DNA of 64,000 bases. Source: Natronorubrum halophilum (GTDB taxonomy: Archaea; Halobacteriota; Halobacteria; Halobacteriales; Natrialbaceae). Below are positions 1 to 64,000 of this stretch, in pieces. The DNA lies in contig NZ_QQTY01000007.1 in the NCBI RefSeq assembly GCF_003670115.1, positions 1-64,000 on the forward strand. The letters run 5' to 3'. Position 1 is the first letter of the stretch. Every line of letters begins with the position of its first letter. Below the pieces are notes generated by a model. The model saw only the letters and a list, made by a program, of their open reading frames with translations. It had not been told where the DNA came from and did not search any database. Position numbers and translations under genes: made by a program.

Positions 1-18
1 CCGGGCGATCCCATACTG

Positions 19-52
19 TATAAAAGTGAAGCGGCGCGTTTTGCCGCTTCAC
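19..52 (+). promoter_or_regulatory. TATA box followed by a perfect 10-bp inverted repeat
   Basis: A TATAAAA box (about 19-25) is followed directly by GTGAAGCGGC (26-35), a 7-base loop, and GCCGCTTCAC (43-52). The two arms are exact reverse complements. A haloarchaeal start site lies about 25-30 bp after the TATA box, so transcription would begin within or just after the palindrome, about 50 bp ahead of the zinc-finger operon. An operator or a hairpin at the mRNA 5' end fits best. A terminator of an upstream gene is the alternative, since the arm is followed by no clear T run. Confidence 0.5.
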
Positions 53-101
53 ACCTACCGTTCTCACATTACTTAGCGGTCGCTTTCTGGAGGTGGTCGG
101 C

Positions 102-335
102 GTGACGATCGCCCCATGGCCGTCGGCCAGCAACGAAACGACGTGCCGTCACTGCGGTGCGTACGTCACGAGCCAGTTCTGCCGCGTCTACGGTGACAAC
201 GACGATCAGGTCCACCGTTGCGGCGACTGTGACAGCTATCGACGGCTGACCCGCGGGTCCGCCGCCGGCGTCGACCTTTCGATTCCTGATCCGGAGACGT
301 CGCCCGGCCGTCACGGAGGTGAGGCCGATGTGTGA
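102..335 (+). CDS. Small zinc-finger protein (DUF7563-like)
   Basis: A 77-aa protein with two paired cysteine motifs, CRHCG near residue 15 and CGDC near residue 45. The segment between them (VTSQFCRVYGDN) closely matches the protein encoded at 44927-45139, so the two are paralogues of one small haloarchaeal zinc-ribbon family. The GTG at 102 is preferred over the one at 93 because GGAGGTG at 89-95 is a well-placed ribosome binding site. The gene overlaps the next one by 8 bp. It probably binds nucleic acid or protein through one zinc ion; no partner is known. It is first in an overlapping operon that runs to 3365. Confidence 0.75.
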   Translation: MTIAPWPSASNETTCRHCGAYVTSQFCRVYGDNDDQVHRCGDCDSYRRLTRGSAAGVDLSIPDPETSPGRHGGEADV

Positions 336-822
336 CGATTCGTTCGTCCCGGCGAGTCGGCTGTATAACGTCGATAGTCGGACGCCCATAGCCCATCCGG
401 CCCATCAAGCGAGCGACGAGCAGGTTCGACGCGCGCTCGAGCAGCGAGAGATTCGGACTGATGGTGGTTTCTCGAGCGGTACTGACCAAGCCTCGCTATT
501 TCGGAAGCCGGACGAGCGGGAAATCACGCGGCTCGAGCGGGATGGCCGAAAGCCGATGTGTCCCGACTGTGGGTGCTACGTCGGTCACACCAAATCCGGC
601 GGCAAACCGCTACCAGATACGGAGGCAGAAGCGTTCGGATGGTCATGCGCCGACTGTAACCTCACGTTCCCGTCCAACTGTCACGGCCCTAACGCCCCTG
701 GGTTCAACAGCAGCATGGCCGGTATCCAAATCGAGTTCCGCGACGGCGAGACTCGATGGGTCCCGGTTCCTGCGCGGTATGTAAGGCCGGATACTGAACC
801 CGACGACGGGGGTTCGCGATGA
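328..822 (+). CDS. Zinc-ribbon protein of the accessory operon
   Basis: A 164-aa acidic protein. The central part carries CPDCG, a spacer of about 25 residues, and CADC, a typical two-knuckle zinc ribbon (about residues 75-110). The N-terminal third is polar and probably disordered. The ATG at 328 follows GGAGGTG at 315-321, a better site than the upstream GTG at 319. It overlaps both neighbours, the downstream one by 4 bp as ATGA, so the genes are translationally coupled. I do not recognise a named family. The context (several tiny zinc proteins plus a large winged-helix protein) is typical of haloarchaeal proviruses and integrated plasmids. Confidence 0.7.
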   Translation: MCDDSFVPASRLYNVDSRTPIAHPAHQASDEQVRRALEQREIRTDGGFSSGTDQASLFRKPDEREITRLERDGRKPMCPDCGCYVGHTKSGGKPLPDTEAEAFGWSCADCNLTFPSNCHGPNAPGFNSSMAGIQIEFRDGETRWVPVPARYVRPDTEPDDGGSR

Positions 823-938
823 GCCGCCTCGTCGAATCTGACGAGTGCGAGCGGTGCGGTGATCGTATCAACGGAATCCGACGACTGTGCTCCGACTGCA
901 CGCGCGACGTTCGTGATGCGCGGGAGGGACCGCTATGA
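819..938 (+). CDS. 39-aa zinc-knuckle microprotein
   Basis: This short gene starts with the ATG of an ATGA overlap with the previous gene and ends in an ATGA overlap with the next. The product has two CxxC pairs, CERCG near residue 10 and CSDC near residue 24, spaced as in a one-zinc knuckle. The rest is charged. Being locked between two 4-bp overlaps, and having paired cysteines like its neighbours, it is very likely a real gene. Its function is unknown; a DNA- or RNA-binding accessory protein is the simplest reading. Confidence 0.65.
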   Translation: MSRLVESDECERCGDRINGIRRLCSDCTRDVRDAREGPL

Positions 939-1456
939 GTTCGCGGACGTCCGCCCTCGAGAGTTCGAAAGCAAGCGGTGACGCCCTCGAGGCGGTGCTC
1001 ATTCAGACCATCGACGCCCTGGAGTACGTGAGCGATCACACCGCGACCTGGCACGACGCGAAGACATCGACGCTCCTCGAGGCGAGTCGATCGCTGACGT
1101 TTTTCGGAATCGTACTCGTCGAGCCCGAGACGCCGATCGAGATCAAAGGCTGCCAGATCGAGACGAGCAACGGTGACCGCACGACTCGCGGCCGGTTCTA
1201 CGTCAAACGCGCTGCTCACGAGCAGCTGCTCGAGGCGGCCGGGATGTACCTGCTCGTCGTCTATCTCCCGCGGCCGGGGCTGCCCCAGGTGGCCCGCGCG
1301 ATCGTGCCGGCGACGCTCGTCGACGAGTTGCTGGCCGGGCGGTGGTACGACGTCGGCGGGTCGCGCTCCGAACAGGAAGTCGCGAAACTCGCGTGGTCGC
1401 ACGTAATCGATCCGGCGGGCGTCGACCCGTCGGTAACCGTCGGTGAGTCGCGATGA
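935..1456 (+). CDS. Conserved hypothetical protein of the accessory operon
   Basis: A 173-aa protein, mixed alpha/beta by eye, with alternating hydrophobic stretches (LTFFGIVLV, GMYLLVVYL) that look like buried beta strands and not membrane spans. It has no cysteine motif and no catalytic signature that I recognise. It overlaps the preceding gene by 4 bp (ATGA at 935) and the following gene by 4 bp (1453), so all of these proteins are made from one message. A soluble protein with a globular core of about 150 residues is all that can be said. Confidence 0.7.
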   Translation: MSSRTSALESSKASGDALEAVLIQTIDALEYVSDHTATWHDAKTSTLLEASRSLTFFGIVLVEPETPIEIKGCQIETSNGDRTTRGRFYVKRAAHEQLLEAAGMYLLVVYLPRPGLPQVARAIVPATLVDELLAGRWYDVGGSRSEQEVAKLAWSHVIDPAGVDPSVTVGESR

Positions 1457-1743
1457 GTGCCGACGCCAATCACGACGATCGCGACCTCGAGGCCGAACTC
1501 TCGAGTTCGGCAGCTGGCCGAACCGGAATTCCCGTCGACGCGATTTGCGTGGGCTGTGGGCGGACGCGAGTCAAACGCGCCCGTCCCGAAGAAATGGATC
1601 AACATCCGCACGTCGATCCGACGACCCTCGAGGCGACGGACTGCACGTCGTTCAAACACATCTGCTACCCGTGCCAGGGGGCGACGTGGTGGAATCCGGT
1701 GGCTGTACTGACCGGATTGCTCGAGTCGGAGGACGGTGAGTAG
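1453..1743 (+). CDS. Small zinc-binding protein
   Basis: A 96-aa protein with CVGCG near residue 32 and CYPC near residue 72, again two CxxC knuckles that could bind one zinc. The N-terminal 25 residues are acidic and probably disordered. A short hydrophobic patch follows the second knuckle (WWNPVAVLTGLL). It starts in an ATGA overlap with the gene before and ends 2 bp before the next start. It is the fourth cysteine-knuckle protein in this operon. A regulatory or nucleic-acid-binding role is an inference from architecture only. Confidence 0.7.
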   Translation: MSADANHDDRDLEAELSSSAAGRTGIPVDAICVGCGRTRVKRARPEEMDQHPHVDPTTLEATDCTSFKHICYPCQGATWWNPVAVLTGLLESEDGE

Positions 1744-1745
1744 TC

Positions 1746-3365
1746 GTGTCGCAAGTCGAGACGACGCCTCACGAGATCGAGGGTCGTTGGAAGTGGCCCG
1801 ACTGGGGCCGCGGGCCGTACGATGCGCTGTCCTCGGTGATGCTCGGTCCGCCGTTCGAAGGGTATCTTGAACTGAACATCGAAGTCGACGGCGAGCCCTG
1901 GCTCATCAAAGTCAGTTACAGCAAATCCGGATTCGCGCCGCGGCTGTCGGACGGGATCAATGCCGAGCGACTGTACGAATGGGATATTGTGGGCCGTGGG
2001 CGCGGCAAGCGAAAGGCGTCATTCAATATCTCGCCGCGGTTTCCGAACATGCGCCACTGGGAAACTGGTGATTCGATACAACTCCCCTGGGAAAATCAGG
2101 TGGGCGAGGTCGACGGTGTGGACGTCGAGTTCCACACCAGCAACATCGAAGCCGAGCGCGGTCTCGAGTTGCTACCGGAGTTCTTCGCGGCCATCTTCGA
2201 GCACGCCAACGAGCGGATTCATTCCGAGTATTTCCGAACCGAACCGCACGCGGCGAGTCGAATGTGGGCGTACGAGCGCTACGTTCGAATCTGTCGCGAG
2301 TGGGCGGAAAAGCTCTCGTCGGCCGGTGTACTCCAGAAGGTCGCGCTTTATCTCTCCGACCTCAAGGGCGTGAAGGCAGAGTTGCACATCGACAACGAGG
2401 AAACGATCAACCACCAGAATCGGTTGTTCCTGAATCCAGCGTCAGCGGGGAAACTCATGCCGGGCCATACCTACGGTCGGAAGTTCGAAATCTACCAGCT
2501 GAAGGACCCGGACGCGGTATCGAAAAATCACCCATCCTATCACCCGAAAGTAGAGGTACTGGTGAACAAGGCGAGGAACGACGGCGAGGCATGGGCATGG
2601 GCCGATCGCCACGAGGTGACCGAGCAGATCGAAGAGACGCTACTGAACGCGCTTCACTGGGAAGACATTCCGCTCGGTCCCGACGGAAACGGCGTGTACA
2701 TCGCCGACGACCATTTCGACGCCGTTGCTCGAGACGACCTGGTGGAACTCTACGAGGACCCGACGCCGCGCCTCGAGGCGAAGTCGGACCACCTGTTGAT
2801 GACGACGCTTCGGGATATGGGCGAGACTGCTCGGGACGTCACCGAGACGGTCGCGACCGACGGCGGGGCGACGGTCGACGATCTCGCCGACCAGCTGGGG
2901 AAACACCCGGCGACGATCTACCGAGCGATACAGGACCTCGGTGAGATATTCGAGTTAGACCAGGGCGACGTGTCGTTCCGCGCCCGGAAGTACCGCGAGG
3001 AACTTCGAGCGCTCGCCGAGTCCGCCGAGTACGCGATCGAGAGCTATGCCGATCGGATGCAGCACATCATGGGGCTGGCCGATCACGTCGCGGAACTGTC
3101 GCCCTTCCAGCAGTGGCTCACTGAGAACGGTGCCGACCTCGAGTTCGACGAGAACGGCGAACCCCGACGGATGCGAGTCGATACGATTCTCTCGCAGTTG
3201 AAGGCTGATAGCTTCGAGAACCTCGGCACGATCGCCGCGGAGGCCCTCGAGAAGTGGTCGAAGTCGGGGAACGATCCGACGGTACTCCGTGGTGCCGAGT
3301 TGACCTGGAGGACTCCCGGCGGCGGAACTGAAACCGGATTCGTCGGCGCTGTCGCCGATCGGTGA
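1746..3365 (+). CDS. Large winged-helix protein of a haloarchaeal mobile element
   Basis: A 539-aa protein with a GTG start 2 bp after the previous stop. Residues 1 to about 340 form a large globular region rich in aromatic residues and repeated acidic/aromatic turns. Residues about 375-410 form a clear helix-turn-helix (DDLADQLGKHPATIYRAI), followed by a long helical tail. It resembles the large uncharacterised proteins (DUF7845 type, from memory) that accompany small zinc-finger genes in haloarchaeal integrated elements. A DNA-binding role in replication or regulation of the element is likely but unproven. I see no polymerase, nuclease or ATPase motif. No integrase lies beside it in this window. 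Confidence 0.7.
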   Translation: MSQVETTPHEIEGRWKWPDWGRGPYDALSSVMLGPPFEGYLELNIEVDGEPWLIKVSYSKSGFAPRLSDGINAERLYEWDIVGRGRGKRKASFNISPRFPNMRHWETGDSIQLPWENQVGEVDGVDVEFHTSNIEAERGLELLPEFFAAIFEHANERIHSEYFRTEPHAASRMWAYERYVRICREWAEKLSSAGVLQKVALYLSDLKGVKAELHIDNEETINHQNRLFLNPASAGKLMPGHTYGRKFEIYQLKDPDAVSKNHPSYHPKVEVLVNKARNDGEAWAWADRHEVTEQIEETLLNALHWEDIPLGPDGNGVYIADDHFDAVARDDLVELYEDPTPRLEAKSDHLLMTTLRDMGETARDVTETVATDGGATVDDLADQLGKHPATIYRAIQDLGEIFELDQGDVSFRARKYREELRALAESAEYAIESYADRMQHIMGLADHVAELSPFQQWLTENGADLEFDENGEPRRMRVDTILSQLKADSFENLGTIAAEALEKWSKSGNDPTVLRGAELTWRTPGGGTETGFVGAVADR

Positions 3366-3855
3366 ACCGGCCAGCGTAGTGGCAACGCTGTCGTTTTGAC
3401 TGTTTTATGCAAATACACTTGACTAACACGGCTGCTTAGACAAATCTGGTTGTAGTCGAGCCCTCGAGGCCGGGGCCGCCACCGCGATCGCACCGCAACG
3501 CCGGCGGGGTCGTTTCGCGCTTCGCGCGAAAGCCCCCTTGGCGGGTGTCCCCAAGGGGACTGAGCCAAAAAATTACAGCGCCCCACCCCATTTCCGCACG
3601 ATCTCCAGTTGATCCACAGGAAACAGGGCCTACTGGTAATGATGGGTGGGACCTCAGTAACCGGTGTTGTCGAGTCCACTTAGGAGGGGTACGCACGTTT
3701 AAATACAATAACGAAGCCACCACCGGCGTGATGCGCCGTCCTCAAGATAATTTACTGATCGTCTTCGCACTCGTCGAACTTGCTCGTGACCAGTGAGAAA
3801 CACCCACTGAAAACCATGCGCTCAAGCTGGCCGCGGAAATAATACTTTATCTATT
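3366..3855. other. Gene-free stretch with hairpins and repeat copy 1
   Basis: No convincing gene. It holds a TTTCGCG/CGCGAAA hairpin with a CTTCG loop (3513-3531), a CCCCTTGG/CCAAGGGG hairpin (3534-3558), an A-rich AAAAAATTA run near 3568, and the first copy of the 42-bp repeat (3646-3687). GC falls sharply after 3690, marking the border of the AT-rich island. Confidence 0.6.
3513..3687 (+). repeat. Repeat copy 1 with two upstream hairpins (IS605-end or RNA-like)
   Basis: The core (3646-3687) matches 38 of 42 bases of a second copy at 5021-5062 in the same orientation. It starts GTGGGACCTC and ends CTTAGGAGG. Both cores are preceded by a pair of GC-rich hairpins and an AAAAATTA run. GUGG-AC-UC at the left of the core can pair with GAGUCCAC at the right. 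Subterminal palindromes plus a structured conserved end recall the right ends of IS200/IS605-IS1341 elements, where TnpB guide RNA is encoded. No tnpA or tnpB is visible, so this is a hypothesis. Confidence 0.55.
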
Positions 3856-4041
3856 TTATCTGCCGACTGTTACGGTTGCAGCGATAATGATACCCAGTAC
3901 GAACCCGAATATCACTATATCTGCCAGTATATTTTGGATGTAGCCTGTTATTTCGATACCAAGCAGCATCATAATCGGGATTATTCCAACCGCAGCGATT
4001 ACGATGACTGCAAAGACTGTGTACCCTGGATTTTCACTCAT
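3856..4041 (-). CDS. Small two-helix membrane protein
   Basis: A 61-aa, very hydrophobic protein with two predicted membrane helices (roughly residues 8-30 and 37-58) joined by a short polar turn (EITGYIQN). It is encoded in the AT-rich island and is less acidic than neighbouring chromosomal proteins. The ATG at 4041 lies just downstream of an AT-rich stretch that could serve as promoter. Function is unknown. Holin-like, toxin-like or simple accessory membrane roles are all possible, and nothing in the sequence decides between them. Confidence 0.5.
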   Translation of the reverse strand: MSENPGYTVFAVIVIAAVGIIPIMMLLGIEITGYIQNILADIVIFGFVLGIIIAATVTVGR

Positions 4042-4308
4042 GTTTTCACTTTAGCAGAGCGAAAGATATCTCTCATCATTCTTCCGCTAGTCCCACATAT
4101 TCGTGTGGTATAGGTCCGCTACCTGTCTTTCGCTCTGTCTAATCAGAGCAGATTCAAATATAAAAGCGTACATCCTTAATAAATCCTAACACTTCAAAAT
4201 CGCAGGACTGCACCGATATAAGTTATTTGACACATCCGATCATTCTTTATTTCTTTGCCAAAGATTCGTATAGTAATATACATTATGTATGCTGTATACG
4301 TGTAGTAT

Positions 4309-4647
4309 ATGGTCACAGTTGTATCTGAACAGATAAGTCATGGCTGGGGTGAAACTGTTCACAAGAGACTAGATGGTGAGAGCTACTATTTTGTGTCTTT
4401 TGATGAATACAAAGCAAAGCGCCGGGCTGATATATTTGAAAGTCTTTGGCTGGCAATTGACGGTGTAGATATCGTGGATCAGGACGTGATTCCAATAAAA
4501 GTAGCACGTGAGGGAAAGGCGGCTATTGCTTCATACCTCTATAGTGTACATCTCAAGTCAATCGGCAATATTGCAGAAATTCTTAAAGTATCACCTTCCA
4601 CAGTTGAACAATACCTTACAGATGTAAAAGCAGGTAGAAGATTATAG
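4309..4647 (+). CDS. HTH-domain protein of the AT-rich island
   Basis: A 112-aa protein. The C-terminal part (about residues 72-108) reads as a helix-turn-helix: IASYLYSVHLKSIGNIAEIL is followed by KVSPSTVEQYLTDV, the pattern of a sigma-70 region 4 or integrase-like HTH used in many haloarchaeal small regulators. The N-terminal half is a small alpha/beta region. AT-rich DNA with TATA-like runs (about 4270-4290) precedes the ATG at 4309, so a leaderless or short-leader transcript is likely. It is lower in GC than the rest of the window, which suggests transfer. It is likely a DNA-binding regulator; the target is unknown. Confidence 0.65.
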   Translation: MVTVVSEQISHGWGETVHKRLDGESYYFVSFDEYKAKRRADIFESLWLAIDGVDIVDQDVIPIKVAREGKAAIASYLYSVHLKSIGNIAEILKVSPSTVEQYLTDVKAGRRL

Positions 4648-5111
4648 ATATAAGACTGATCAGCTAACGATAAATCCTGATGCTTTTCTCTGGCTCAATC
4701 CCTACCACTGGTCTTCACCTGTTGAGAGAATCGATTTTCCGAATATGAATACGAGCGATAATCGACTGTTTTCATATCGTGGCAGCTGCCATCGAGATCG
4801 GGACTTCAACCGCGCCGATTGGGACGGTCTCCGGTGTCTTCTTAATAGACAATCGGAGTTCCCGTTACCGAAAAACTCCATAATTCCCGATTCATGGTCA
4901 CGAGATGCCCCCTAAGGGGGCAAGGTAATTGCGCGGCGCGCAGAGCGCGCGCCGCGCTAGCGAAAAATTAGACTGGCCGATACAGGGACTTACGCTGGGT
5001 ATACCGGCTGGTACAGAGTAGTGGGACCTCGATAACCGATGTTGTCGAGTCCGCTTAGGAGGTAGACAGTGGAACCTTCTTCTTTCGCTCACTACAGGTG
5101 CGTACTGAACA
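4648..5111. other. Gene-free stretch with hairpins and repeat copy 2
   Basis: No convincing gene. AT-rich until about 4895, then GCCCCC/GGGGGC (4907-4921), an 11-bp-stem hairpin (4931-4941 with 4947-4957), an AAAAATTA run near 4963 and the second copy of the 42-bp repeat (5021-5062). Confidence 0.6.
4907..5062 (+). repeat. Repeat copy 2 with two upstream hairpins (IS605-end or RNA-like)
   Basis: The core at 5021-5062 differs from copy 1 at four positions, all transitions. The two hairpins upstream are in the same place as in copy 1 but have unrelated stem sequences (GCCCCC/GGGGGC and GCGCGGCGCGC/GCGCGCCGCGC), so the secondary structure is kept while the bases changed. The two copies are direct repeats 1375 bp apart and bracket the small membrane protein and HTH genes. 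Confidence 0.55.
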
Positions 5112-6404
5112 TCAGCTTGAAACGCGAGAGACTAATGAATCGGCAGTCTGTTGTGCTTGCTCTACAATCGATTCCTCTTCAAGAGTTAGTACTTCACGGT
5201 CACGCATGAGGATTCGTCCATTACAGATCGTATGCCTCACATCGCCCCCAACTGCTGCGTAAGCTAGATGACTTACTAAATCGTGCCGAGGCGTCAAGTG
5301 TGGCTTCTCAAGATCAATGACGGCTAAATCAGCTGGTTCTCCCTCTTCAATCACTCCTGAATGAAAGCCAAGTGCTGAAGCACTCCCTTGAGTCATCATT
5401 TGAACTACCATCTCTGCCGGAACGGCGCTCGCGTCATTAGCAGCAATTTTACCGAGCATTGCAGCATCACGACCCTCATCTAATAACGATAGGTCATTGT
5501 TTGCAGCTGCACCATCTGTTCCAAGACCGACCGTCACTCCTGCATCCATCATACGCTGGATCGGAGCCATACCGCTGGCCAACTTCATATTAGAAGCTGG
5601 ACAATGGATTACACTTGTTCCTGCCTCAGCTAAGAGGTTGATCTCCTGCTCATCAACATGTACTCCATGGGCGACGAAATCTTGAGGTTCCAACATCCCG
5701 TGATCTGCGGCATAATCGAGTGGGCGAATACCATGGTTATTGACTACTGGTGTGACTTCGTTCAGAGTCTCATTAGCATGATAGTGGATTGGAATACCTG
5801 CTTCACGGACCCGAGGGACGAACTCCTCAAGGTATTCACTTCCCACAGTGACCAAAGAATGTGGCATAAACGCAGTTGAGATTCGCCCTTCTGCCGCACC
5901 ATCATACTTTTGTGCGAACTCAAGGCTTTTTTCGACATCTGCTAATGCATTATCATCGTCCTTCCCAGTCGTTACAATCCCGTGGCCCAGTAGGGCTCGT
6001 ACTCCAGCTTGATCAACCGCATTAACGATTTCGGGCACATGGAAGTACATGTCCGCAAAACCAGTTGTTCCAGACTTGATCATTTCTAACAAGCCGAGTT
6101 TTGCTCCGGTATGAACATCGTCTGCGGTCATTGTGCTTTCAGCTGGCCAAATATCTTCTTCAAGCCAGCGGTCCAGTGGCTTATCATCTGCATACCCTCG
6201 AAGCAATACCATTGGAACATGAGAATGGCCGTTAACAAAACCAGGAGTCACTAGCGAGTTGGAGGCCTGGAGAATGTTCTCTGCTGTAAGACCAGAGCCA
6301 ATCTTGTCAATCAAACCGCTATCTTGATCAATCAGTACATCTGCTTGAGAGACCGTCATATCGGGACGCAGAACTTGCCCCCCTGCAATTAGAAGTGATG
6401 TCAT
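5112..6404 (-). CDS. mtaD: 5-methylthioadenosine/S-adenosylhomocysteine deaminase family amidohydrolase
   Basis: A 430-aa metal-dependent amidohydrolase of the cytosine-deaminase-like group (MtaD/SsnA/AtzB). The metal ligands and family motifs are present in order: NGHSH near residue 60, HYHANET near 205, AHGVHVD near 245 and GTDGAAANNDL near 295. Length fits the family. The enzyme probably deaminates adenosine-type purine nucleosides such as methylthioadenosine or SAH in the cytosol. The ATG at 6404 is chosen because the family starts there (MTSLLIAGG); the 70 residues upstream are unrelated, cysteine-rich and unlike coding sequence. The gene is clearly lower in GC than the surrounding chromosome and stands alone, both signs of recent acquisition. 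Substrate assignment within the family is uncertain. Confidence 0.85.
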   Translation of the reverse strand: MTSLLIAGGQVLRPDMTVSQADVLIDQDSGLIDKIGSGLTAENILQASNSLVTPGFVNGHSHVPMVLLRGYADDKPLDRWLEEDIWPAESTMTADDVHTGAKLGLLEMIKSGTTGFADMYFHVPEIVNAVDQAGVRALLGHGIVTTGKDDDNALADVEKSLEFAQKYDGAAEGRISTAFMPHSLVTVGSEYLEEFVPRVREAGIPIHYHANETLNEVTPVVNNHGIRPLDYAADHGMLEPQDFVAHGVHVDEQEINLLAEAGTSVIHCPASNMKLASGMAPIQRMMDAGVTVGLGTDGAAANNDLSLLDEGRDAAMLGKIAANDASAVPAEMVVQMMTQGSASALGFHSGVIEEGEPADLAVIDLEKPHLTPRHDLVSHLAYAAVGGDVRHTICNGRILMRDREVLTLEEESIVEQAQQTADSLVSRVSS

Positions 6405-6753
6405 TAGATAGAATGTATATTCGAGGCACATCACAATGTTGCTTTTCGTGTGTTCAAAGAAGCCCCTGTACTTACCGTGATATCCAGGCGAACTCTGACT
6501 GAATAGAACTTCCGGAAGCACTGTTTTGATACAACTTCCTGGAGTTACACATAGAATAGTTTGGTCTTCCGTATATACACACGAGCATGGATTATTCGTG
6601 TGCACATCTTTCAACCGCTGATCTCACTTGAGACACGCTCATGCACTCATAATCCTTCCCAAATGAGATACAATCAACAATTCTAATCAGTACGGGATAA
6701 ATTCCGTGTTCACGAGACGGTTTTGAAGCCGTAGATTGGGTGACGAAATCTCG
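6405..6753. other. Intergenic, no gene seen
   Basis: AT-rich leader of the deaminase gene (promoter expected near 6410-6450 on the minus strand) followed by the return to high GC near 6720. No repeat or RNA signature found. Confidence 0.5.
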
Positions 6754-7050
6754 TCACGACGCGTCGGTCGAAGCGTCGAGTTCGCTCGCGTCGAGTTCTT
6801 CATCAAGATACGCCTCACCCTCGTCGGTGATCGTATAGAGGCCGGTCACGATTTGCTCGAGAAGGCCGTACCGAGCGAGTTGTTTGCACCTGCGGCTGGC
6901 GTGGCTACTTGAGGGGCCACCGAATTCCTCGACTGCTGCAGGGGTGAGATTTCCGCGTTCGCGGAAGATCTCGAGTATTCGGTCGTCGACGGGCTGCATC
7001 CACTCCGCAGGTTGTCGAACCACGTTCTCGGTATCTCTGACTGTGCTCAT
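6754..7050 (-). CDS. PhiH1 repressor-type winged-helix regulator
   Basis: A 98-aa protein. Residues about 20-80 form a winged helix: MQPVDDRILEIF (helix 1), LTPAAVEEF (helix 2), SSSHASRRCKQLARYGLL (recognition helix) and a wing ending LYTITDEGEAYLDEEL. This is the architecture of the halophage PhiH1 repressor family widespread in haloarchaeal proviruses. The C-terminal tail is acidic. The gene points away from the operon at 7261-9195, with about 210 bp of AT-containing DNA between them, so it may repress both itself and that operon. The family call is from the pattern; the operator was not identified. Confidence 0.75.
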   Translation of the reverse strand: MSTVRDTENVVRQPAEWMQPVDDRILEIFRERGNLTPAAVEEFGGPSSSHASRRCKQLARYGLLEQIVTGLYTITDEGEAYLDEELDASELDASTDAS

Positions 7051-7260
7051 ATGCCCTGCGATGTGTATGAAACACTCAGTAGTTTCTATCCTCTGATTAG
7101 AGATATAGCGCCTAAACTCAGAGATAGTGATTAACTTATTTAATGCCGACCTGCTATGGGTTGTATGGAAGCCGGTCTATTGGGGACTCATCGAGAAGTG
7201 CCCAACGTGTTGGAGCACGTCGGACGCGGCTTCCGATCCTCTCTAGGGATTCTAGAAGCC

Positions 7261-7476
7261 ATGCGACAAGATAGCCTCCGAGCCCATAACTGTAGGGTTC
7301 ACGAGCCAGATGTATCGGATGACAACCACGTAGGTAGTGACCACGACGAACCAACTCGCCACGCGATCAATCCGGACGACGAAGCCGTCGAACTCCCGCT
7401 TCTCGGCCGCGACGCGTGCTTCGTCGCCGGCGAAGACGCGTTTCTCCTCGAGATCCGCCGAGGTGCTCGCCGATGA
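7261..7476 (+). CDS. Small protein at the head of an overlapping operon
   Basis: The C-terminal 40 residues (AVELPLLGRDACFVAGEDAF) look like a folded, acidic haloarchaeal domain, and the stop codon overlaps the next start as ATGA at 7473. The start is uncertain: ATG at 7261 gives 71 aa, ATG at 7156 gives 106 aa. A TATA-like run (about 7135-7143, TTATTTAA) could drive either. The N-terminal extension has codon use unlike the rest. The function is not recognised. It is placed opposite a PhiH1-type repressor, suggesting a small accessory element. Confidence 0.45.
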   Translation: MRQDSLRAHNCRVHEPDVSDDNHVGSDHDEPTRHAINPDDEAVELPLLGRDACFVAGEDAFLLEIRRGARR

Positions 7477-7871
7477 CCGACTACGTCGTCCCCACGGGCC
7501 GGGGCTACCTCGGCACGCACGCCGTCAGCCCCGGCCGGACGGTCACGCTTTCGACCGCCGTGCTCGGCGACCGGGACTGGAACGATCGGTCTCGAGTCCA
7601 CGCCATCGCGCACGAGGACGGCGTCGCGCTCGTTCCCGCGGCCGAGTCGACGGAGCCGTTCACCGCGTACGCGCTGTGCAATCGCCACGACGCCGCTCGA
7701 ATCACCGTCGGACGGGTCGCCGTGGCCGAACTCGGGCTCGAGCCCGCCGATTCGGTTCGCGTCTACGATCTCGCGGTGATCGACGACCGGCCCGGCGTGT
7801 TGCTCGTCGACGCGGCCGACGATCCGCGCCTCGAACCCGACCGCGAACGCGACGCGGGGGCCGAGCCGTGA
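7473..7871 (+). CDS. Hypothetical protein, AbrB-like strand-rich fold possible
   Basis: A 132-aa acidic protein starting in an ATGA overlap. By eye it is beta-rich: repeated short strands (GRTVTLSTAVL, GVALVPAAE, ARITVGRVAVAELGLEPADSVRVYDLAVIDD). The segment with 'AELGLEPADSVRVYDL' resembles the loop-hinge of swapped-hairpin AbrB domains, but the match is weak. It overlaps the next gene by 4 bp (GTGA). No catalytic residues are recognisable. It is likely co-translated with its neighbours as part of one element-encoded complex or regulon. Confidence 0.6.
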   Translation: MTDYVVPTGRGYLGTHAVSPGRTVTLSTAVLGDRDWNDRSRVHAIAHEDGVALVPAAESTEPFTAYALCNRHDAARITVGRVAVAELGLEPADSVRVYDLAVIDDRPGVLLVDAADDPRLEPDRERDAGAEP

Positions 7872-8155
7872 GCGACGATTCCGGGAGCCCCGATTCGTCC
7901 ACTCCTTCCGAGGCGATGACCACCGAGCGGTATCTCGACCACCTCGAGGCGCTCGATACCCGCGCGGCATTCCTCCTCGAGTCGATCCCCGACGCGGAGG
8001 CGTTCGACGACGAGACGCGCGCCCACGCGAGGCGTCGCCTGCGGGAGATCCGCGCCCAGATCAATCCGCTGCTGGTCACGCTTCGTTCTCGCACCGACGG
8101 TGACGCGGGCGACCATCGCTCCCGCGCCGACGCCGACGATCCGCCGCCCGAGTGA
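7868..8155 (+). CDS. Small helical acidic protein
   Basis: A 95-aa protein starting with the GTG of a GTGA overlap. Residues about 20-70 form one or two long amphipathic helices (LDHLEALDTRAAFLLESI, ARRRLREIRAQINPLLV). Both ends are charged and probably disordered. It ends in another GTGA overlap. Its size and helical hairpin shape resemble small scaffold or antitoxin-like proteins, but no family is identified. The chain of 4-bp overlaps from 7473 to 8155 supports it as a real gene. Confidence 0.55.
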   Translation: MSDDSGSPDSSTPSEAMTTERYLDHLEALDTRAAFLLESIPDAEAFDDETRAHARRRLREIRAQINPLLVTLRSRTDGDAGDHRSRADADDPPPE

Positions 8156-9195
8156 CGACTCCCGGCGCGGACGACGCCGACCATCTCGCCCGCGGCCGGC
8201 CGCTCACGCACGGGCGTTCGCAGTCGGACGCGGGCAACCGCGCCCGGGAGTCGATCACCGACGGCGACGCCCTCCCGTATCGTCGTGTAACCACCTTCCC
8301 ATTCGACAGCCCAATGCCAACACCGATCGCAGCCGAGACGGACGAATCGACAGCCAGCCAGCAATCCCAGAGCGATCGAGACAGCGACTTCGAGCGGCTC
8401 CGCGAGCGTCTCGATTCGCTCGAGGCCGAACTCGAGCGCAAGGACGACCGCATCGCGGCCCTCGAGCGACTCGAAACGCGGACCGAGGATCTCGAAGCCG
8501 AAACGGAGCGACTCGAGAGCGTCGCCGACGCCTCGCTCAACAAAGCCGGTGCGAACAAGGAGCGGATCGCGGAGCTACAGTCTCGCGAACTCGAGAAGGG
8601 GGCGCACCTCCGCGCGGAGCGCGTCGACGTACGCGCCGTCACCGTCCCGGACGGCCGTCTCGAACGAATCGAGAAAGCGGGCGGGACGACCTACTATCGG
8701 CTCCCGGAGAGCGCCGATCCGCTCGAGCGCGGCGGTGACGTCTCGCTCGCCTACGGCGACCTGCTCCCGATTCAGCAACTCGCGCGGATGGACGACGAGC
8801 GGCGTCGTGCAGCCGCGAACGCGCTGCCGACGCGGTTGGCGGCGTCGCTCTGGCAGTCGCGAACCGATCCGAGCGTCGGCGATAATCCGTGGGAACGGGG
8901 GTGTAAAGACGTCGACGAGTTCGTCACGGCCAGCGATCTCAGACACTGGATCCGTAGGCAGGAGCCCGGCGTTAGCGAGAGCTACGCGAAGAAGTTGGTC
9001 TCGCGAACGATCGATGCCCTCCTGGATCTGTCGAAGAACCGGCTCGCGGTACGCAGACGAACTGAACGCAAGAACGGACTCGAGTACACCGAACGACGGG
9101 TGATCCTCCCGACGGATGCGGCGTTCCCCGGCGAGTCGAGACGAACCGAGGAGCGCGACGCGACGGATACGGGGACAGCTGACGTCCACGGATAG
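8152..9195 (+). CDS. Coiled-coil protein with a C-terminal winged-helix-like domain
   Basis: A 347-aa protein. Residues about 75-155 are a heptad coiled coil rich in E, L and R (RLDSLEAELERKDDRIAALE). A central region follows, then residues about 235-325 with basic helices (WIRRQEPGVSESYAKKLVSRT) like a DNA-binding helical domain. The GTG at 8152 continues the 4-bp overlap pattern; ATG at 8314 (293 aa) is a real alternative, because residues 1-54 are low-complexity and less conserved in style. Coiled coil plus DNA-binding tail fits a plasmid or provirus partition, replication or repressor-type protein. That is inference only. Confidence 0.6.
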   Translation: MTTPGADDADHLARGRPLTHGRSQSDAGNRARESITDGDALPYRRVTTFPFDSPMPTPIAAETDESTASQQSQSDRDSDFERLRERLDSLEAELERKDDRIAALERLETRTEDLEAETERLESVADASLNKAGANKERIAELQSRELEKGAHLRAERVDVRAVTVPDGRLERIEKAGGTTYYRLPESADPLERGGDVSLAYGDLLPIQQLARMDDERRRAAANALPTRLAASLWQSRTDPSVGDNPWERGCKDVDEFVTASDLRHWIRRQEPGVSESYAKKLVSRTIDALLDLSKNRLAVRRRTERKNGLEYTERRVILPTDAAFPGESRRTEERDATDTGTADVHG

Positions 9196-9547
9196 GACCG
9201 TCTCCGGGATCACCACCCCCTCGAAAACTCTCACCGACCGCGCGATCACGCGGCCGCGGTCGGGTGTGTGCCCTGTGGATAGCTGTGCGTCCACCGCTCG
9301 AGCGGTCCTCGGCGGTCGGAGTCGGGGGACACCGACACCGCGCTGTCCGGAGACGACAGCCGTCCACGGGCGTCGCAGGAGCGGCCCGGTTCCTGACGTT
9401 GCGGCGGGCACGGATGCCGACGCGCGCGGTTCGTTCCCCGTCATAGCCGGGCGGCGGGCACCGTTCTCGAGGCGGTGTTCACCGACGAGCGTCTCGCCGT
9501 TCCGGCTACCGTTTAATTATATCTGGCTGGCGCTCCTCTAGAAACGC
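9196..9547. other. Intergenic, no gene seen
   Basis: High GC until about 9500, then a short AT-rich run (about 9510-9525) that likely carries the promoter of the gene at 9548. No repeat seen. Confidence 0.45.
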
Positions 9548-9733
9548 ATGTATCGTGCAATCCTTCCGGAAGGACAGATCGACTGCGAGCGGTATGACCA
9601 CACCGAGAACGGCGTCGAACTCTACGACGACGACGACGCGTTCATCGCGTTCGTGCCGTACACGAATCTCCACGCGCTCGCGGATCAGGATCTCTATACG
9701 GACCGGACGGAAGAAGAGCGCTCGATCATGTGA
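9548..9733 (+). CDS. Small acidic protein
   Basis: A 61-aa protein, very acidic, with a run of aspartates (YDDDDAFIAFVPYTNL). An AT-rich TTTAATTATA box about 30 bp upstream (9511-9520) suggests a nearly leaderless transcript starting at the ATG. It faces the TFB gene. The two stop codons abut exactly in TGATCA at 9731-9736, so there is no intergenic DNA between the convergent genes. Conserved small haloarchaeal proteins of this kind exist, but no function is known to me. Confidence 0.6.
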   Translation: MYRAILPEGQIDCERYDHTENGVELYDDDDAFIAFVPYTNLHALADQDLYTDRTEEERSIM

Positions 9734-10687
9734 TCACACCGCCGGCTGTTGATCGATCGCCTCGAGCTGCTCGCGATACCGATTCCGCACGGTGACGACC
9801 GTCGTCTGTGCGGTGTCGGCGACCGCTCGCTGCGGGATCGTCTCGTCACAGAGGAGTCCGGCGGCGTAGATGGCTGCGGCGGCGAATCCGGTCGGCGATT
9901 TCCCCGAGTGGAGTCCCTGTTCCGTCGTCTGATCGATGATCTCGATGGCTTTCGTTTCGACGTCTTTGCTGACGTCGAGTTCGGAGCAGAACCGCGGGAC
10001 GAACTGTCGCGGGTTCGTCGGCTCCAAATTGATGCTGAGTTCGTCGGCGATGTACCGGTACGTCCGGCCGATCTCTCGCTGATCGACCCGTGAAACGGAG
10101 GTTACTTCCTCGAGACTGCGCGGAATGCCCTCCTTTCGACACGCGGTGTAGAGCGCGCTGGTCGCGACGCCTTCGATCGACCGACCCCGTATGAGATCCT
10201 GGTCGAGCGCCTGTCGGTAGATGACGCTTGCGGTCTCCTTGACGGGTTTCGGGACGCCCAGCGCGCTGACCATCCGGTCGATCTCCGAGAGGGCGTACTT
10301 GAGGTTGCGTTCGCCGGCGTTTTTCGTTCTGATCCGTTCTTGCCAGACGCGAAGCCGATGAAGCTGGCCGTGTTTGTCGGCCGACATCGAGTGGCCGTTG
10401 GCGTCTTTGTTACGCCAGTCGATCGTCGTCGTCAGCCCTCGGTCGTGCATCGATTGCGTAAGCGGCGCGCCGACTCGAGAGAGTTCGTCGTGTTCTTGGG
10501 CGTTGAACGCCCGCCACTCCGGACCGTAGTCGATCGGATCCTCGGTGAGGACGAGTCCGCACTCCTTGCAGACTCGCTCGCCGCGGTCCGGGTCGTGGAT
10601 GATCGTATCGGTTTCGCAGTCGGGACAGAGCCCGGGCTCTGTCTTCGCTGATTCGTTCTTGGTGTGTTCAATGATGGACCGCGTCAT
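9734..10687 (-). CDS. tfb: Transcription initiation factor TFB (TFIIB homologue)
   Basis: A 317-aa TFB. The N-terminal zinc ribbon has CPDC and CKECG (residues about 21-44), a B-finger/linker region follows (GPEWRAF, SRVGAPLT), then two cyclin repeats (about 115-210 and 215-310), the second with SPTGFAAAAIYAAGLL. Length is normal. TFB recruits RNA polymerase to TBP-bound promoters. Haloarchaea carry several TFBs; one at the border of an accessory region is probably a specialised paralogue and not the essential one. The ATG at 10687 is preferred over an upstream one that adds nine residues. Its promoter must lie in the 740-bp gap upstream. Confidence 0.93.
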   Translation of the reverse strand: MTRSIIEHTKNESAKTEPGLCPDCETDTIIHDPDRGERVCKECGLVLTEDPIDYGPEWRAFNAQEHDELSRVGAPLTQSMHDRGLTTTIDWRNKDANGHSMSADKHGQLHRLRVWQERIRTKNAGERNLKYALSEIDRMVSALGVPKPVKETASVIYRQALDQDLIRGRSIEGVATSALYTACRKEGIPRSLEEVTSVSRVDQREIGRTYRYIADELSINLEPTNPRQFVPRFCSELDVSKDVETKAIEIIDQTTEQGLHSGKSPTGFAAAAIYAAGLLCDETIPQRAVADTAQTTVVTVRNRYREQLEAIDQQPAV

Positions 10688-11430
10688 CAGTAGTAGATGA
10701 ATCTTTGCCCGCACTGTAAGGGGTTCACATGGTTTCGCGAGAAACGCCGACTTACTGTTTCGGCCGCAGACGTACGAGACGCAGACGAGACGGGCGACGT
10801 GTCGCCGTCCTACCCGTCCGAGGGAGTCGGCTGAATCGCGTCGGTTCCGCGCCCCATCGGTAATCGCCGGACGACACGCCGTTGTACTGTCCTTGAACTG
10901 TCATGAACTCCGGAAACCCAGCCGATGCGACGCGATTTCGGTTTCGACGTGAACGCTCCGTAAACCCCGAATTCTTTCCGTAAAATCGCCTTTCGGGGCC
11001 GAACTGTCGTTCGACTTTATGTCGCAGGCAGCAAACGTTCCGTACCAGTGTCGTGTCGTAACTTCGCCCTTCAGTCCATGTTTCACCCTCTTCACAGCTG
11101 TTCCACACGTATGCGGCCAATATCTGTGGACAATCGCTTGATACTGACCGCGTCCGATCACCGTCGCGGTCGAGTATCTCGCCGCCGCCGCAGGTGGTCA
11201 CGACGCGGCCCAGGTAGTCGGCCTGTACCTGCTTTGCAGCCGGTGCGAAACGTGGCTGTCCTTAAGAGTGTCAGTATTGGTGTACAACTTGGTGTGTCAA
11301 CCGTGACTGCGACTTGCCGATTGAGAACAATGTGGCTCCCGTCGACCCGACAGTATGGCAGTTGTTCCGTATTCGAAACCTGCCTCGAATGTGGCTCGAA
11401 TGGGACTCCAACAGTTGGAGGTAGTGCATA
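10688..11430. other. Long intergenic region, no gene seen
   Basis: It must hold the promoter of the TFB gene (minus strand) and of the gene at 11431. The only clear site is GGAGGTAG just before the ATG at 11431. Minus-strand reading frames here are rich in R and C and do not look coding. Confidence 0.45.
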
Positions 11431-12027
11431 ATGTCATCCATCGATACCTCGCTTCCCGACGAGATCGCATCGGTGGCTGATTCGGATGAGGAGCAGCGAC
11501 TCTCGAAGGACGTCATTTTCGAGCTCCTGAAAAACCGACGTCGTCGAGAAGTACTCGCGTACCTACTCGAGGCCGAGGAGACAGTAACCCTCGGTGAACT
11601 CGCCGAACAGATCGCCGCGTGGGAGAACGATACCGACGTGAGCGCGCTCAGTTCCGATCAGCGAAAGCGAGTATACGTCGCGCTCTACCAGACCCATCTC
11701 CCGAAGATGGACGATGCCGGCATCGTCGAGTACGATCAGGATAGAGGGTTGATCTCGCTCGCGGACAACGCCGACCTGTTGATGATGTACCTCGATACGG
11801 ATACGCATCGACAGGATCGGTGGGACCGATGGTACGCGACGCTCAGCGTCGTTGGCGCGGCGGTCGTTACCGGGGCCTTTCTCGGTCTCCCGCCGCTGTC
11901 GGCTATCCCAACCTTCGGACTCGCTGGAATCGTCGTCGTCTCGTTTTTCCTCCTCTCGGTTGCACACGTCGTGACGAACCGAGAGCAGGAGCGAACCGTC
12001 GACGGAAAACTGTCACGCATCAAGTAA
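11431..12027 (+). CDS. Membrane-anchored winged-helix protein (DUF7344 type)
   Basis: A 198-aa protein. Residues about 25-120 carry a winged-helix domain starting FELLKNRRRREVLAYL, the hallmark of a large haloarchaeal family (DUF7344, from memory). Residues about 138-155 and 160-180 form two membrane helices, and the tail is charged. It is likely a membrane-bound transcription regulator; many relatives sit next to surface-polysaccharide genes, as here. GGAGGT lies about 8 bp before the ATG. It stands alone, at the left edge of the surface-glycan region. Confidence 0.8.
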   Translation: MSSIDTSLPDEIASVADSDEEQRLSKDVIFELLKNRRRREVLAYLLEAEETVTLGELAEQIAAWENDTDVSALSSDQRKRVYVALYQTHLPKMDDAGIVEYDQDRGLISLADNADLLMMYLDTDTHRQDRWDRWYATLSVVGAAVVTGAFLGLPPLSAIPTFGLAGIVVVSFFLLSVAHVVTNREQERTVDGKLSRIK

Positions 12028-12617
12028 CTGTTCTGGTGGAACGGGATCGACGGCTCCGCTGACAGCTTCGATGGTTCGAGTGCGTGTATACCGCACGCAG
12101 TGACGACGATCGTTTTCACGACTACTGATGGTAGGAAGGACTTTTAATCACGGCTCTCGAACGGACGACTGGCTCCCGACGACCGTCAGCTACTACCGGA
12201 GCAGTTCGCGTGCCAGCATCTGTTCCCGTTTCAGGCGCGGGAGCCACTTACTCTCGAACCCGATTCTCGACAGCTGCCGCTCTCCGTACGCACCGCTTTC
12301 GATCCCTCTCGGATCGCCTCCGACCGTCTCGTCGTCGGCTCCGGCGGTTCGGCAATTCTGTGGACCGTCGATCCGCTCGGAGGACCGGTATCACGCTGTC
12401 GAGGGACGCCTCCCTCGAGAGCGGTCGTCACGACGCTGGCTCACACGCCGTCGACTCGCCGGGTGCCATCCTACAGCTTCCACGACGGCGGCACTACGTT
12501 TCGACACTGCACGTCGCGGCCGCCGCTGGCGTTGTTCCTCGAGAGATACCGCTGAGCAGCGGTGTGACCGATCCGCGCGGGATCGCACGGCCACCCGGCG
12601 TGTACCGTCGATCGTCG
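12028..12617. other. Intergenic, no gene seen
   Basis: High-GC gap between convergent genes at 11431 and 12618. Reading frames on both strands are arginine/serine-rich shadows. No repeat or hairpin of note. Confidence 0.45.
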
Positions 12618-14669
12618 TTACTGATCGCGGACGTTGTACTGTACGTCGACCGCTGCGTCGCCGCGGATCGTGAACTCCGCGAGTTCGCCGTCGAACCAGT
12701 AGGCGTCGAGCCAGTTGCCGGCGACGCCGCGAACGGTTTTCCCCTCGATGACGTCGTCTTCCTCGATCCTGGCGTCTCGACAGGTGGACTCGACGACCGG
12801 GCCGCTGGCCTCGAAGGAGTACGCGCTCGGCTCCTCGGCTTCGGTGCCGTCGATAACGAGCGCGTGGGGGAGCACTTCGTGCTCGCCGTAGTCGGCGGGA
12901 TCGATCTCCTCGCCGTCGAGGCTGATCTCGGCCTCGCCGTCGATGAGGGTCACGTCGGTCAGCGCACCTGAGAACCGGAACGTCTGCGTTCCGTCGGTGA
13001 CCGAACTCTGAACCGTCGAGCCCGAGATCATCGTCGCTTCGTCTTCGGGAGCGCCGTCTCCGTCGAGTTCGATCGTTCCCTCGACCGTGATCTCGAAACT
13101 CGTCGGCGAGCCGTCACCCTCGATCTCGAGGACGTGGGGAAGCTCCTCGCCGTAGTCTGCGGGATCGATCTCCTCGCCGTCGACCAGTACGGTTGCCGGG
13201 CCGTCGACGGTGAGTTCCTCCAGGTCGCCGCTGAATCGGAAGGCGTCCTTCCAGTCTGCGACGACGCCGTGAGCGAGCGTGCCGTCGATCTCGACGTCGT
13301 CGTCGATCGTCGCGCCCTCGTAGTTCGACGGCTCGAGCTCGCCGTCGATCTCGAACTCGTAGCGAGTGACGTCTGAGTCGTCGCCGTCGAAGAGGATGAC
13401 GTGCTCGAGAAGGTCGTCGAACTCGTCGGGGTCGACTTCGGTTCCGTTGACGCGAACCGTGGCGTCGCCGTCGAGGCTCAGCCGTTCGATCTCGCCTTCG
13501 AACCGCCACGCGTCGAGGTGGTCGACGACGGTCCCCCGTGCGTGGGTGCCGTCGACGGTGGCCGCCGCGTCGATCGTCGCACCGTCGTCGGTACTCGCTT
13601 CGACCTCGTCGCTGACGACGAACTCGTAGTCGGTCACGTCGGCCGTGCCGTTGCCGTCGAACACGATAGTGTTTGAGGGCTGGTCGGTGCTACTGGTGGT
13701 AGCGCTACCGCTCTCGCTTGTTGAGTTTCCCGATGCGGCCGCCTCCGCGGCGGTCGGGACGCCGTCGGGGATGGAGAGGTCGGGATTGCTCCCGGCGTTC
13801 GAGGTGTCGACGTTGCCCTGCGTACCGCCGGCGATGGCACCGCCGCTGAGGGCGACCGAGGCACCCTGGTGGGTGAGTACGGCCGCCGCGTAGCCGCCGG
13901 CGTCGAAGTGACAGTCCTCGACGGTACAGCCGCCGGGTTGCCAGACCCACAGGGGTCGGCCGGAGCTTTCGCTGTAGTTGCCCCAGCTACCGTAGTCGGT
14001 CGAGTAGTCCGTGTCGTCGTTGTACGCGACGCACTCGCGGAGCGTGTCGTTTCCACTGGCGGCGCGGAACGTCGTGACGCCGTTGTTCTTGCCGAAACAG
14101 CGTTCCCACGTGATCGACCCGCCGCTGGCGCTGTTAGAACAGTACCAGCCGTTGTTGGGGTAGCCCTGTACGTTGCATTCCCGGAAGACGACATCGGCGC
14201 CGGCCTTGGTGTGATAGAAGATCGCTCCCGGACCGTGAACGAAGCCCGCGCCCGATTTGTTCGCGCCGTCGCCGATGTATACGTTTTCGAACTCGACGGT
14301 GCCGCTCGAGGCGGTGATCGAGAAAATAAAGCCGTCTCCCTGATACAGCCCCTTGATCCCGATGTTGCGGATGGTCGCTGCGCCGTTGACGACGAACGTG
14401 ATACCGTTCCCGTTCGTGACGTCGACGAGTTTGTTTTCGAAGGTCTCGTTGCCGATGTTGATAACCTGTCCGCTCGCTTCGATGACGTCGTAGTCACCGT
14501 CGCTCGCGCCCGCACCCGTACTCCACAGTGCCGTTGCTGCGGTCGTTGCACCGGCTAGCTTCATATATGATCGCCGATGGAGTAATTCCGAATTACCGTC
14601 GTGGTTCGTCGGCTGCTCTTCGCCGCCGACGCAACGATCGCCGTTTGATACCGAAGGTTCGCGTGCCAT
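12618..14669 (-). CDS. Exported beta-helix-like protein with four C-terminal repeats
   Basis: A 683-aa protein. Residues 31-56 form a Tat-like signal (HRRSYMKLAG then an alanine/threonine-rich core). Residues about 58-300 are made of short strands with G/N turns typical of a right-handed parallel beta helix, and align with the paralogue at 15209-16150. A S/T-rich linker (311-332) leads to four homologous units of about 84 residues (333-418, 422-506, 511-594, 600-683). The units share a 'VFDG/EIEG' start, a GATI-like strand, RFSG and a DGEEIDP end. It is probably a secreted or surface protein acting on, or binding, polysaccharide. A TATA element (AGTTTAT) about 30 bp upstream implies a leaderless message. 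Enzyme activity cannot be claimed. Confidence 0.8.
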   Translation of the reverse strand: MAREPSVSNGDRCVGGEEQPTNHDGNSELLHRRSYMKLAGATTAATALWSTGAGASDGDYDVIEASGQVINIGNETFENKLVDVTNGNGITFVVNGAATIRNIGIKGLYQGDGFIFSITASSGTVEFENVYIGDGANKSGAGFVHGPGAIFYHTKAGADVVFRECNVQGYPNNGWYCSNSASGGSITWERCFGKNNGVTTFRAASGNDTLRECVAYNDDTDYSTDYGSWGNYSESSGRPLWVWQPGGCTVEDCHFDAGGYAAAVLTHQGASVALSGGAIAGGTQGNVDTSNAGSNPDLSIPDGVPTAAEAAASGNSTSESGSATTSSTDQPSNTIVFDGNGTADVTDYEFVVSDEVEASTDDGATIDAAATVDGTHARGTVVDHLDAWRFEGEIERLSLDGDATVRVNGTEVDPDEFDDLLEHVILFDGDDSDVTRYEFEIDGELEPSNYEGATIDDDVEIDGTLAHGVVADWKDAFRFSGDLEELTVDGPATVLVDGEEIDPADYGEELPHVLEIEGDGSPTSFEITVEGTIELDGDGAPEDEATMISGSTVQSSVTDGTQTFRFSGALTDVTLIDGEAEISLDGEEIDPADYGEHEVLPHALVIDGTEAEEPSAYSFEASGPVVESTCRDARIEEDDVIEGKTVRGVAGNWLDAYWFDGELAEFTIRGDAAVDVQYNVRDQ

Positions 14670-14735
14670 GCAATCGGGTAATCTGATACTACCACCATAA
14701 ACTTTCTCCTATACTTTATTTAAAATTTACGTATA
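14670..14735 (-). promoter_or_regulatory. Promoter of the 683-aa beta-helix protein gene
   Basis: Read on the minus strand: AAAGTTTATG with its TATA core about 30 bp before the ATG, then GATTACC near -14. The same arrangement precedes the genes starting at 16150 and 23206, and the upstream GTAAATTT is also shared with the 16150 gene. Confidence 0.6.
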
Positions 14736-15208
14736 ATATCTACTACCAGAATATACAGTACGGAAACTATCTACGTATTCACACGAAAGATTATACGTCC
14801 TCGCTGGCGCTGCTACCGCGATTAATAGCGTATTACCGCGTTCGTTCGGACCTCCGTCCCTCTCGAGGGGGCTGTGGCGTTCGCCACTCGAGCGGTAATA
14901 ACCTATTACCACCTGATTTCGACCGATTTCGAGGTGGGACGGGCCGTCGTCCGCCGTCCGAACTCGAGAGTGCCCGCGTGACGAGCTATCGGTCGCGCGA
15001 ATACCGGGTTTCACCCGGCCGGGAACGACGTGTTGGAAACCGAGTTCGGTGCTCGAGTCTGGTGGCACGAAAAACGGAAAAGCGGCGACGGACCAACGGC
15101 GGCGGGTGGAGGAAAAGCGCCAGCGGGGGGAGGGAAAAACGTCAGCGGGGGATTCGGTGGAGGGTGGCTGTGGTAAGCTGCGTCAGCGGGGGCTGATATG
15201 TCGGTTCG
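14736..15208. other. Intergenic with three 12-bp direct repeats
   Basis: No gene seen. The 12-mer CGYCAGCGGGGG occurs three times, at 15118-15129, 15140-15151 and 15181-15192, in purine-rich DNA just beyond the stop codon of the minus-strand gene at 15209. This may be terminator-linked DNA or simple-sequence drift. Confidence 0.45.
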
Positions 15209-16150
15209 TTAGTTGCCGCCGGAAGCCGCCGCTTCGGCGCTGGTCGGCGTTCCGTCCGGGACGAACGCTTCGGGGTCGGTTCCCGTGTCGTCTCCGAGTT
15301 CGACGGTCGAGCCGCCGGTTTCTGCGATACCGGCTTGCTCGTCGTAGTCGGTGTTCTGGAGCACGACGGTCGTTCCCTGCCCGTTGGCACCCGCGTCGAC
15401 CGCGGTGTGGTGTCCGTTCATCTCGATCTGGCAGTCTTCGATCTCGATCGTTCCGGGGGCCCACGCCCAGATACCGCGGCCGGCGTAGCCCTCGTCGTCG
15501 ACGAGGATGCTCGAGTTCGTCACTTTGCTCCCTTCCGTCGCGAGACGGAAGTGAGAGACGCGGCAGTTAGCGGCGAAACTGCTGTCGATGTGGAGCGTGC
15601 CACCGCCGCCGTTGCCGGGTGCGGAGCCGTAGATCGCGTTGTCCGCGAAGCCCTGAATGTTGAGATTCTGAAAGTCGATGTGGCCGGAGTGTTCTGGGTT
15701 GACCCAGAAGGCGGTCTGTCCGTGGCCGGTCGAACGACCGTTGCGCCCGTCGGAGCCGTCACCGAGATAGACGTTCTCGACGGTGCTCGTGCCACCGGCG
15801 TCGGAGACGGCGAACGTGGCGGTGCCGGCACCGGAGTTGTTCTTTCCATCGAATCCGACGTTCCGGACCGTCCAGTCACTCCCTTGGGTCGTGATACTGA
15901 TGTCCTGACCGGTCGTCATATCGATGAGCTTGTTCTCCCAGGTTTCACCGCTCCCGACGGTGATTTCCTGGTTTCCGGCTTCGATAACCTCGTAATCGTC
16001 CTGGGCGGCTGCGGTACCGACTCCGCCTAGGGTGGTCGCCGCAGTCGCGGCCGCCGCGAGCGAACGCACGTAGTTGCGGCGGGTTAATCCGGTGTTACGG
16101 CCTGCAGTCGGCGTAGTGTCCGATTCGGACGTACGGGGGTTCTGCGCCAT
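15209..16150 (-). CDS. Exported beta-helix-like protein
   Basis: A 313-aa protein. The Tat signal (TRRNYVRSLAAAATAATTLG, about residues 24-43) is strong. The mature part aligns along its length with the first 310 residues of the 683-aa protein encoded at 12618-14669, including DYEVIEAGNQ, WENKLIDMT, VYLGDGS, and the end PDGTPTSAEAAASG, but it lacks the repeats. Repeated short strands with G/N turns point to a right-handed beta helix, as in pectate-lyase-like proteins. Folding before export by Tat is normal in haloarchaea. It is likely a surface or secreted polysaccharide-interacting protein; no active site is evident. Confidence 0.82.
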   Translation of the reverse strand: MAQNPRTSESDTTPTAGRNTGLTRRNYVRSLAAAATAATTLGGVGTAAAQDDYEVIEAGNQEITVGSGETWENKLIDMTTGQDISITTQGSDWTVRNVGFDGKNNSGAGTATFAVSDAGGTSTVENVYLGDGSDGRNGRSTGHGQTAFWVNPEHSGHIDFQNLNIQGFADNAIYGSAPGNGGGGTLHIDSSFAANCRVSHFRLATEGSKVTNSSILVDDEGYAGRGIWAWAPGTIEIEDCQIEMNGHHTAVDAGANGQGTTVVLQNTDYDEQAGIAETGGSTVELGDDTGTDPEAFVPDGTPTSAEAAASGGN

Positions 16151-16222
16151 ACACTTGCGTAACCTGGGCTTTCATTCATAAACTTTTCCTTGCTAGTATG
16201 GGTTAAATTTACAGAATATATT
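16151..16222 (-). promoter_or_regulatory. Promoter of the 313-aa beta-helix protein gene
   Basis: On the minus strand: GTAAATTTAA, GGAAAAGTTTATG (TATA core about 30 bp before the ATG at 16150) and GGTTACG near -13. These match the promoters at 14670 and 23207 in order and spacing, so a leaderless transcript is expected. Confidence 0.6.
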
Positions 16223-16478
16223 TCTAACGTTGGTCTATGTATCAGAATATACTGCCATTCTTTCACGAATGTATGAACGAAAAACGGGGAGAATTCGCCG
16301 CGTAATACCGTCTTTCCGAGTAACGTGGCCGTTTTCGGCCTCGAGAGACGAGCTATAGCGAAACTACGACTGCCGAAAACGCGTTTGAGGCGAGTGGCTC
16401 CATCGGGTGTGAGCGTGAAACGAGACGAACAGTCAGGAGTATTTCGCTATTTTCTCCGTTTCACCGGCGGTTCCGCGC
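16223..16478. other. Intergenic, no gene seen
   Basis: Gap between the stop of the minus-strand gene at 16479 and the promoter above it. Nothing recognisable. Confidence 0.4.
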
Positions 16479-17690
16479 TCACCACGTATCCTGCTCGGCG
16501 AAGGTTATCGACCAGTTCGACGGGTCGGTGACGGCCCGGCCGGCGACGGTCCACTCGTGACCGCCGTCGTCCGCGAGCGGATAGGTGACCTGCGTCGTCT
16601 GTTGGGTGAGCCGGGAGAGCGGGAGCGACTGATCCGAACGGAACCCGAACGCGGTGAGCAGGGACGGCGGGATCGCTCGCCCGCTCGCTGCGAGAACGTC
16701 CGCTCCGCGCCGATCGGCGACGATTCGCTCGAGGATCTCGGAGAGTCCGTCTCGACGATGCGGCGTCGTTCCCAGCGGAACCACGTCGGTGAGACAGGTC
16801 GTCCGTGAGCCGTCTTCCGTCTTCGTTCCGGTGATCACGCCGGCGACGGGCTCGCCGTGTCGGGTCGCCAGATAGGCGTCGTACGCCCAGTGCGGGTTCT
16901 CGAATCGCCAGTCGTAGAAGCGCTCGTCGCGGTGTCCGTGGATCGCTCCGGGTACGGCCGACTCGTAGAGGTCGACGAACCGTTCGGCGGGAACGTTCTC
17001 GAACCTGTTGACCGTGATACTCGAGGCGTTTCCTCTGCGCTTCGCACGTGCGCGATGATACACACTAGTAACCGGGCGAGTTCCTTTCGCGAGCGTTTTC
17101 AGTCGCTCGCCGTCGACGTCGAGCATGCCGTCCGGCCGCTGGACGCGATAGTACGTCGGGACGTTCTCGACGACCTGCCAGCCGTGTTTGAGGCTTCCCG
17201 AGAGCGTCGCGGGATTGGGGAAGTTGAAAAACATCCCCGCCTCCCGGTTCCGGTACCGTTCTTTGAGTCGCTCGGTCGTTCGGGAGTAGAGCCCGCGCCG
17301 CCGGTGGTCCGGATGGACCATCACGTCGGACGGCTGAAGCCCCCGAAACGTCCTCGAGCCCGCGCGCAACTCGAGGGCGAAACAGGGTTTCGTCCCGACG
17401 ACTCGCCCCTCGTGGGTCGCGACGATCATCGGCACGTGGTCGGTGTAGGGGTTGGCCTCGTACTTCCAGCGGAACCACTCGTCGTCGCGCTCGCCCAGCA
17501 CCTGCTCGTACAGCTCGAGGAAGTCCTCGCGGTCGCCGGGTTCGTACGGCCGGATCACGTAGTGATCGTCCGCGGCCGGTTGCGCCGCGGTGGCGCTGCC
17601 GGTCGTCTCGGGTCCCGTCGTGTCGGTCGATTCGTCGGTTCGATCGTCGCGCCTCGGATCGGCGTTTGTTCGGTGGTGTTCTGTTGCCAT
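16479..17690 (-). CDS. GNAT-family acetyltransferase (Eis-like length)
   Basis: A 403-aa protein. After a disordered N-terminus of about 40 residues, a GNAT fold begins at YVIRPYEPGDREDFLELY, with the acetyl-CoA motif A near residues 125-150 (VMVHPDHRRRGLYSRTTERL; the R/G-x-x-G/A loop is HRRRGL). The second half (about 210-400) looks like a second, degenerate GNAT-like lobe. Many haloarchaeal surface-glycan regions carry such two-lobed acyltransferases. It lies 32 bp after the CoA transferase gene and is probably transcribed with it. The acceptor (sugar amine or peptide) is unknown. Confidence 0.8.
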   Translation of the reverse strand: MATEHHRTNADPRRDDRTDESTDTTGPETTGSATAAQPAADDHYVIRPYEPGDREDFLELYEQVLGERDDEWFRWKYEANPYTDHVPMIVATHEGRVVGTKPCFALELRAGSRTFRGLQPSDVMVHPDHRRRGLYSRTTERLKERYRNREAGMFFNFPNPATLSGSLKHGWQVVENVPTYYRVQRPDGMLDVDGERLKTLAKGTRPVTSVYHRARAKRRGNASSITVNRFENVPAERFVDLYESAVPGAIHGHRDERFYDWRFENPHWAYDAYLATRHGEPVAGVITGTKTEDGSRTTCLTDVVPLGTTPHRRDGLSEILERIVADRRGADVLAASGRAIPPSLLTAFGFRSDQSLPLSRLTQQTTQVTYPLADDGGHEWTVAGRAVTDPSNWSITFAEQDTW

Positions 17691-17722
17691 GGTGTCTTCT
17701 TCAATTGGTCGTCTCGTGCGTC

Positions 17723-18967
17723 TCAGTCGTCATCTAAGCTCCCGTCGGTGAGCCCGACGCGTCCCGTCTCGCCGTCTCGTGGCTCCGGATCGGTCTGCGT
17801 CTCGGGCTCCGGTCTGGGGCCGACCGCCGGCTCGAGCAGTTCGCTTCGGTGTTCGTCGAGCAGAGGGGCTCGATCGCCCGGCGTCGGCGGCGTTTCGGCC
17901 ATTTTGATCGGCGTCCCGGCGATGGTGACGGTTTCGTCGGTCCCCGGAAGCTCCGCCTCGACCAGCATCTCGCGCTGGGAGACGTGATCGCAATCGTAGA
18001 CGTCGGCGACGTCCTGAACGGGTGCACAGGGAACCGTCCCGCGAAGGGCGTTGATAACGTCCGCGACCGATCGTCGGGCCACCCACTCTGCAATGGCCGG
18101 TCGGAGGTCGTCCCGGGCTTCGAGACGTTCGGGACCGCTCGAGTACTCGACGACCCAGCCGGGGCGTTCCATCGCCTCGCAGAGGCCGTGCCAGTGACCG
18201 TCGGTGAGTGCGGCGATGACGACGTAGCCGTCGTCGGCCTCGAAGGCGTTGTACGGGAACAGCGTCGGATGGGAGTTCCCGTCTCGGTCCGGCACCTCGT
18301 CGGTGTAGGAGTACTGGTAGACCGACCGCTCGGCGAGACTCACCATCGCGTCGTACATCGCCGTATCGACGAACTGTCCCCTGCCCGTCCGCTCTCGGTG
18401 GTGGAGGGCGGCGAGGATGTTGACCGCGTGTAACACGCCGGTGAAGATGTCGCCGACGCCGAACCCGACCTTCGTCGGCGGGCCGTCCGCCTGTCCGGTC
18501 TGGTGCATGACGCCGCCGAGCGCCTGGGCGACGAGATCGAACGCTGGTTCGTCCTGTTTCGGACTCGAGCCCGTTCGCGGGTCGCCGAAGCCACGCATCG
18601 CGGCGTAGACGAGTCGCGGGTTCCGCTCGGCCAACTGCTCGTACTCGAGGTCGAACTTCTCCATCGTGCCGACCCGATAGTTCTCGACGACGACGTCCGC
18701 GTCGTCGACGAGCGACCGGAACGCCGCTCGGTCCGCTTCGTCGTCGAAATCGAGCTCGAGGCTTCGCTTTCCCCTGTTAACGCTCTGAAAGTAGCCACCG
18801 AAACGCTCGTCGGCCTCGTGAAACGGTGGCGTTTCGCGCACGAAGTCCCCGCCCGGCGGTTCGATTTTCACGACGTCAGCGCCGAGATCGGCGAGCAACA
18901 TCGTACAGTAGGGACCACCGAGGACCCTCGTCAGATCCAGTACACGTACGTCGTCGAGGGCAGTCAT
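17723..18967 (-). CDS. CaiB/BaiF-type CoA transferase (class III)
   Basis: A 414-aa class III CoA transferase. The N-terminal signature is intact: VLDLTRVLGGPYCTMLLADLGADVVKIE, shown here in parts as LTRVLGGPYCTMLL and GADVVKIEPPGGD. It is followed by NRGKRSLELD and the conserved segment with the catalytic Asp region (QFVDTAMYDAM). The C-terminal tail is disordered. Such enzymes move CoA between carboxylic acids. The gene sits alone between surface-glycan genes with an acetyltransferase downstream, so it may feed an acyl-CoA to sugar acylation; that is inference. The ATG at 18967 is preferred. The ATAACAAA element lies 33 bp upstream. Confidence 0.88.
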   Translation of the reverse strand: MTALDDVRVLDLTRVLGGPYCTMLLADLGADVVKIEPPGGDFVRETPPFHEADERFGGYFQSVNRGKRSLELDFDDEADRAAFRSLVDDADVVVENYRVGTMEKFDLEYEQLAERNPRLVYAAMRGFGDPRTGSSPKQDEPAFDLVAQALGGVMHQTGQADGPPTKVGFGVGDIFTGVLHAVNILAALHHRERTGRGQFVDTAMYDAMVSLAERSVYQYSYTDEVPDRDGNSHPTLFPYNAFEADDGYVVIAALTDGHWHGLCEAMERPGWVVEYSSGPERLEARDDLRPAIAEWVARRSVADVINALRGTVPCAPVQDVADVYDCDHVSQREMLVEAELPGTDETVTIAGTPIKMAETPPTPGDRAPLLDEHRSELLEPAVGPRPEPETQTDPEPRDGETGRVGLTDGSLDDD

Positions 18968-18999
18968 GTGTCGTATCAACGACCATGAGTATCTCGGGC

Positions 19000-19007
19000 T
19001 TTGTTAT
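19000..19007 (-). promoter_or_regulatory. ATAACAAA element upstream of the CoA transferase gene
   Basis: ATAACAAA on the minus strand, 33 bp before the start at 18967. One of six identical octamers placed upstream of genes in the surface-glycan region. Confidence 0.5.
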
Positions 19008-19034
19008 GGAGCTCGTTCCCGAGTTCGACCGTTC

Positions 19035-20825
19035 CTACCCGCTGCCGGACACGGAGTACATCCGGAACTCGTCGTTCGAGATCACCTTGTCGACACCCTC
19101 GCGGGTCTCGAACTCCTCGAGCGAGTCCTCGCTGTGATGGAGTTCGTCGTAGATCTCGATTTCTCGAGTCAGATCGAACTCGGTGACGACGAAGTAGTAA
19201 TCGCTCCCGTGATACGCCCCGCTGTAGTTGCCGGCCTCGAACGCCTCGGGATCGACGGTGCCGCTGTCCGCCGTCCCCGCGCTCAGCGTCCCTTCGCGTT
19301 CGATGCCGTTGAGACCGTGGTCGTACCGGTAGGGATCGTATCCCATCCCCGCGAGGGGCGTGTCGTCGTCGGTGTGTGTCAGTCCGGCCTCATAGCCGCT
19401 GAACTTCTGATCGGTAACGTGCTGATTGGGACTGTAGATGATCGGCGAGGCGAACACCGTCATCAGTCCGAGGACGAGACAGGCCCCGAGTGCGAGCGCG
19501 ACGACGGCGTTCGCACCCGGTCTCGTGATCACGCTCGAGAGTCCGCCAACGCCGCGTGCGAAAGCGACTCCCGCGAGGATCGTGAGAATGACTGCGAGGA
19601 AACCGACCTGTCGAAACGCCATGGTCGGCGTCCCGAAGAAGTAGACGAAGAACATCCCGGTTAGCGGGATCAGCGACAACGAGAGGTAGTTGACGAACGA
19701 CTTCGTCTCGGGGTCGAGACTGGTCCGACCGAGCCACACCAGCAGGATGAAGACGCCGACGACGAGCGAGATCACTGCGAGTTCGAAGAACATCGTCACG
19801 AACAGTTCGCCGAGACCGCCTCCGATCTCCTGGAGCGAGGCCTCGCGTTGGCCGACCTCGGCACCGCCGCCGACGTCGGCGGTGAGGATGCCGGTGAGAA
19901 GCCCGGCCAGCGCGTCTCTGAACCGCTCGTTGCTCGTCGCCCAGACGGTGAAGATGACTCCGAGGACGACCGTGTGAGCGTACATCGTCGGATGGTCGAG
20001 GATCGGGTGGTCGTCGTAGCGCCGTCGGGCGAGGAACTGGACGGCGCTGATCGCGCCGAGCAGGACGACGACGTTGATCATCTGCTGTGGGTGGACGAAC
20101 AGGAGCGCGATCCCCGTCAGGAAGATGAGGAGGGTGAACGGCGAAAGGCCGAACGCGAGGCGCTCGATCGCCGCGCGGCGGCGGAGGTACGCGACGAACG
20201 CGAAGACGACGACGGGAACCAGAAAGAGGGCGTTCGAGTTCGTGTGGACGCCCATGTGCGTCGCGATGTTGTTGATCGGCAACACCATCCAGGAGATGAC
20301 CGCCGCGATCCCGACCGCAACGCCGCTCCCGGAGATCTCCCGAACGACGAGCGGAACGAACAGCAGGAACGGCACGAAGAGGATGACGATGCCGAACAGG
20401 AGTGCGCGTTCGATCGGGACGCCGCCGACGTAGTGAAAGACCGAGGCGAGCGAGTGAATGCCGGGGTAAAACAGCTCGTGCGGTGCCGTCTGTCCGGTGA
20501 CGATATCTCGCGTCCAGCCGAGGTGGGTGAGCGCGTCGCCCATTCCAGCAAACCGGTAGTTCCTGATCACCGGGAGACTGACGATCCCCGTGACCGTGGT
20601 TGCGCCGAGTGCGATGCCGCACGCCTGCTCGCGGCCACGGCAGGTGAGCGCCGTACTCACGGCGACGGCCAACGCGAGGGCGAACGCGGCCCACGTTATC
20701 GTCGGCGTGCCCGTGTATATCGACGGCTCGTAGCTGCTCGCGGGGTTCGATCTCGCGACGAGAAGCCCGACCGCCGTCGCGAGAAAGCCGACGGCGAACG
20801 TGATGTTGAGCGTCGATCGTTTCAT
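19035..20825 (-). CDS. Polytopic membrane protein, glycosyltransferase-like
   Basis: A 596-aa protein with about twelve membrane helices in the first 450 residues and an outward hydrophilic C-terminal domain of about 130 residues ending near EFRMYSVSGSG. A conserved polar loop after the second helix (RNYRFAGMGDALTHLGWTRD) carries acidic and histidine residues, as in GT-C or oligosaccharyltransferase-like enzymes whose first extracellular loop holds the catalytic aspartate. The overall plan resembles GT39/AglB-like lipid-linked sugar transferases, but no exact family motif was found. It is probably involved in surface glycan transfer or assembly at the outer face of the membrane. An ATAACAAA element lies 74 bp upstream. 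Confidence 0.7.
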   Translation of the reverse strand: MKRSTLNITFAVGFLATAVGLLVARSNPASSYEPSIYTGTPTITWAAFALALAVAVSTALTCRGREQACGIALGATTVTGIVSLPVIRNYRFAGMGDALTHLGWTRDIVTGQTAPHELFYPGIHSLASVFHYVGGVPIERALLFGIVILFVPFLLFVPLVVREISGSGVAVGIAAVISWMVLPINNIATHMGVHTNSNALFLVPVVVFAFVAYLRRRAAIERLAFGLSPFTLLIFLTGIALLFVHPQQMINVVVLLGAISAVQFLARRRYDDHPILDHPTMYAHTVVLGVIFTVWATSNERFRDALAGLLTGILTADVGGGAEVGQREASLQEIGGGLGELFVTMFFELAVISLVVGVFILLVWLGRTSLDPETKSFVNYLSLSLIPLTGMFFVYFFGTPTMAFRQVGFLAVILTILAGVAFARGVGGLSSVITRPGANAVVALALGACLVLGLMTVFASPIIYSPNQHVTDQKFSGYEAGLTHTDDDTPLAGMGYDPYRYDHGLNGIEREGTLSAGTADSGTVDPEAFEAGNYSGAYHGSDYYFVVTEFDLTREIEIYDELHHSEDSLEEFETREGVDKVISNDEFRMYSVSGSG

Positions 20826-20898
20826 GATCTTGTAGCTAAATCGCTGTTCAGTCCAGTATCAATACGCATGTCTTGGCCGAAGGTCATCGAACCCAACG

Positions 20899-20906
20899 TT
20901 TGTTAT
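20899..20906 (-). promoter_or_regulatory. ATAACAAA element upstream of the polytopic membrane protein gene
   Basis: ATAACAAA on the minus strand, 74 bp before the start at 20825. Confidence 0.45.
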
Positions 20907-20989
20907 AGGGCTCCTATACCGCCGACTTCCCCGTCTGCGGGGGAGTATATTGCGGGGTTCCGTGCGCTCGACACCGAAACACGACCGCC

Positions 20990-21092
20990 AGCGTCTCGCT
21001 GATGGCATCCCGTCCGTTCCGGCCGTCGGCTCGTCGCTCCTTCGACGACGGTGCGCTCCGCGGTCCATCGATACTGGAGGTTCGCGTGCCAT
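20990..21092 (-). pseudogene. 5' relic of a beta-helix protein gene
   Basis: On the minus strand the sequence beginning at the ATG (21090-21092) reads MAREPPVS and matches, at DNA level, the first codons of the 683-aa beta-helix gene (ATGGCACGCGAACCT followed by CGGTATC or CAGTATC). Similarity fades within about 100 bp, where the frame becomes arginine-rich and non-coding. The promoter found before the intact family members is missing. It is therefore a dead fragment of a third copy. Confidence 0.55.
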
Positions 21093-21434
21093 GTCGAGGT
21101 GGCCGGGCCGACCGCCTCGAGCGGACCGTCCCCGGAATCGCCGTCGCGTGGCCCGGATCGACCGTCGCCGCGAATGGACCCGTTCGAACGCGCACGCGAG
21201 CGAAGGAGGTGTGTCATCGCCTGTGGACCGTCGACCGAGCGTAAATCGGTACTTCTCACACGAGAGGTGACGGAGGTATGCATCCATTATCGACCGTGAA
21301 TCGATCGGTATCCGTTGCATTCTCACGTTCCGAACGATCAACGGTTCTGATGGTTTTTGTACTAGTTCGTGATCCGTCGAGTCGACAGCGACCAGTGCGT
21401 GCAGTAGCCGCTGATCAACGACCCACCCTAACCT

Positions 21435-22742
21435 ATGTCATCCATCGTTATCGACCGCGTCAGCGCCGACGGTACGACCCTCGAGTGTGACGTTCGCACG
21501 TCCGCGGACCTCGAGCGTTTTTTCACGACCGAATCGTTTCGAACCGAGTACGACGTCTCGATCGAGGACGTTCCCGAGGGGGTGCTCGCGATCCCGGTCC
21601 TCGCGCAGGTCTGTCCCGTCGCGTGGGCGAACGGGGCCGACGTCTACGTCGACGAGGTCGACGCTGCGTTCGCCCGCGCCTTAGAGGACGTGAAGGCGTC
21701 GTTGCTCTCAATGTACGACTTCCTCGAGGGCGGTACCCTCTATGCGAAACGAACGATCGACGCCGATCCCGCGGACGGCGGCGAGAGCGGGCTCCTCTTT
21801 ACCGGCGGCGTCGACTCGACGTGTTCGTACGTCCGCCACCGCGAGGAGAACCCGACGCTCATCAGCATCCGGGGCTGGACGATCACGCCCGACTCGGCCG
21901 ACGACGAGGACTGGGAGCACCTTCGGTCGCGCGTCTCGTCGTTCGCCGACTCCCACGGCCTCGAGACGGCGTTCGTCGAGTCGAACATGCTCTCCTTCCT
22001 CGCCCACCCGATGTTGCTGGCCCACTACAAACGTCACGTCGACGGGGCGTGGTACAGCTCCGTCGGCCACGGCCTCGGCCTCCTCGGCCTCTGTGCCCCG
22101 ATGGCCTACGCCCGAGGTATCGACGATCTCTACGTCGCCGCCACCCACTGGGAGGGAATCGACCTCGAGTGGGGATCGCGCCCCGACATCGACGATCACG
22201 TCCGGTGGGCGGGTACGCAGTGCCACCACGACTCCTACGACCTCACCCGACAGGAGCGCCTCGACGTCATCGCCGACTACGTCGAAACCGAGGAGCCGAC
22301 GCTCGAACTCCAGACCTGTAACGTCCGGATGGACGGCAACTGCGGCGAGTGCGAGAAGTGCTACCGGACCGCCGTCGGACTGCGACTCTCCGGACTCGAG
22401 CCGACGGTACACGGGTATCCGTTCGCTGACGAAGAGTACCGCGAGATCCGGACCGCCCTCGAGGAGGGGCAGTGGGTCCTCGGACAGGACGAACTGCACA
22501 TGTGGGCGGACATCCGCGATCGCGCGCGCGAAACGGAGCCCGAATCGCTCGAGGAGGAGGTCTTTTTCGAGTGGCTCGAGTCGGCCGACCTCGAGGATCT
22601 CGTCTCGGAGTCGGCGTCCCCGCTGTCTCACCGGCTGCTCCGTGCGGGTGCGAGAAACGCACCGACCAGCGTGTACAACACCGTCTACCCCGCCTGGACG
22701 ACGGCCAAATCGGGGCTGCGGCGCGTTCGATCCGGCCGATAA
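21435..22742 (+). CDS. PP-loop ATP pyrophosphatase, QueC-like
   Basis: A 435-aa protein. The PP-loop ATP-binding motif FTGGVDST is at about residues 122-129, within the SGGxDS signature of adenine-nucleotide alpha hydrolases. A cysteine cluster NCGECEKC near residue 305, with an upstream Cys at 'LQTCNV', resembles the zinc site of QueC/TtcA-type enzymes. The N-terminal 115 residues are unrelated to QueC. Such proteins adenylate a carboxylate or carbonyl to introduce nitrogen or sulfur. In a glycan gene region it may modify a nucleotide-sugar or peptide precursor; that role is inferred. It is a plus-strand gene between minus-strand units, so it is separately transcribed. Confidence 0.75.
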   Translation: MSSIVIDRVSADGTTLECDVRTSADLERFFTTESFRTEYDVSIEDVPEGVLAIPVLAQVCPVAWANGADVYVDEVDAAFARALEDVKASLLSMYDFLEGGTLYAKRTIDADPADGGESGLLFTGGVDSTCSYVRHREENPTLISIRGWTITPDSADDEDWEHLRSRVSSFADSHGLETAFVESNMLSFLAHPMLLAHYKRHVDGAWYSSVGHGLGLLGLCAPMAYARGIDDLYVAATHWEGIDLEWGSRPDIDDHVRWAGTQCHHDSYDLTRQERLDVIADYVETEEPTLELQTCNVRMDGNCGECEKCYRTAVGLRLSGLEPTVHGYPFADEEYREIRTALEEGQWVLGQDELHMWADIRDRARETEPESLEEEVFFEWLESADLEDLVSESASPLSHRLLRAGARNAPTSVYNTVYPAWTTAKSGLRRVRSGR

Positions 22743-22876
22743 CGGGCTCCCCGTCTCGACCTGTCCGATAGCGCTCGCCGCGTTCTGTCCGTCGCGGGTC
22801 TCGAGTATAGGATACGGTTGCATCGCTACGCTGTCAGCTGTCGAAGAAACCGCGTCTCTACTCCGCTCCGTCGAGA

Positions 22877-23206
22877 CTACCGCTTGGGAACGCCGTAATC
22901 GACGTGGACGTGCGGAACGCTCGCGGACTCGGGTGCCGGGACGCCGTTCCAGTCGACGAGGCGGACGTTCGTCACCTGCCCGGCGAATCGGAATCGCTGG
23001 ACGCCAACGTCGATCGTTCCCTCCGCGGCGCCGCCCGAGACGATCGTTGCCTCCTCGACGGGATCGTCCGCGACCATCTCGAGATCCCCGTCGACGGCGA
23101 TCTCGAAATTCGAGGGAACTCCCCGACCGACGATCGTTACGAGGTTCGGAAGCTGTGCAGCGTCAGTCGTGGAAGCGTGGTTCCGTACTGATGTATCGCG
23201 TACCAT
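22877..23206 (-). CDS. Stand-alone single-repeat protein of the beta-helix family
   Basis: A 109-aa protein. Residues about 20-100 form one copy of the 84-residue unit that occurs four times in the 683-aa protein (compare SNFEIAVDGDLEM, EEATIVSG, QRFRFAGQVTNVRLVD with the third unit there). There is no signal peptide and no beta-helix part. The ATG at 23206 is chosen because the family promoter (GGAAAGCTTATA, then GGTTACG) lies directly upstream in the same spacing as in the two full-length genes. It may be a broken-off but still expressed fragment, or a cytosolic binding module. Confidence 0.6.
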   Translation of the reverse strand: MVRDTSVRNHASTTDAAQLPNLVTIVGRGVPSNFEIAVDGDLEMVADDPVEEATIVSGGAAEGTIDVGVQRFRFAGQVTNVRLVDWNGVPAPESASVPHVHVDYGVPKR

Positions 23207-23255
23207 ACTCCGTAACCCGAGCATCTCGGTATAAGCTTTCCTGTCGAATTAATGG
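23207..23255 (-). promoter_or_regulatory. Promoter of the single-repeat protein gene
   Basis: On the minus strand: GGAAAGCTTATA with the TATA core about 27 bp before the ATG, then GGGTTACG near -12. It shares order and spacing with the promoters at 14670 and 16151. Confidence 0.55.
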
Positions 23256-23406
23256 TAGCTACTCGAGAAATACAGTCAGACGGATACTGACCACCGCGTA
23301 GCTGGTCGCGTACGATGTGATGAATGTAAGATGTGACGGATAGTAGATACTCGCGGGCGGGGTGATGAGTGAAACCGCCAGTGGACGCTCGGTGGCGGAT
23401 CGTCGG

Positions 23407-24609
23407 TTATCGTATCTCCGAGAAGGTATTCATGAGGTCGCGAACGAAGGGACGCAGGTCGTCGCGACTGAGGTAGTCGAACCGCGGCTGATCGTAGAGC
23501 GATCGCGCGACTGTCGACACCGCGTCGGATATCGACGGCTTCTCGACGAGTTCGATCTCCTTGGTGAGCACCGAGTGGAGATACAGCAGTTCGCCACGGA
23601 GGAGGTGGCCGCCGATTCCCGGCCGGTAGCTGTGATCGATCCGGTCTCGTTGTCCGTTGGCCAGCAACCAGTAGTAGTAGGGGAAATCCGCGCCGGTCTG
23701 TACGGAGAAGGGGAGCGACGACCAGAACCGGGGATTGACCTCCATGAGCTTGAACTCGCCCGTCTCGTCGTCGCGCAGGAACTCGACCATCGCGAGCCCG
23801 TGCCAGTCCAGTTCGTCGAGCAACGCGAGCCCCGATTCCTCGAGCGCGGGAATGTCGACCGATTCTCGAAACGCGCTGGGTCCGCCGGCGTAGCTGTAGC
23901 CGCGTCGCTGTCGGTGCTGGAACGTCGCCAGCGGCTTGCCCTCGTCGTAGAGCGCGAAGAAGCCGTACTCCTCGGTCGTCGAGACGTACTCCTGAACGAG
24001 GGGGACGTGTTTCATCTCCACGTGGACGTCTTCGGCGGTGGCACCGTGGCACGACTCGAGGTATCGAGTCGACGGCGGGGAAACGCACGTCTCCGGCGTG
24101 TACTCGTCGACGTACTCGTCGCCGAGGATCGTGTACCTGGGTTTGACGATCCACTGTCGCTCCTGGTCGGGTGCCGTCGTGAACAGGGCGGTCTCCGGCG
24201 CGGCGACGCCCGCGGTTTCGGCGGCATCGAAGAGTCGCATGCGATCCTGCGCGCGCGCCAGCGTCTCGAACGTCGGCCACGGCGTGCGCACGTACTCGGC
24301 GAACTCGTCTCGGTACTTCGAGAGAACGTAGACGTCGGGTTCTCGAACGGGAATGATCGTCCGCACGTCCGGACGCATCGCGAGCGAGCGCAACGCGTCC
24401 TTGTACGCCACGAGATCGTCGTGCGGCGACGGCACACGAACCGCCTCGTCGCAGTACTTCGACTGAAACGCCGGCGTCGTTTCGTCGCTCGAGACGACGA
24501 TCGTTCTGATACCGCGTCGGCCGAGCGATCTCACGCAGGCGACGGTACTCGGGGCGGAGATCCCCGGGACGACTACCGATCCGTTCCCGGCCCAGGTGGG
24601 ATTGTCCAT
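23407..24609 (-). CDS. ATP-grasp ligase (carbamoyl-phosphate-synthase-like)
   Basis: A 400-aa protein with ATP-grasp architecture. An N-terminal Rossmann-like domain (VVVPGISAPSTVACVRSLGRRG, seen here as GISAPSTVACVRSL) precedes ATP-binding motifs WIVKPRY (near residue 155), VQEYVS (near 205) and the metal-binding end FKLMEVNPRFWSSL (near 295). Such enzymes join a carboxylate to an amine or thiol. Haloarchaeal relatives lie in polysaccharide gene regions and may amidate or peptidylate sugars. It is preceded by an AT-containing leader with a one-mismatch relative of the ATAACAAA element (24634-24641). The substrates are unknown. Confidence 0.82.
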   Translation of the reverse strand: MDNPTWAGNGSVVVPGISAPSTVACVRSLGRRGIRTIVVSSDETTPAFQSKYCDEAVRVPSPHDDLVAYKDALRSLAMRPDVRTIIPVREPDVYVLSKYRDEFAEYVRTPWPTFETLARAQDRMRLFDAAETAGVAAPETALFTTAPDQERQWIVKPRYTILGDEYVDEYTPETCVSPPSTRYLESCHGATAEDVHVEMKHVPLVQEYVSTTEEYGFFALYDEGKPLATFQHRQRRGYSYAGGPSAFRESVDIPALEESGLALLDELDWHGLAMVEFLRDDETGEFKLMEVNPRFWSSLPFSVQTGADFPYYYWLLANGQRDRIDHSYRPGIGGHLLRGELLYLHSVLTKEIELVEKPSISDAVSTVARSLYDQPRFDYLSRDDLRPFVRDLMNTFSEIR

Positions 24610-24899
24610 AGCATCACTCTCATATGGAATAGAAATGTTATGACGTGTCTAAACGAGCCTCGCGCGAGGCCGCTCGGTTGTTCGGCAGTTTCGATCGCGA
24701 TTCCGTCACGGAATCTCGCGCCGTCAGCGTCCGTACGATCGCGTGCATCGGTACCGGGAGCGAACCTCGCGCGGAGGAGAGAACTGACCCCGGACCGGCG
24801 GGGGTGTCCGCCCGAACGCGGAAAGCTGCGGATAACCCCCCTTCGAAATCAGCGCGAAAACGAGACCACCAGCAACCGCACCGTCCACGTACTGACCGC

Positions 24900-26492
24900 T
24901 CACTCCATGTAGCCGAGCCCCTTCAGTCGATCCTCGACGTCGGTGAAGTCGTCGTCGACCGCCTCGTCGTTTTCCGTCCGCGACACGCCGGTTCGCTCGA
25001 CTTTCGTCGAGGAGGGCGTCGCAGCGTCGTCGAAGGCGTCGAACAGTACGCGACCGTCGGCGTTTTCCGGAACGGGTTCGCCGATGCCGTGTAGCAGGGT
25101 CGGTGCGATGTCGACGACGCGGGCACCGCGGAGCGTCGCACCGGCGTCGACCGACGGTCCGCGACAGAGGACGATCCCTTCGCTGCGGTGACTCGCCGCG
25201 TACGTCCCGGTGTCGCCCGTCGGTTCGCCGGTCAGGGCGTTGCGAGCCTCGTAGACGCCCCGCCCGTTGACGACCAGATCCGGCGAGCCGTCGTCGGTCG
25301 GGAACAGCTCGTCGCCGTCGAGTACTTTGAGCATGGGTTCTCCGTCGTCGTTGGTCACCGACTCGAACAGGTCGGTTAGCTCGTCTTTGATCGCTGGGAT
25401 CTGGCTCGGATCGACGACGCCGCTGTCGAAGCGGTCGGTGTCGTTGATGTACAGACAGCCGGCACCGTGAACGAACGCGACGGTTCGATCGTAATCGACG
25501 TCGTAGAGGGCGTGGTCCCCCGGTATCTGTTCGGCGACCGAATCGACGATCGATCGGGGGAGCGTCGAGACGATCATCTCCTCGGAAATCCCGATCCGCT
25601 CGAGAGCGCCGGTGATCCGATCGCGCGAGATGCCGAGGCTGGCGAGCGCCCCGCGGGTGCCGTCGTCCTCTTCTCTGAAGAGGTAGCCGTCCCGCTCGAG
25701 GTAGTGGTTGACGTAGACGAGTTCCTCGATCGGACCGAAGCCGTGGTCGGAGACCACGTAGAGGTCGGCGTCGTGCTCGTCGGTATACGCCATCACTTCG
25801 CCGAGGATGTCGTCGAGTTTCTTGTAGTGTTCGAGGAGCCGATCCATATCCCAGATGAGGTGCTGGAAGCGATCCGGAGCGGTGTAGACGAAGAAGAACA
25901 GTCCCCAGTCGTCGCCGGCTTCGTCCATCTGAAGCCGCATGAGTTCGCGACGGTCCGCGAGCATGTCGTCGACCGCGATCTCGAACTCGTCGAGGCGGTC
26001 GGCGTAGTCGGGATAGTCGAGGCTGATGCTGTAATCGGGAATTCGCGACTCGATCTCGTCTTTGAGCTCCGGTGGATGGGTGTAGTCCCTGTCCGTCGAG
26101 GGCGTCATCATCCCGGTGACCATCGAGCCGTTGATCTCCTTTGCCGGGTACGACATCGGCACGTTGCCGACGTGGGCCGGCGAGAGTTGGTCCCAGAGCG
26201 TCGGTTGCCGGATATCGTGGCTCGTGTACATCTCGTGGGAATACCCTGATGAGAGGTTCTGGAAGCCGTAGAGTCCGTGTTTGTCCGGCCAGACGCCCGT
26301 CGCAATCGACGGCCACGCCAGCGGCGTCGTCGCGGGTTGGGTACTCTCGAGAGTACCGGACGCACCGTCCTCACGCATTCGGGCGAAATTAGGGAGTTCG
26401 CCCTCCTCACTCCATTGTTCGATGAGTCTCCACGGTACGCCGTCGAATCCGAGCACGAATGCGCGCTCGGCTGTCGGGGAAGACATGCTCAT
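24900..26492 (-). CDS. Alkaline-phosphatase-superfamily protein (type I phosphodiesterase family)
   Basis: A 530-aa protein. The N-terminus FVLGFDGVPWRLIE supplies a metal-binding Asp. The nucleophile region is near residues 60-80 (LESTQPATTPLAWPS; Thr in 'TTPLAWPS'), and later metal ligands are in YVVSDHGFG near residue 250. This matches the type I phosphodiesterase/nucleotide pyrophosphatase branch of the superfamily. It likely hydrolyses or transfers phosphate or sulfate groups on glycans or lipids, in the cytosol since no signal is seen. It ends in RLKGLGYME, almost the same C-terminus as its paralogue at 47057-48682. An ATAACAAA element is 58 bp upstream. Confidence 0.85.
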   Translation of the reverse strand: MSMSSPTAERAFVLGFDGVPWRLIEQWSEEGELPNFARMREDGASGTLESTQPATTPLAWPSIATGVWPDKHGLYGFQNLSSGYSHEMYTSHDIRQPTLWDQLSPAHVGNVPMSYPAKEINGSMVTGMMTPSTDRDYTHPPELKDEIESRIPDYSISLDYPDYADRLDEFEIAVDDMLADRRELMRLQMDEAGDDWGLFFFVYTAPDRFQHLIWDMDRLLEHYKKLDDILGEVMAYTDEHDADLYVVSDHGFGPIEELVYVNHYLERDGYLFREEDDGTRGALASLGISRDRITGALERIGISEEMIVSTLPRSIVDSVAEQIPGDHALYDVDYDRTVAFVHGAGCLYINDTDRFDSGVVDPSQIPAIKDELTDLFESVTNDDGEPMLKVLDGDELFPTDDGSPDLVVNGRGVYEARNALTGEPTGDTGTYAASHRSEGIVLCRGPSVDAGATLRGARVVDIAPTLLHGIGEPVPENADGRVLFDAFDDAATPSSTKVERTGVSRTENDEAVDDDFTDVEDRLKGLGYME

Positions 26493-26549
26493 GATTGATT
26501 ATTGAGACGCCAAGGACGCCTGCTGTCCTGCAGATACCGGGACGGCAGC

Positions 26550-26557
26550 TTTGTTAT
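26550..26557 (-). promoter_or_regulatory. ATAACAAA element upstream of the first phosphatase-family gene
   Basis: ATAACAAA on the minus strand, 58 bp before the start at 26492. Confidence 0.45.
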
Positions 26558-26706
26558 GGGGAGATTTCACAGGCGCTCGAGTCAGCAGACGGACCGGTTC
26601 GGTCGGTTCGCAGCCGAAATACACGGCTCGTGACTGACGGTTCGCGGGACGATATCGCGGACCGTACAGTCCCTGTTACGACCGCGCCCACCGCCACAGG
26701 CGATCC

Positions 26707-26714
26707 ATAACAAA
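26707..26714 (+). promoter_or_regulatory. ATAACAAA element upstream of the deacetylase operon
   Basis: ATAACAAA on the plus strand, 66 bp before the chosen start at 26780. It is the only plus-strand member and faces a plus-strand gene, so orientation relative to the gene is kept. Confidence 0.5.
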
Positions 26715-26779
26715 ACCAGCCCTCGGATACTGTCGCGGTATGAGACGGATGCGTCGGATCACTACCGGTGGTGGGTCCC

Positions 26780-27733
26780 GTGGGTAGCGTCGTCATCTCC
26801 CTCGATGCCGAACTCGGCTGGGGATTTCACGACCTTACGGACCCACCGAGCGAGCGGGTCGAATCGGGCCGCCGCGGCTGGAACGTCATGCTCGAGTTAC
26901 TCGAGGAGTTCGACGTCCCGGCGACGTGGGCCGTCGTCGGCCACCTCATGCTCGAGTCCTGTGACGGCACGCACGCCGATCACCCTGCACCGCCGGGCTG
27001 GTTCGACCGCGAACGCGGCGAGTGGCGCGACCGCGAGGATCTCCGCTTCGGCCCCGACCTCGTCACGGACATCCTCGAGGCCGACGTCGACCACGAGTTC
27101 GCCAGCCACTCGTTTTCTCACGTGCTCTTCGGGAGACCCGAGACGGATCGCCAACTCGCCGTCGCCGAACTCGAGCGCAGTACCGAGATCGCCGCCGCGT
27201 GGGACCAGACCGTCGACTCGTTCATCTATCCGCGCAACGACGTCGGTCACCGCGACGTGTTGGCCGACTACGGCGTTTCGGCCTACCGCGGCAAATCGCC
27301 GACTCGAGACGGCGTTCGCGGCGTCTTCGATTCGACCGTCCGCGATCACTCGATGGTCGTCGAACCCGAGATCGACGAGTACGGACTGGTCAACGTTCCG
27401 GCCTCGATGTTCCTCTTCGGCTTCGAGGGGCCAGCACGGACCGTCGCCGAGTCGATCTGGACCGACCCCATGCTCGAACTGGCTCGCCGAGGTATCGACG
27501 ATGCAGTACGATCGGACGGGATCTTCCACATGTGGCTTCACCCGAACAATCTGACGAACGAACGGGACGATCGTCGCATGCGAGCGATCCTCGCCTATAT
27601 CGAGCGCCGCCGATCGGAGACCGATCTCACCGTCGAAACGATGTGCGACGTTGCGAAGCGAGTCACGCAGTCGCGCGGGGTCGACGGAACCGAAAGCGGC
27701 GTCGACGCGCAGGCGAGAGCGAGCTGGAACTGA
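26780..27733 (+). CDS. Polysaccharide deacetylase (NodB domain)
   Basis: A 317-aa NodB-type protein. The first catalytic motif is SLDAELGWGFHD near residue 10 (catalytic and metal-binding Asp). The metal-binding H-x3-H is HSFSH near residue 115. A later FHMWLHPNNL near residue 255 fits the conserved leucine-histidine motif. It removes N-acetyl groups from sugar polymers or precursors. The absence of a signal suggests a cytosolic precursor substrate. GTG at 26780 is used; GTG at 26768 would add four residues. It is first in a four-gene unit (deacetylase, dehydrogenase, DUF362, epimerase) whose last three genes overlap by 4 bp each. Confidence 0.88.
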   Translation: MGSVVISLDAELGWGFHDLTDPPSERVESGRRGWNVMLELLEEFDVPATWAVVGHLMLESCDGTHADHPAPPGWFDRERGEWRDREDLRFGPDLVTDILEADVDHEFASHSFSHVLFGRPETDRQLAVAELERSTEIAAAWDQTVDSFIYPRNDVGHRDVLADYGVSAYRGKSPTRDGVRGVFDSTVRDHSMVVEPEIDEYGLVNVPASMFLFGFEGPARTVAESIWTDPMLELARRGIDDAVRSDGIFHMWLHPNNLTNERDDRRMRAILAYIERRRSETDLTVETMCDVAKRVTQSRGVDGTESGVDAQARASWN

Positions 27734-27793
27734 CCGCCGTCGCCGTCGACGCAACGGTCGAGCAGAGCGCCGTCGTCGGAACCGCTCGCGTGA

Positions 27794-28972
27794 ATGGAGG
27801 TGCTACTCGCCGGTTCCGGCGGGTATGGCGACGATAACAAAGCCCGCTGCCGGCCCGGTTTCGGGCAGATGCCACCAACGCTTCTCGGCCGGTGGACCGA
27901 CTCGAGTGCGCTCTCGCTTGGCGTCCTCGGCGTCGGGAACATCGGCATGGTACACCTCAAGTCGGCACTTCGGATGCCGAACGTCGACGTGGTCGCGGCC
28001 GCCGACGCGGTTCCGGAAAACCGCGACCGGGCCGAACGCGCCGGCGCGGCCCGTACGTACGATGATTATGCGGCCCTGCTCGACGCCGAGGACCTCGACG
28101 TCGCGGTCGTTGCACTGCCTCCGTTCCTCCACGCCGAGGCCGTCGAGCGAGCCGCCGAAGCCGGCGTCGACGTTTTCGTCGAGAAACCGCTCGCTCGCTC
28201 GACCGAAGAGGCAGACGAAATGCTCGAGACGGCCCGCGAGGCGGGCATCGCGGTCGGCGTCGATCACACGCTTCGCTACCAGCCGGATATGGCGGGCGTG
28301 AAAGCCGAGTACCAGGACGGCAGCGTCGGTCACGTTCCCTACGCGTCGATCACGAGACTCAACGATCACCCGCTCGGGAAGCCCCCCGCCGACGAGGCAC
28401 CGCCGGCGTGGCCGATGGATCCCGACGCCGCGGGCGGGGGGTCGCTGGTCGAACTCGGCGTCCACTGTTTCGACGTCCTCGAGTGGCTGTTCGGCGATCT
28501 CGAGGTCCGAGACGCGACGATGGGCCAGACGCTCGAGATTCCCGCCGAGGACGCCGCGACGGTGTTGCTGCGAGCGCCGGAGACGGAGACGACGATCACG
28601 CTCCACTGTGGCACCTACCAGTGGGAACAGCTCCCCGAGGTCAACACCCGACTGCGACTCGAGGGGGTCACCGGGACGATCAGCAACCAGGATCACCTGC
28701 CCGGTAACTTCTACGCAGGGGCGGCCAAGTCCGCACTCTCGAACGTCGCGAGCCGGGTTACGGGCGGCGAGCCGGACGTTTTCGGGCCGACGTTCTACCT
28801 CCAGGCCCACTACGACGCCCTCGAGGATTTCTGTGAGGCGATTCGAAACGACGAGACGCCGCCGGTCGACGGTGCCGACGGGCTGCGGACGCTCGAGTTG
28901 GCCGAGACCGCGTACGAACTCGCGGCAGAGACTGCCAGCGACGAACTCGAGGTGCCGGAGGTGATGCCGTGA
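27794..28972 (+). CDS. Gfo/Idh/MocA-family sugar dehydrogenase
   Basis: A 392-aa NAD(P)-dependent oxidoreductase. The Rossmann motif is LGVLGVGNIGMVHL (about residues 40-53; GxGxxG). The signature EKPLARSTEEA follows near residue 130, and the catalytic-domain segment has GGSLVELGVHCFDVLEWLFG near residue 215 (His in 'GVHCFD' is the usual catalytic base). It oxidises a hydroxyl of a sugar or sugar nucleotide. The first 40 residues are not typical and the true start may be further in. It overlaps the next gene by 4 bp (GTGA at 28969), so it acts with the DUF362 protein and the epimerase. Confidence 0.88.
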   Translation: MEVLLAGSGGYGDDNKARCRPGFGQMPPTLLGRWTDSSALSLGVLGVGNIGMVHLKSALRMPNVDVVAAADAVPENRDRAERAGAARTYDDYAALLDAEDLDVAVVALPPFLHAEAVERAAEAGVDVFVEKPLARSTEEADEMLETAREAGIAVGVDHTLRYQPDMAGVKAEYQDGSVGHVPYASITRLNDHPLGKPPADEAPPAWPMDPDAAGGGSLVELGVHCFDVLEWLFGDLEVRDATMGQTLEIPAEDAATVLLRAPETETTITLHCGTYQWEQLPEVNTRLRLEGVTGTISNQDHLPGNFYAGAAKSALSNVASRVTGGEPDVFGPTFYLQAHYDALEDFCEAIRNDETPPVDGADGLRTLELAETAYELAAETASDELEVPEVMP

Positions 28973-29913
28973 GCGTTCGCGTCGCCGCCGTCGACGGTTC
29001 CGACCGACGGGGCGGCTGGCGGCCCGACGTCGATGCACGACTGGCCGCCCTCGAGTCGCCCGTCCGGGAGGTCCTCGAGCCCTACGCGAGTTCGCTGACG
29101 GAGACCGACCGGATCACGCTCGTTCCCGACGCACACTACCCGTTCCATCCGTCGACCGGGATGGTGACCGACCCCGCAGTCGTCGGCTCGATCGCCGGTC
29201 ATCTCGAGCGATGGTCCGAGGCCAACGTCGCCGTTGCGGGGGCGAGCGACGATCGAATCGCGTTCGATCGGACGGCCGAGTACCTCGACTACCCGTCCGT
29301 CGTCGAGCGATTCAACGCCGACGTCGTCGACCTCGCCGAGGAATCCCGCCGCGATATCGTCGTCGCGCTCGCAGACGATCGGATTTCGGTGTCCGTTCCG
29401 GAACGACTCCTCGAGAGCACCGTCGTCGTCGTGCCGACGCTTCGGCCGAGCGAGGACGGCCCGGTCGCTGGCGGGATACGAACGCTCGGCTCGCACGTCA
29501 CGGCGGTTGCCGACACCGATCTGACCGCCGTCGCAGCGATGCAGGCCGTCGAACCCGCCGTTTCCGTACTGGACGCGACGACCGCCTACGGCGGCGATCC
29601 GGTCGCCGCGGACACCCTGTTCGCGGGACCGACGCCGCGAATCGACGCGATCGGCACGTCGCTGCTCGATCGCTCCATCGAGGAGGATCCGGCGCTCAGA
29701 CGCGCGTTCGGCGACGAGGATCCGTCGGTTACCCTCGAAAACGGTGCGAACGGCTCCGGCCCGGACGTCGACCTGACGGCGCTCAGACGGCGCCTCCCCG
29801 ACGGCGAGCTACCGCCGCCGGACGACACCCACCCGGCCGTCACGACCGCTTACCGACTCTACGCGGCGGTGGCCGGCGACGCCGTCCCGCCCCAGCTCGA
29901 GAGTAAACGATGA
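28969..29913 (+). CDS. DUF362-domain protein
   Basis: A 314-aa protein with a GTG start in a 4-bp overlap. The pattern VTDPAVVGSIAGHLERWSEANVAVAGAS and the later VVVVPTLRPSEDG (residues about 60-170) match the DUF362 fold found in many archaeal proteins, some fused to ferredoxin domains. There is no iron-sulfur cysteine motif here. The gene lies between a sugar dehydrogenase and an epimerase with 4-bp overlaps on both sides, so it probably takes part in the same sugar pathway, perhaps binding a metabolite. The exact reaction is unknown. Confidence 0.78.
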   Translation: MSVRVAAVDGSDRRGGWRPDVDARLAALESPVREVLEPYASSLTETDRITLVPDAHYPFHPSTGMVTDPAVVGSIAGHLERWSEANVAVAGASDDRIAFDRTAEYLDYPSVVERFNADVVDLAEESRRDIVVALADDRISVSVPERLLESTVVVVPTLRPSEDGPVAGGIRTLGSHVTAVADTDLTAVAAMQAVEPAVSVLDATTAYGGDPVAADTLFAGPTPRIDAIGTSLLDRSIEEDPALRRAFGDEDPSVTLENGANGSGPDVDLTALRRRLPDGELPPPDDTHPAVTTAYRLYAAVAGDAVPPQLESKR

Positions 29914-30881
29914 CCGGGGCGAAAACGGCCGCCGTCACCGGCGCGACGGGATTTCTCGGCTCGCACCTCTGTGAGCGCTTGCTCGACGACGGCTGGGCGG
30001 TTCGCGGCCTCAGCCGACCGACGTCGGATCGCGGTGATCTCGACGGCGTCGACTGGTACGTCGGCGATCTCTTCGACGACGAGACGCTGCGCTCGCTGGT
30101 CGACGGTGCCGACGTCGTCTTCCACCTCGCCGGCATCGGCCTCTGGAGCGCCGGCCCCGAGACGGTCGAACGGGTCAACGTCGACGGGACCGAGCGCGTT
30201 CTCGAGGCCTGTCGAGAGAGCGATATCGGCCGGTTCGTCTTCACCAGCACGTCCGGAACGCGCCGCCCGCCCGACGGTGCGTCGTTCGCCGACGAGACGG
30301 ACGTCGCCGAACCGATCGGTGCCTACCAGTCCTCGAAGGCGGAGGCGGAACGGCTCGTCGATCGGTACGCCGAGACGGACGGCGACGCGGTTACCGTCCA
30401 TCCGACTTCGATCTTCGGCCCCGGCGACGAGGAGTTCACCGCCCAACTGCTGGCGATGGGCGTCGAACCCACGATGCCCGCCCACCTCCCCGGCGGGTTG
30501 AGCATCGTCGGCGTCTCCGACGTCGTCGACGGCCTGTTGCTCGCCGCCGAGAAAGGGGCCACCGGCGAACACTACATCCTCGGCGGCGAGAACCTGACCT
30601 TCAACCAGGCGGTCTCGCGGATCGCCCACGCCGTCGACGGTTCCCCCGCTCGGATCCGCGTCCCGGCCACGGCGATTCACGCCGCCGGGCCGGTCGCCGA
30701 AGCCGCGAGCGCGGTCGCCGGCGTGCGAGTGTTCCCGTTCGACCGCCAGATGGCCCAACTCGCGACGAAGCGCATGTTCTACACCTCGAGAAAGGCCGAG
30801 GCGGAACTGGGTTACGAGTACCAGCCGATCGAGGCGCACTTACCGGAGACCATGGCGTGGTACCGGGCGGAAGTGAAGTAG
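29910..30881 (+). CDS. NAD-dependent sugar epimerase/dehydratase (extended SDR)
   Basis: A 323-aa extended short-chain dehydrogenase. The dinucleotide motif is VTGATGFLGSHL at the N-terminus (TGxxGxxG). The catalytic Tyr-Lys pair is YQSSKAEAE (near residue 138), and a Ser/Thr lies before it (FTSTSGT). The segment HPTSIFGPGD follows. It likely epimerises, reduces or dehydrates a nucleotide-activated sugar. Its start overlaps the DUF362 stop by 4 bp (ATGA). It is the last gene of the unit, and the mobile element at 31004 is inserted about 120 bp downstream. Confidence 0.9.
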   Translation: MTGAKTAAVTGATGFLGSHLCERLLDDGWAVRGLSRPTSDRGDLDGVDWYVGDLFDDETLRSLVDGADVVFHLAGIGLWSAGPETVERVNVDGTERVLEACRESDIGRFVFTSTSGTRRPPDGASFADETDVAEPIGAYQSSKAEAERLVDRYAETDGDAVTVHPTSIFGPGDEEFTAQLLAMGVEPTMPAHLPGGLSIVGVSDVVDGLLLAAEKGATGEHYILGGENLTFNQAVSRIAHAVDGSPARIRVPATAIHAAGPVAEAASAVAGVRVFPFDRQMAQLATKRMFYTSRKAEAELGYEYQPIEAHLPETMAWYRAEVK

Positions 30882-31003
30882 CGGTCGGTACCGATCGCCG
30901 TCGAGGGACGCCGCTGCACACTCGATGCGCGGCTACTCGATCAGGGCTTGATTCCCACGTAGGGTCTCGACGTAGGGCTCTCTTCGTATCATCCTACTGA
31001 ACC

Positions 31004-31579
31004 GGCTCTGTTGAAATCCTATTATTCAGACGTGTTTTTGCGTGAAACACACGAACACTACACGTGCGAACTGAGCGATTTCACTCAAACCGAACCGACC
31101 AGACGATTAAGCCTAACACGGCAAATGCGATAGTTGTCAGCCACACTGCTGTTGTCTCCTCGGAGACGAAGTGAGTCGTGAAGAAGAACCCGAATAGGCT
31201 TCCAAACGGTGCGGTAGCGATAACAATTGAAACTGCATTCAGGAGCGATATTTCTGACCGTCCCACAGCGGTCAGAGTATCTCCAACGCTCATACCATAC
31301 GTATTTGTTGAGATACTATATACTTTGATGGAATGTTGTTTGCTCACTACTTCGCCTGTACTGAACGGTAACTACGTGTGCCAACCTTTTGCTCTGCGCT
31401 CCCTCGCTGGCGCTCGGTCGCTCGGCAAAACGTTGATGAAAAGCACTCCTCCCTCCCCTACGGGTCGGTCGTCGGCCCGCTCGCTCCCTTCGCTCGCTCG
31501 CGGTGAGTGCACTGTTCTTCGCCTGTACTTACCGCAGAGGGTATTGAGCCTATCACTACCTGAGGGTTTCAACAGAGCC
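31004..31579. mobile_element. 576-bp IS6-like non-autonomous element with 8-bp target duplication
   Basis: The left end GGCTCTGTTGAAATCCT (31004-31020) and the right end, read inverted, GGCTCTGTTGAAACCCT match at 16 of 17 bases. Both ends are flanked by the same 8 bases, ACTGAACC (30996-31003 and 31580-31587), a perfect target site duplication. End sequence and 8-bp duplication fit the IS6 family. There is no transposase, so it is a MITE-like derivative. The interior is lower in GC on the left and carries one small membrane-protein gene. Confidence 0.85.
31081..31347 (-). CDS. Small two-helix membrane protein inside the mobile element
   Basis: An 88-aa protein with two membrane helices (about residues 37-57 and 66-85) separated by a short polar loop. 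An alternative start at 31293 (MSVGDTL) would remove 18 residues and still keep both helices. It is encoded entirely within the 576-bp element and is lower in GC than the host genes. As the only gene of the element it could be cargo or the remnant of the tissue replaced by deletion of the transposase. I do not recognise the family. Confidence 0.5.
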   Translation of the reverse strand: MSKQHSIKVYSISTNTYGMSVGDTLTAVGRSEISLLNAVSIVIATAPFGSLFGFFFTTHFVSEETTAVWLTTIAFAVLGLIVWSVRFE

Positions 31580-31626
31580 ACTGAACCGAATACGCGCCGT
31601 ACGCGGACGTGCGAATCGAGTACTCG

Positions 31627-32625
31627 CTACCTCTTGTCCGACAGCGGTTGCTGATTCGTCGCGTTCTTCCCGGCGTCGTTCGGGGACGTTCGCATCGTGC
31701 TCCGTGCGACTCGTTCGTAAATTTCGAGCATTCGGTCCGCCGTCCGTTCGATGCTCACCTCTCGAGCGGCCTCTCGGCCGTTCGACCGCTCACTGCGTTC
31801 GAGAACGTCCATCAGCCCGACGATCAACTCCTCGTCGGTGGTTCCGATCCGCGACGGCTCGACGCCCTCGAGACGCTCCCGGACGTCGCCGACGTCGACG
31901 GCGACGACGGGGAGGTTACAGGCCAGCGCTTCCTTCACCGAGTTCGGCGACCCCTCGCTGTGAGAGGTCAGCAGGAGGGCGTCCGCGGCGTTCATGTAAT
32001 CGGGGACCGCGTCGTGGTCGACGCCGGAGACGGTCCGGAGTTCGACCGGCCGCTCGAGCAAGTTGTCGGCCGTGGCGACCACTCGTTTCGCCCGCGGGTA
32101 GTTCTTGACCTCGCGCTCTGGCGGGTACGGAAAGAGCACCTGGTAGGCGTCACCCGCATCGTCCCAGCCGACTTTCTCGCGGGCGCGGGCCCTGGGTTCC
32201 GGTCGAAACGTCTCGAGGTCGACGCCGTCGGGGATCACCCGGCAGTCCCGCCCGAGCACCTCGCGCATCTCCTCCGACATGACGATGACCTCGTCACACA
32301 GTGGCGCACACGCGCTGCTTACGGGTTTGACGGGGCCGTGCACGTCCGAACCCCACAGCGACAGGACGACCGGCGTGCCGAACTGGGCGAGCGCCATCGG
32401 GGCCATCAGCCCGTAGTGGGCGTGGATCAGGTCGTAGCCGTTGCTCGTCTCCGCGAGGACCCGTGGAACCGTCCGGAGGTAGTCCGTCGGGCCGCGCGCC
32501 GTTTCGGCGTCGACGTCCCCCGAAACCGCCAGCGTGGTAAAGGAGACGCCGCGCTCCTCGAGCGCGGTCATCTGCTGGTTCATGAACGGTGCGTCGGCGC
32601 TGTTCGTAAGGGTGAGGACGTGCAT
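31627..32625 (-). CDS. Glycosyltransferase family 4 (group 1)
   Basis: A 332-aa GT-B glycosyltransferase. The N-terminal domain contains IHAHYGL near residue 68. The C-terminal domain has VIPDGVDLETFRP near residue 135 and the E-x7-E motif SEGSPNSVKEALAC near residue 232, which binds the nucleotide-sugar donor. It transfers an activated sugar to a growing glycan at the cytosolic membrane face. It is slightly shorter than usual at the C-terminus. The ATAACAAA element is 35 bp upstream. The mobile element sits just beyond its stop codon. Confidence 0.92.
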   Translation of the reverse strand: MHVLTLTNSADAPFMNQQMTALEERGVSFTTLAVSGDVDAETARGPTDYLRTVPRVLAETSNGYDLIHAHYGLMAPMALAQFGTPVVLSLWGSDVHGPVKPVSSACAPLCDEVIVMSEEMREVLGRDCRVIPDGVDLETFRPEPRARAREKVGWDDAGDAYQVLFPYPPEREVKNYPRAKRVVATADNLLERPVELRTVSGVDHDAVPDYMNAADALLLTSHSEGSPNSVKEALACNLPVVAVDVGDVRERLEGVEPSRIGTTDEELIVGLMDVLERSERSNGREAAREVSIERTADRMLEIYERVARSTMRTSPNDAGKNATNQQPLSDKR

Positions 32626-32659
32626 TACCGACTGGCTGGTCGCTACCAGTCCGCGCCGT

Positions 32660-32667
32660 TTTGTTAT
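32660..32667 (-). promoter_or_regulatory. ATAACAAA element upstream of the glycosyltransferase gene
   Basis: ATAACAAA on the minus strand, 35 bp before the start at 32625. Confidence 0.5.
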
Positions 32668-33052
32668 AGACGGAACAGCGACGCTACGACGGCGTTCAAT
32701 CGTTCAATACGTTCATTGTCACCGCTGAGAATCCGAACAACGACCGGCGGAACGTCGTTTTTATTCACGTACTCTTATGAATCGCGGCGCTCGACGGTAC
32801 CGCTCGATGGCGGTCGCTAGAGGAGCTGATCCGCCGACCTCGAGGCGCTATCCGCGTCGTATCGAGTTGGTATCCGGACGCTGATCTTCCTCCGTATCGA
32901 ACTATCACGACGGTAGACCCTCGCTGAATGGCGATCGCGAGACGCCCGCTTTCGACTCGAGCGGGCGACGTACCGCGTCGCTGTGACCCGAAAACGACTC
33001 GGATCGGGTAGCGGTGTGATTACAAAGGGTCGATTCCGGGTACAGTATTCCG

Positions 33053-34162
33053 ATGCGGATTCTCGTCTTTGCAAACACACCCGCGCACGTTCATCTGTAT
33101 CGACACGCAGTCGACCGCCTTGAGACCGCGGGACACGACGTGCTCGTTCTGACCCGAGAGTACGCCTGTACGACGGACCTACTCGAGTTCTTCGAGATGC
33201 CGTACCGGGTGTACGGCGAACACGGAACCGACCGCTACTCGAAGCTTCGGTTCGTCCGCGAACTCGGCGACCAGATCCGTACGATCGGTCGCGAGGCGCG
33301 TCGGTTCGACCCGGACGTCGTCTTCGGTCGCGGCCCGTACGCCGCCTACGCGGGCACGCTCACGCGGACGTCGATCGTCCTCGTTCTCGACGACGAACCG
33401 GGCGAGTTCAACTACGCCGTCTCTCGCCCGTTCGCGGACTGCATCCTCTCACCCGAGGTCACCCGTCGCGATCTCGGGGACGCCCACTACACCTTCGAGG
33501 GGTTCAAGGAATGTGCGTATCTCCATCCCGAGGTATTCGAGCGGGACGAAGACGTTCGCAGCGTCCTCCGCGTCGACCCGGACGAACCGTACGTCATCGT
33601 CCGGTTCAACGCGCTCGATGCGCTCCACGATACGAATCTCGAGGGGTTCAGAGCCGACCAGCGTCGGGACCTGATCGAACGACTGAGCGAGCACGCCACC
33701 GTCTTCGTTTCGGACGAGGGCGACGACATGGACTTCCAGGACCTGCCCGCTCGCTCCTACGACCTCCATCCCGCGTTGATCCACGATGCGATGGCCGAGG
33801 CGTCGCTGCTGGTCGCGGACACGGGCACGATGGCAACCGAGGCGGCGCTGCTCGGAACGCCGACCCTTCGGTTCCGCGGCACCGACGATCACGAGTACGG
33901 CGAGTTTCAGGAACTCGAGCGCGCCGGCCTCGCCGAGCAGTTCGCCGAGTACGAGACGGTTCGAGATCGAGCGCTCGAGGTGCTGACGGCGGACGACGCA
34001 TCCGCTCGCTGGCACCGGCGGCGCAAGGCGTACGTGACCGACATGGTGAACCTGACGGAGCTGCTGGTCGAGGTCGCGGAGTCCTGCGGGTCAGTTGACC
34101 GACTCAGTTCGTCGACGCGACAGACGTTACGACACCGACGACGGGAGCAACCCCAGATGTAG
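33053..34162 (+). CDS. DUF354-family protein (GT-B/epimerase-like fold)
   Basis: A 369-aa protein. The N-terminus MRILVFANTPAHVHLYRHAV and the later FGRGPYAAYAG (near residue 90) and LVADTGTMATEAALLGTPTL (near residue 262) are the marks of DUF354, related to UDP-GlcNAc 2-epimerases and GT-B transferases. It may process a nucleotide-sugar. GATTACAAAG about 30 bp upstream resembles the ATAACAAA element with one change. It is a plus-strand gene with an independent promoter. The last 25 residues are basic and not part of the domain. Confidence 0.85.
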   Translation: MRILVFANTPAHVHLYRHAVDRLETAGHDVLVLTREYACTTDLLEFFEMPYRVYGEHGTDRYSKLRFVRELGDQIRTIGREARRFDPDVVFGRGPYAAYAGTLTRTSIVLVLDDEPGEFNYAVSRPFADCILSPEVTRRDLGDAHYTFEGFKECAYLHPEVFERDEDVRSVLRVDPDEPYVIVRFNALDALHDTNLEGFRADQRRDLIERLSEHATVFVSDEGDDMDFQDLPARSYDLHPALIHDAMAEASLLVADTGTMATEAALLGTPTLRFRGTDDHEYGEFQELERAGLAEQFAEYETVRDRALEVLTADDASARWHRRRKAYVTDMVNLTELLVEVAESCGSVDRLSSSTRQTLRHRRREQPQM

Positions 34163-34552
34163 CCCGCTTCCGATGACCTTCTGATTTCGTCTGTAGACGG
34201 TTCATCTCCTCACAGCCGGATGAATTCCAGCAGGAAGTTCAAACGACCACTACTCTCGAAGTAACGCTCGAGGTCGCCACGGTCGTGGTGCGCGTGACGA
34301 AGCTCTCGTTCGCTCCGCTTGCGAGGGCACGGAAGACGAACACTGTGGGGCTTCCTGAGAAGCACGTAGCCGGCGGGTGAGGTCTCGGTATGGCCGAACG
34401 AGAGGGGTTCGTGCCGCTGATTTTCCAGGGCTGTCCACCCCGTGATCCAGTCTCTGGACACCTGGCCGTTCCGGTCGCGAACGCCCTCACGTGCTGCCGG
34501 CACCCGCAAGTACGAAATGTATCCGATTTCCTGTTGATTGTTCGATCACACA
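34163..34552. other. Intergenic, possible degraded gene
   Basis: The minus-strand frame at 34210-34509 encodes 99 residues that are basic and unlike haloarchaeal proteins. The stretch GRLNFLLEFIRL just before its stop, followed by TGAGGAG, could be the relic of a transposon-borne gene, but I cannot identify it. The end of the region carries the promoter of the next gene. Confidence 0.35.
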
Positions 34553-34975
34553 ATGTATCAGGATCTACTCCTCGCGACGGACGGAAGTGACAGCGCTCGT
34601 CAGGCGACCGAGCACGCGATCGCACTCGCCGGACAACTCGACGCGACCGTACACATCGTTTCGGTCTCCGAGGACGGTCCGCACAGTTCGGAAAAACGAG
34701 ACGAGATGCGCGCCGACCCGGAAGATGAGGCCGTTCAGACCGTCGAGGAAGCCGAACGAGCCGCGGCCAAAGAGGGGCTCGAGGTGACGACGACCGTCCG
34801 ACACGGCGTCGCCCAGGAGGAGATCGTCGATATGGCCGAGACGAACGGGATGGACCTGATCGTCATGGGAACGCACGGACGCACCGGCCTCGATCACCTG
34901 ATCGTCGGGAGCGTCGCCGAAGAGGTCGTCCGGAACGCGTCGATCCCGGTCGTCACCGTGCGGGAGGGAACGTAA
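34553..34975 (+). CDS. Universal stress protein (UspA family)
   Basis: A 140-aa single-domain UspA protein. It starts MYQDLLLATDGSDSARQA and carries the ATP-binding signature GTHGRTGLDHLIVGSVAEEV (G-2x-G-9x-G-S) near residue 105, so it is of the ATP-binding type. ATG at 34553 is chosen because the family starts there; five upstream residues are spurious. It is a cytosolic stress-response protein, single gene, followed by the large sensor-regulator. Confidence 0.92.
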   Translation: MYQDLLLATDGSDSARQATEHAIALAGQLDATVHIVSVSEDGPHSSEKRDEMRADPEDEAVQTVEEAERAAAKEGLEVTTTVRHGVAQEEIVDMAETNGMDLIVMGTHGRTGLDHLIVGSVAEEVVRNASIPVVTVREGT

Positions 34976-35300
34976 CCGGTTTCACGCCCGTTCCGAGCGC
35001 CTCGTTGCTCGATTCGAACCTGTCGGCTCGGCGCCGTTGGAAACCGGGGCCGATCGCGGGTGACCACACTGCCGATTCGTCGCCGCGTTGCGTCGTTGCG
35101 GAGCCGCATCAACCGGATCTTACTCGAGGATACGCGATCGATAATTAACCTCCGACGCTCGGAACCCTCACCATCGTGACCGTTCTCCTCGCGGACGGAA
35201 GCGCTCGATCGGTCGGCTCCCGGACGGATCGACGGCCGTCGCACGCGCGCGCCATCGAGTACGCGGTCGGTCGACCGTTTCGAACGGAGGTGCCGGTCCG
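34976..35300. other. Intergenic, no gene seen
   Basis: Gap before the large regulator. GGAGGTG at 35285-35291 is the ribosome binding site of the GTG start at 35301. A 42-codon arginine-rich frame (35176-35304) overlaps that start but does not look like a haloarchaeal protein. Confidence 0.45.
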
Positions 35301-38300
35301 GTGAGCGAAGAGTCCGCGACCGTCGTCGGCGATGTTCTTCGGATTCTGGTTGTCGGCGATTCGGAGTCGATCGAGACCGCGATGGACGCACTCTCCTCGC
35401 AGTTCGAGTCCGTCTCGCTCGTCAGGGAGCGAACGCTCTCGAACGCCGTCGAGCGCCTCGCACACCTCGATATTCACTGCGTCGTCTGTTCGTTCGAGAC
35501 GGTGGCGAACGGGCCGTCGACGATCGATCGCCTCCGGGGCCGGTCCGAAAACTTGCCGATCGTCGCCGTGAGCGACGAGGCGTCGATCGATTCCGCGGCG
35601 ATCGAGACGGTGCTCGAGGCGGGGGCGACCGACGTCATCGAATCCGACACTCCGCGGTCGCTCATCGCCGCACGCGTCAGAAACGCGGCCGAGCGCTTCC
35701 GTCTGGAGAGCGCGGCGGACCGGCGCAAGCGGTCGATTCTCGAGCGATCCGACGCGCTCGTCTGGGTGGTCGACGACGAGGGCTCCATCGAGTACGCCAG
35801 TTCGACCGCCGAGGCCCGAATGGACTACACGCCGGACGAACTCGAGCGAACGTCCCTTCCGAAACTCGTTCACCAGGACGATCGCGAGGCGGTTCGCGGG
35901 ACGCTCGAGACCGTCTCGGCGGCCGCGTTGGGGGCGACCGAACGCGTTTCCGTGCGGATCGGCCACGGAGACGGCACGTGGCGTGCGTACGAACTCACCG
36001 CGACCAATCGGCTCGCGGATCCGCTCGTCGACGGTATCGTGCTCACGCTCTCGACGGCGACGGCGGCTGATTCGACGGCCGGCATTCGGGCGGCACTCGA
36101 CCGACTCGAGGATCCGATCTTCAGCCTGGGGCCACGGTGGGAGCTTCGGTACGCGAACGAGGCCGCGAACCGGCTGTTCGTCTCCGAGACGACCGCCGAG
36201 CCCGGAACCGTCGTCTGGGATCTCCTCGACGACACCGTTCGAAGCCAGTTCTACGAACGACTTCTCGAGGCCGAAGCGACGGGGACGGTGGTCGAATTCG
36301 AGACCGACCCGTCGACGCTCGAGACTCGGCTCGTCGTGTCCGCCCATCCGGGTGACGCCGGCGTCACGGTGTACGCCCGCGACGCGGCCGACGGCGAACC
36401 CGCCGCCGTCGACCAGGACCGATTCGAACTCCTCGAGTCGGTCGTCGACGCGCTCGAGGACGGCGTCGCGGTTCTCGAGGGATCGACGATCACCGTCGCC
36501 AACGCGGCGCTGTTCGAGTTGGTCGACGGGGCGACGCTCATCGGTCGAGCGATCGATGCCGTCTTCGACGACGAACTCGCGGCGGCGATCCGCGAACGGT
36601 CGCGGTCGCCGGTGGTCAGGTGGATGGAGCCCGTCTCCGGCCAACTCACCCTCGGAGAGTCCCGCCGCGCCGTCGACGTGCTCGTCACGCCGTTGCCGGG
36701 TGACGACCGAACGCTCTGCGTGGTTCGCGACGGACGCCGATCGTCGGCCGCTGCGCTGTCGGCGATCGACCGGACGGTCGCTGCAATGCGCGAGGCCGAG
36801 GGTCGTCCCGCCGTTCGCCAGTCGGCTGTCGATGCGATACTGGCCTGTAGCGGTGCCGACCTCGTCGGCTGGTATCTCGTCGAGGCGGACGTCCTCAGGC
36901 CGGCGGCGGTCGCGACGGCAGCGGCAAACGATTCCATCGATCTCCCGCCGATCGATCGCGCGAGAACCGACTTGGTAGAGCGCCTCGAGGCCGATGCGGA
37001 CGCCACCGGCAGCGGAGTGGTCTTCGACCGGTCGGAACTGGGGCCCGCACTTACCCGCTCCGGGATTCGCGCCGATCGGGTGCTCGCCGTTCCGGTTGCC
37101 GGCCACGGTATCCTGCTCGCGACCAGTACCGATCCGATGGCCTTCGAGGCCCTCGATCGCACGCCCCTCGAGATAATCGCCGGGGCGACCGCGACTGCGC
37201 TCGATGCCTTCGAACGGGAGTCGACGATGCGGACGTACCGCAACGACCTCGAACGACTCGAGTCCGTCGCGGCTCGCTGTCGGCACCTGCGCGATGTCGA
37301 GCGGACGCTGCTCGCCGGCGAGACCCGCGCCGAAATCCACCAGGACCTCTGCGAGGCCCTCGTTTCGCTCGAGACCGACGATTTGCCGTCGCCCGTCGAA
37401 CTGGCCTGGGTCGGCGGCGTCGCGACCGGTGCCGAGCGAATCGCGCCGGACGCGTGGGCCGGCCGAGACGAGGACGCCCTCGAGTCGGCGGCGATCCCGA
37501 TGGAGATCGACAGCGAATCGGACCATCCGGCGACGCGGGCCGCCGGGTCGCTCGAGTCGGCCGTTGTCGACGACCTCGAGTCCGGCGACCTCGGCGGCAC
37601 GGAGCCGGAGTGGCGGCGGCGCGCGCTCGAGTCCGGCTTTCGGTCCGTTTTGAGCGTCCCCCTCGTCGCGGACGAGTTCTGCTACGGCACGCTCACCGTC
37701 TACGCGACCCGGCCCTCGGCGTTCGACGACGCCGCGCGACGGCTGTGCGAACACCTCGCGACGGTGGCCAGTCACGCGATCGTCGCGATCGAACGGAAAC
37801 GCGCGCTGGTTTCCGACCGCCTCACCGAACTCGAGGTCGTCCTCCGGGACGACGACGAGCCGCTGTCCTCGATCGCTCACCGACTCGATCGACCGCTCGA
37901 GGTGCAGGCCGTCGTCCCCCGATCGTCGGGCGGATCGACGGTGTTCTGTACCGTCCCGGAACGGAGCGAGGAGACGATCCACGCCGCCATCGAGTCGCTA
38001 TCTGCCGTCGAATCGGGACGGATCGTCGGCGAGCGTGCGAACGAGTCCGCGGTCGAATTCGTCCTCGCTGAATCCGCCGTTACGGAAACGCTCGCGGACC
38101 ACGGCGGGGTGTTGCGATCGATCACGCCGGTCGATGACCGCACCCGTCTCGTCGTCGACCTCTCGAGTACCGTCGACGTTCGATCGTTCCTGCGGATGCT
38201 CGAGCGAACGTATCCGGGGGCGGAACTGGCTGCGCGCCGCGAGCACGACCGGTCCGCTCGTCCCGCCGGGGCGTTCGATGCCGAACTTCGGCGTCGACTG

Positions 38301-38492
38301 TCGGAGCAACAGCTCCGAACCCTCGAGACGGCCCACTACGCCGGCTTCTTCGAGTGGCCCCGCGAGAGCACCGGCGAGGACGTCGCCGACTCGCTGGGCG
38401 TGTCACAGCCGACGTTCAGCCGCCACCTGCGCCTCGCACAGCAGAAGCTGTTCGCGTTGCTGTTCGACGAGCGCGACGCCGGGGAGGAGTGA
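35301..38492 (+). CDS. Multi-domain sensor-regulator with PAS/GAF domains and HTH-10 (Bat type)
   Basis: A 1063-aa cytosolic protein. It has a receiver-like domain (about 13-120), PAS-like domains (about 145-255, 260-370, 378-470), two GAF-like domains (about 490-845), and a C-terminal bacterio-opsin-activator region ending in an HTH-10 (about 995-1050, with SLGVSQPTFSRHLRLAQQKL). The receiver has lost the phosphorylatable aspartate: the expected 'CD' strand end reads VVCSFETVANG, and the acidic pair at the start is VGDSE. So it is probably not driven by a histidine kinase phosphate but by ligand or light/redox sensing through PAS/GAF. Start GTG with GGAGGTG upstream. Target genes are unknown. 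Confidence 0.85.
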   Translation: MSEESATVVGDVLRILVVGDSESIETAMDALSSQFESVSLVRERTLSNAVERLAHLDIHCVVCSFETVANGPSTIDRLRGRSENLPIVAVSDEASIDSAAIETVLEAGATDVIESDTPRSLIAARVRNAAERFRLESAADRRKRSILERSDALVWVVDDEGSIEYASSTAEARMDYTPDELERTSLPKLVHQDDREAVRGTLETVSAAALGATERVSVRIGHGDGTWRAYELTATNRLADPLVDGIVLTLSTATAADSTAGIRAALDRLEDPIFSLGPRWELRYANEAANRLFVSETTAEPGTVVWDLLDDTVRSQFYERLLEAEATGTVVEFETDPSTLETRLVVSAHPGDAGVTVYARDAADGEPAAVDQDRFELLESVVDALEDGVAVLEGSTITVANAALFELVDGATLIGRAIDAVFDDELAAAIRERSRSPVVRWMEPVSGQLTLGESRRAVDVLVTPLPGDDRTLCVVRDGRRSSAAALSAIDRTVAAMREAEGRPAVRQSAVDAILACSGADLVGWYLVEADVLRPAAVATAAANDSIDLPPIDRARTDLVERLEADADATGSGVVFDRSELGPALTRSGIRADRVLAVPVAGHGILLATSTDPMAFEALDRTPLEIIAGATATALDAFERESTMRTYRNDLERLESVAARCRHLRDVERTLLAGETRAEIHQDLCEALVSLETDDLPSPVELAWVGGVATGAERIAPDAWAGRDEDALESAAIPMEIDSESDHPATRAAGSLESAVVDDLESGDLGGTEPEWRRRALESGFRSVLSVPLVADEFCYGTLTVYATRPSAFDDAARRLCEHLATVASHAIVAIERKRALVSDRLTELEVVLRDDDEPLSSIAHRLDRPLEVQAVVPRSSGGSTVFCTVPERSEETIHAAIESLSAVESGRIVGERANESAVEFVLAESAVTETLADHGGVLRSITPVDDRTRLVVDLSSTVDVRSFLRMLERTYPGAELAARREHDRSARPAGAFDAELRRRLSEQQLRTLETAHYAGFFEWPRESTGEDVADSLGVSQPTFSRHLRLAQQKLFALLFDERDAGEE

Positions 38493-38784
38493 GCTGGCCG
38501 TCCGACCGTTCGAGTTAGCGACGGCCGAGGTGTACTGCGGCCCTCAAGGGCGGCTGATTCTTCGAGTAGCCCGCTCTTACTGTCTCGATCACCGTCGGAA
38601 CCGGGGGTAACACGCTATTTCTTTCCGCGAGCGATTCTCAGGTGTAACGACGCGTGAATAGGTATAGCGGTAGTTTCGCATCGCCGTTTTCTGTATAGCG
38701 TCTACCATCTTGTACTCGCGGTCGAATCTGACGGGTAATGAGTGAGTTGGCGGTAACAGCGTATTACACCGGTCATCCGATCGG

Positions 38785-39498
38785 ATGGCGGATCGATCCG
38801 TGAGCATCGAGAGCGCGAAGTACGAGGGAGATGGAACCGGGGTTCGATCGCAAGCGGACGGCGGAATCGTCACACAGCTCCGTCTCAACCAGTCGTCGCT
38901 CTTCTTGGGGCCGACGCTGCGTCGCGCGCCCGCCGTTACCGTCGAACCGGAGTACTGGACGCCCGTCGGAACGGGCCGAACGCTCGTCTTCTGTAGCGTC
39001 TACGGCGATTCCTTCGACGGCTTCGAGACGGCGCTCGAGATAGATCCGACGATCACCGATCCGGTCCTCGCGGACCGCTACCCCGACCGTCGCGTCTATC
39101 GGGTCGCACTCACGGACCGCGCGGTCCCGTTCATCGAGCAAACGGCGGAAGCCGGCGGTCGACTGCTGGACCTCTCGAGTTCTCGCGACGGCTGGCTCGT
39201 CCAGTTGCAGTTCCCCAGCCGTGACGACCTCGTCGCGTTCAACGACTACTGTCGCGACCGGGGCATTTCGGTCACCGTCGACCACCTGCGCCTGTCGAAC
39301 GACGAGGACGAGAGCGTCGTCGCTCTGACGGAAAAACAACGGGAACTGCTCGTCGTCGCCCACGAGGAGGGCTACTTCGACGTTCCTCGAGGGATCTCCC
39401 AGAACGAACTGGCCGACCGACTCGGCGTCTCGAAATCGGCGGTTTCCCAGCGTCTCCGTCGTGCGATCGGCGAACTCTGTGCGTCGAACCTGTGCTGA
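38785..39498 (+). CDS. HTH-10 transcription regulator (Bat-like)
   Basis: A 237-aa regulator. The N-terminal part (about 25-170) is the strand-rich bacterio-opsin-activator domain. The C-terminal HTH-10 begins LTEKQRELLVVAHEEGYFDVPRG, seen here as KQRELLVVAHEEGYFDVPRG (about 185-205), with recognition helix SKSAVSQRLRRAIGEL. It has no sensor domain, so effector binding must be in the first half. It is a separate gene, 290 bp after the large HTH-10 regulator, and may share targets with it. ATG at 38785 follows DNA containing TATTACACC, a possible promoter element. Confidence 0.85.
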   Translation: MADRSVSIESAKYEGDGTGVRSQADGGIVTQLRLNQSSLFLGPTLRRAPAVTVEPEYWTPVGTGRTLVFCSVYGDSFDGFETALEIDPTITDPVLADRYPDRRVYRVALTDRAVPFIEQTAEAGGRLLDLSSSRDGWLVQLQFPSRDDLVAFNDYCRDRGISVTVDHLRLSNDEDESVVALTEKQRELLVVAHEEGYFDVPRGISQNELADRLGVSKSAVSQRLRRAIGELCASNLC

Positions 39499-39946
39499 CC
39501 AGTCCACCTCGAGCGGCGTTGTTGAAAGACGCGGTGAGTACGAGGCTCGATTTCTTCGGCGGTATTGACAGGTGAGAGGGCGATCAGACGTATCCGCCAA
39601 CGGCAACAGTTACTCTCTCCGGGATTTCGTCTTCTGCATCAGTTACCCTGATAAGAAGTACGTGAGATCTGAATCCGATTGCGTTCCGTTCTGGACAACG
39701 GTGCTATCCGACCCCGAAACCGGTGGTAGTACTGAAATAGTCCGCCATCTGTACGTTCTTCGTCCGCGGTTTTTGCGTCTTCGAGAACCGCGTTCCTCTC
39801 TCGTCGCCACGGACTCGCCGTTTCGGCTCACTGTCGGCTCGGCTGTAACGGGTCTGGGTTTCACTCCGGACAACTGTACTGTCTGGGTCACACGCGCGAA
39901 AAGACGAAATCTCGTTCAGCCCCTCCGTTCGGCCGGTTTCGGTCGG
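39499..39946. other. Intergenic, no gene seen
   Basis: Gap between convergent genes. The plus-strand frame over it is a shadow. No repeat or hairpin identified. Confidence 0.45.
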
Positions 39947-40138
39947 TTATTCGTCTTCGTCGTCCGGCTCGTCTTTCATCGAGCCGAGCTGTGAGACGAG
40001 TTCGTCGGTCGAGGCGTCGGACTCGAAGGACAGCTGTCCGTCGTGATCGTGCTCGTGGACGTTGACGGCTTCTACAGTGTCATCGTCGTCGGCCGTCTGT
40101 TGCTGTTGTTCGGATTCGTCGTAGCTACCAAAACCCAT
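39947..40138 (-). CDS. Small acidic DUF5786-family protein
   Basis: A 63-aa protein starting MGFGSYDESEQQQQ, the hallmark of a small, conserved, glutamine-then-aspartate-rich haloarchaeal family (DUF5786, from memory). It contains a histidine-rich patch (VNVHEHDHDGQLSF) that could bind metal, then a helical segment (DELVSQLG) and an acidic tail. ATG at 40138 is the family start; nine extra residues upstream are not conserved in style. Function is unknown. Confidence 0.82.
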   Translation of the reverse strand: MGFGSYDESEQQQQTADDDDTVEAVNVHEHDHDGQLSFESDASTDELVSQLGSMKDEPDDEDE

Positions 40139-41045
40139 ACGCCGTACTGGTATCGCCACCGGCAAAGGTGTGCCGATTCAACCGCTCCCAACTGCGCCGA
40201 TTCAACCGCTCACAACTGTCCCGGTCTCTCATCACTTCCTCATCAGTATCACGCCGACACCGACCCGAGGGGACGTCGTTTCCGGCTCCCCTTCGAGCGC
40301 CTCCCCGCTCGTGGTTTCGACCGGAAACGCGGTGTGCTCGAGCGGAAACGCGCCGCCGCTGTTCGGCTCGAAACTCCGTCGCTCGAGACAGATCCGGGGT
40401 AGTTCAGCCGGAGATACCGTCGGTCGTACTCGGTTCGCCCTGCCGCGAGTGGATCGTGATCCGCGCGGACTGTAATCGTCGCGAGATAATGTCTGCCGTA
40501 ACGACCGGTGTATTTCCGCTGTATCGCGTAGATAGAACCCTTTCGTGATCTCCGTTCGACGGTGTCCACGATTCTCGAACTACGTCCGCTGTTTGGATGT
40601 GGATACCGTTCGCTCACCATCCCGTCCTCGCGTACCGTTCGGCTGTTTGGTTGACATACTTCGTTTTGAACCGTGCTTTGAACGATCTCCCGTAAATCTT
40701 CGGCCGCAAATTGGACGAATATCGTAAAAACGATCAGTTACCGATCACTGGCGCGGTGCTCGAGAGTTCGCTGTAGCGGCCACAGACAGCCCGTTACCGG
40801 CCAACTACCGCCGCCAGTAGCCCGTCTATAGTAATGGGTTCGGGTAGGCAGTTCTGTATCATGTCCGTGCACCGTTCGCTGTCTCGAACAGTCGCCACGG
40901 ACGAACAACTACCCATGTCACGATCACCATTGTCACGGGCGACCGTTCGACACTTCGTTCGCGCTTGTTCGAGCCTGAGTTCGGAAACCGACACGTCGTT
41001 CCGGGGACTGCGCGTCCCAGAACACTCACACGGGATGAATTACTG
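40139..41045. other. Long intergenic region upstream of glmS
   Basis: About 900 bp without a convincing gene. It contains a tandem 24-bp duplication (40172-40219). It must hold the promoters of the small gene at 40138 (minus) and glmS (plus). Reading frames on both strands look non-coding. Confidence 0.5.
40172..40219 (+). repeat. Tandem duplication of a 24-bp unit
   Basis: GCCGATTCAACCGCTCCCAA begins copy 1 (40172-40195). Copy 2 (40196-40219) differs at two positions. It lies upstream of the minus-strand DUF5786 gene, where it could hold duplicated operator half-sites; no further copies seen. Confidence 0.7.
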
Positions 41046-42860
41046 ATGTGTGGGATTATCGGCCGCGTCGGCGATGGGAACGCCCTCGAACCGCTGTTAA
41101 CCGGCCTCGAAAACCTCGAATACCGAGGCTACGATTCGGCGGGAATCGCCGTCCAGAACGGCTCCGGCATCGACGTCCAGAAACGCTCGGGGAAGGTCGA
41201 CGAGTTGAAAGAGTCCATCGGCGATGCGACACTCGATGGGAAAATCGGTATCGGGCACACGCGCTGGAGTACCCACGGCCCGCCGACCGACGAGAACGCA
41301 CATCCGCACACGGACGGGACGAAAGACGTCGCCGTCGTTCACAACGGGATCATCGAGAACTACGTCGAACTCAAATCGAGACTCGCCGGATACGGCCACG
41401 AGTTCACCAGCGACACCGATACCGAGGTCATTCCACACCTCATCCAGTTCTACCTCGACGAGGGACTGACCAACGAGGCGGCGTTTCGCCGAGCGGTCGA
41501 GGAGCTCGAGGGGAGCTACGCCGTCACGGCGATGCTGTCGGGAGAGCACGTCCTCTACGCTGCTCGACAGGGATCGCCGCTCGTCGTCGGCATGGAAGAC
41601 GGCGAGTACTTCCTCGCGAGCGACGTCCCGGCGTTTCTCGAGTACACCGACAGCGTGGTCTACCTCGAGGACGGCGACGTCGTCATCGTCGACGAGGACG
41701 GCGTCGAGTTCACCGACCTCGCGGGGAACCCGATCACGCGCGAGTCAGAGACGGTCGAGTGGGACCCCGAACAGGCCGGGAAGGGTGAGTACGACCATTT
41801 CATGCTCAAGGAGATCCACGAGCAGCCGACCGCGCTGGCCCAGGCGCTCGAGGGACGGATCGATACCACAAACGAGCGGATCGCCCTCGCGGATTTCCAA
41901 CCGGGGACGTTCGAAGCCATCGAGAACGTCCAGTTCGTCGCCTGCGGAACCTCCTATCACGCCGCGTTGTACGGTTCGCTCACGCTGAATCAGGCCGGTA
42001 TTCACTCGAGCGCGCTGCTCGCAAACGAGTACAGCGTCTCGGCACCACCGACCGACGAGAACACGCTGGTGGTCGCGGTTACGCAGAGCGGGGAGACGGC
42101 GGATACGCTGAGCGCCCTTCGGCAGGCCAACGAGGCGGGTGCAACGACGGTCACCGTCACGAACGTGGTCGGCTCGACTGCTGCTCGCGAAGCCGACGAA
42201 GCGCTGTTCATCAGAGCCGGCCCGGAGATCGGTGTCGCCGCAACCAAGACGTTCTCCTCGCAGGCCGTCATGCTCACGCTGCTCGGCCAGCGAATCGTCG
42301 GCGATCAACACGGCGAGCCGTCGGCCGACCTCGGCGTACTCCTGCCGGAACTGGCCGGGATGCCCGACGCGCTCGAGGAGATGCTCGAACGCTCCGACGC
42401 CGACGCCATCGCCAGCCGGTATGCGAACAGTCAATCGTACTTCTTCATCGGTCGAGGGCTCGGTTTCCCCGTGGCGCTCGAGGGGGCGTTGAAGTTCAAA
42501 GAGATCACCTACGAGCACGCCGAAGGGTTCGCCTCCGGTGAACTCAAACACGGTCCCCTGGCACTGGTAACGCCCGATACGCCGGTCTTTGCGGTCTTCA
42601 CCGGCGAGGAAGACGAGAAGACGCTGAAAAATGCCGCGGAGGCACAGACTCGAGGTGCACCCGTGATCGCGGTCTGTCCCGCGGGCCATCGCGCGGTCGA
42701 CGTCGCGGACGCCCACCTCGAGATTCCCGAGACCGAATCCGATCTCTCGGGGCTGCTCGCGAACGTACAGTTACAGCTCGTCTCCTACTATGCGGCGGAC
42801 CTCCTCGATCGATCGATCGACAAACCCCGAAACCTCGCCAAGAGCGTTACCGTCGAATAG
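41046..42860 (+). CDS. glmS: Glutamine-fructose-6-phosphate aminotransferase
   Basis: A 604-aa enzyme, normal length. The N-terminal glutaminase domain starts MCGIIGRVG with the nucleophile Cys at position 2. HTRWSTHG near residue 75 and HNGIIENY near 100 are class II amidotransferase motifs. Two SIS domains follow (CGTSYHAALYG near residue 300; FFIGRGLGFPVALEGALKFK near 465), ending in the conserved KPRNLAKSVTVE. It makes glucosamine-6-phosphate, the first step to UDP-GlcNAc. ATG at 41046 is fixed by the catalytic Cys. The likely partner is the convergent GlmU-like gene. Confidence 0.97.
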   Translation: MCGIIGRVGDGNALEPLLTGLENLEYRGYDSAGIAVQNGSGIDVQKRSGKVDELKESIGDATLDGKIGIGHTRWSTHGPPTDENAHPHTDGTKDVAVVHNGIIENYVELKSRLAGYGHEFTSDTDTEVIPHLIQFYLDEGLTNEAAFRRAVEELEGSYAVTAMLSGEHVLYAARQGSPLVVGMEDGEYFLASDVPAFLEYTDSVVYLEDGDVVIVDEDGVEFTDLAGNPITRESETVEWDPEQAGKGEYDHFMLKEIHEQPTALAQALEGRIDTTNERIALADFQPGTFEAIENVQFVACGTSYHAALYGSLTLNQAGIHSSALLANEYSVSAPPTDENTLVVAVTQSGETADTLSALRQANEAGATTVTVTNVVGSTAAREADEALFIRAGPEIGVAATKTFSSQAVMLTLLGQRIVGDQHGEPSADLGVLLPELAGMPDALEEMLERSDADAIASRYANSQSYFFIGRGLGFPVALEGALKFKEITYEHAEGFASGELKHGPLALVTPDTPVFAVFTGEEDEKTLKNAAEAQTRGAPVIAVCPAGHRAVDVADAHLEIPETESDLSGLLANVQLQLVSYYAADLLDRSIDKPRNLAKSVTVE

Positions 42861-43242
42861 CGTTCCACTCGAGCGTGGCTGTTTTCTCCGGCCCGTCGGA
42901 TACTCGTCTCGCGTATCCGCCGCCTCGAGTACGAGTCATCGAGACCGCGGGATCCGGACCACCCCCGTAGACTCGGATCCGCACGGTGTCGTCAGGTGAC
43001 GACCCGTACTCGAACGAGTTGGAATCGTCCTGGAGGGGACCGTCGTTGCGTCGTCCGAACGACGCCCTCCGCCTGCTAGGGCAGTCGGTCATAGGATAAA
43101 GCCCGCACTTGCTACTGACGGTTCGCGGAGCAGCGAAAAGAGCGGCTGTAATCGCCGTCGCAGATTCCGTCTCGAGCGGGTCAAATCACGTGACGACGTC
43201 GCGTCGGACTCGCCCGGCTGACCCGAGCGATCGTTTCGGCGG
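42861..43242. other. Intergenic between convergent glmS and the nucleotidyltransferase gene
   Basis: Nothing recognised. It must hold both transcription ends; no strong hairpin-T run stands out, as is usual in archaea. Confidence 0.4.
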
Positions 43243-44427
43243 CTATTCGTCGTCGCGCTCTACGACTTCGCCGGGGCCCGTCGTCGTCCCGGGCTCCAGT
43301 TTGAGCCCCGGGGTCAGACTCGTGTTGATGCCGGTCTCGACGCCGGCCCCGGCGACGACGCCGAATTTGCGCCGGCCGGTCGAGACGCGCTCGCCTTTCA
43401 CGGTGAACTCGATGTCCGCGCCGTCGTGGCGACGGTTCGCGACGGTCGTTCCAGCGCCGAGGGCGACGTTTCGACCGAGAATACTGTCGCTGACGGATGA
43501 CAGATGATCGATCGACGTCCCCCGCGAGAGGACGCTGTTTTTCACCTCGACTCCGTTACCGACCGAAACGTTCTCCTCGAGCAACGCCGGGCCGCGGACG
43601 ACCGCGTTGGGGCCGACGGTCGCTCCGGATCGAACCAACACCGGCCCCTCGATTACGGCTCCCGGCTTCACCGTCGCGCCCGCTTCGATCACCACGTCGC
43701 CCTCGAGGTGGGCGTCGTCGCTCACCGTTCCGACGAGTCGCCGGTCGAGGTTCGAGAGCTTCCACTCGTTGGCCCGGAGCAACTCCCAGGGACGGCCGAC
43801 GTCCAGCCACCGCTCGAGCGTCACCGGCGTCACTGCGAACTGCTCGAGGACCGTTGCAAGGACGTCGGTAATTTCGTGTTCGCCGCGTTCGCTCTCGGGG
43901 ACGGCGAGCCACTCGCGGGCGTCCGCCGGGAAGGCGTACGCGCCGGCGTTCACGAGGTTCGTCGGCGGATCGGACGGTTTCTCGGTGATGTCGACGATGG
44001 TACCGTCGTCGGTGTCGAGAACGCCGTAGTTCTCCGGATCGTCGACCGCGACGGCACAGACGGCCGGACACTGTTCGAACAGCCGGCCTATCGCTTCCGG
44101 ATCGTACAGGTTGTCTCCGTTCAGCACGACGAAGGGGCCCTCGAGATATTCGCGGGCGGCGGTAACGGCATCTGCCGTGCCCGATTGCTCGGCCTGAACG
44201 GCGTAGGAAACGGGGGTGTCACGATACTCCGAGCCGAAGTACTCCCGGACGGTGTCGCCCTCGTAACCGATCACGAGGACGATTTCGTCCGCTCCGGCGT
44301 CGACGGCCGCATCGACGGTGTGTGCGGCGAGCGGTCTATCGGCGACGGGTAACATCGGTTTCGGCAGCGTTGCGGAGAGTGGACTGATTCGCGTTCCTTT
44401 ACCCGCCGCGAGAACAACGGCTTTCAT
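43243..44427 (-). CDS. Sugar-1-phosphate nucleotidyl/acetyltransferase (GlmU-like)
   Basis: A 394-aa two-domain protein. The nucleotidyltransferase domain has the signature LAAGKGTRISPLSATLPKPM at the N-terminus, EQSGTADAV near residue 84 and LNGDNLYD near 98. From about residue 230 the sequence shows hexapeptide repeats (left-handed beta helix: GDVVIEAGATVKPGAVIEGP) typical of acetyltransferases. Together they match archaeal bifunctional GlmU-type enzymes, which acetylate GlcN-1-P and couple it to UTP. Convergent with glmS, it completes UDP-GlcNAc supply for surface glycans. A nucleotidyltransferase for glucose or mannose is the alternative. Confidence 0.85.
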   Translation of the reverse strand: MKAVVLAAGKGTRISPLSATLPKPMLPVADRPLAAHTVDAAVDAGADEIVLVIGYEGDTVREYFGSEYRDTPVSYAVQAEQSGTADAVTAAREYLEGPFVVLNGDNLYDPEAIGRLFEQCPAVCAVAVDDPENYGVLDTDDGTIVDITEKPSDPPTNLVNAGAYAFPADAREWLAVPESERGEHEITDVLATVLEQFAVTPVTLERWLDVGRPWELLRANEWKLSNLDRRLVGTVSDDAHLEGDVVIEAGATVKPGAVIEGPVLVRSGATVGPNAVVRGPALLEENVSVGNGVEVKNSVLSRGTSIDHLSSVSDSILGRNVALGAGTTVANRRHDGADIEFTVKGERVSTGRRKFGVVAGAGVETGINTSLTPGLKLEPGTTTGPGEVVERDDE

Positions 44428-44926
44428 ACCGGTTTGATACCCCGATCCGGCGGATAATTATCCGGCTGTTACTGACCGCGGGCGGTTTTCGGTCGGTCTC
44501 GGGCGAACCCGACACGCGGTGTACCGTCTGACAACACGATCTGTATACCGATCGTACTCGAGCGATCGATGCCACCGAAATTGATCCAAAACACGAAATT
44601 TGGATAGCTGTCATATCTGGGCTACTCCGACCCACTCGACGAGAGCGGGAATTCCGGTCCATTAATTACAAGAAAAATTGATTGATGCAAACTGCCGTCG
44701 AACGGCGATGCTCGCATCGTCGCTCACGTCACGGCCTGGTGGGAACGCACCCGGTGAAATAGGAGATTATACGACATAAATATTGAATTTCCGGTGTGTC
44801 GAGCCTTGACACTGCTGTTTTCCGAACTGTCTTTCATTGATGACGTTTCGGACCGTGTTTCAAACGAACTTGCATACACCGATATTATGCTGTCTATATT
44901 AAATACCGTTCTATGGCTACGATTTG
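44428..44926. other. Intergenic, AT-rich at the right end
   Basis: No gene seen. AT-rich runs from about 44660 and again at 44880-44905 (TATATTAAATA) give the promoter of the zinc-finger gene at 44927. Confidence 0.5.
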
Positions 44927-45139
44927 ATGATGTCGACGGAATCAACCGATACGAAATGGACACCGATGACGTCCGGCCAGCAAACGACCGCCCCCCGCTG
45001 TGTCAACTGTGGGAACCAAGTTACTCGACAGTTCTCTCGTGTCTTCGGGGACAACCGCGACGTCGTCCACGCCTGTCCCGACTGTGCAACGTATCGAGAG
45101 ATGAAAACGTCCGATTTCATCCCGGAAGAAAAGCGATAA
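44927..45139 (+). CDS. Small zinc-finger protein (DUF7563-like)
   Basis: A 70-aa protein with CVNCG near residue 25 and CPDC near residue 50. The intervening VTRQFSRVFGDN matches the protein encoded at 102-335, its paralogue at the far end of the window. ATG at 44927 (or 44930) is about 25 bp after the TATATTAAATA box at 44893-44904, so the transcript is probably leaderless. Single gene. It probably binds one zinc ion; its role is unknown, but the family is common in haloarchaeal genomes and proviruses. Confidence 0.8.
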   Translation: MMSTESTDTKWTPMTSGQQTTAPRCVNCGNQVTRQFSRVFGDNRDVVHACPDCATYREMKTSDFIPEEKR

Positions 45140-45637
45140 CGACTTCGGTTAGTGTGTTTCGTTGACGACGCTGTTCTCGCCCAGTTTACTGCTGGCCTCC
45201 GCCTCGGTGGTCGGATCGCATCCTCCCGCGTCCTCCGCTCTCGAGACGGGCACGCCGTCGGACGACAGTCGGTGAGCACTCGAGCGATTTCTCGCGACCG
45301 GTGCGTGTCACCGACCGTTCGATCGCGAACGGCGGGTAGTCGTGTCGTCCAGCGGTACCGCTCCACGTCCCGTCGTTCCGGCACCCGAGTCGGCCCCAGT
45401 ATCGAACGAACCCGATTTGAAATCGCGTTAGTGCCTCCCTATATTTTTGAACTGTCGATATCGTATATACGAACCACTCGCGTTGGACCGGTTGTTCATG
45501 CACACAGCGCTACCACCTCGTCGTCGACGGGTCGAGCGTCGCGGCTCCCGCGGGGAGCGACCGAGAACCGAACCGACCGCTCGAGCGCCATCGCGTCGCG
45601 GCGCGGGAGCCGACCCCGTCGATCGACGGGCCGAGCT
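45140..45637. other. Intergenic, no gene seen
   Basis: High-GC DNA with an AT-rich segment at about 45430-45475 that may be the promoter of the gene at 45638. The long plus-strand frame through here is arginine/serine-rich and not coding. Confidence 0.45.
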
Positions 45638-45910
45638 ATGAGCGCGACCGAACCCGACTCCGAAGTCGAGGGTGAGGTCGACGAACCGGAATCGACGACC
45701 TCGCTGGCCGAACTGCCGCCGAGTGCGAAACTCGTCTACAAGGTCCTCGAGTACGAGGGATCGATGACCCAGGAGGAGATCGCCGGGGAGTCCCGGCTCT
45801 GTGCCCGGACCGTTCGGTATGCGCTCGGCAAACTCGAGAACGAGGACCTGGTCACCAGTCGCGTCTGTCTCGAGGACGCCCGCCAATCGAAGTACCGGAT
45901 CGTCGACTGA
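45638..45910 (+). CDS. Winged-helix regulator (MarR/TrmB-like)
   Basis: A 90-aa protein. After an acidic N-terminus, residues about 28-90 form a complete winged helix: SAKLVYKVLEYEGSMTQEEI (helices 1-2), CARTVRYALGKLENEDLV (recognition helix) and a wing DARQSKYRIVD. This is the compact form found in many haloarchaea. ATG at 45638 is chosen because upstream sequence is arginine-rich and non-coding. It is probably a repressor or activator of nearby surface-glycan genes; the operator is unknown. Confidence 0.82.
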   Translation: MSATEPDSEVEGEVDEPESTTSLAELPPSAKLVYKVLEYEGSMTQEEIAGESRLCARTVRYALGKLENEDLVTSRVCLEDARQSKYRIVD

Positions 45911-46043
45911 GTTCGCCGCGCGGTTCGGACGGCCGTGTGTCGATCGTTCGTCCCGCCGTCTCCGATCCGGACGGTTCCGTGTCGACTCGCGTCCACCGTG
46001 TTCGGCCCGAACGGTCGATAGCGATCGCAGCCGTGCCCGCCGA

Positions 46044-47054
46044 CTACCTGAGTTTTCGGTAGCGATCGATCACGTGGTTGAGTCCGAACGTCCCCGACGT
46101 AATTTCGTAGTGGGTCTCGAGTCGCGGGTTGAACTTCGCCTTGTATCGGTTGATGCTCGGAACGCCCGCGCCGACGAGATCGTACTTCTCGAGTCCGTCA
46201 CGGAGTCCATCGCGCATGACGTGCCAGTCGAGGAGGTCGTTGATCGGGAGGTCGAGGTCGGTATCGGGTTTGACGCCCCCTTGCCAGCGGTATCTGGTCG
46301 TCTCGGACTCGACGACCAGTATTCCGCCGACGAACTCGCCGTCGACCCGGCAGACGTAGGGCCGAATCGAGCCCTCGGGCAACTGCTCGTGAACGTCCCG
46401 TGCGAACTGGGGATTCAACTGGAACGATCTGCCTTGGTTCTCGTATCGTTTCGTGACCTGCTCGACGATGTGCTCGACGTCGTCGTTGTCGCCTTCCTCG
46501 ATCACGTAGGCGTCCTCGTCGGCGTTCCGAACGTTGTTCCGCGCGTCGCTGCTGAAGCGTTTCAACAGTTCGTCCTCGGTCCGCTCGAGGTCGACGACGT
46601 AGGTGTAGCCCGGATCGACGTCGTACTCGTTCCACATGAACGGCCGCACGTCGTCGAACTCGGCGGCGACGAACCTGGAGTACAGCGGCGAGATCTCCCG
46701 CTCGATCGTCTCGAAACAGCCCTCGAGGAACCGCTTCGTTCGACGGTCGGCCTTTCGCTGTTTGAGCTTATCGACGTTGAGCAACGACGGCCCGAGGTAA
46801 CACGACCACGAGAACGGGGCCGGCGAAAACACGCCGGTGATGGGGCCCTTGCTGTACTCGAAGACGGGGAAGAGGCCGACGGCTTCCTGCCCTTTGAACC
46901 CGGCTAGCAGGTGAAGCACCGATCCGGTGTCGGCTGCCTGCAGGCGAAGCGCTTCGGCGCGACAGAACGGATTCGTTCCGTCCGATCGCTCGACGTAGCG
47001 GTTCCACTCGTCGGCGTCGGTCCGCGGATCGAGTTCGGTTACCTCGATACTCAT
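46044..47054 (-). CDS. FemAB-like/GNAT acyltransferase
   Basis: A 336-aa protein of the two-GNAT-fold FemAB/BioF2-like type. The motif block RFSSDARNNVRNADED (about residues 165-180) is the conserved peptidyl/acyl-transferase segment, and RYKAKFNPRLETHYEI near residue 305 is the family end (KxxFxP). FemAB relatives in archaea lie in exopolysaccharide regions and probably attach amino-acyl or acyl groups to sugars or lipids. The start is 2 bp after the stop of the phosphatase-family gene at 47057, so the two are one operon. Confidence 0.85.
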   Translation of the reverse strand: MSIEVTELDPRTDADEWNRYVERSDGTNPFCRAEALRLQAADTGSVLHLLAGFKGQEAVGLFPVFEYSKGPITGVFSPAPFSWSCYLGPSLLNVDKLKQRKADRRTKRFLEGCFETIEREISPLYSRFVAAEFDDVRPFMWNEYDVDPGYTYVVDLERTEDELLKRFSSDARNNVRNADEDAYVIEEGDNDDVEHIVEQVTKRYENQGRSFQLNPQFARDVHEQLPEGSIRPYVCRVDGEFVGGILVVESETTRYRWQGGVKPDTDLDLPINDLLDWHVMRDGLRDGLEKYDLVGAGVPSINRYKAKFNPRLETHYEITSGTFGLNHVIDRYRKLR

Positions 47055-47056
47055 CG

Positions 47057-48682
47057 TTAGAGATACCCCAGATCGGAGAGCCGATCTTCGACGGCTGCGT
47101 CATCGGTTTTGGTAATCGGATCCGGTTCGTAGGCCGGATACGCCGCTTCCGTGCCGCCGTCGATAATCGGCAGCGTCGCCCCGTCCATCTCGGTATCGAC
47201 CGGCACGTCGAACAGCGTACAGATCGTCGGCGCGACGTCGAAGAGCGTCGCGTCTTCGAGGACGACCGTTTCGTCGAAATCGGCTCCGGTGGCTGCGACG
47301 ACGCCGGTCCGTTTGTGATTCCACGACTCCATCGGCTCGCCGAACTGCGGTTTGCCGACGTCGGCGACGATCGCGTTATCGAAGCCGGCGGGTACCGTCA
47401 GGATGTCGGGTGCTTTGTCGATGTGCGGGCCGTCGAAGTACGTCTCCCGTGGCTCGACGGCCTCGAACATCGGCTCGCCTCCGGGGGTTCGAACGCCCTC
47501 GAGTTGTTCGATGAGCTCCGACCGGACCGCTTCGTAGTCGGACTCCGGAACCTGCCCGTTCGGCTCTCGGCCTCGAAGGTTGATCCGGACGCCGAGTTCG
47601 CTCTTCGAGCGAACGTACGCCTTCGATTCGGGGAAGTCGACTTGCTCGCTCGCCGCTCGGATCATGTCGTTCGGAACGCGTCTCCCGATCGGCTCTTTCA
47701 GGCCGACCGTATCCAGCGCGTTCGCGACCCGTTGCGTCGTAATTCCGACCTTCGCGGCGAGGTTCATGGCCCTCTCGAGGGGGCTTTCCTCGTGTTTGCC
47801 GGCGTCTTCACCCTCGAGAAGGTCGTTCTCCCAGGCCGTCGACCAGTTCGGCATTCCGTCACCGCCGCTCTGAACCTCGAGGAGGCCCCGCTCCCGGAGG
47901 AACTCGTTGACCCGGAACTCGTCGCCGGGTACCTTTCCGATACCGTGATCGCTGACGACAAGGATTGTGTCCGGATCGGTCGCGTCGATCGTCTCGGCGA
48001 CCTGGCGGTCGACCTCGCGGTAGACGGCCTCGATCGCCGCCCTGTCGCCCGGTCGTTCGTGAAACACGGTATCGGTTTGCTGGAACTGCAGAAAGCCGAA
48101 GCCGGGATCGACCCGCCGGCACAGGTACCGAAACGCCTTCCCGCGCTGTTCGATCGTCCGTTCGTATCCCTCGATCGACTGGTCTGGTGCGTCGGTGCTC
48201 TGTGGATAGACGTGATAGTCGCCACAGGCCAGCTCGACGTCCTCGAGGATCCCCCCCGGATGGCAGGGCGGATCCTCCGGCGCGGTCATGCCGGGGATCA
48301 GAACGCCGTCGAACTCCCGGGCCGGATGGGTCACCGGAACGTTGACGACGACGCTCGAGACCCCGTGTTCGCTCAGTAGCTCCCACACCGGCCGCTCTCG
48401 AACGTGCGTCGAGTTCACTACGTCCCAGTCGTAGCCGTCGAAGGAGAGAAAATCGAAGACGCCGTGTTTTCCCGGATTCTTTCCCGTATACATCGACGGC
48501 CACGCGCTCGCCGTCCACGGCGGAATCTGTGACTCGAGCGGTCCACTGGTCCCGGTCTCGAACAATTCTCGAAGCGTTGGGATCTCACCCGCCTCGAACA
48601 GCGGCTCGAGCACTGACCGACAGCCGGCGTCGAGTCCAACCACGAGTAGACGAAGATCTGTTTCATCGGTCGAATCTCCCAT
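47057..48682 (-). CDS. Alkaline-phosphatase-superfamily protein (second copy)
   Basis: A 541-aa paralogue of the protein encoded at 24900-26492. The N-terminus LLVVGLDAGCRSVLEPLF provides a metal-binding Asp. The nucleophile region is near IPPWTASAWPSMYTG (Thr in 'PWTASAWPS'), and metal ligands lie in LVVSDHGIGKVPG near residue 245. The C-terminus VEDRLSDLGYL repeats the ending of the other copy. It probably hydrolyses or transfers phosphate, sulfate or phosphodiester groups on glycan or lipid substrates. The ATAACAAA element is 27 bp upstream. It is transcribed with the FemAB-like gene. Confidence 0.86.
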   Translation of the reverse strand: MGDSTDETDLRLLVVGLDAGCRSVLEPLFEAGEIPTLRELFETGTSGPLESQIPPWTASAWPSMYTGKNPGKHGVFDFLSFDGYDWDVVNSTHVRERPVWELLSEHGVSSVVVNVPVTHPAREFDGVLIPGMTAPEDPPCHPGGILEDVELACGDYHVYPQSTDAPDQSIEGYERTIEQRGKAFRYLCRRVDPGFGFLQFQQTDTVFHERPGDRAAIEAVYREVDRQVAETIDATDPDTILVVSDHGIGKVPGDEFRVNEFLRERGLLEVQSGGDGMPNWSTAWENDLLEGEDAGKHEESPLERAMNLAAKVGITTQRVANALDTVGLKEPIGRRVPNDMIRAASEQVDFPESKAYVRSKSELGVRINLRGREPNGQVPESDYEAVRSELIEQLEGVRTPGGEPMFEAVEPRETYFDGPHIDKAPDILTVPAGFDNAIVADVGKPQFGEPMESWNHKRTGVVAATGADFDETVVLEDATLFDVAPTICTLFDVPVDTEMDGATLPIIDGGTEAAYPAYEPDPITKTDDAAVEDRLSDLGYL

Positions 48683-48708
48683 GAAGTCATAGGTCGCCCT
48701 ACCCCTGT

Positions 48709-48716
48709 TTTGTTAT
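48709..48716 (-). promoter_or_regulatory. ATAACAAA element upstream of the second phosphatase operon
   Basis: ATAACAAA on the minus strand, 27 bp before the start at 48682. Confidence 0.5.
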
Positions 48717-48908
48717 TTGACTGTTGGGCCCCTGTAAGCACGCACTGTCTACCTATCACCGATTCGTGTGAGTAACGAAATCTGGCGTGTAAGCAACGAT
48801 TGTCCGTGACACCTCCGCAGTATCGCCCAAATCACTAAGGAGACGTTCAGCTATTTTTGACATAGAAATTGTGCTATGTGGCAACATCGTTTCGGGGAGT
48901 CGAAACGT

Positions 48909-50018
48909 ATGATCAGTGAACGTCCGTCGCTGTTCGGCCGGTCGTTGTCCGCGCCACAGTCGGCCGGTATCGGATCGTTCCTCGAGCGCGCCCCGGCCGA
49001 CGTCACCTTTTATGGCTCCGGGAAAGCCGCGCTTTACGACGGACTGTCCGGACTCGTCGAACCCGGAGAGAACGTTCTCATCCCCGCGTACCTTCCCGAT
49101 GCGGTCGGTGAACCCTTCCGCGATCTCGGGCTCGAGGTCCGCCACTACCGCCTGCAGACGAATCTCGCGCCGGATCTCGCCGATATCGAACGACGGCTCG
49201 ACGACGAGACGTGTGCGGTCATGTCCGTCAACTACTTCGGATTCCCACAGCCGGGGCTCGATGAGTTTACGACACTCGTCGACGAGTACGACTGCTACCA
49301 CGTCGACGATAACGCTCACGCGCCGATCAGCGTCGACAACGGGACGGTACTCGGAACCCGCGGCCATCTCGGGATTACGAGCTTCTGGAAGTTGCTGCCG
49401 GTTCCCAACGGGGCGGTCCTCTACTGTACCGACGACACCGTCGCCGAGGCGGTCACCCCCTCGTCGTTCGCCGGCGTCCGCGACCAGCTCGGGGTCGCCG
49501 ACTGTTCGTTCGTTCTCAAGTCGATCGTCACCGACCTGCTCGACACGAACGCCCTGCTCCGCCAGTCGGTCGACGGTCTCGTTTCCGGCGCGGCCCCGTC
49601 GGTTCCGGAACCCGGCATGCGATACGAGGCCGGGAAGACGCCGATGTCGAAGCTCTCGGCGTACATCGCCGAAGACGCGGATCCCGCGACCATTCGAGCC
49701 GCTCGCCGGGATAACTATCTCGCGTGGCAACGCGTGCTCGAGAGTCGCGAGGATATCGAGGTCCTCTACGAATCGCTTCCCGAGGGGATCTGCCCGCAAG
49801 TCTTTCCCGTCCGAACGTCGGCCCCACAGCGGTTGCTCGCAGAACTCGAGCGCTGTGGCGTCGGGACGCACACGTGGCCGCGACTGTCCGCCACCGTTCG
49901 CGAGAACGCGGAGTACGAGGTTGCGACGCAACTGTCCCGGGAGCTCATCGTCCTTCCCGTCCACCAGCATATCGAGCCGTCCTCGATCGAAGCCGTCGGC
50001 GATCGCTTCCGGTGGTGA
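48909..50018 (+). CDS. DegT/DnrJ/EryC1-like aminotransferase
   Basis: A 369-aa PLP-dependent protein of the DegT group. VTFYGSGKAALYDGLSGLV opens the cofactor domain (seen as GSGKAALYDGL). HVDDNAHAP near residue 135 carries the Asp that binds the PLP ring nitrogen. SFWKLLPVPNGAVL near residue 160 holds the expected Schiff-base Lys. DegT enzymes aminate keto sugars on nucleotide carriers. The sequence is divergent from classical members, so the substrate is unclear. ATG at 48909 follows GGGGAGT; ATG at 48876 would add 11 residues. It is the last gene of the surface-glycan region. Confidence 0.8.
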   Translation: MISERPSLFGRSLSAPQSAGIGSFLERAPADVTFYGSGKAALYDGLSGLVEPGENVLIPAYLPDAVGEPFRDLGLEVRHYRLQTNLAPDLADIERRLDDETCAVMSVNYFGFPQPGLDEFTTLVDEYDCYHVDDNAHAPISVDNGTVLGTRGHLGITSFWKLLPVPNGAVLYCTDDTVAEAVTPSSFAGVRDQLGVADCSFVLKSIVTDLLDTNALLRQSVDGLVSGAAPSVPEPGMRYEAGKTPMSKLSAYIAEDADPATIRAARRDNYLAWQRVLESREDIEVLYESLPEGICPQVFPVRTSAPQRLLAELERCGVGTHTWPRLSATVRENAEYEVATQLSRELIVLPVHQHIEPSSIEAVGDRFRW

Positions 50019-50023
50019 CGCGT

Positions 50024-51748
50024 CTACTCGGCGTTCGCGTTCGCCATCGCGGTGAGCTTCGATCGCACGCCGTCGCTGAGCGTGTAGGTCCGCTTGCCGG
50101 GCCGGTCGAGGATCCCTTCCGTCCGCAACTCCGAGCAGAGCCCCTGGACTGCAACCGCCGAGCGCCCGACCCTGTTGGCGACGGTCTTCGTCTCGAGGGG
50201 TTCGTCTCGAGCCAGTACGACGAGCGCTTGTCGGGCCGTCGTCGCGGTACACTGCGATCGCTCGGCCGCACGCGTGAGTCGGTCGTCGATCCACTCGCCT
50301 TCGAACAGCTCCTCGGGAGCCGCCGATTCCGTCGCGGTGGTAATGTCCGATCGGCTATCGGCACCGTCTGAGGACGCGCTGTCGACCGACGTGTAGCCGA
50401 ACTCGATGTCGTTGCCGCCGGCCTGGACGATCTCCGCCATCGACTTCGATTCCGACTCCGCTGTCGAGCCCGATTCCGCTACCGAGTTCGCTTCTCGTTT
50501 CGTATCGTGTTCGCGAACTCGCTCCCGCAGTCGCTCGTTTTCTTCCCGTAACCGCTCCATCGTATCCGTCCGCGACGCGAGTTTCGCTTCGAGCGTCTCG
50601 ATCCGCTCGCCTCGCGCTTCGAGTTCGTCCTCGAGTTCGTCCCGCTCGGCCTCGAGGTCGAGGAGTTCGTCGTGGAGCCGACGGCGCTCCTCCTCGTCGC
50701 CCGGCAGTTCCGTCTGGACCGTCTCCGGTTGCATCAACGCGTCCGCCATCTGCTTGGCCGCACTCGAGACGTCCCGCGCCGACTCGAGTTCGTTTTCGAG
50801 GGTCTCGATGCGTTTCTCCTTCTTCTCGAGTTCGTTCTCGAGTTCGATGATCCGATCCTCTTCGCGTTGCTTTCGCTCCGAAATATCCTGCAGGTCGCCG
50901 ACGAGTGCGTCGGAGACGGACTTGAGTTCCGGCCGCTTGAAATCGTCGAGCCCGGGCGTTGCGCCGGCGTCGAAGGTCCGCTTGCGGCGAAACTGGACCT
51001 TCCGAACGTCGACTTCGGTCCAGTCGGTCTGGACGAACGCCTGTCCGTCGTTCAACTCCGAGACGAGTTCCGAGTACTCCGTGTCGATGATCCGGCCGAC
51101 GACGTTCGTATCGTTATCCCAGGTCAGCCGGTGCCAGACGAGCCAGTTCGCCTGCGTGATGAAGTCCTTTTTCACGTCCGCCGGGCGCTGGCTGATGCCC
51201 AGAATCCCGAGACCGTGCTTTCGGCCGCGCTTGCTGATCTTGATCAGTAGCTTCCCCGTCTCGCCGACGCCGCCGCCCTCCGGAATGTACTCGTGGACTT
51301 CCTCGACGACCAGCAGGAAGGGCTTTTTGAGCTTCTTCTCCTTGACAAACAGTTGGCGCGCGATCTTCCGAAGGAGTTCGTTCGCCACGTCCTCGTCGAG
51401 GTAGCCCGAGACGTCGAGGATCACCGGGACGTTCTCCTCGAGGGCGAGCGAGGCCATCTGCTCGGCGTGCTCGGGGCCGATCTGGATGTCACACTCCTCG
51501 TCGGCACCGGCGTGGAGCATCTCGTACTCCTCTTTGAGCCCGTAGTACTCGCCGTCGGTGTCGACGATGAGGAGGGGATAGCCGGCCTCGAGCAACTCCT
51601 CGGCGATGACCGATGCGGTGTTCGACTTCCCCGATCCCGACTTGCCGGTGACGAATCCGCGGCCGGTCAGTAGTTCGACGACGGGCAGTTGCAGATCCGA
51701 TCCGTCGTCCGTTTCGCCGACGAGGATTTCACGCTGGTCGCTCACCGA
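50024..51748 (-). CDS. HerA/FtsK-superfamily ATPase with coiled coil and winged helix
   Basis: A 574-aa protein. Walker A GKSGSGKS is at residues 34-41, VDTDGEYYGL follows, and Walker B is LLVVEEVHEYIP near residue 150, then GLGILGISQRP (near 185), as in HerA and DUF87 ATPases. Residues about 290-430 are a heptad coiled coil. The C-terminal 75 residues look like a winged helix. HerA-type proteins pump DNA or partner with nucleases. No NurA gene is adjacent. Instead the gene is divergent from parA across the 9-bp repeat array, which suggests a role at that site. GTG at 51748 is chosen; GTG/ATG further upstream would add residues of low quality. Confidence 0.82.
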   Translation of the reverse strand, partial: SVSDQREILVGETDDGSDLQLPVVELLTGRGFVTGKSGSGKSNTASVIAEELLEAGYPLLIVDTDGEYYGLKEEYEMLHAGADEECDIQIGPEHAEQMASLALEENVPVILDVSGYLDEDVANELLRKIARQLFVKEKKLKKPFLLVVEEVHEYIPEGGGVGETGKLLIKISKRGRKHGLGILGISQRPADVKKDFITQANWLVWHRLTWDNDTNVVGRIIDTEYSELVSELNDGQAFVQTDWTEVDVRKVQFRRKRTFDAGATPGLDDFKRPELKSVSDALVGDLQDISERKQREEDRIIELENELEKKEKRIETLENELESARDVSSAAKQMADALMQPETVQTELPGDEEERRRLHDELLDLEAERDELEDELEARGERIETLEAKLASRTDTMERLREENERLRERVREHDTKREANSVAESGSTAESESKSMAEIVQAGGNDIEFGYTSVDSASSDGADSRSDITTATESAAPEELFEGEWIDDRLTRAAERSQCTATTARQALVVLARDEPLETKTVANRVGRSAVAVQGLCSELRTEGILDRPGKRTYTLSDGVRSKLTAMANANAE

Positions 51749-51863
51749 CCCGCCACCCCGCACGCACGCGATTCGTTCATATATCAGTATACTTCGAATA
51801 CGGCACCTTGAATATTGGCCTCGCTGATGCGGAGCGCTCGCCCGGGTAGATCCAGTGGAGGCG

Positions 51864-52708
51864 GCTCGAACTGTTTAAACAGTGTACACGGTTTAGACAT
51901 CCTAAAACGCCCTCACTGTGCGAACTGTGTTCTGTAGGCCGTCTCCGTGCCGATCGGACGTTCGACGCTCGAGCAGTCGACTAACGCACCTTCCACACAG
52001 TTTACAAGGTGTGAACGGTACGCGATGTGTAGAAGGTGCCCCACTCTCCGGTGTCATCGACCGCGGTGACCCCCAGTCGAACGCCGCCGCCGCGTTTCGT
52101 TCGCCCGTATGCGAGCCCGACACGGTTCTCGATTTGTAAACGGCTTTTACTTTCTACACCGTGTACACATCTCACACTGTCTAGACGGTTCTCAATTTTC
52201 ACTGTTAGCTGTTCTCCCCCGATATTTCGCTAAAATAGCCCTCCGTGACTTCTGGCGGTTGAAATGCGGATTTTCAGCTCACGCTGTCTACACCGTTCGG
52301 GCTTCGACTACGCCAGAACCTTCTACACTGTCTACACTGTGTAGACGGTTTCCGCTACTGTTAAGTCACGTTACTTGGATGATAGACGTGTCGCTCGCCG
52401 CGTCCGATCGAGTCGACTCACGGTCGAACCTCGTACAATGTCCACACCGTGTACACGCTGCACACCGCCGGCACGTCCCAGACCGTTCGGACAGTCGGGT
52501 GTGCGACTCGCAGTCCGATCGCGAGAACGGTTTGCACAGTGTACACTGTTCGAACGTTGTAGATGTTCTGAACTGTCCGAACTTCGCTGGATGGCGATCC
52601 GGTCGAAGGCTACCACCGCCGGCTGTTGCACGCTCGCCCGGGCGACTCCGTCACCGTCCGTGCATTCCAAACGGTGTACAATTCTCACACCGTCTACACT
52701 GTGTAGAT
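51864..52708. repeat. Array of phased 9-bp units, candidate centromere (parS) of the ParA system
   Basis: About 850 bp of non-coding DNA made of 9-bp units with consensus GTSTACACY. Clear blocks start at 51864 (5 units), 51909 (3), 51982 (6), 52125 (8), 52277 (3), 52312 (5), 52422 (9), 52521 (7) and 52665 (5). Blocks at 51864, 51909, 52125, 52422, 52521 and 52665 are offset by exact multiples of 9; the other three are shifted by 1-2 bp. Best units are GTGTACAC at 51882, 52161, 52449 and 52539, and GTCTACAC at 52330 and 52692. The array lies just before parA and its small partner gene. Confidence 0.8.
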
Positions 52709-52793
52709 TGGTTCCCGCTCGAGGGCGGTGCTCGAGGTTCGAACGGGTTCTCCCGCTTCGAGGGCAGACGCGGCGACCGAGGTGTACCCACGA

Positions 52794-53627
52794 ATGACGA
52801 CACAAACCCCACGCGCCGTCAGCGTCGCCCTCCAGAAGGGCGGCGTCGGCAAAACGACGCTCGCGATCAATCTCGCCGAACGACTCGCCAACCGATCGAA
52901 CGACGTCTTGCTCGTCGATTTAGACCAGCAGGGCAACGCCACCGAAGGCGTCGGGCTGAGCGACGCCTACAGCAGCGACCGCCACATCGGTGACGTCCTC
53001 GAGGACGGTTCCGGGACCGCACTCGAGGACGTGATCCGTTCGACGGACTCCTTCGACGTACTCCCGGCCCACGAGGACCTAGACAGCGTCGAAAACAGCA
53101 TCCGGAGCGCGACCTTCGGCGAACTGTGGATCAGAAACGAGATCGTCGATCCCGTACTCGGCGAGGAGTACGACTACGTCGTCGTCGACTCGCCGCCGAA
53201 CCTCGGGCCGCTCGCGGACGCCTCGCTCATTTCGACGCAGAACGTCATCGTCCCGCTGCGGATGAGCGAACCCAGCGTGAGCGGGTTCGAACGCATGTAC
53301 ACCCAACAGATCGGCCCGATTCGCAAGGAGATCGACCTCGATATCATGGCGATCGTCCCCAACTCGCTCGCCGGAGACAACGAGGAGAAGCGAATTATCG
53401 GCGATCTCGAGGAGTCCCAGTTCGGCGAGTTCCTCCCGCAGTTCGCTCGCTCGGTTCACTTCGACGATCCGGACTCGCCGGGTCCGGGGCTGCGCGAACG
53501 TATCGCCTTCCGCCGGGCGTGGCGCGAGGGCGTCCCGCTCGCGGCGTACGATCCGGAGAGCGATATGCTCGATCGATTGGACGAGCTGGCCGCGATCGTC
53601 GAACGCGGAGGTGTCGCCGATGCCTGA
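52794..53627 (+). CDS. ParA-family partition ATPase
   Basis: A 277-aa ParA/Soj-type ATPase. The deviant Walker A QKGGVGKTTL (about residues 14-23) has the signature lysine. LLVDLDQQGNAT near residue 45 is Walker A', and YVVVDSPPNLGPL near residue 125 is Walker B. There is no N-terminal HTH, so it is the small (type Ib-like) form that moves DNA together with a centromere-binding partner. ATG at 52794 follows GAGGTG. The repeat array lies immediately upstream and a ribbon-helix-helix-like gene overlaps its 3' end. Chromosomal or plasmid-derived origin cannot be told from this window. Confidence 0.92.
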   Translation: MTTQTPRAVSVALQKGGVGKTTLAINLAERLANRSNDVLLVDLDQQGNATEGVGLSDAYSSDRHIGDVLEDGSGTALEDVIRSTDSFDVLPAHEDLDSVENSIRSATFGELWIRNEIVDPVLGEEYDYVVVDSPPNLGPLADASLISTQNVIVPLRMSEPSVSGFERMYTQQIGPIRKEIDLDIMAIVPNSLAGDNEEKRIIGDLEESQFGEFLPQFARSVHFDDPDSPGPGLRERIAFRRAWREGVPLAAYDPESDMLDRLDELAAIVERGGVADA

Positions 53628-54078
53628 GGACAACCGGTTTGCGGGATTGAGCGAGGCCGTCGACGACGATGGTGGATCCGCGGACAAATCGGAGAGCGAG
53701 CCGACGGCCGACGACGACTCGAGCGTCCGATCGGACCCGGCGGAACACGAGTTCGACGAGTCCAGTGTCGCTCCTGATTCCGAGAGCGGCGATACCGCGG
53801 CGGACGGGTCGAACGGGGCGGACTCCGACTCCGAACCGAGCGAACCCGACGATCCGACCGCGTTTCCGTTCGATGCCGCGGAGAAGAAGACGGTGTACGT
53901 CCGCTCCGAGACGCTCGACGAACTCGAGGACGCGCGCGCGTTAGTCGACGCCCAGTTGCGAACGGAACACGACGTCCGCGATCTGACCGGCCGGGAGTTC
54001 TACGACGCGGCGTTTCGACTCGCCGCGTCGGATACGGGCGGGCTGATCGACGAAGTTCTCGAGGCTCGCGACGACTGA
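53620..54078 (+). CDS. Candidate centromere-binding partner of ParA (RHH-like)
   Basis: A 152-aa protein. The first about 85 residues are acidic, S/D/E-rich and disordered. The C-terminal part has a short strand (KKTVYVRS, about residues 87-94), a helix (ETLDELEDARALVDAQL) and a second helix (GREFYDAAFRLAA), the order of a ribbon-helix-helix domain. Small RHH proteins are the usual DNA-binding partners of small ParA ATPases. Its ATG overlaps the parA stop by 8 bp and follows GGAGGTG. Most likely it binds the 9-bp units. The family assignment is by eye only. Confidence 0.65.
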   Translation: MPEDNRFAGLSEAVDDDGGSADKSESEPTADDDSSVRSDPAEHEFDESSVAPDSESGDTAADGSNGADSDSEPSEPDDPTAFPFDAAEKKTVYVRSETLDELEDARALVDAQLRTEHDVRDLTGREFYDAAFRLAASDTGGLIDEVLEARDD

Positions 54079-54143
54079 CGCGGAGACCGAATCGCGGTCT
54101 CGTCCAACGGGATTGCGAGCACCTCGAGCCGACCCAGCTACTC

Positions 54144-56150
54144 CTACTTGTCGGTGGAGTCCGCGGTGTCTGCAGCTTCACCGCCGGTAGCTGTTTCCGT
54201 GCTATCAGCGAATTCGGCGCTGTCTCCCGTTTCGACCGTCTGTTCCCGAATCGTCATTCCCTTTCGGCCGAGGTGCTGGAGCTGTTTGCGGGCGAAGTCC
54301 TCCTCGCGAGTCCCGTACGTGGCGAGTACGTACACCAGCGCACCGCCCGCCGGACGCATCGTCCGACCGGCTCGCTGGGTTCCCTGTCGCCGAGAGCCGC
54401 CGAGACCGGAGGCGATGATCGCGAGATCGGCCGTCGGCAGGTCGATTCCCTCGTCGCCGACGCGGGAGATGACCAACAGGTCGCGTTCGTTCCGCCGGAA
54501 CTCCTCGAGCAGCCGCCGGCGCTCGTGGTGGGGCGTCTCGCCGCTGAGGAAGGGCACGTCGAGGGCGGCTGCGAGCTCCCGGCCCTGTTCCAGATAGTCG
54601 ACGAAGACGAGCGCTTTCGAGTCGGGGTGGGCCGAGAGCAGGTACCGTACGTCGTCGATCTTGCCCCGGTTTTTCGCCGCGATTCGGTACCGCCCCCTGC
54701 CGTCGGCCGAGCCGTAGGCGTTTCGCTGCTCCTCGTCACCCCACGGCACGTAGCGGATCTCGAGTTCCGGTTCGGCGACGAAGCCGGCCTCGAATAGCGC
54801 CTCCCAGTCGGTGCCGATCGGCGGGCCGACGAGGGTAAAGATCTCGGTCTGGCGGTCGTCCTCCCGGATCGGGCTGGCCGAGAGCCCGAGTCGGTGTTTG
54901 GACTGGAGGTGCGTACTCCGCCGGTACACGTCCGAGGGAACGTGCTGGCACTCGTCGAAGATCACGAGCCCCCACTGCCGGTCGTCGAACAGCGACCGGT
55001 GGCGATCCATTCCGGCGATCTGGTAGGTGGCGATCGTCACCGGACGGACCTCCTTTCGGCCGCCGTGGTACTGTCCGATCTGTTCCGGCTCGAGCGAGGT
55101 GTACTCCACGATCGTCTCGGCCCACTGTCGGGCCAGATCCCGGCTCGGGACGAGCACGAGGGTTTCCCCGCCGACGTGGGCCATCGCACCCAGCGCGGCG
55201 ACGGTTTTTCCGCTTCCCGGCGGGCCGACGAACACGCCCTCCCCGGCCTCCGCGAAACGATCGACCCACGTCTGCTGGTAGTCCCGCAGCCGAACCTCGA
55301 GGTCGATCGGTAGCTCCTCGCCGGACTCGAGGTCGCGGTGGTCCTGCACCGGGTAGCCCGCCTCGTAGAGAATTCGCTTGATCGCGGCCTCTGACCCCTC
55401 CCGGACCCAGTCTTCGGTCTCGGAGATGGGGGCGTGAACGTGTTCCTCGTCGAGTTTCTGGCGGGCGACATTGCCCATGATCTCCGGGCTCTGGCCCTCG
55501 AGTACGGTGTAGCCGTCCTCGTGGGTCGCCAGCCGGAACTGGTGGGCGCGATCCCACTGGCTTTCGACCCAGTCCTCGAGCGGTTCGGAGCGCTGTCCCA
55601 GCGCCTGGCGCATCGTCCGGGCGAGGTCCTCGAAGGAGTCGTGGGGTGCCTGCCAGATATCCTCTGGCCTGACGACGTAGCGATAGCCCTGCTCGCCGTT
55701 GCCGTCCGCGTGGTAGGCGAACTGAGAGAGCTGTGCGCGGGTAAACTGGTCCGGCCGGTCGACGATAATCTCGCGACGCTTCGGAAAGACGATCACGCGC
55801 TCCCGGTCGGTCAGATCCTCGAGTTCGCTGGGGTACCAGACGACGGGGTCGGTGTCGACGGAGAGTCGCCGGACAGCGCCCCGATCTGCGAGGTTCTCGA
55901 GCGCCTCGGTGGCCGTTTCGTGGGGGAGGTCGAGCGCTCGAGCGACGGCCGCGGCGGTGAGGACCGGTCGGCCCGCCTCTTGCGAGGCATCGTGGAAGTC
56001 CGCGATCGTCAACTCCTCGCGCTGTTCGTCCGCAGCGTCGTCGTTCGGCTGCTCCCGTAGCTCGTCACCAGTTGCGTTCGAGGAGGGTTCGTCGGTCACT
56101 GCCCGGGCGTAGCGGCGGTGCGGGTAAACCGATTTCGTTCGACTCGACAT
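54144..56150 (-). CDS. rad25: XPB/Rad25-like superfamily 2 helicase
   Basis: A 668-aa helicase. N-terminal winged-helix and damage-recognition-like regions (about 25-280) precede the helicase core: Walker A VGPPGSGKTVAAL (near residue 300), DECQ box VIFDECQHVP (near 385), GLSASP (near 410), and in the second RecA lobe VISRVGDEGIDLP (near 580) and QRAGRTMRP (near 610). This fits archaeal XPB helicases that unwind or remodel DNA in repair or transcription. ATG at 56150 is chosen; GTG at 56099 is possible. The C-terminal 50 residues are acidic and disordered. It is a convergent neighbour of the ParA partner gene. Confidence 0.88.
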   Translation of the reverse strand: MSSRTKSVYPHRRYARAVTDEPSSNATGDELREQPNDDAADEQREELTIADFHDASQEAGRPVLTAAAVARALDLPHETATEALENLADRGAVRRLSVDTDPVVWYPSELEDLTDRERVIVFPKRREIIVDRPDQFTRAQLSQFAYHADGNGEQGYRYVVRPEDIWQAPHDSFEDLARTMRQALGQRSEPLEDWVESQWDRAHQFRLATHEDGYTVLEGQSPEIMGNVARQKLDEEHVHAPISETEDWVREGSEAAIKRILYEAGYPVQDHRDLESGEELPIDLEVRLRDYQQTWVDRFAEAGEGVFVGPPGSGKTVAALGAMAHVGGETLVLVPSRDLARQWAETIVEYTSLEPEQIGQYHGGRKEVRPVTIATYQIAGMDRHRSLFDDRQWGLVIFDECQHVPSDVYRRSTHLQSKHRLGLSASPIREDDRQTEIFTLVGPPIGTDWEALFEAGFVAEPELEIRYVPWGDEEQRNAYGSADGRGRYRIAAKNRGKIDDVRYLLSAHPDSKALVFVDYLEQGRELAAALDVPFLSGETPHHERRRLLEEFRRNERDLLVISRVGDEGIDLPTADLAIIASGLGGSRRQGTQRAGRTMRPAGGALVYVLATYGTREEDFARKQLQHLGRKGMTIREQTVETGDSAEFADSTETATGGEAADTADSTDK

Positions 56151-56222
56151 GTAGCAGTGGTGTGTGCCAGGCGGGAAGAACACACGAAACAGCGGTGGGC
56201 GCGAGCCTTCCTCGAACCGCTC

Positions 56223-58448
56223 TCACCGCGTCGGCATCCCGTTCTCCCGCGCCGCTTCGAGATGCCGTCGCTCGATCACGACCTCGTCCGCCTTCTCGTT
56301 CGCCTCGTCGGGATCGTACTCGTCGGCCACCTCTCGAATCGCCTTCATCGAGGCCGTCCGAACGAGGGCCTCGAGATCCGCGCCCGTGTAGCCCTCGAGT
56401 TCGGCGGCCAGTTCCGCCACGTCGATATCGTCGTCCAGTGGTTTCCCGCGCGTGTGGACCTCGAGGATCTTCTCGCGGGCCTCCTGATCGGGTTCGCCGA
56501 CGAGCACGTGCGTGTCCAGCCGACCGGGCCGGAGCAACGCGGGATCGATCTGGTCCTTGCGATTCGTCGCGGCGAGCACCACCAGATTCGGATTCTCGCG
56601 CATCCCATCTAACTCCGTCAGAAGCTGTGAGACGACGCGTTCGGTGACCTCGTGGCCCTCCCCTCGAGCGGCCGTGATCGCGTCAATTTCGTCGAAGAAG
56701 ACGATCGACGGCGCGGACTGTCGGGCGCGTTCGAACACCTCCCGAATCGCCTTCTCGCTCTCGCCGACGTAGCGATCGACGATCTCGGGGCCGTCGACGC
56801 GGACGAAGTTGACGTCGGTCTCGCCCGCGAGCGCTCGGGCGAGCAGGGTCTTTCCGGTTCCCGGCGGACCGTACAACAGAACGCCGGAGGGCGGGCTGGT
56901 GTTCGTCTCTTCGAAGAGCCGATCGTAGGTCAGCGGCCACTCGACCGACTCCCGGAGGATCTGTTTTGCGTCCTCGAGGCCGCCGACGTTCGAAAAGTCC
57001 GTGTTCGGCGACTCGGCGACGTACTCGCGCATCGCCGACGGTTCGATGGTCGCGAGCGCACTATCGAAGTGGGACTTCGTGACGGTGGGATTTCGGTTCC
57101 ACTCCGACCGATCGTCGGCTTCGGTCGGTCGACCGCGGATCGCGGCCATCGCGGCCTCGCTCGCCACCGCGTCGAGATCCGCACCGACGAACCCGTGCGT
57201 TCGTCGGGCGATCGCGTCGACGCTGACGTCGTCGTCGAGCGGCATCCCGCGGGTGTGGACCTCGAGGATTTCCTTGCGCCCCTCCGCGTCGGGAACGCCG
57301 ATCTGGATCTCGCGATCGAACCGACCGCCGCGACGGAGTGCGGGATCGATCGTATCGACGCGGTTGGTCGCGCCGATGACGATCACCTCGCCGCGGGCGT
57401 CCAGGCCGTCCATCAGCGTCAGTAGCTGGCCGACGATTCGGTTTTCGGCGTCGCCCTCGTCGTCGCGGGTGCCGGCGATGGAATCGATCTCGTCGAAGAA
57501 GATGATCGTCGGCGCGTTCGCTTCCGCCGTTTCGAACACTTCGCGCAGTCGCTCTTCGGACTCGCCCTTGTACTTCGACATGATTTCGGGGCCGGAGATC
57601 GTCTCGAAGTGGGCGTCGACCTCGTTCGCCACCGCGCGCGCGATCAGCGTCTTGCCGGTCCCCGGCGGTCCATACAGCAAGACGCCGGACGGCGGATCGA
57701 CCCCGAGTCGCTGGAACAGTTCGGGTTCCGAGAGCGGGAGTTCGATCATCTCCCGAACCAGCTCGAGTTCCTCGTCCAACCCGCCGATGTCCTCGTAGGT
57801 GACGCCGGAGGTGGGTTCGACATCAGCGCTGGCGGACGCCCGTGCGTCCGCTACGTCGTTCGCGTCGTCGCCGTCGCGGGACGCGCTCCCGTCTCGGCCG
57901 GCGCTCGAGGTGCTGACACGTCCCGTCTCCGCGCCGTTTCCGACGATCCGTATCGTGGTCGTACTCGTGATTCGGACGTCGCCTGCGGGGTCGGTATCGG
58001 TGACTTTGAACGGCTCCTGATCGAGGCCTTCTATCCGTATCTGCTCGCCGGCCCGTACCGGCCGATTTCGGAGCGTCTTGGCCGCCTCGCGCTCGCCCGT
58101 CCCCTGCTGGCTATCGGCGAACGTCGGTGGCGGTGCGAGCGTCACTCGCTTCGCCTCGGCGATCGTCGACGTGTCTTTCGTTCCGACGGCGACCGTATCG
58201 CCGACGTGGACGCCGGCGTTTGCGCGCGTGTCTCCGTCGATCTGGATAACGTTCTCCGGGACCGACGGATCCGCCGGCCACATCTTCGCGACGGTCGTCT
58301 TTTTGCCCTCGATAACGACGGTGTCGCCGCTTAAAACGCCGAGCTGGCGACGTGCCAACTCCGGGATCCGTGCGACACCCCGCCCTGCGTCCCGCTTTTC
58401 GGCGGCGCGAACCGTCAGCGAGACGCCGTCCGAATCCGACTGACTCAT
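56223..58448 (-). CDS. cdc48: Cdc48/VCP-type AAA ATPase
   Basis: A 741-aa two-ring AAA ATPase. An N-terminal double-psi barrel domain (about 8-100) leads to two AAA modules. The first has Walker A GPPGTGKT (260-267) and [10 protein letters not shown]. The second has Walker A GPPGTGKT near residue 533 and [10 protein letters not shown]. It unfolds and extracts proteins for degradation by the proteasome. An insertion rich in S/D/A (about 175-212) between the N domain and the first module is unusual in length but common in haloarchaeal copies. ATG at 58448 is the family start (MSQSDSD). Haloarchaea have more than one Cdc48 paralogue. Confidence 0.95.
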
Positions 58449-58606
58449 ACCCGTTCCTTTCGCGCCCGCCGTCTTGAGAATTGTCCTCGAACGTCGGTTC
58501 CTCCTCGCGGTGTCCGCGGTACCCGCGGTGAGTACGGTCGCGATCAATGACCGAACCCGGACGGGGCCGGAGAAACGCCTTTTGTCGTTCGTGATGACAG
58601 TAGAGT

Positions 58607-58741
58607 ATGGTCGTCCAGACTGAGCGAGACGACGCCACGTGGTGGGAGTGTGAGACCTGCGGGCTACTCTTCGACGAGAAATCGGACGCGGCGGAACACG
58701 AAAAACGGTGTGACGACACCGACCCGTCTTACATCCAGTAG
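58607..58741 (+). CDS. 44-aa single zinc-finger protein (DUF7128-like)
   Basis: A 44-aa protein, MVVQTERDDATWWECETCGL in its first half, then a helix and H-x4-C (HEKRC). The cysteine pair CETC plus H and C give a classic C2HC finger. This is a widely conserved haloarchaeal microprotein (DUF7128, from memory). It is encoded divergently from cdc48, with about 160 bp between the starts. Function is unknown; RNA or protein binding is likely. Confidence 0.8.
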   Translation: MVVQTERDDATWWECETCGLLFDEKSDAAEHEKRCDDTDPSYIQ

Positions 58742-58767
58742 AACGGCGGTAGTCGGTCGGCCGGTCG

Positions 58768-59013
58768 TCACTCGAGTCGCTCGCGGTGGTCCGCGGCGAG
58801 TTCGCGGGCCTGCTCGAGGGTGTGCGTCTCCGTCCAGCGAACCCGGTCGCCGTCGCCGTAGGCCAGCGCCGTTTTGAGGTCGTCGCGAAGGACTCCGTGG
58901 TCGACCGTGTGCACGTCTCCCGTTGTGCCGCCGAGTTCGTAGACGCCCGGACGATCCGGTGCGGTAGCGACCGTCTTCCGATCGAGGTCCCGCCACGGCT
59001 TCTGTAGCGGCAC
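58768..59013 (-). CDS. Small conserved haloarchaeal protein, GIY-YIG-like fold possible
   Basis: An 81-aa protein. The pattern PDRPGVYELGG, then LRDDLKTAL and a closing RVRW strand with the helix TLEQARELAADHRERL resembles the fold of small GIY-YIG-type domains (strand, strand, helix, strand, helix), but the catalytic tyrosine/arginine pair is not clear. It is 2 bp downstream of the gene starting at 59489 and is co-transcribed with it. Function is unknown. Confidence 0.65.
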   Translation of the reverse strand: MPLQKPWRDLDRKTVATAPDRPGVYELGGTTGDVHTVDHGVLRDDLKTALAYGDGDRVRWTETHTLEQARELAADHRERLE

Positions 59014-59015
59014 GG

Positions 59016-59489
59016 CTACTCCCCGCCGATGTCGCCGGTATCGTTCTCGTCGTCCGTGCCGTCGTCCTCCTCGACGAGTTCGTAGGCGTGTTCGCTCATC
59101 TCGTCTTCGGCGAAGACGAACAGTCGACCGTCGATCAGCGAGAGGTCGGCGTCGACGCGAATCGAGTACGCTTCCGTCGTGACGGTTACGCCCGGGAACA
59201 GTATCTCCTCGTCGTCGCCCTCGAGCATGACGCGACCGACGCCGGTCGACTCAAGGATGTCGTCGTGTGTGTTGCGGTCGTTGACGTACGTCATGACGCC
59301 CTCGACCCCGTCGGGGTCGGTGACGAGGACGTGGACCTCCTTTCCCGGTGGCGTCGTAATCGCGCCCTCGACGGGTTTCGGCGGGCCGTGATAGAAGACG
59401 TCCCGACCGTCGAGGTACTCGACGACGACGCCGCCGTCGATGAGGTCGACGCCGATCGTGCTCGGTGCGACGTTGTTGCGCGCGCTCAT
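59016..59489 (-). CDS. Conserved haloarchaeal protein (DUF5796-like)
   Basis: A 157-aa protein starting MSARNNVAPSTIGVDLIDGG. The rest is beta-rich (VVVEYLDGRDVFYHGPP, VHVLVTDPDGVEGVMTYVND) with an acidic C-terminal tail. It matches my memory of the DUF5796 family, found across haloarchaea as a single-copy gene. ATG at 59489 is chosen over the 200-codon upstream extension, which is non-coding. It probably forms a two-gene operon with the 81-aa gene. No catalytic motif. Confidence 0.8.
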   Translation of the reverse strand: MSARNNVAPSTIGVDLIDGGVVVEYLDGRDVFYHGPPKPVEGAITTPPGKEVHVLVTDPDGVEGVMTYVNDRNTHDDILESTGVGRVMLEGDDEEILFPGVTVTTEAYSIRVDADLSLIDGRLFVFAEDEMSEHAYELVEEDDGTDDENDTGDIGGE

Positions 59490-59655
59490 TGAGCGGGCAT
59501 TCGGGCGGATCCGGGAAAAGCGGTCGGTTCCGACGCCAGTTGCTGTCGGTGGGCCGTTCGCCGGCGAACGTGACGACTGACCGATCGATCGTAACTGGTC
59601 AAACGGGTTTGTCGAGACCGTCAGCCGTAAATATACTGTCTGAGAGAGTGATCGT

Positions 59656-60528
59656 ATGGACGGCCGCGCCGTCGCCCCGGCAGCCGGTACGGTTCTCAAC
59701 GCGCTCGCGACCGGAACCGGCTCTGCCTTCGCGATCGACCTCGAGACGACAGCCACCGTCGAACTCACCAGTGACGGACGCGTCGACGCCGAGATTGTCG
59801 GCCAGCCCGACGCCGATACGACGCTCGTCGAGCGCTGTGCTACACTGACGATCGCCGAACACGCTTCACCCGCTGGGCTGAACGAGTCGACCGTCGGTGC
59901 TCGAGTCCGAACGGAGAGCGAGGTTCCGATGGCTTCGGGGCTGAAGAGTTCGAGCGCCGCCGCGAACGCGACCGTGCTCGCAACGCTCGACGCGCTCGAG
60001 ATCGCCGACGCAGTTGATCGGATCGACGCCTGCCGACTGGGTGTGCGAGCCGCTCGCGACGCGGGCGTGACGGTTACGGGTGCGTTCGACGACGCCAGCG
60101 CGAGCATGCTCGGCGGTGTGACGGTGACGGATAACGCGACCGATGAACTGCTTGCCCGCGAGGAAATCGATTGGCACGCGCTCGTCTACACCCCGCCCGA
60201 GCAGTCGTTCAGCGCCGACGCCGACGTCTCCGCTTGCGAGCGGATCGCCCCCATGGCCGACCTCGTCGCTGAGCTGGCACTGGACGGCCGCTACGGCGAG
60301 GCCATGACCGTCAACGGCTTCGCGTTCTGCGGTGCCCTCGAGTTCTCGACCGGTCCGATGATCGACGCGTTGCCCGACGCCGCCGGCGTCTCCCTGTCGG
60401 GGACGGGACCGAGTTACGTCGCCGTCGGCGATCAATCGACGCTCGAGACGGTTCGAGACCGGTGGGACGAACGCGACGGAACGACACGATTACTGCGGAC
60501 GCGAACGGACGGAACAGAACTAGCATGA
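59656..60528 (+). CDS. aroK: Archaeal shikimate kinase (GHMP type)
   Basis: A 290-aa GHMP-family kinase. It starts MDGRAVAPAAGTVLNALATG, with the ATP-binding motif GLKSSSAAANATVLA near residue 96 and the C-terminal GHMP motif SGTGPSYVAVGD near residue 255. This is the archaeal, non-homologous shikimate kinase that phosphorylates shikimate in aromatic amino-acid synthesis. Length is normal. A TAAATATA box about 20-25 bp before the ATG (59628-59635) implies a near-leaderless message. Its stop overlaps the chorismate mutase start by 4 bp (ATGA), so both pathway enzymes are made together. Confidence 0.95.
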   Translation: MDGRAVAPAAGTVLNALATGTGSAFAIDLETTATVELTSDGRVDAEIVGQPDADTTLVERCATLTIAEHASPAGLNESTVGARVRTESEVPMASGLKSSSAAANATVLATLDALEIADAVDRIDACRLGVRAARDAGVTVTGAFDDASASMLGGVTVTDNATDELLAREEIDWHALVYTPPEQSFSADADVSACERIAPMADLVAELALDGRYGEAMTVNGFAFCGALEFSTGPMIDALPDAAGVSLSGTGPSYVAVGDQSTLETVRDRWDERDGTTRLLRTRTDGTELA

Positions 60529-60851
60529 CTCGAGAAGCCGACACAGCCACGGACGGCGGCGAGGAGAACCGAACACCGGACGAGATGAGCCTCGACGAAC
60601 TGCGCGAGGAGATCCAGACGATCGATCGCGAGATCGTCGAACTGATCGCCCAGCGAACCTACGTCGCGGACACGATCGCACAGGTCAAAGACGAGCAGGG
60701 GCTGCCGACAACCGACGAGAAACAGGAGCAACAGGTCATGGACCGGGCCGGAGCCAACGCAAAACAGTTCGACGTCGACGACAATCTCGTAAAAGCGATC
60801 TTTCGGCTGTTGATCGAACTGAACAAGGTGGAACAAAGGGAGAACCGGTAG
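60525..60851 (+). CDS. Chorismate mutase (AroQ class)
   Basis: A 108-aa protein. The chorismate mutase helix appears as LDELREEIQTIDREIVELIA with the downstream RTYVADTIAQVK (residues about 22-60); Arg, Lys and Glu positions fit the AroQ active site. It converts chorismate to prephenate on the way to phenylalanine and tyrosine. The first 20 residues are a short disordered extension. It is translationally coupled to shikimate kinase by the ATGA overlap. Confidence 0.95.
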   Translation: MTREADTATDGGEENRTPDEMSLDELREEIQTIDREIVELIAQRTYVADTIAQVKDEQGLPTTDEKQEQQVMDRAGANAKQFDVDDNLVKAIFRLLIELNKVEQRENR

Positions 60852-60866
60852 TCGAAATCAGCGTTT

Positions 60867-60983
60867 TCAGGCATCGTCTCCGGTGATCGGCCACTGGAAA
60901 TCTTCTGGTTGCCGTTCAGTCGGTTCGTCGCCAGTTTCGACATCCGGTCGGAAGCGCCCGATTTCTCTGGAAACAGTATGCAC
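60867..60983 (-). CDS. Possible 38-aa protein or 3' relic in frame with the MazF gene
   Basis: A GTG-started frame (VHTVSREIGRFRPDVETGDE...) of 38 codons starts 3 bp after, and in the same frame as, the MazF stop codon (TGA, TTC, GTG). It ends with DFQWPITGDDA. Its composition is acidic and haloarchaea-like. It may be a small gene of the toxin operon, a C-terminal extension cut off by the TGA, or chance. Confidence 0.35.
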   Translation of the reverse strand: MHTVSREIGRFRPDVETGDEPTERQPEDFQWPITGDDA

Positions 60984-60986
60984 GAA

Positions 60987-61340
60987 TCAGTCTAGTCCGA
61001 GACTCAGTTTCAACGCTTCGTCCACCGCCTCCATCGTCTCGGCGTCGAGACTTCCGACTACCGAGTGAATCCGCTTTTCGATGGACACGACACGAACTTG
61101 GTCGAGACGAACGGACGAATCCTTCTCGAACGGCGACTCCGCCGCTTCAACGAGTACCTCGAAGGGATAGCCTCGATATGTTCCCGTTGCGGGCGCGACG
61201 ATGGTCGTACTAGAATTTTCGTTTCCGATATCGTTCTGTAAGACCACCGCTGGTCGTGTCTTCTTCATTTCGTGGCCCTTGGCGGGGTCCAGTCGGACGA
61301 CAACGACGTCTCCGCGCCGAACTTCCGATTCCTCGCTCAT
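60987..61340 (-). CDS. mazF: MazF/PemK-type toxin (mRNA interferase)
   Basis: A 117-aa protein of the MazF fold. VRRGDVVVVRLDPAKGHEM opens the barrel, KKTRPAVVLQND (residues about 27-38) is the catalytic-site segment with the conserved R, and TIVAPATGTYRG (near 48) follows. It cleaves RNA when freed from its antitoxin. Its ATG overlaps the upstream antitoxin stop by 4 bp (ATGA), as is usual for toxin-antitoxin pairs. A TGA ends the gene, but the frame continues in the same register (60867-60983). Whether the toxin is active cannot be judged from sequence. Confidence 0.9.
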   Translation of the reverse strand: MSEESEVRRGDVVVVRLDPAKGHEMKKTRPAVVLQNDIGNENSSTTIVAPATGTYRGYPFEVLVEAAESPFEKDSSVRLDQVRVVSIEKRIHSVVGSLDAETMEAVDEALKLSLGLD

Positions 61341-61576
61341 TCATTCAGTCCGTCCCATACCTCATCCGACACTCCGTTCCATTCTTCGGCCAGTTCCTCT
61401 GCGCCCTCTGAAGCCTCGCGGTACGCAGCGGCGAGTTCGTCCTCGTCAGGGTGGTCGGATTCCACGTCGACGACGGCGACGGTCACACGCTTGTTCGCGT
61501 ACTCCGTTCCGAGATAGATTCGACCTCGGTCATCGGTCTCGTTGGTCTGTAGGTCCCGAGCATCGACTTTCGTCAT
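61337..61576 (-). CDS. Antitoxin paired with the MazF-type toxin
   Basis: A 79-aa protein. The N-terminal 45 residues form a small strand-rich segment (DDRGRIYLGTEYANKRVTVA), which suits an AbrB-like DNA-binding and autoregulatory fold. The C-terminal half is acidic and helical and probably wraps the toxin. It overlaps the toxin gene by 4 bp. Antitoxin before toxin is the usual order. The exact family is not certain. Confidence 0.78.
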   Translation of the reverse strand: MTKVDARDLQTNETDDRGRIYLGTEYANKRVTVAVVDVESDHPDEDELAAAYREASEGAEELAEEWNGVSDEVWDGLNE

Positions 61577-61882
61577 GTTGTCGACTTGGAGCTATTGCTG
61601 AATAAGTGTTACCCACTATTACCCACGATAAATCTGTTCCGTGACTTGTACCATGGGTTCCATCTACCTGAACACGGTCGATCTGCTCGAGAGCAGATAT
61701 GCCCTAAAGCACACGTATTAGGCCTTCTACCCCCGAAGTAGTACTCTACAATTCGTTCTGAGTGATTCGTTGTCTTCGGTCGGAGCCGATGAGCAGCGTT
61801 TCAGTTGTTACTTTAGTGGTCAGTTCTTGCTGCTGTGCCCCCATCCAAAGACACAAGATTCTGTGTGTACATAGTTTTCTGT
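61577..61882. other. Intergenic between two toxin-antitoxin modules
   Basis: The divergent promoters of the MazF-type (minus) and VapBC-type (plus) modules must lie here; TATTACCC-rich and AT-rich runs occur at about 61605-61640. No gene seen. Confidence 0.5.
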
Positions 61883-62113
61883 ATGCCCAGTATCACCGTT
61901 AATGTCGATGACGACCTCAAAGACCGAATGGAGCAACATCCGGAGATCAACTGGAGCGAGGTCACCCGCCAGGCTATCCAGGAGAAGATCGAGACGCTCG
62001 ACGTGATGGACGAACTCACGTCTGGAAGCCAACTCACTGAAAGCGACGTCACGGAGATCGCCAACAAGATCAACGAGAGCGCACACGACCGCGTCGAAGA
62101 GAAGTTGGAGTAG
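61883..62113 (+). CDS. Ribbon-helix-helix antitoxin (VapB type)
   Basis: A 76-aa protein. Its N-terminus is a ribbon-helix-helix: strand PSITVNVDDDL, helix KDRMEQHPEINWSEVTRQAIQ (seen as WSEVTRQAIQEKI). The C-terminal half is a helical, acidic tail that would block the toxin. ATG at 61883 is chosen because the RHH strand starts there; an upstream extension of 16 codons is unlike the family. It ends 8 bp before the vapC start. Confidence 0.88.
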   Translation: MPSITVNVDDDLKDRMEQHPEINWSEVTRQAIQEKIETLDVMDELTSGSQLTESDVTEIANKINESAHDRVEEKLE

Positions 62114-62121
62114 TCCAGACG

Positions 62122-62538
62122 ATGAAGTTGGTCGTCGACGCTAACGTCGTCATCTCCGCGCTCATCGCCGACTCGAAAACCCGCGAACTCATCGTTACGC
62201 TCGAACCGGAGCTCCTGACACCCGAGTTCGTCCACGACGAAATCGAGAACTACACCGGTTTGATCGTCGAGAAATCCGGTATGAATCCGGAACGGGTCTT
62301 GCAGTTCGTCGACCTTCTGTTCCAGTATATCGAGACCGTTCCCGCCGAGGAGTTCTACCCACACATCGAGGAGGCCGAAGCAGCGATCGGTGAGACCGAT
62401 CCCGACGACGTGCTGTACGTCGCGTGTGCGCTCGCCGGTGGCGCGAACATTTGGAGCGACGACACAGATTTCGATGAGCAAGATGTCGTCGAGACGCATT
62501 CGATGACCGACGTGATCGACTCGTTCGACACGCGCTAA
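62122..62538 (+). CDS. PIN-domain toxin (VapC type)
   Basis: A 138-aa PIN-domain ribonuclease. The metal-binding acidic residues are in place: D6 (VVDANVVISALI), E near residue 40 (HDEIENY), D near residue 94 (GETDPDDVLYVACALA) and D near 114 (IWSDDTDF). This fits the large PIN family of toxins that cleave RNA. It lies directly after the RHH antitoxin gene and is co-transcribed with it. Confidence 0.92.
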   Translation: MKLVVDANVVISALIADSKTRELIVTLEPELLTPEFVHDEIENYTGLIVEKSGMNPERVLQFVDLLFQYIETVPAEEFYPHIEEAEAAIGETDPDDVLYVACALAGGANIWSDDTDFDEQDVVETHSMTDVIDSFDTR

Positions 62539-62742
62539 CTGACCGGTACTTTACTAACGTGTACGGGGTCGTGGTTGTCGTACCGTTGGTGTAGTCGGGT
62601 AACTATTCTGTTCCGATCTCTCACTCGAGGAAGGGGTGGATATGAAGGGGTATCCTGTGGAAGTCGTACTATCGGAAAGATTAACTAACGACGGACGTAT
62701 CGGTTACGGTGAGAATAGACCTAAAGAACGTGACAGTACGCT

Positions 62743-63582
62743 ATGAACGATCACATCTCACGCCGCCGGTTTCTTGGAGCCAGTGCAGCAGTTACAGGAA
62801 TTTCTCTAACAAGTCTCGGGAGTTTTTATTCGGCGGCCGCCGCAAGCGATGAGGTCCACGGCTTCGAAGCGAGCGGGATAGCGGGCGAAACCGCGATACT
62901 TCCCTACCGACTATTCAAGCCCGACGACTATCGAGATGGCCGGCAGTTCCCGCTCGTACTTACTCTCCATGGAGCCGGGAAGCGCGGAACCAACAACAAA
63001 ATCCAGGTCTATAACAACGCGCTGATCTACTCTGATAGCCGAGTTCAATCGTTCCAGCCGACGTTCGTCGTCTCGCCACAGTGTCCCGACGGGAAGTCGT
63101 GGGTCGACGTCACTGGTTGGAATGAAGGAGCTCGCCCGCTTCGAGAGATGACGGACCCGATGGCGACGGTAGTCGAATTGCTCGATGATCTCATCGAGAC
63201 CTATCCGATTGACCCGGACCGGCAACATGTGGCTGGCTATTCGATGGGTGGGTACGGCACGTGGGATCTCATTTCGCGGTTCCCGGACCGGTTCGAGGCC
63301 GCAACGCCAATGTCGGGCGGTGGCGTCCCAGAACGCGCCGCAGAACTCGATGATGTCCGCGTGTGGGCGTTCCACGGCGAAGACGACCCGATAGTCCCCG
63401 TGAGAGGCACGCGAGAGAAGATCCGGGCCATGCAAGATGCCGGCCTCGAGCCCAAGTACACCGAGTTCACGGGTGTCGGACATACGGCGGATCCGGCACT
63501 CCGGACGGATGGACTCGCGGAATGGATGCTCCGAGATCCGGAAACGCCGCCAATCGCTCCACAGACGGGCATTGATAGCTAG
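62743..63582 (+). CDS. Tat-exported alpha/beta hydrolase (esterase)
   Basis: A 279-aa secreted esterase. A Tat signal, SRRRFLGASAAVTGISLTSL (residues about 6-26), leads to an alpha/beta hydrolase domain. LTLHGAGKRG near residue 76 is the oxyanion-hole segment, GYSMGG near residue 167 holds the catalytic serine, and HGEDDP near residue 210 and GVGH near residue 246 supply the acid and histidine. Similar to predicted esterases of the LpqC/PHB-depolymerase-like type. It is probably an extracellular or surface ester hydrolase. Single gene with an independent promoter (ATTAACTAAC near 62680). Confidence 0.9.
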   Translation: MNDHISRRRFLGASAAVTGISLTSLGSFYSAAAASDEVHGFEASGIAGETAILPYRLFKPDDYRDGRQFPLVLTLHGAGKRGTNNKIQVYNNALIYSDSRVQSFQPTFVVSPQCPDGKSWVDVTGWNEGARPLREMTDPMATVVELLDDLIETYPIDPDRQHVAGYSMGGYGTWDLISRFPDRFEAATPMSGGGVPERAAELDDVRVWAFHGEDDPIVPVRGTREKIRAMQDAGLEPKYTEFTGVGHTADPALRTDGLAEWMLRDPETPPIAPQTGIDS

Positions 63583-63670
63583 CTTTCGCCGTGGTGACGT
63601 CTACAGCCGGCGCGACAGGTTCGTGCTTCACTGACGATGTACCGCGATCCGTGTTGGACGACTATACCAG

Positions 63671-63961
63671 CTACTGTCCTCCCTGGTACTGCTCTCTGGA
63701 TATCGTATACCGGTGATGATCGACGACGTCTCCACCGAGACGAACTGTCGAGTTCCGAATGATCCCGTCGTATTGGCCGCCGTTCGTTTCGACGTACGTT
63801 TCGACGGCGCGCCGTGATTTCTCGTTCCCGTCTTCTACGGGTACCGCGACGAGATCGAGCGAGAGTCGCTCGAATGCGAGTCGACCATCGCGTGCGCGCT
63901 CCGCGGAGTATCCTCGGCCACAGAACTGTTTCCGTAGCCAGATCGCGGGTTTCCCGGTCAT
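63671..63961 (-). pseudogene. N-terminally truncated GNAT acetyltransferase
   Basis: The 96 residues match the C-terminal half of haloarchaeal RimJ/RimL-like acetyltransferases: WLRKQFCGRGYSAERA (the acetyl-CoA loop), FERLSLDLVAVPVEDGNEKS, then DVVDHHRYTISREQYQ. The N-terminal half is missing: an in-frame stop (TAG) lies three codons upstream of the ATG at 63961. As the window ends at 64000, upstream coding remains may exist outside. It is likely a pseudogene. Confidence 0.65.
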
Positions 63962-64000
63962 CGTCTCCTAATCGACGATGAGTCCTCCCGACCCAGCAAT

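Follow-up and report, generated by a model that had tools for sequence, protein, structure and literature searches.

A probable active partition locus with an array of 9-bp units on haloarchaeal secondary replicons

Introduction

How several haloarchaeal replicons are divided is an open question. Haloarchaea are polyploid, and according to a 2018 paper (PMC6063281) new chromosomes in Haloferax can rely on random partition, the presumed sufficiency of which we count against a reading that invokes active partition in these cells. A locus on the 159-kb contig C7 of Natronorubrum halophilum raises the question anew. It consists of an array of 9-bp units, followed by parA and then by an overlapping gene for a partner protein, and so presents a defined centromere candidate together with a motor and an adaptor. 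Does this locus actively partition the replicon that carries it? We address this question from the window (the whole 64,000-nucleotide stretch of DNA that was analysed) and from related loci in other genomes.

We estimate a probability of about 80% that the locus actively partitions a haloarchaeal secondary replicon by means of a type Ib-like ParA, partner and centromere that use a replicon-specific 9-bp code. The parA and partner genes form a conserved, overlapping pair with tandem 9-bp units upstream, and this layout recurs on many replicons with units that are specific to the clade. An original prediction made from the letters of the window had proposed a partition system here; what it observed is for the most part correct, and the case is stronger than it claimed. 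Neither the partner family nor the 9-bp arrays were found described in the open-access literature searched (one library only), in which SegAB and the ParA of haloviruses are already present. Haloarchaeal soj paralogues have also been described (PMC7439475).

Results and discussion

A small ParA ATPase gene overlaps the gene for its partner

The product of parA is assigned to ParA/AAA_31 by Pfam (E 2e-35), matches the Soj/ParA segregation protein 1wcv in the PDB (E 9e-22) and is recognised among PHROGs as a ‘ParA-like partition protein’ (5.6e-43). Its P-loop lies near the N terminus and is preceded by no DNA-binding domain, as in type Ib systems. Also as in type Ib, a small gene is located immediately 3′ of parA, starting 8 bp ahead of the parA stop, and an overlap of 4-8 bp is found in most surveyed loci. 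The original prediction of a small ParA ATPase overlapping a partner gene is therefore borne out, as are the coordinates given for the two open reading frames (Table 1).

The non-coding DNA between the divergent HerA-like gene and parA (about 51764-52793, ~930 bp to ~1 kb) holds no likely gene. Short repeats upstream of the operon are a third type Ib feature, present here by position, with a putative centromere role for the array. The locus agrees with type Ib in gene layout and array position, with a partner fold that is itself putative, and most likely works in the manner of a type Ib partition locus. The HerA-like and XPB-like neighbours are also found on pHTUR04 of Haloterrigena turkmenica. 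On a plasmid of N. aibiense (L119), genes for the Rod-determining factor RdfA and an archaea-specific SMC-related protein (4817-7513) are located a few kb from the partition locus.

Table 1. Coordinates of features in the window and on other host contigs (C7, C3)
Feature	Location	Strand	Details
HerA-like DUF87 gene	50024..51763	-	HerA-like ATPase with long coiled coil; divergent from parA
Whole array of 9-bp units (putative centromere)	51868..52713	.	consensus tandem ACACNGTGT / GTGTACAC
Cluster 1	51868..51903	.	GAACTGTTT AAACAGTGT ACACGGTTT AGACATCCT; tandem scores
Cluster 2	51913..51930	.	2 weak units
Cluster 3	51986..52021	.	GCACCTTCC ACACAGTTT ACAAGGTGT GAACGGTAC
Cluster 4	52156..52191	.	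ACACCGTGT ACACATCTC ACACTGTCT AGACGGTTC
Cluster 5	52281..52298	.	2 units: ACGCTGTCT ACACCGTTC
Cluster 6	52316..52351	.	GAACCTTCT ACACTGTCT ACACTGTGT AGACGGTTT; strongest of all
Promoter-like GTTAAG(T) element inside array	52360..52366	+	TTCCGCTACT precedes; promoter role putative
Cluster 7	52435..52470	.	ACAATGTCC ACACCGTGT ACACGCTGC ACACCGCCG
Cluster 8	52525..52551	.	GAACGGTTT GCACAGTGT ACACTGTTC
Cluster 9	52669..52713	.	AAACGGTGT ACAATTCTC ACACCGTCT ACACTGTGT AGATTGGTT
parA	52794..53627	+	277-aa deviant Walker (QKGGVGKT) ATPase without N-terminal DNA-binding domain
Partner gene (putative centromere-binding protein)	53620..54078	+	8-bp overlap with parA
Conserved C-terminal domain of partner	53851-54075		~75 aa
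XPB-like helicase gene	54144..56183	-	flanks the partition locus
aroK (archaeal shikimate kinase)	59656-60528		single-copy in host; 6 kb from parA, contig C7
orc1	C7:130327-131436		within L292 (130327-133400)
Second ParA/partner locus of host	C3:513853-515168 (L206)		708-kb contig; array of GATAGGTGM units, 9-bp pitch

The partner is new to family databases and its fold is putative

After a short N-terminal NRFAGL motif (NRFAGLSEAV), the partner protein continues with an arm of acidic, low-complexity sequence and then a conserved C-terminal domain. Type Ib partners carry a conserved arginine finger in their flexible N-terminal arm; in the present family an arginine is part of NRFAGL but is absent from the subfamily that carries NPFDDL instead. 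Pfam, NCBIfam and PHROGs contain no such partner family and returned no match for the host protein, and a PDB search yielded only beta-lactamases at chance level (E 0.3-1.2). No ParB N-terminal or helix-turn-helix domain was detected with Pfam or NCBIfam, which sets the locus apart from type Ia and chromosomal ParABS systems.

The acidic arm had been predicted correctly, but the ribbon-helix-helix (RHH)-like C terminus proposed along with it matches no RHH family, that of Pfam included. When the partner profile was aligned by hhalign with an RHH_1 profile built from the host’s own CopG-like proteins, the score (10.5) fell within the range of shuffled controls (maximum 13.1). A sister subfamily, typified by ORF47 of halovirus phiCh1, scored slightly above its controls (18.0 versus 13.7). 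An AF2 model of the isolated C-terminal domain, made from the single sequence without an alignment and of low confidence (pLDDT 63), places an extended segment ahead of two helices, which is the order of elements expected of an RHH protein. Foldseek returned no match for this low-confidence model.

Degenerate 9-bp units form clusters upstream of parA

Autocorrelation of the 1000 bp upstream of parA gives its highest values at lags of 9, 18 and 27 (z 5.9, 5.7 and 4.7 against Markov shuffles), and this is the only region of C7 with strong 9-bp periodicity (contrast 5.6; best elsewhere 1.9). The predicted period-9 array is thus real. The repeating unit had been given as GTSTACACY, which occurs exactly only 4+2 times in the array region and 1+1 times in the rest of the window. 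A better description is the palindrome ACACNGTGT in tandem, such that the junction of two units reads GTGTACAC; pooled motif fitting likewise recovers AnACnGTnT, equivalent to ACACNGTGT every 9 bp on either strand. Sites that match at least six of eight positions number 24 in the array, compared with a mean of 6.9 in shuffled sequences (largest of 500: 20) and with 3.5 in stretches of the same length from the rest of the window. The degeneracy of the units explains why Tandem Repeats Finder does not detect the array.

The array does span the ~850 bp originally described as composed of units. However, it is not one unbroken array, as the units form about nine clusters of two to five with other DNA in between. 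A promoter-like block (TTCCGCTACTGTTAAGT in the window) also lies between clusters, and every one of the 15 orthologues with upstream sequence has it 360 to 551 nucleotides ahead of parA. A further cluster of about four ACACNGTGT-type units, apparently non-coding, is located far from parA (C7:120747-120782, L291) and is possibly a secondary site.

The position of this block, GTTAAGT surrounded by units, is what would be expected if the array were an operator only, through which the partner represses the parA-partner operon, and the divergent HerA-like gene, with ParA acting elsewhere and no centromere involved. Bacterial type Ib partners also repress their own operons (PMC5016525). However, about nine clusters over ~850 bp go far beyond the needs of an operator, and arrays of similar length precede paralogues that have different flanking genes. 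Operator and centromere roles are moreover compatible with each other, and we consider repression as the sole function of the array improbable.

Array, parA and partner gene are conserved together

Orthologues of the host ParA with 86-94% identity were found in each of the nine congeners that were searched and, beyond the genus, in six others of the same family. Each of the 15 orthologous loci with enough upstream sequence (host window included) carries the array, the absence of which from close relatives would have spoken against the original prediction. In these 15 loci, GTNTANAC sites occur at 5-12 per kb upstream, compared with 0.2-0.5 expected, and period 9 is evident as well. Three ParA homologues of 49-52% identity that have no such partner (L106-L108) show neither the motif nor period 9 upstream. 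In this distribution the array goes with the partner type, and array, parA and partner gene make up a single conserved module.

The locus resides on a secondary replicon with a core gene

Contigs that carry host-type ParA orthologues range from 37 to 271 kb, and in complete genomes the locus is on separate replicons of 130-240 kb. It is present on complete records filed as plasmids from Natronorubrum daqingense (202,531 bp), N. aibiense (207,310 bp), N. bangense (213,905 bp), Natrononativus amylolyticus (240,954 bp) and H. turkmenica (pHTUR04, 171,943 bp). In 12 of 13 genomes of the clade, the exception being a 70-contig draft, the single aroK gene is on the parA contig, and four of these 12 contigs are records filed as plasmids (202-241 kb). 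Family members that have few contigs and no such locus carry aroK on the megabase main contig. Judged by this distribution, aroK is a core gene that has moved to the secondary replicon. The replicon qualifies as a chromid (a separate replicon with plasmid-type maintenance and a single-copy core gene) because the single-copy aroK resides with parA on it, and the host locus therefore looks like the partition locus of a chromid.

Tandem short repeats in non-coding DNA beside a plasmid maintenance gene could also be replication iterons, which would make the array the origin of the replicon, and the Haloferax locus does adjoin orc1. Against this, no replication gene borders the array within the window, and the host contig has its own orc1 accompanied by TTTCACCGGAAAC..GGTGTG origin-box repeats (131.4-133.4 kb), ~79 kb from the array. 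Given this orc1 and these origin boxes elsewhere on C7, iterons were rejected as the main reading and are very unlikely. The distance between the origin boxes and the partition array is almost exactly half of the 159-kb contig.

Comparison with known systems and a proposed mechanism

The closest parallels to a partition reading are the type Ib systems of bacterial plasmids, in which the operon is preceded by its centromere and the partner acts on ParA through an N-terminal arm (PMC5016525). The delta/omega system of pSM19035 (ParA with RHH protein omega and 7-bp WATCACW repeats) and ParF/ParG of TP228 share with the host a ParA that lacks an N-terminal helix-turn-helix, a small partner gene directly downstream whose product joins a flexible N-terminal arm to a small C-terminal domain, and an operon preceded by short repeats, both direct and inverted. 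In contrast to these, the host spacing is 9 bp rather than 7 bp and its arrays are much longer and broken; its partner is archaeal, has no detectable sequence kinship and only a putative RHH fold, and its gene overlaps parA by 4-8 bp. The ParA/ParB system of pCXC100 from Leifsonia, a type Ib system with direct repeats only, resembles the host in its tandem direct repeats upstream of parA-parB and has an RHH partner (PMC5016525), although it is from a bacterial plasmid and is likened to the archaeal locus by layout only. Direct repeats also precede parAB on chromosome II and the megaplasmid of Deinococcus radiodurans, which are likewise secondary replicons, but there the partner is a classical ParB and the repeats bind DnaA (PMC7671480).

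Among archaea, SegAB of Sulfolobales pairs a ParA orthologue with the archaea-specific RHH protein SegB, encoded downstream, and has binding sites upstream of the cassette, as at the host locus. However, SegB recognises a 13-bp palindrome, TCTAGASTCTAGA (TCTAGA-S-TCTAGA), at dozens of positions across the main chromosome (PMC12284271), whereas the host has one local array of ACACNGTGT units every 9 bp, the only such array on C7, on a secondary replicon. No SegB chain was among the PDB matches of the partner. Haloviruses phiCh1 and ChaoS9 encode a ParA and an ORF47-type protein in genes with the same 8-bp overlap, and the C-terminal domain of the latter is homologous to that of the host partner (hhalign 37.1 versus a shuffled maximum of 15.7, E 1.3e-6). 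These viral partners belong to a different subfamily and have no 9-bp array directly upstream, whereas plasmid relatives of the subfamily do, with GAAACGAAC-type units. Arrays behind which ParA genes are followed by this second subfamily were observed at L312, L314, L315 and L317 (GAAACGAAC-type) and at L309 (ATCAGACAC-type).

By analogy with these systems, partner dimers would use the C-terminal domain, which probably consists of a ribbon and two helices, for cooperative binding to the array, with about one dimer on each 9-bp unit, and would thereby load it as a centromere. Bacterial RHH partners load on tandem repeats, and activation of the pSM19035 ParA requires four or more contiguous 7-bp repeats (PMC9499535). 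The flexible N-terminal arm of the haloarchaeal partner would contact nucleoid-bound ParA-ATP and trigger ATP hydrolysis, and copies of the replicon would follow the receding ParA gradient and separate. Binding of the partner to the array, stimulation of ParA and stabilisation of the replicon are thus predictions of the analogy. Through the units flanking the promoter-like element, the partner may also repress its own operon.

Units differ between clades and between loci of one cell

Several clades share the 9-bp pitch and have clearly different unit sequences, each accompanied by its own version of a ribbon-like segment in the partner. Units of type ACACNGTGT occur with KTVYVR, ACCTATTG with RPLYAR or KPFYAR, TGTAGAT-like units with HGFYVR, and ACAATTT/ACAAATT with KSIYVR or KSVYVR; the Haloferax unit is ATTGTAGAN. 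For AT-rich clades, enriched 7-mers are given instead of EM motif models, which were degenerate. The match between unit and segment follows phylogeny and is therefore not independent evidence for binding.

The two loci of the host have mutually exclusive units, as evident by counts of 13 ACACNGTGT and no ACCTATT on C7 and of 0 and 10, respectively, on C3. Such differences in unit sequence would keep several ParA systems of one cell from acting on each other’s arrays. An array could consequently serve as a ready marker to tell apart separately maintained replicons, and might predict incompatibility groups from sequence.

A partner family found throughout the haloarchaea

A profile of the partner C-terminal domain (A1) was used to search genomes of Halobacteria, and relatives were found in 204 of 391 genomes, which represent 55 of 84 genera. 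When 296 genomes were drawn from across the phylum, every match listed fell within the order and no member of the family was found outside it; scans of viral contigs yielded no relatives. We fetched 100 loci of the family and scored the DNA upstream of parA at 95 further loci, many of which are close relatives and do not represent independent events. A first criterion for period 9 was dropped when codon periodicity was seen to give 8-27% false positives. Because codon structure also yields period 9, we then used a contrast, in which the mean z at other multiples of 3 is subtracted from that at lags 9, 18, 27 and 36, with a cut-off of 2.

By this measure, 71 of the 95 loci carry a period-9 array, compared with 3 of 530 control segments taken from the window, other haloarchaeal loci and parA coding regions; with a cut-off of 1.5 the counts are 80 and 10. 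In roughly one in four of the loci surveyed the array is weak or absent, and several of these are on chromosome-sized contigs. Arrays beside other haloarchaeal parA-partner pairs, which the original prediction had proposed to look for, are therefore common, but with units that differ by clade rather than GTSTACACY. The array is neither special to this locus nor built on a single unit: 9 bp is a general spacing and it is the unit sequence that changes. Loci of the family are also found on annotated plasmids, and where one genome has two strong matches these are on different contigs in 18 of 19 cases among the matches listed.

It is likely that these loci represent a class-wide haloarchaeal family of active partition systems in which the 9-bp pitch is fixed and the unit is specific to the replicon. 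Each secondary chromosome or plasmid in a polyploid cell would be segregated by its own ParA, partner and array, and centromere-like sites would be widespread in the class. ParA-like ATPases have many cargoes, and the partner belongs to no recognised DNA-binding family, but the frequent co-occurrence of the gene pair with extrachromosomal replicons and arrays, and the related pairs on temperate haloviruses that are known to persist as plasmids, make it least probable of all that ParA and partner position some other cargo (a protein or membrane structure, as in MinD/McdA-type systems) with repeats unrelated to transport. For the partition reading, roughly half of the haloarchaeal genomes searched contain candidates, among them genomes of the tractable genus Haloferax, and one candidate is on a secondary chromosome that bears a core gene; the locus could provide a stabilising cassette for haloarchaeal vectors.

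In the HGFYVR subfamily (L204-L256), partners are nearly identical (MPNEDDRFGDVAEQLKQTEEG...) and are encoded mostly on contigs of ~100-140 kb from many haloarchaeal genera and families; these contigs appear to represent a widely shared plasmid backbone. At another locus (L311), a chromosomal ParA homologue is followed downstream by a putative reading frame full of AETAEAAEAAETAE repeats.
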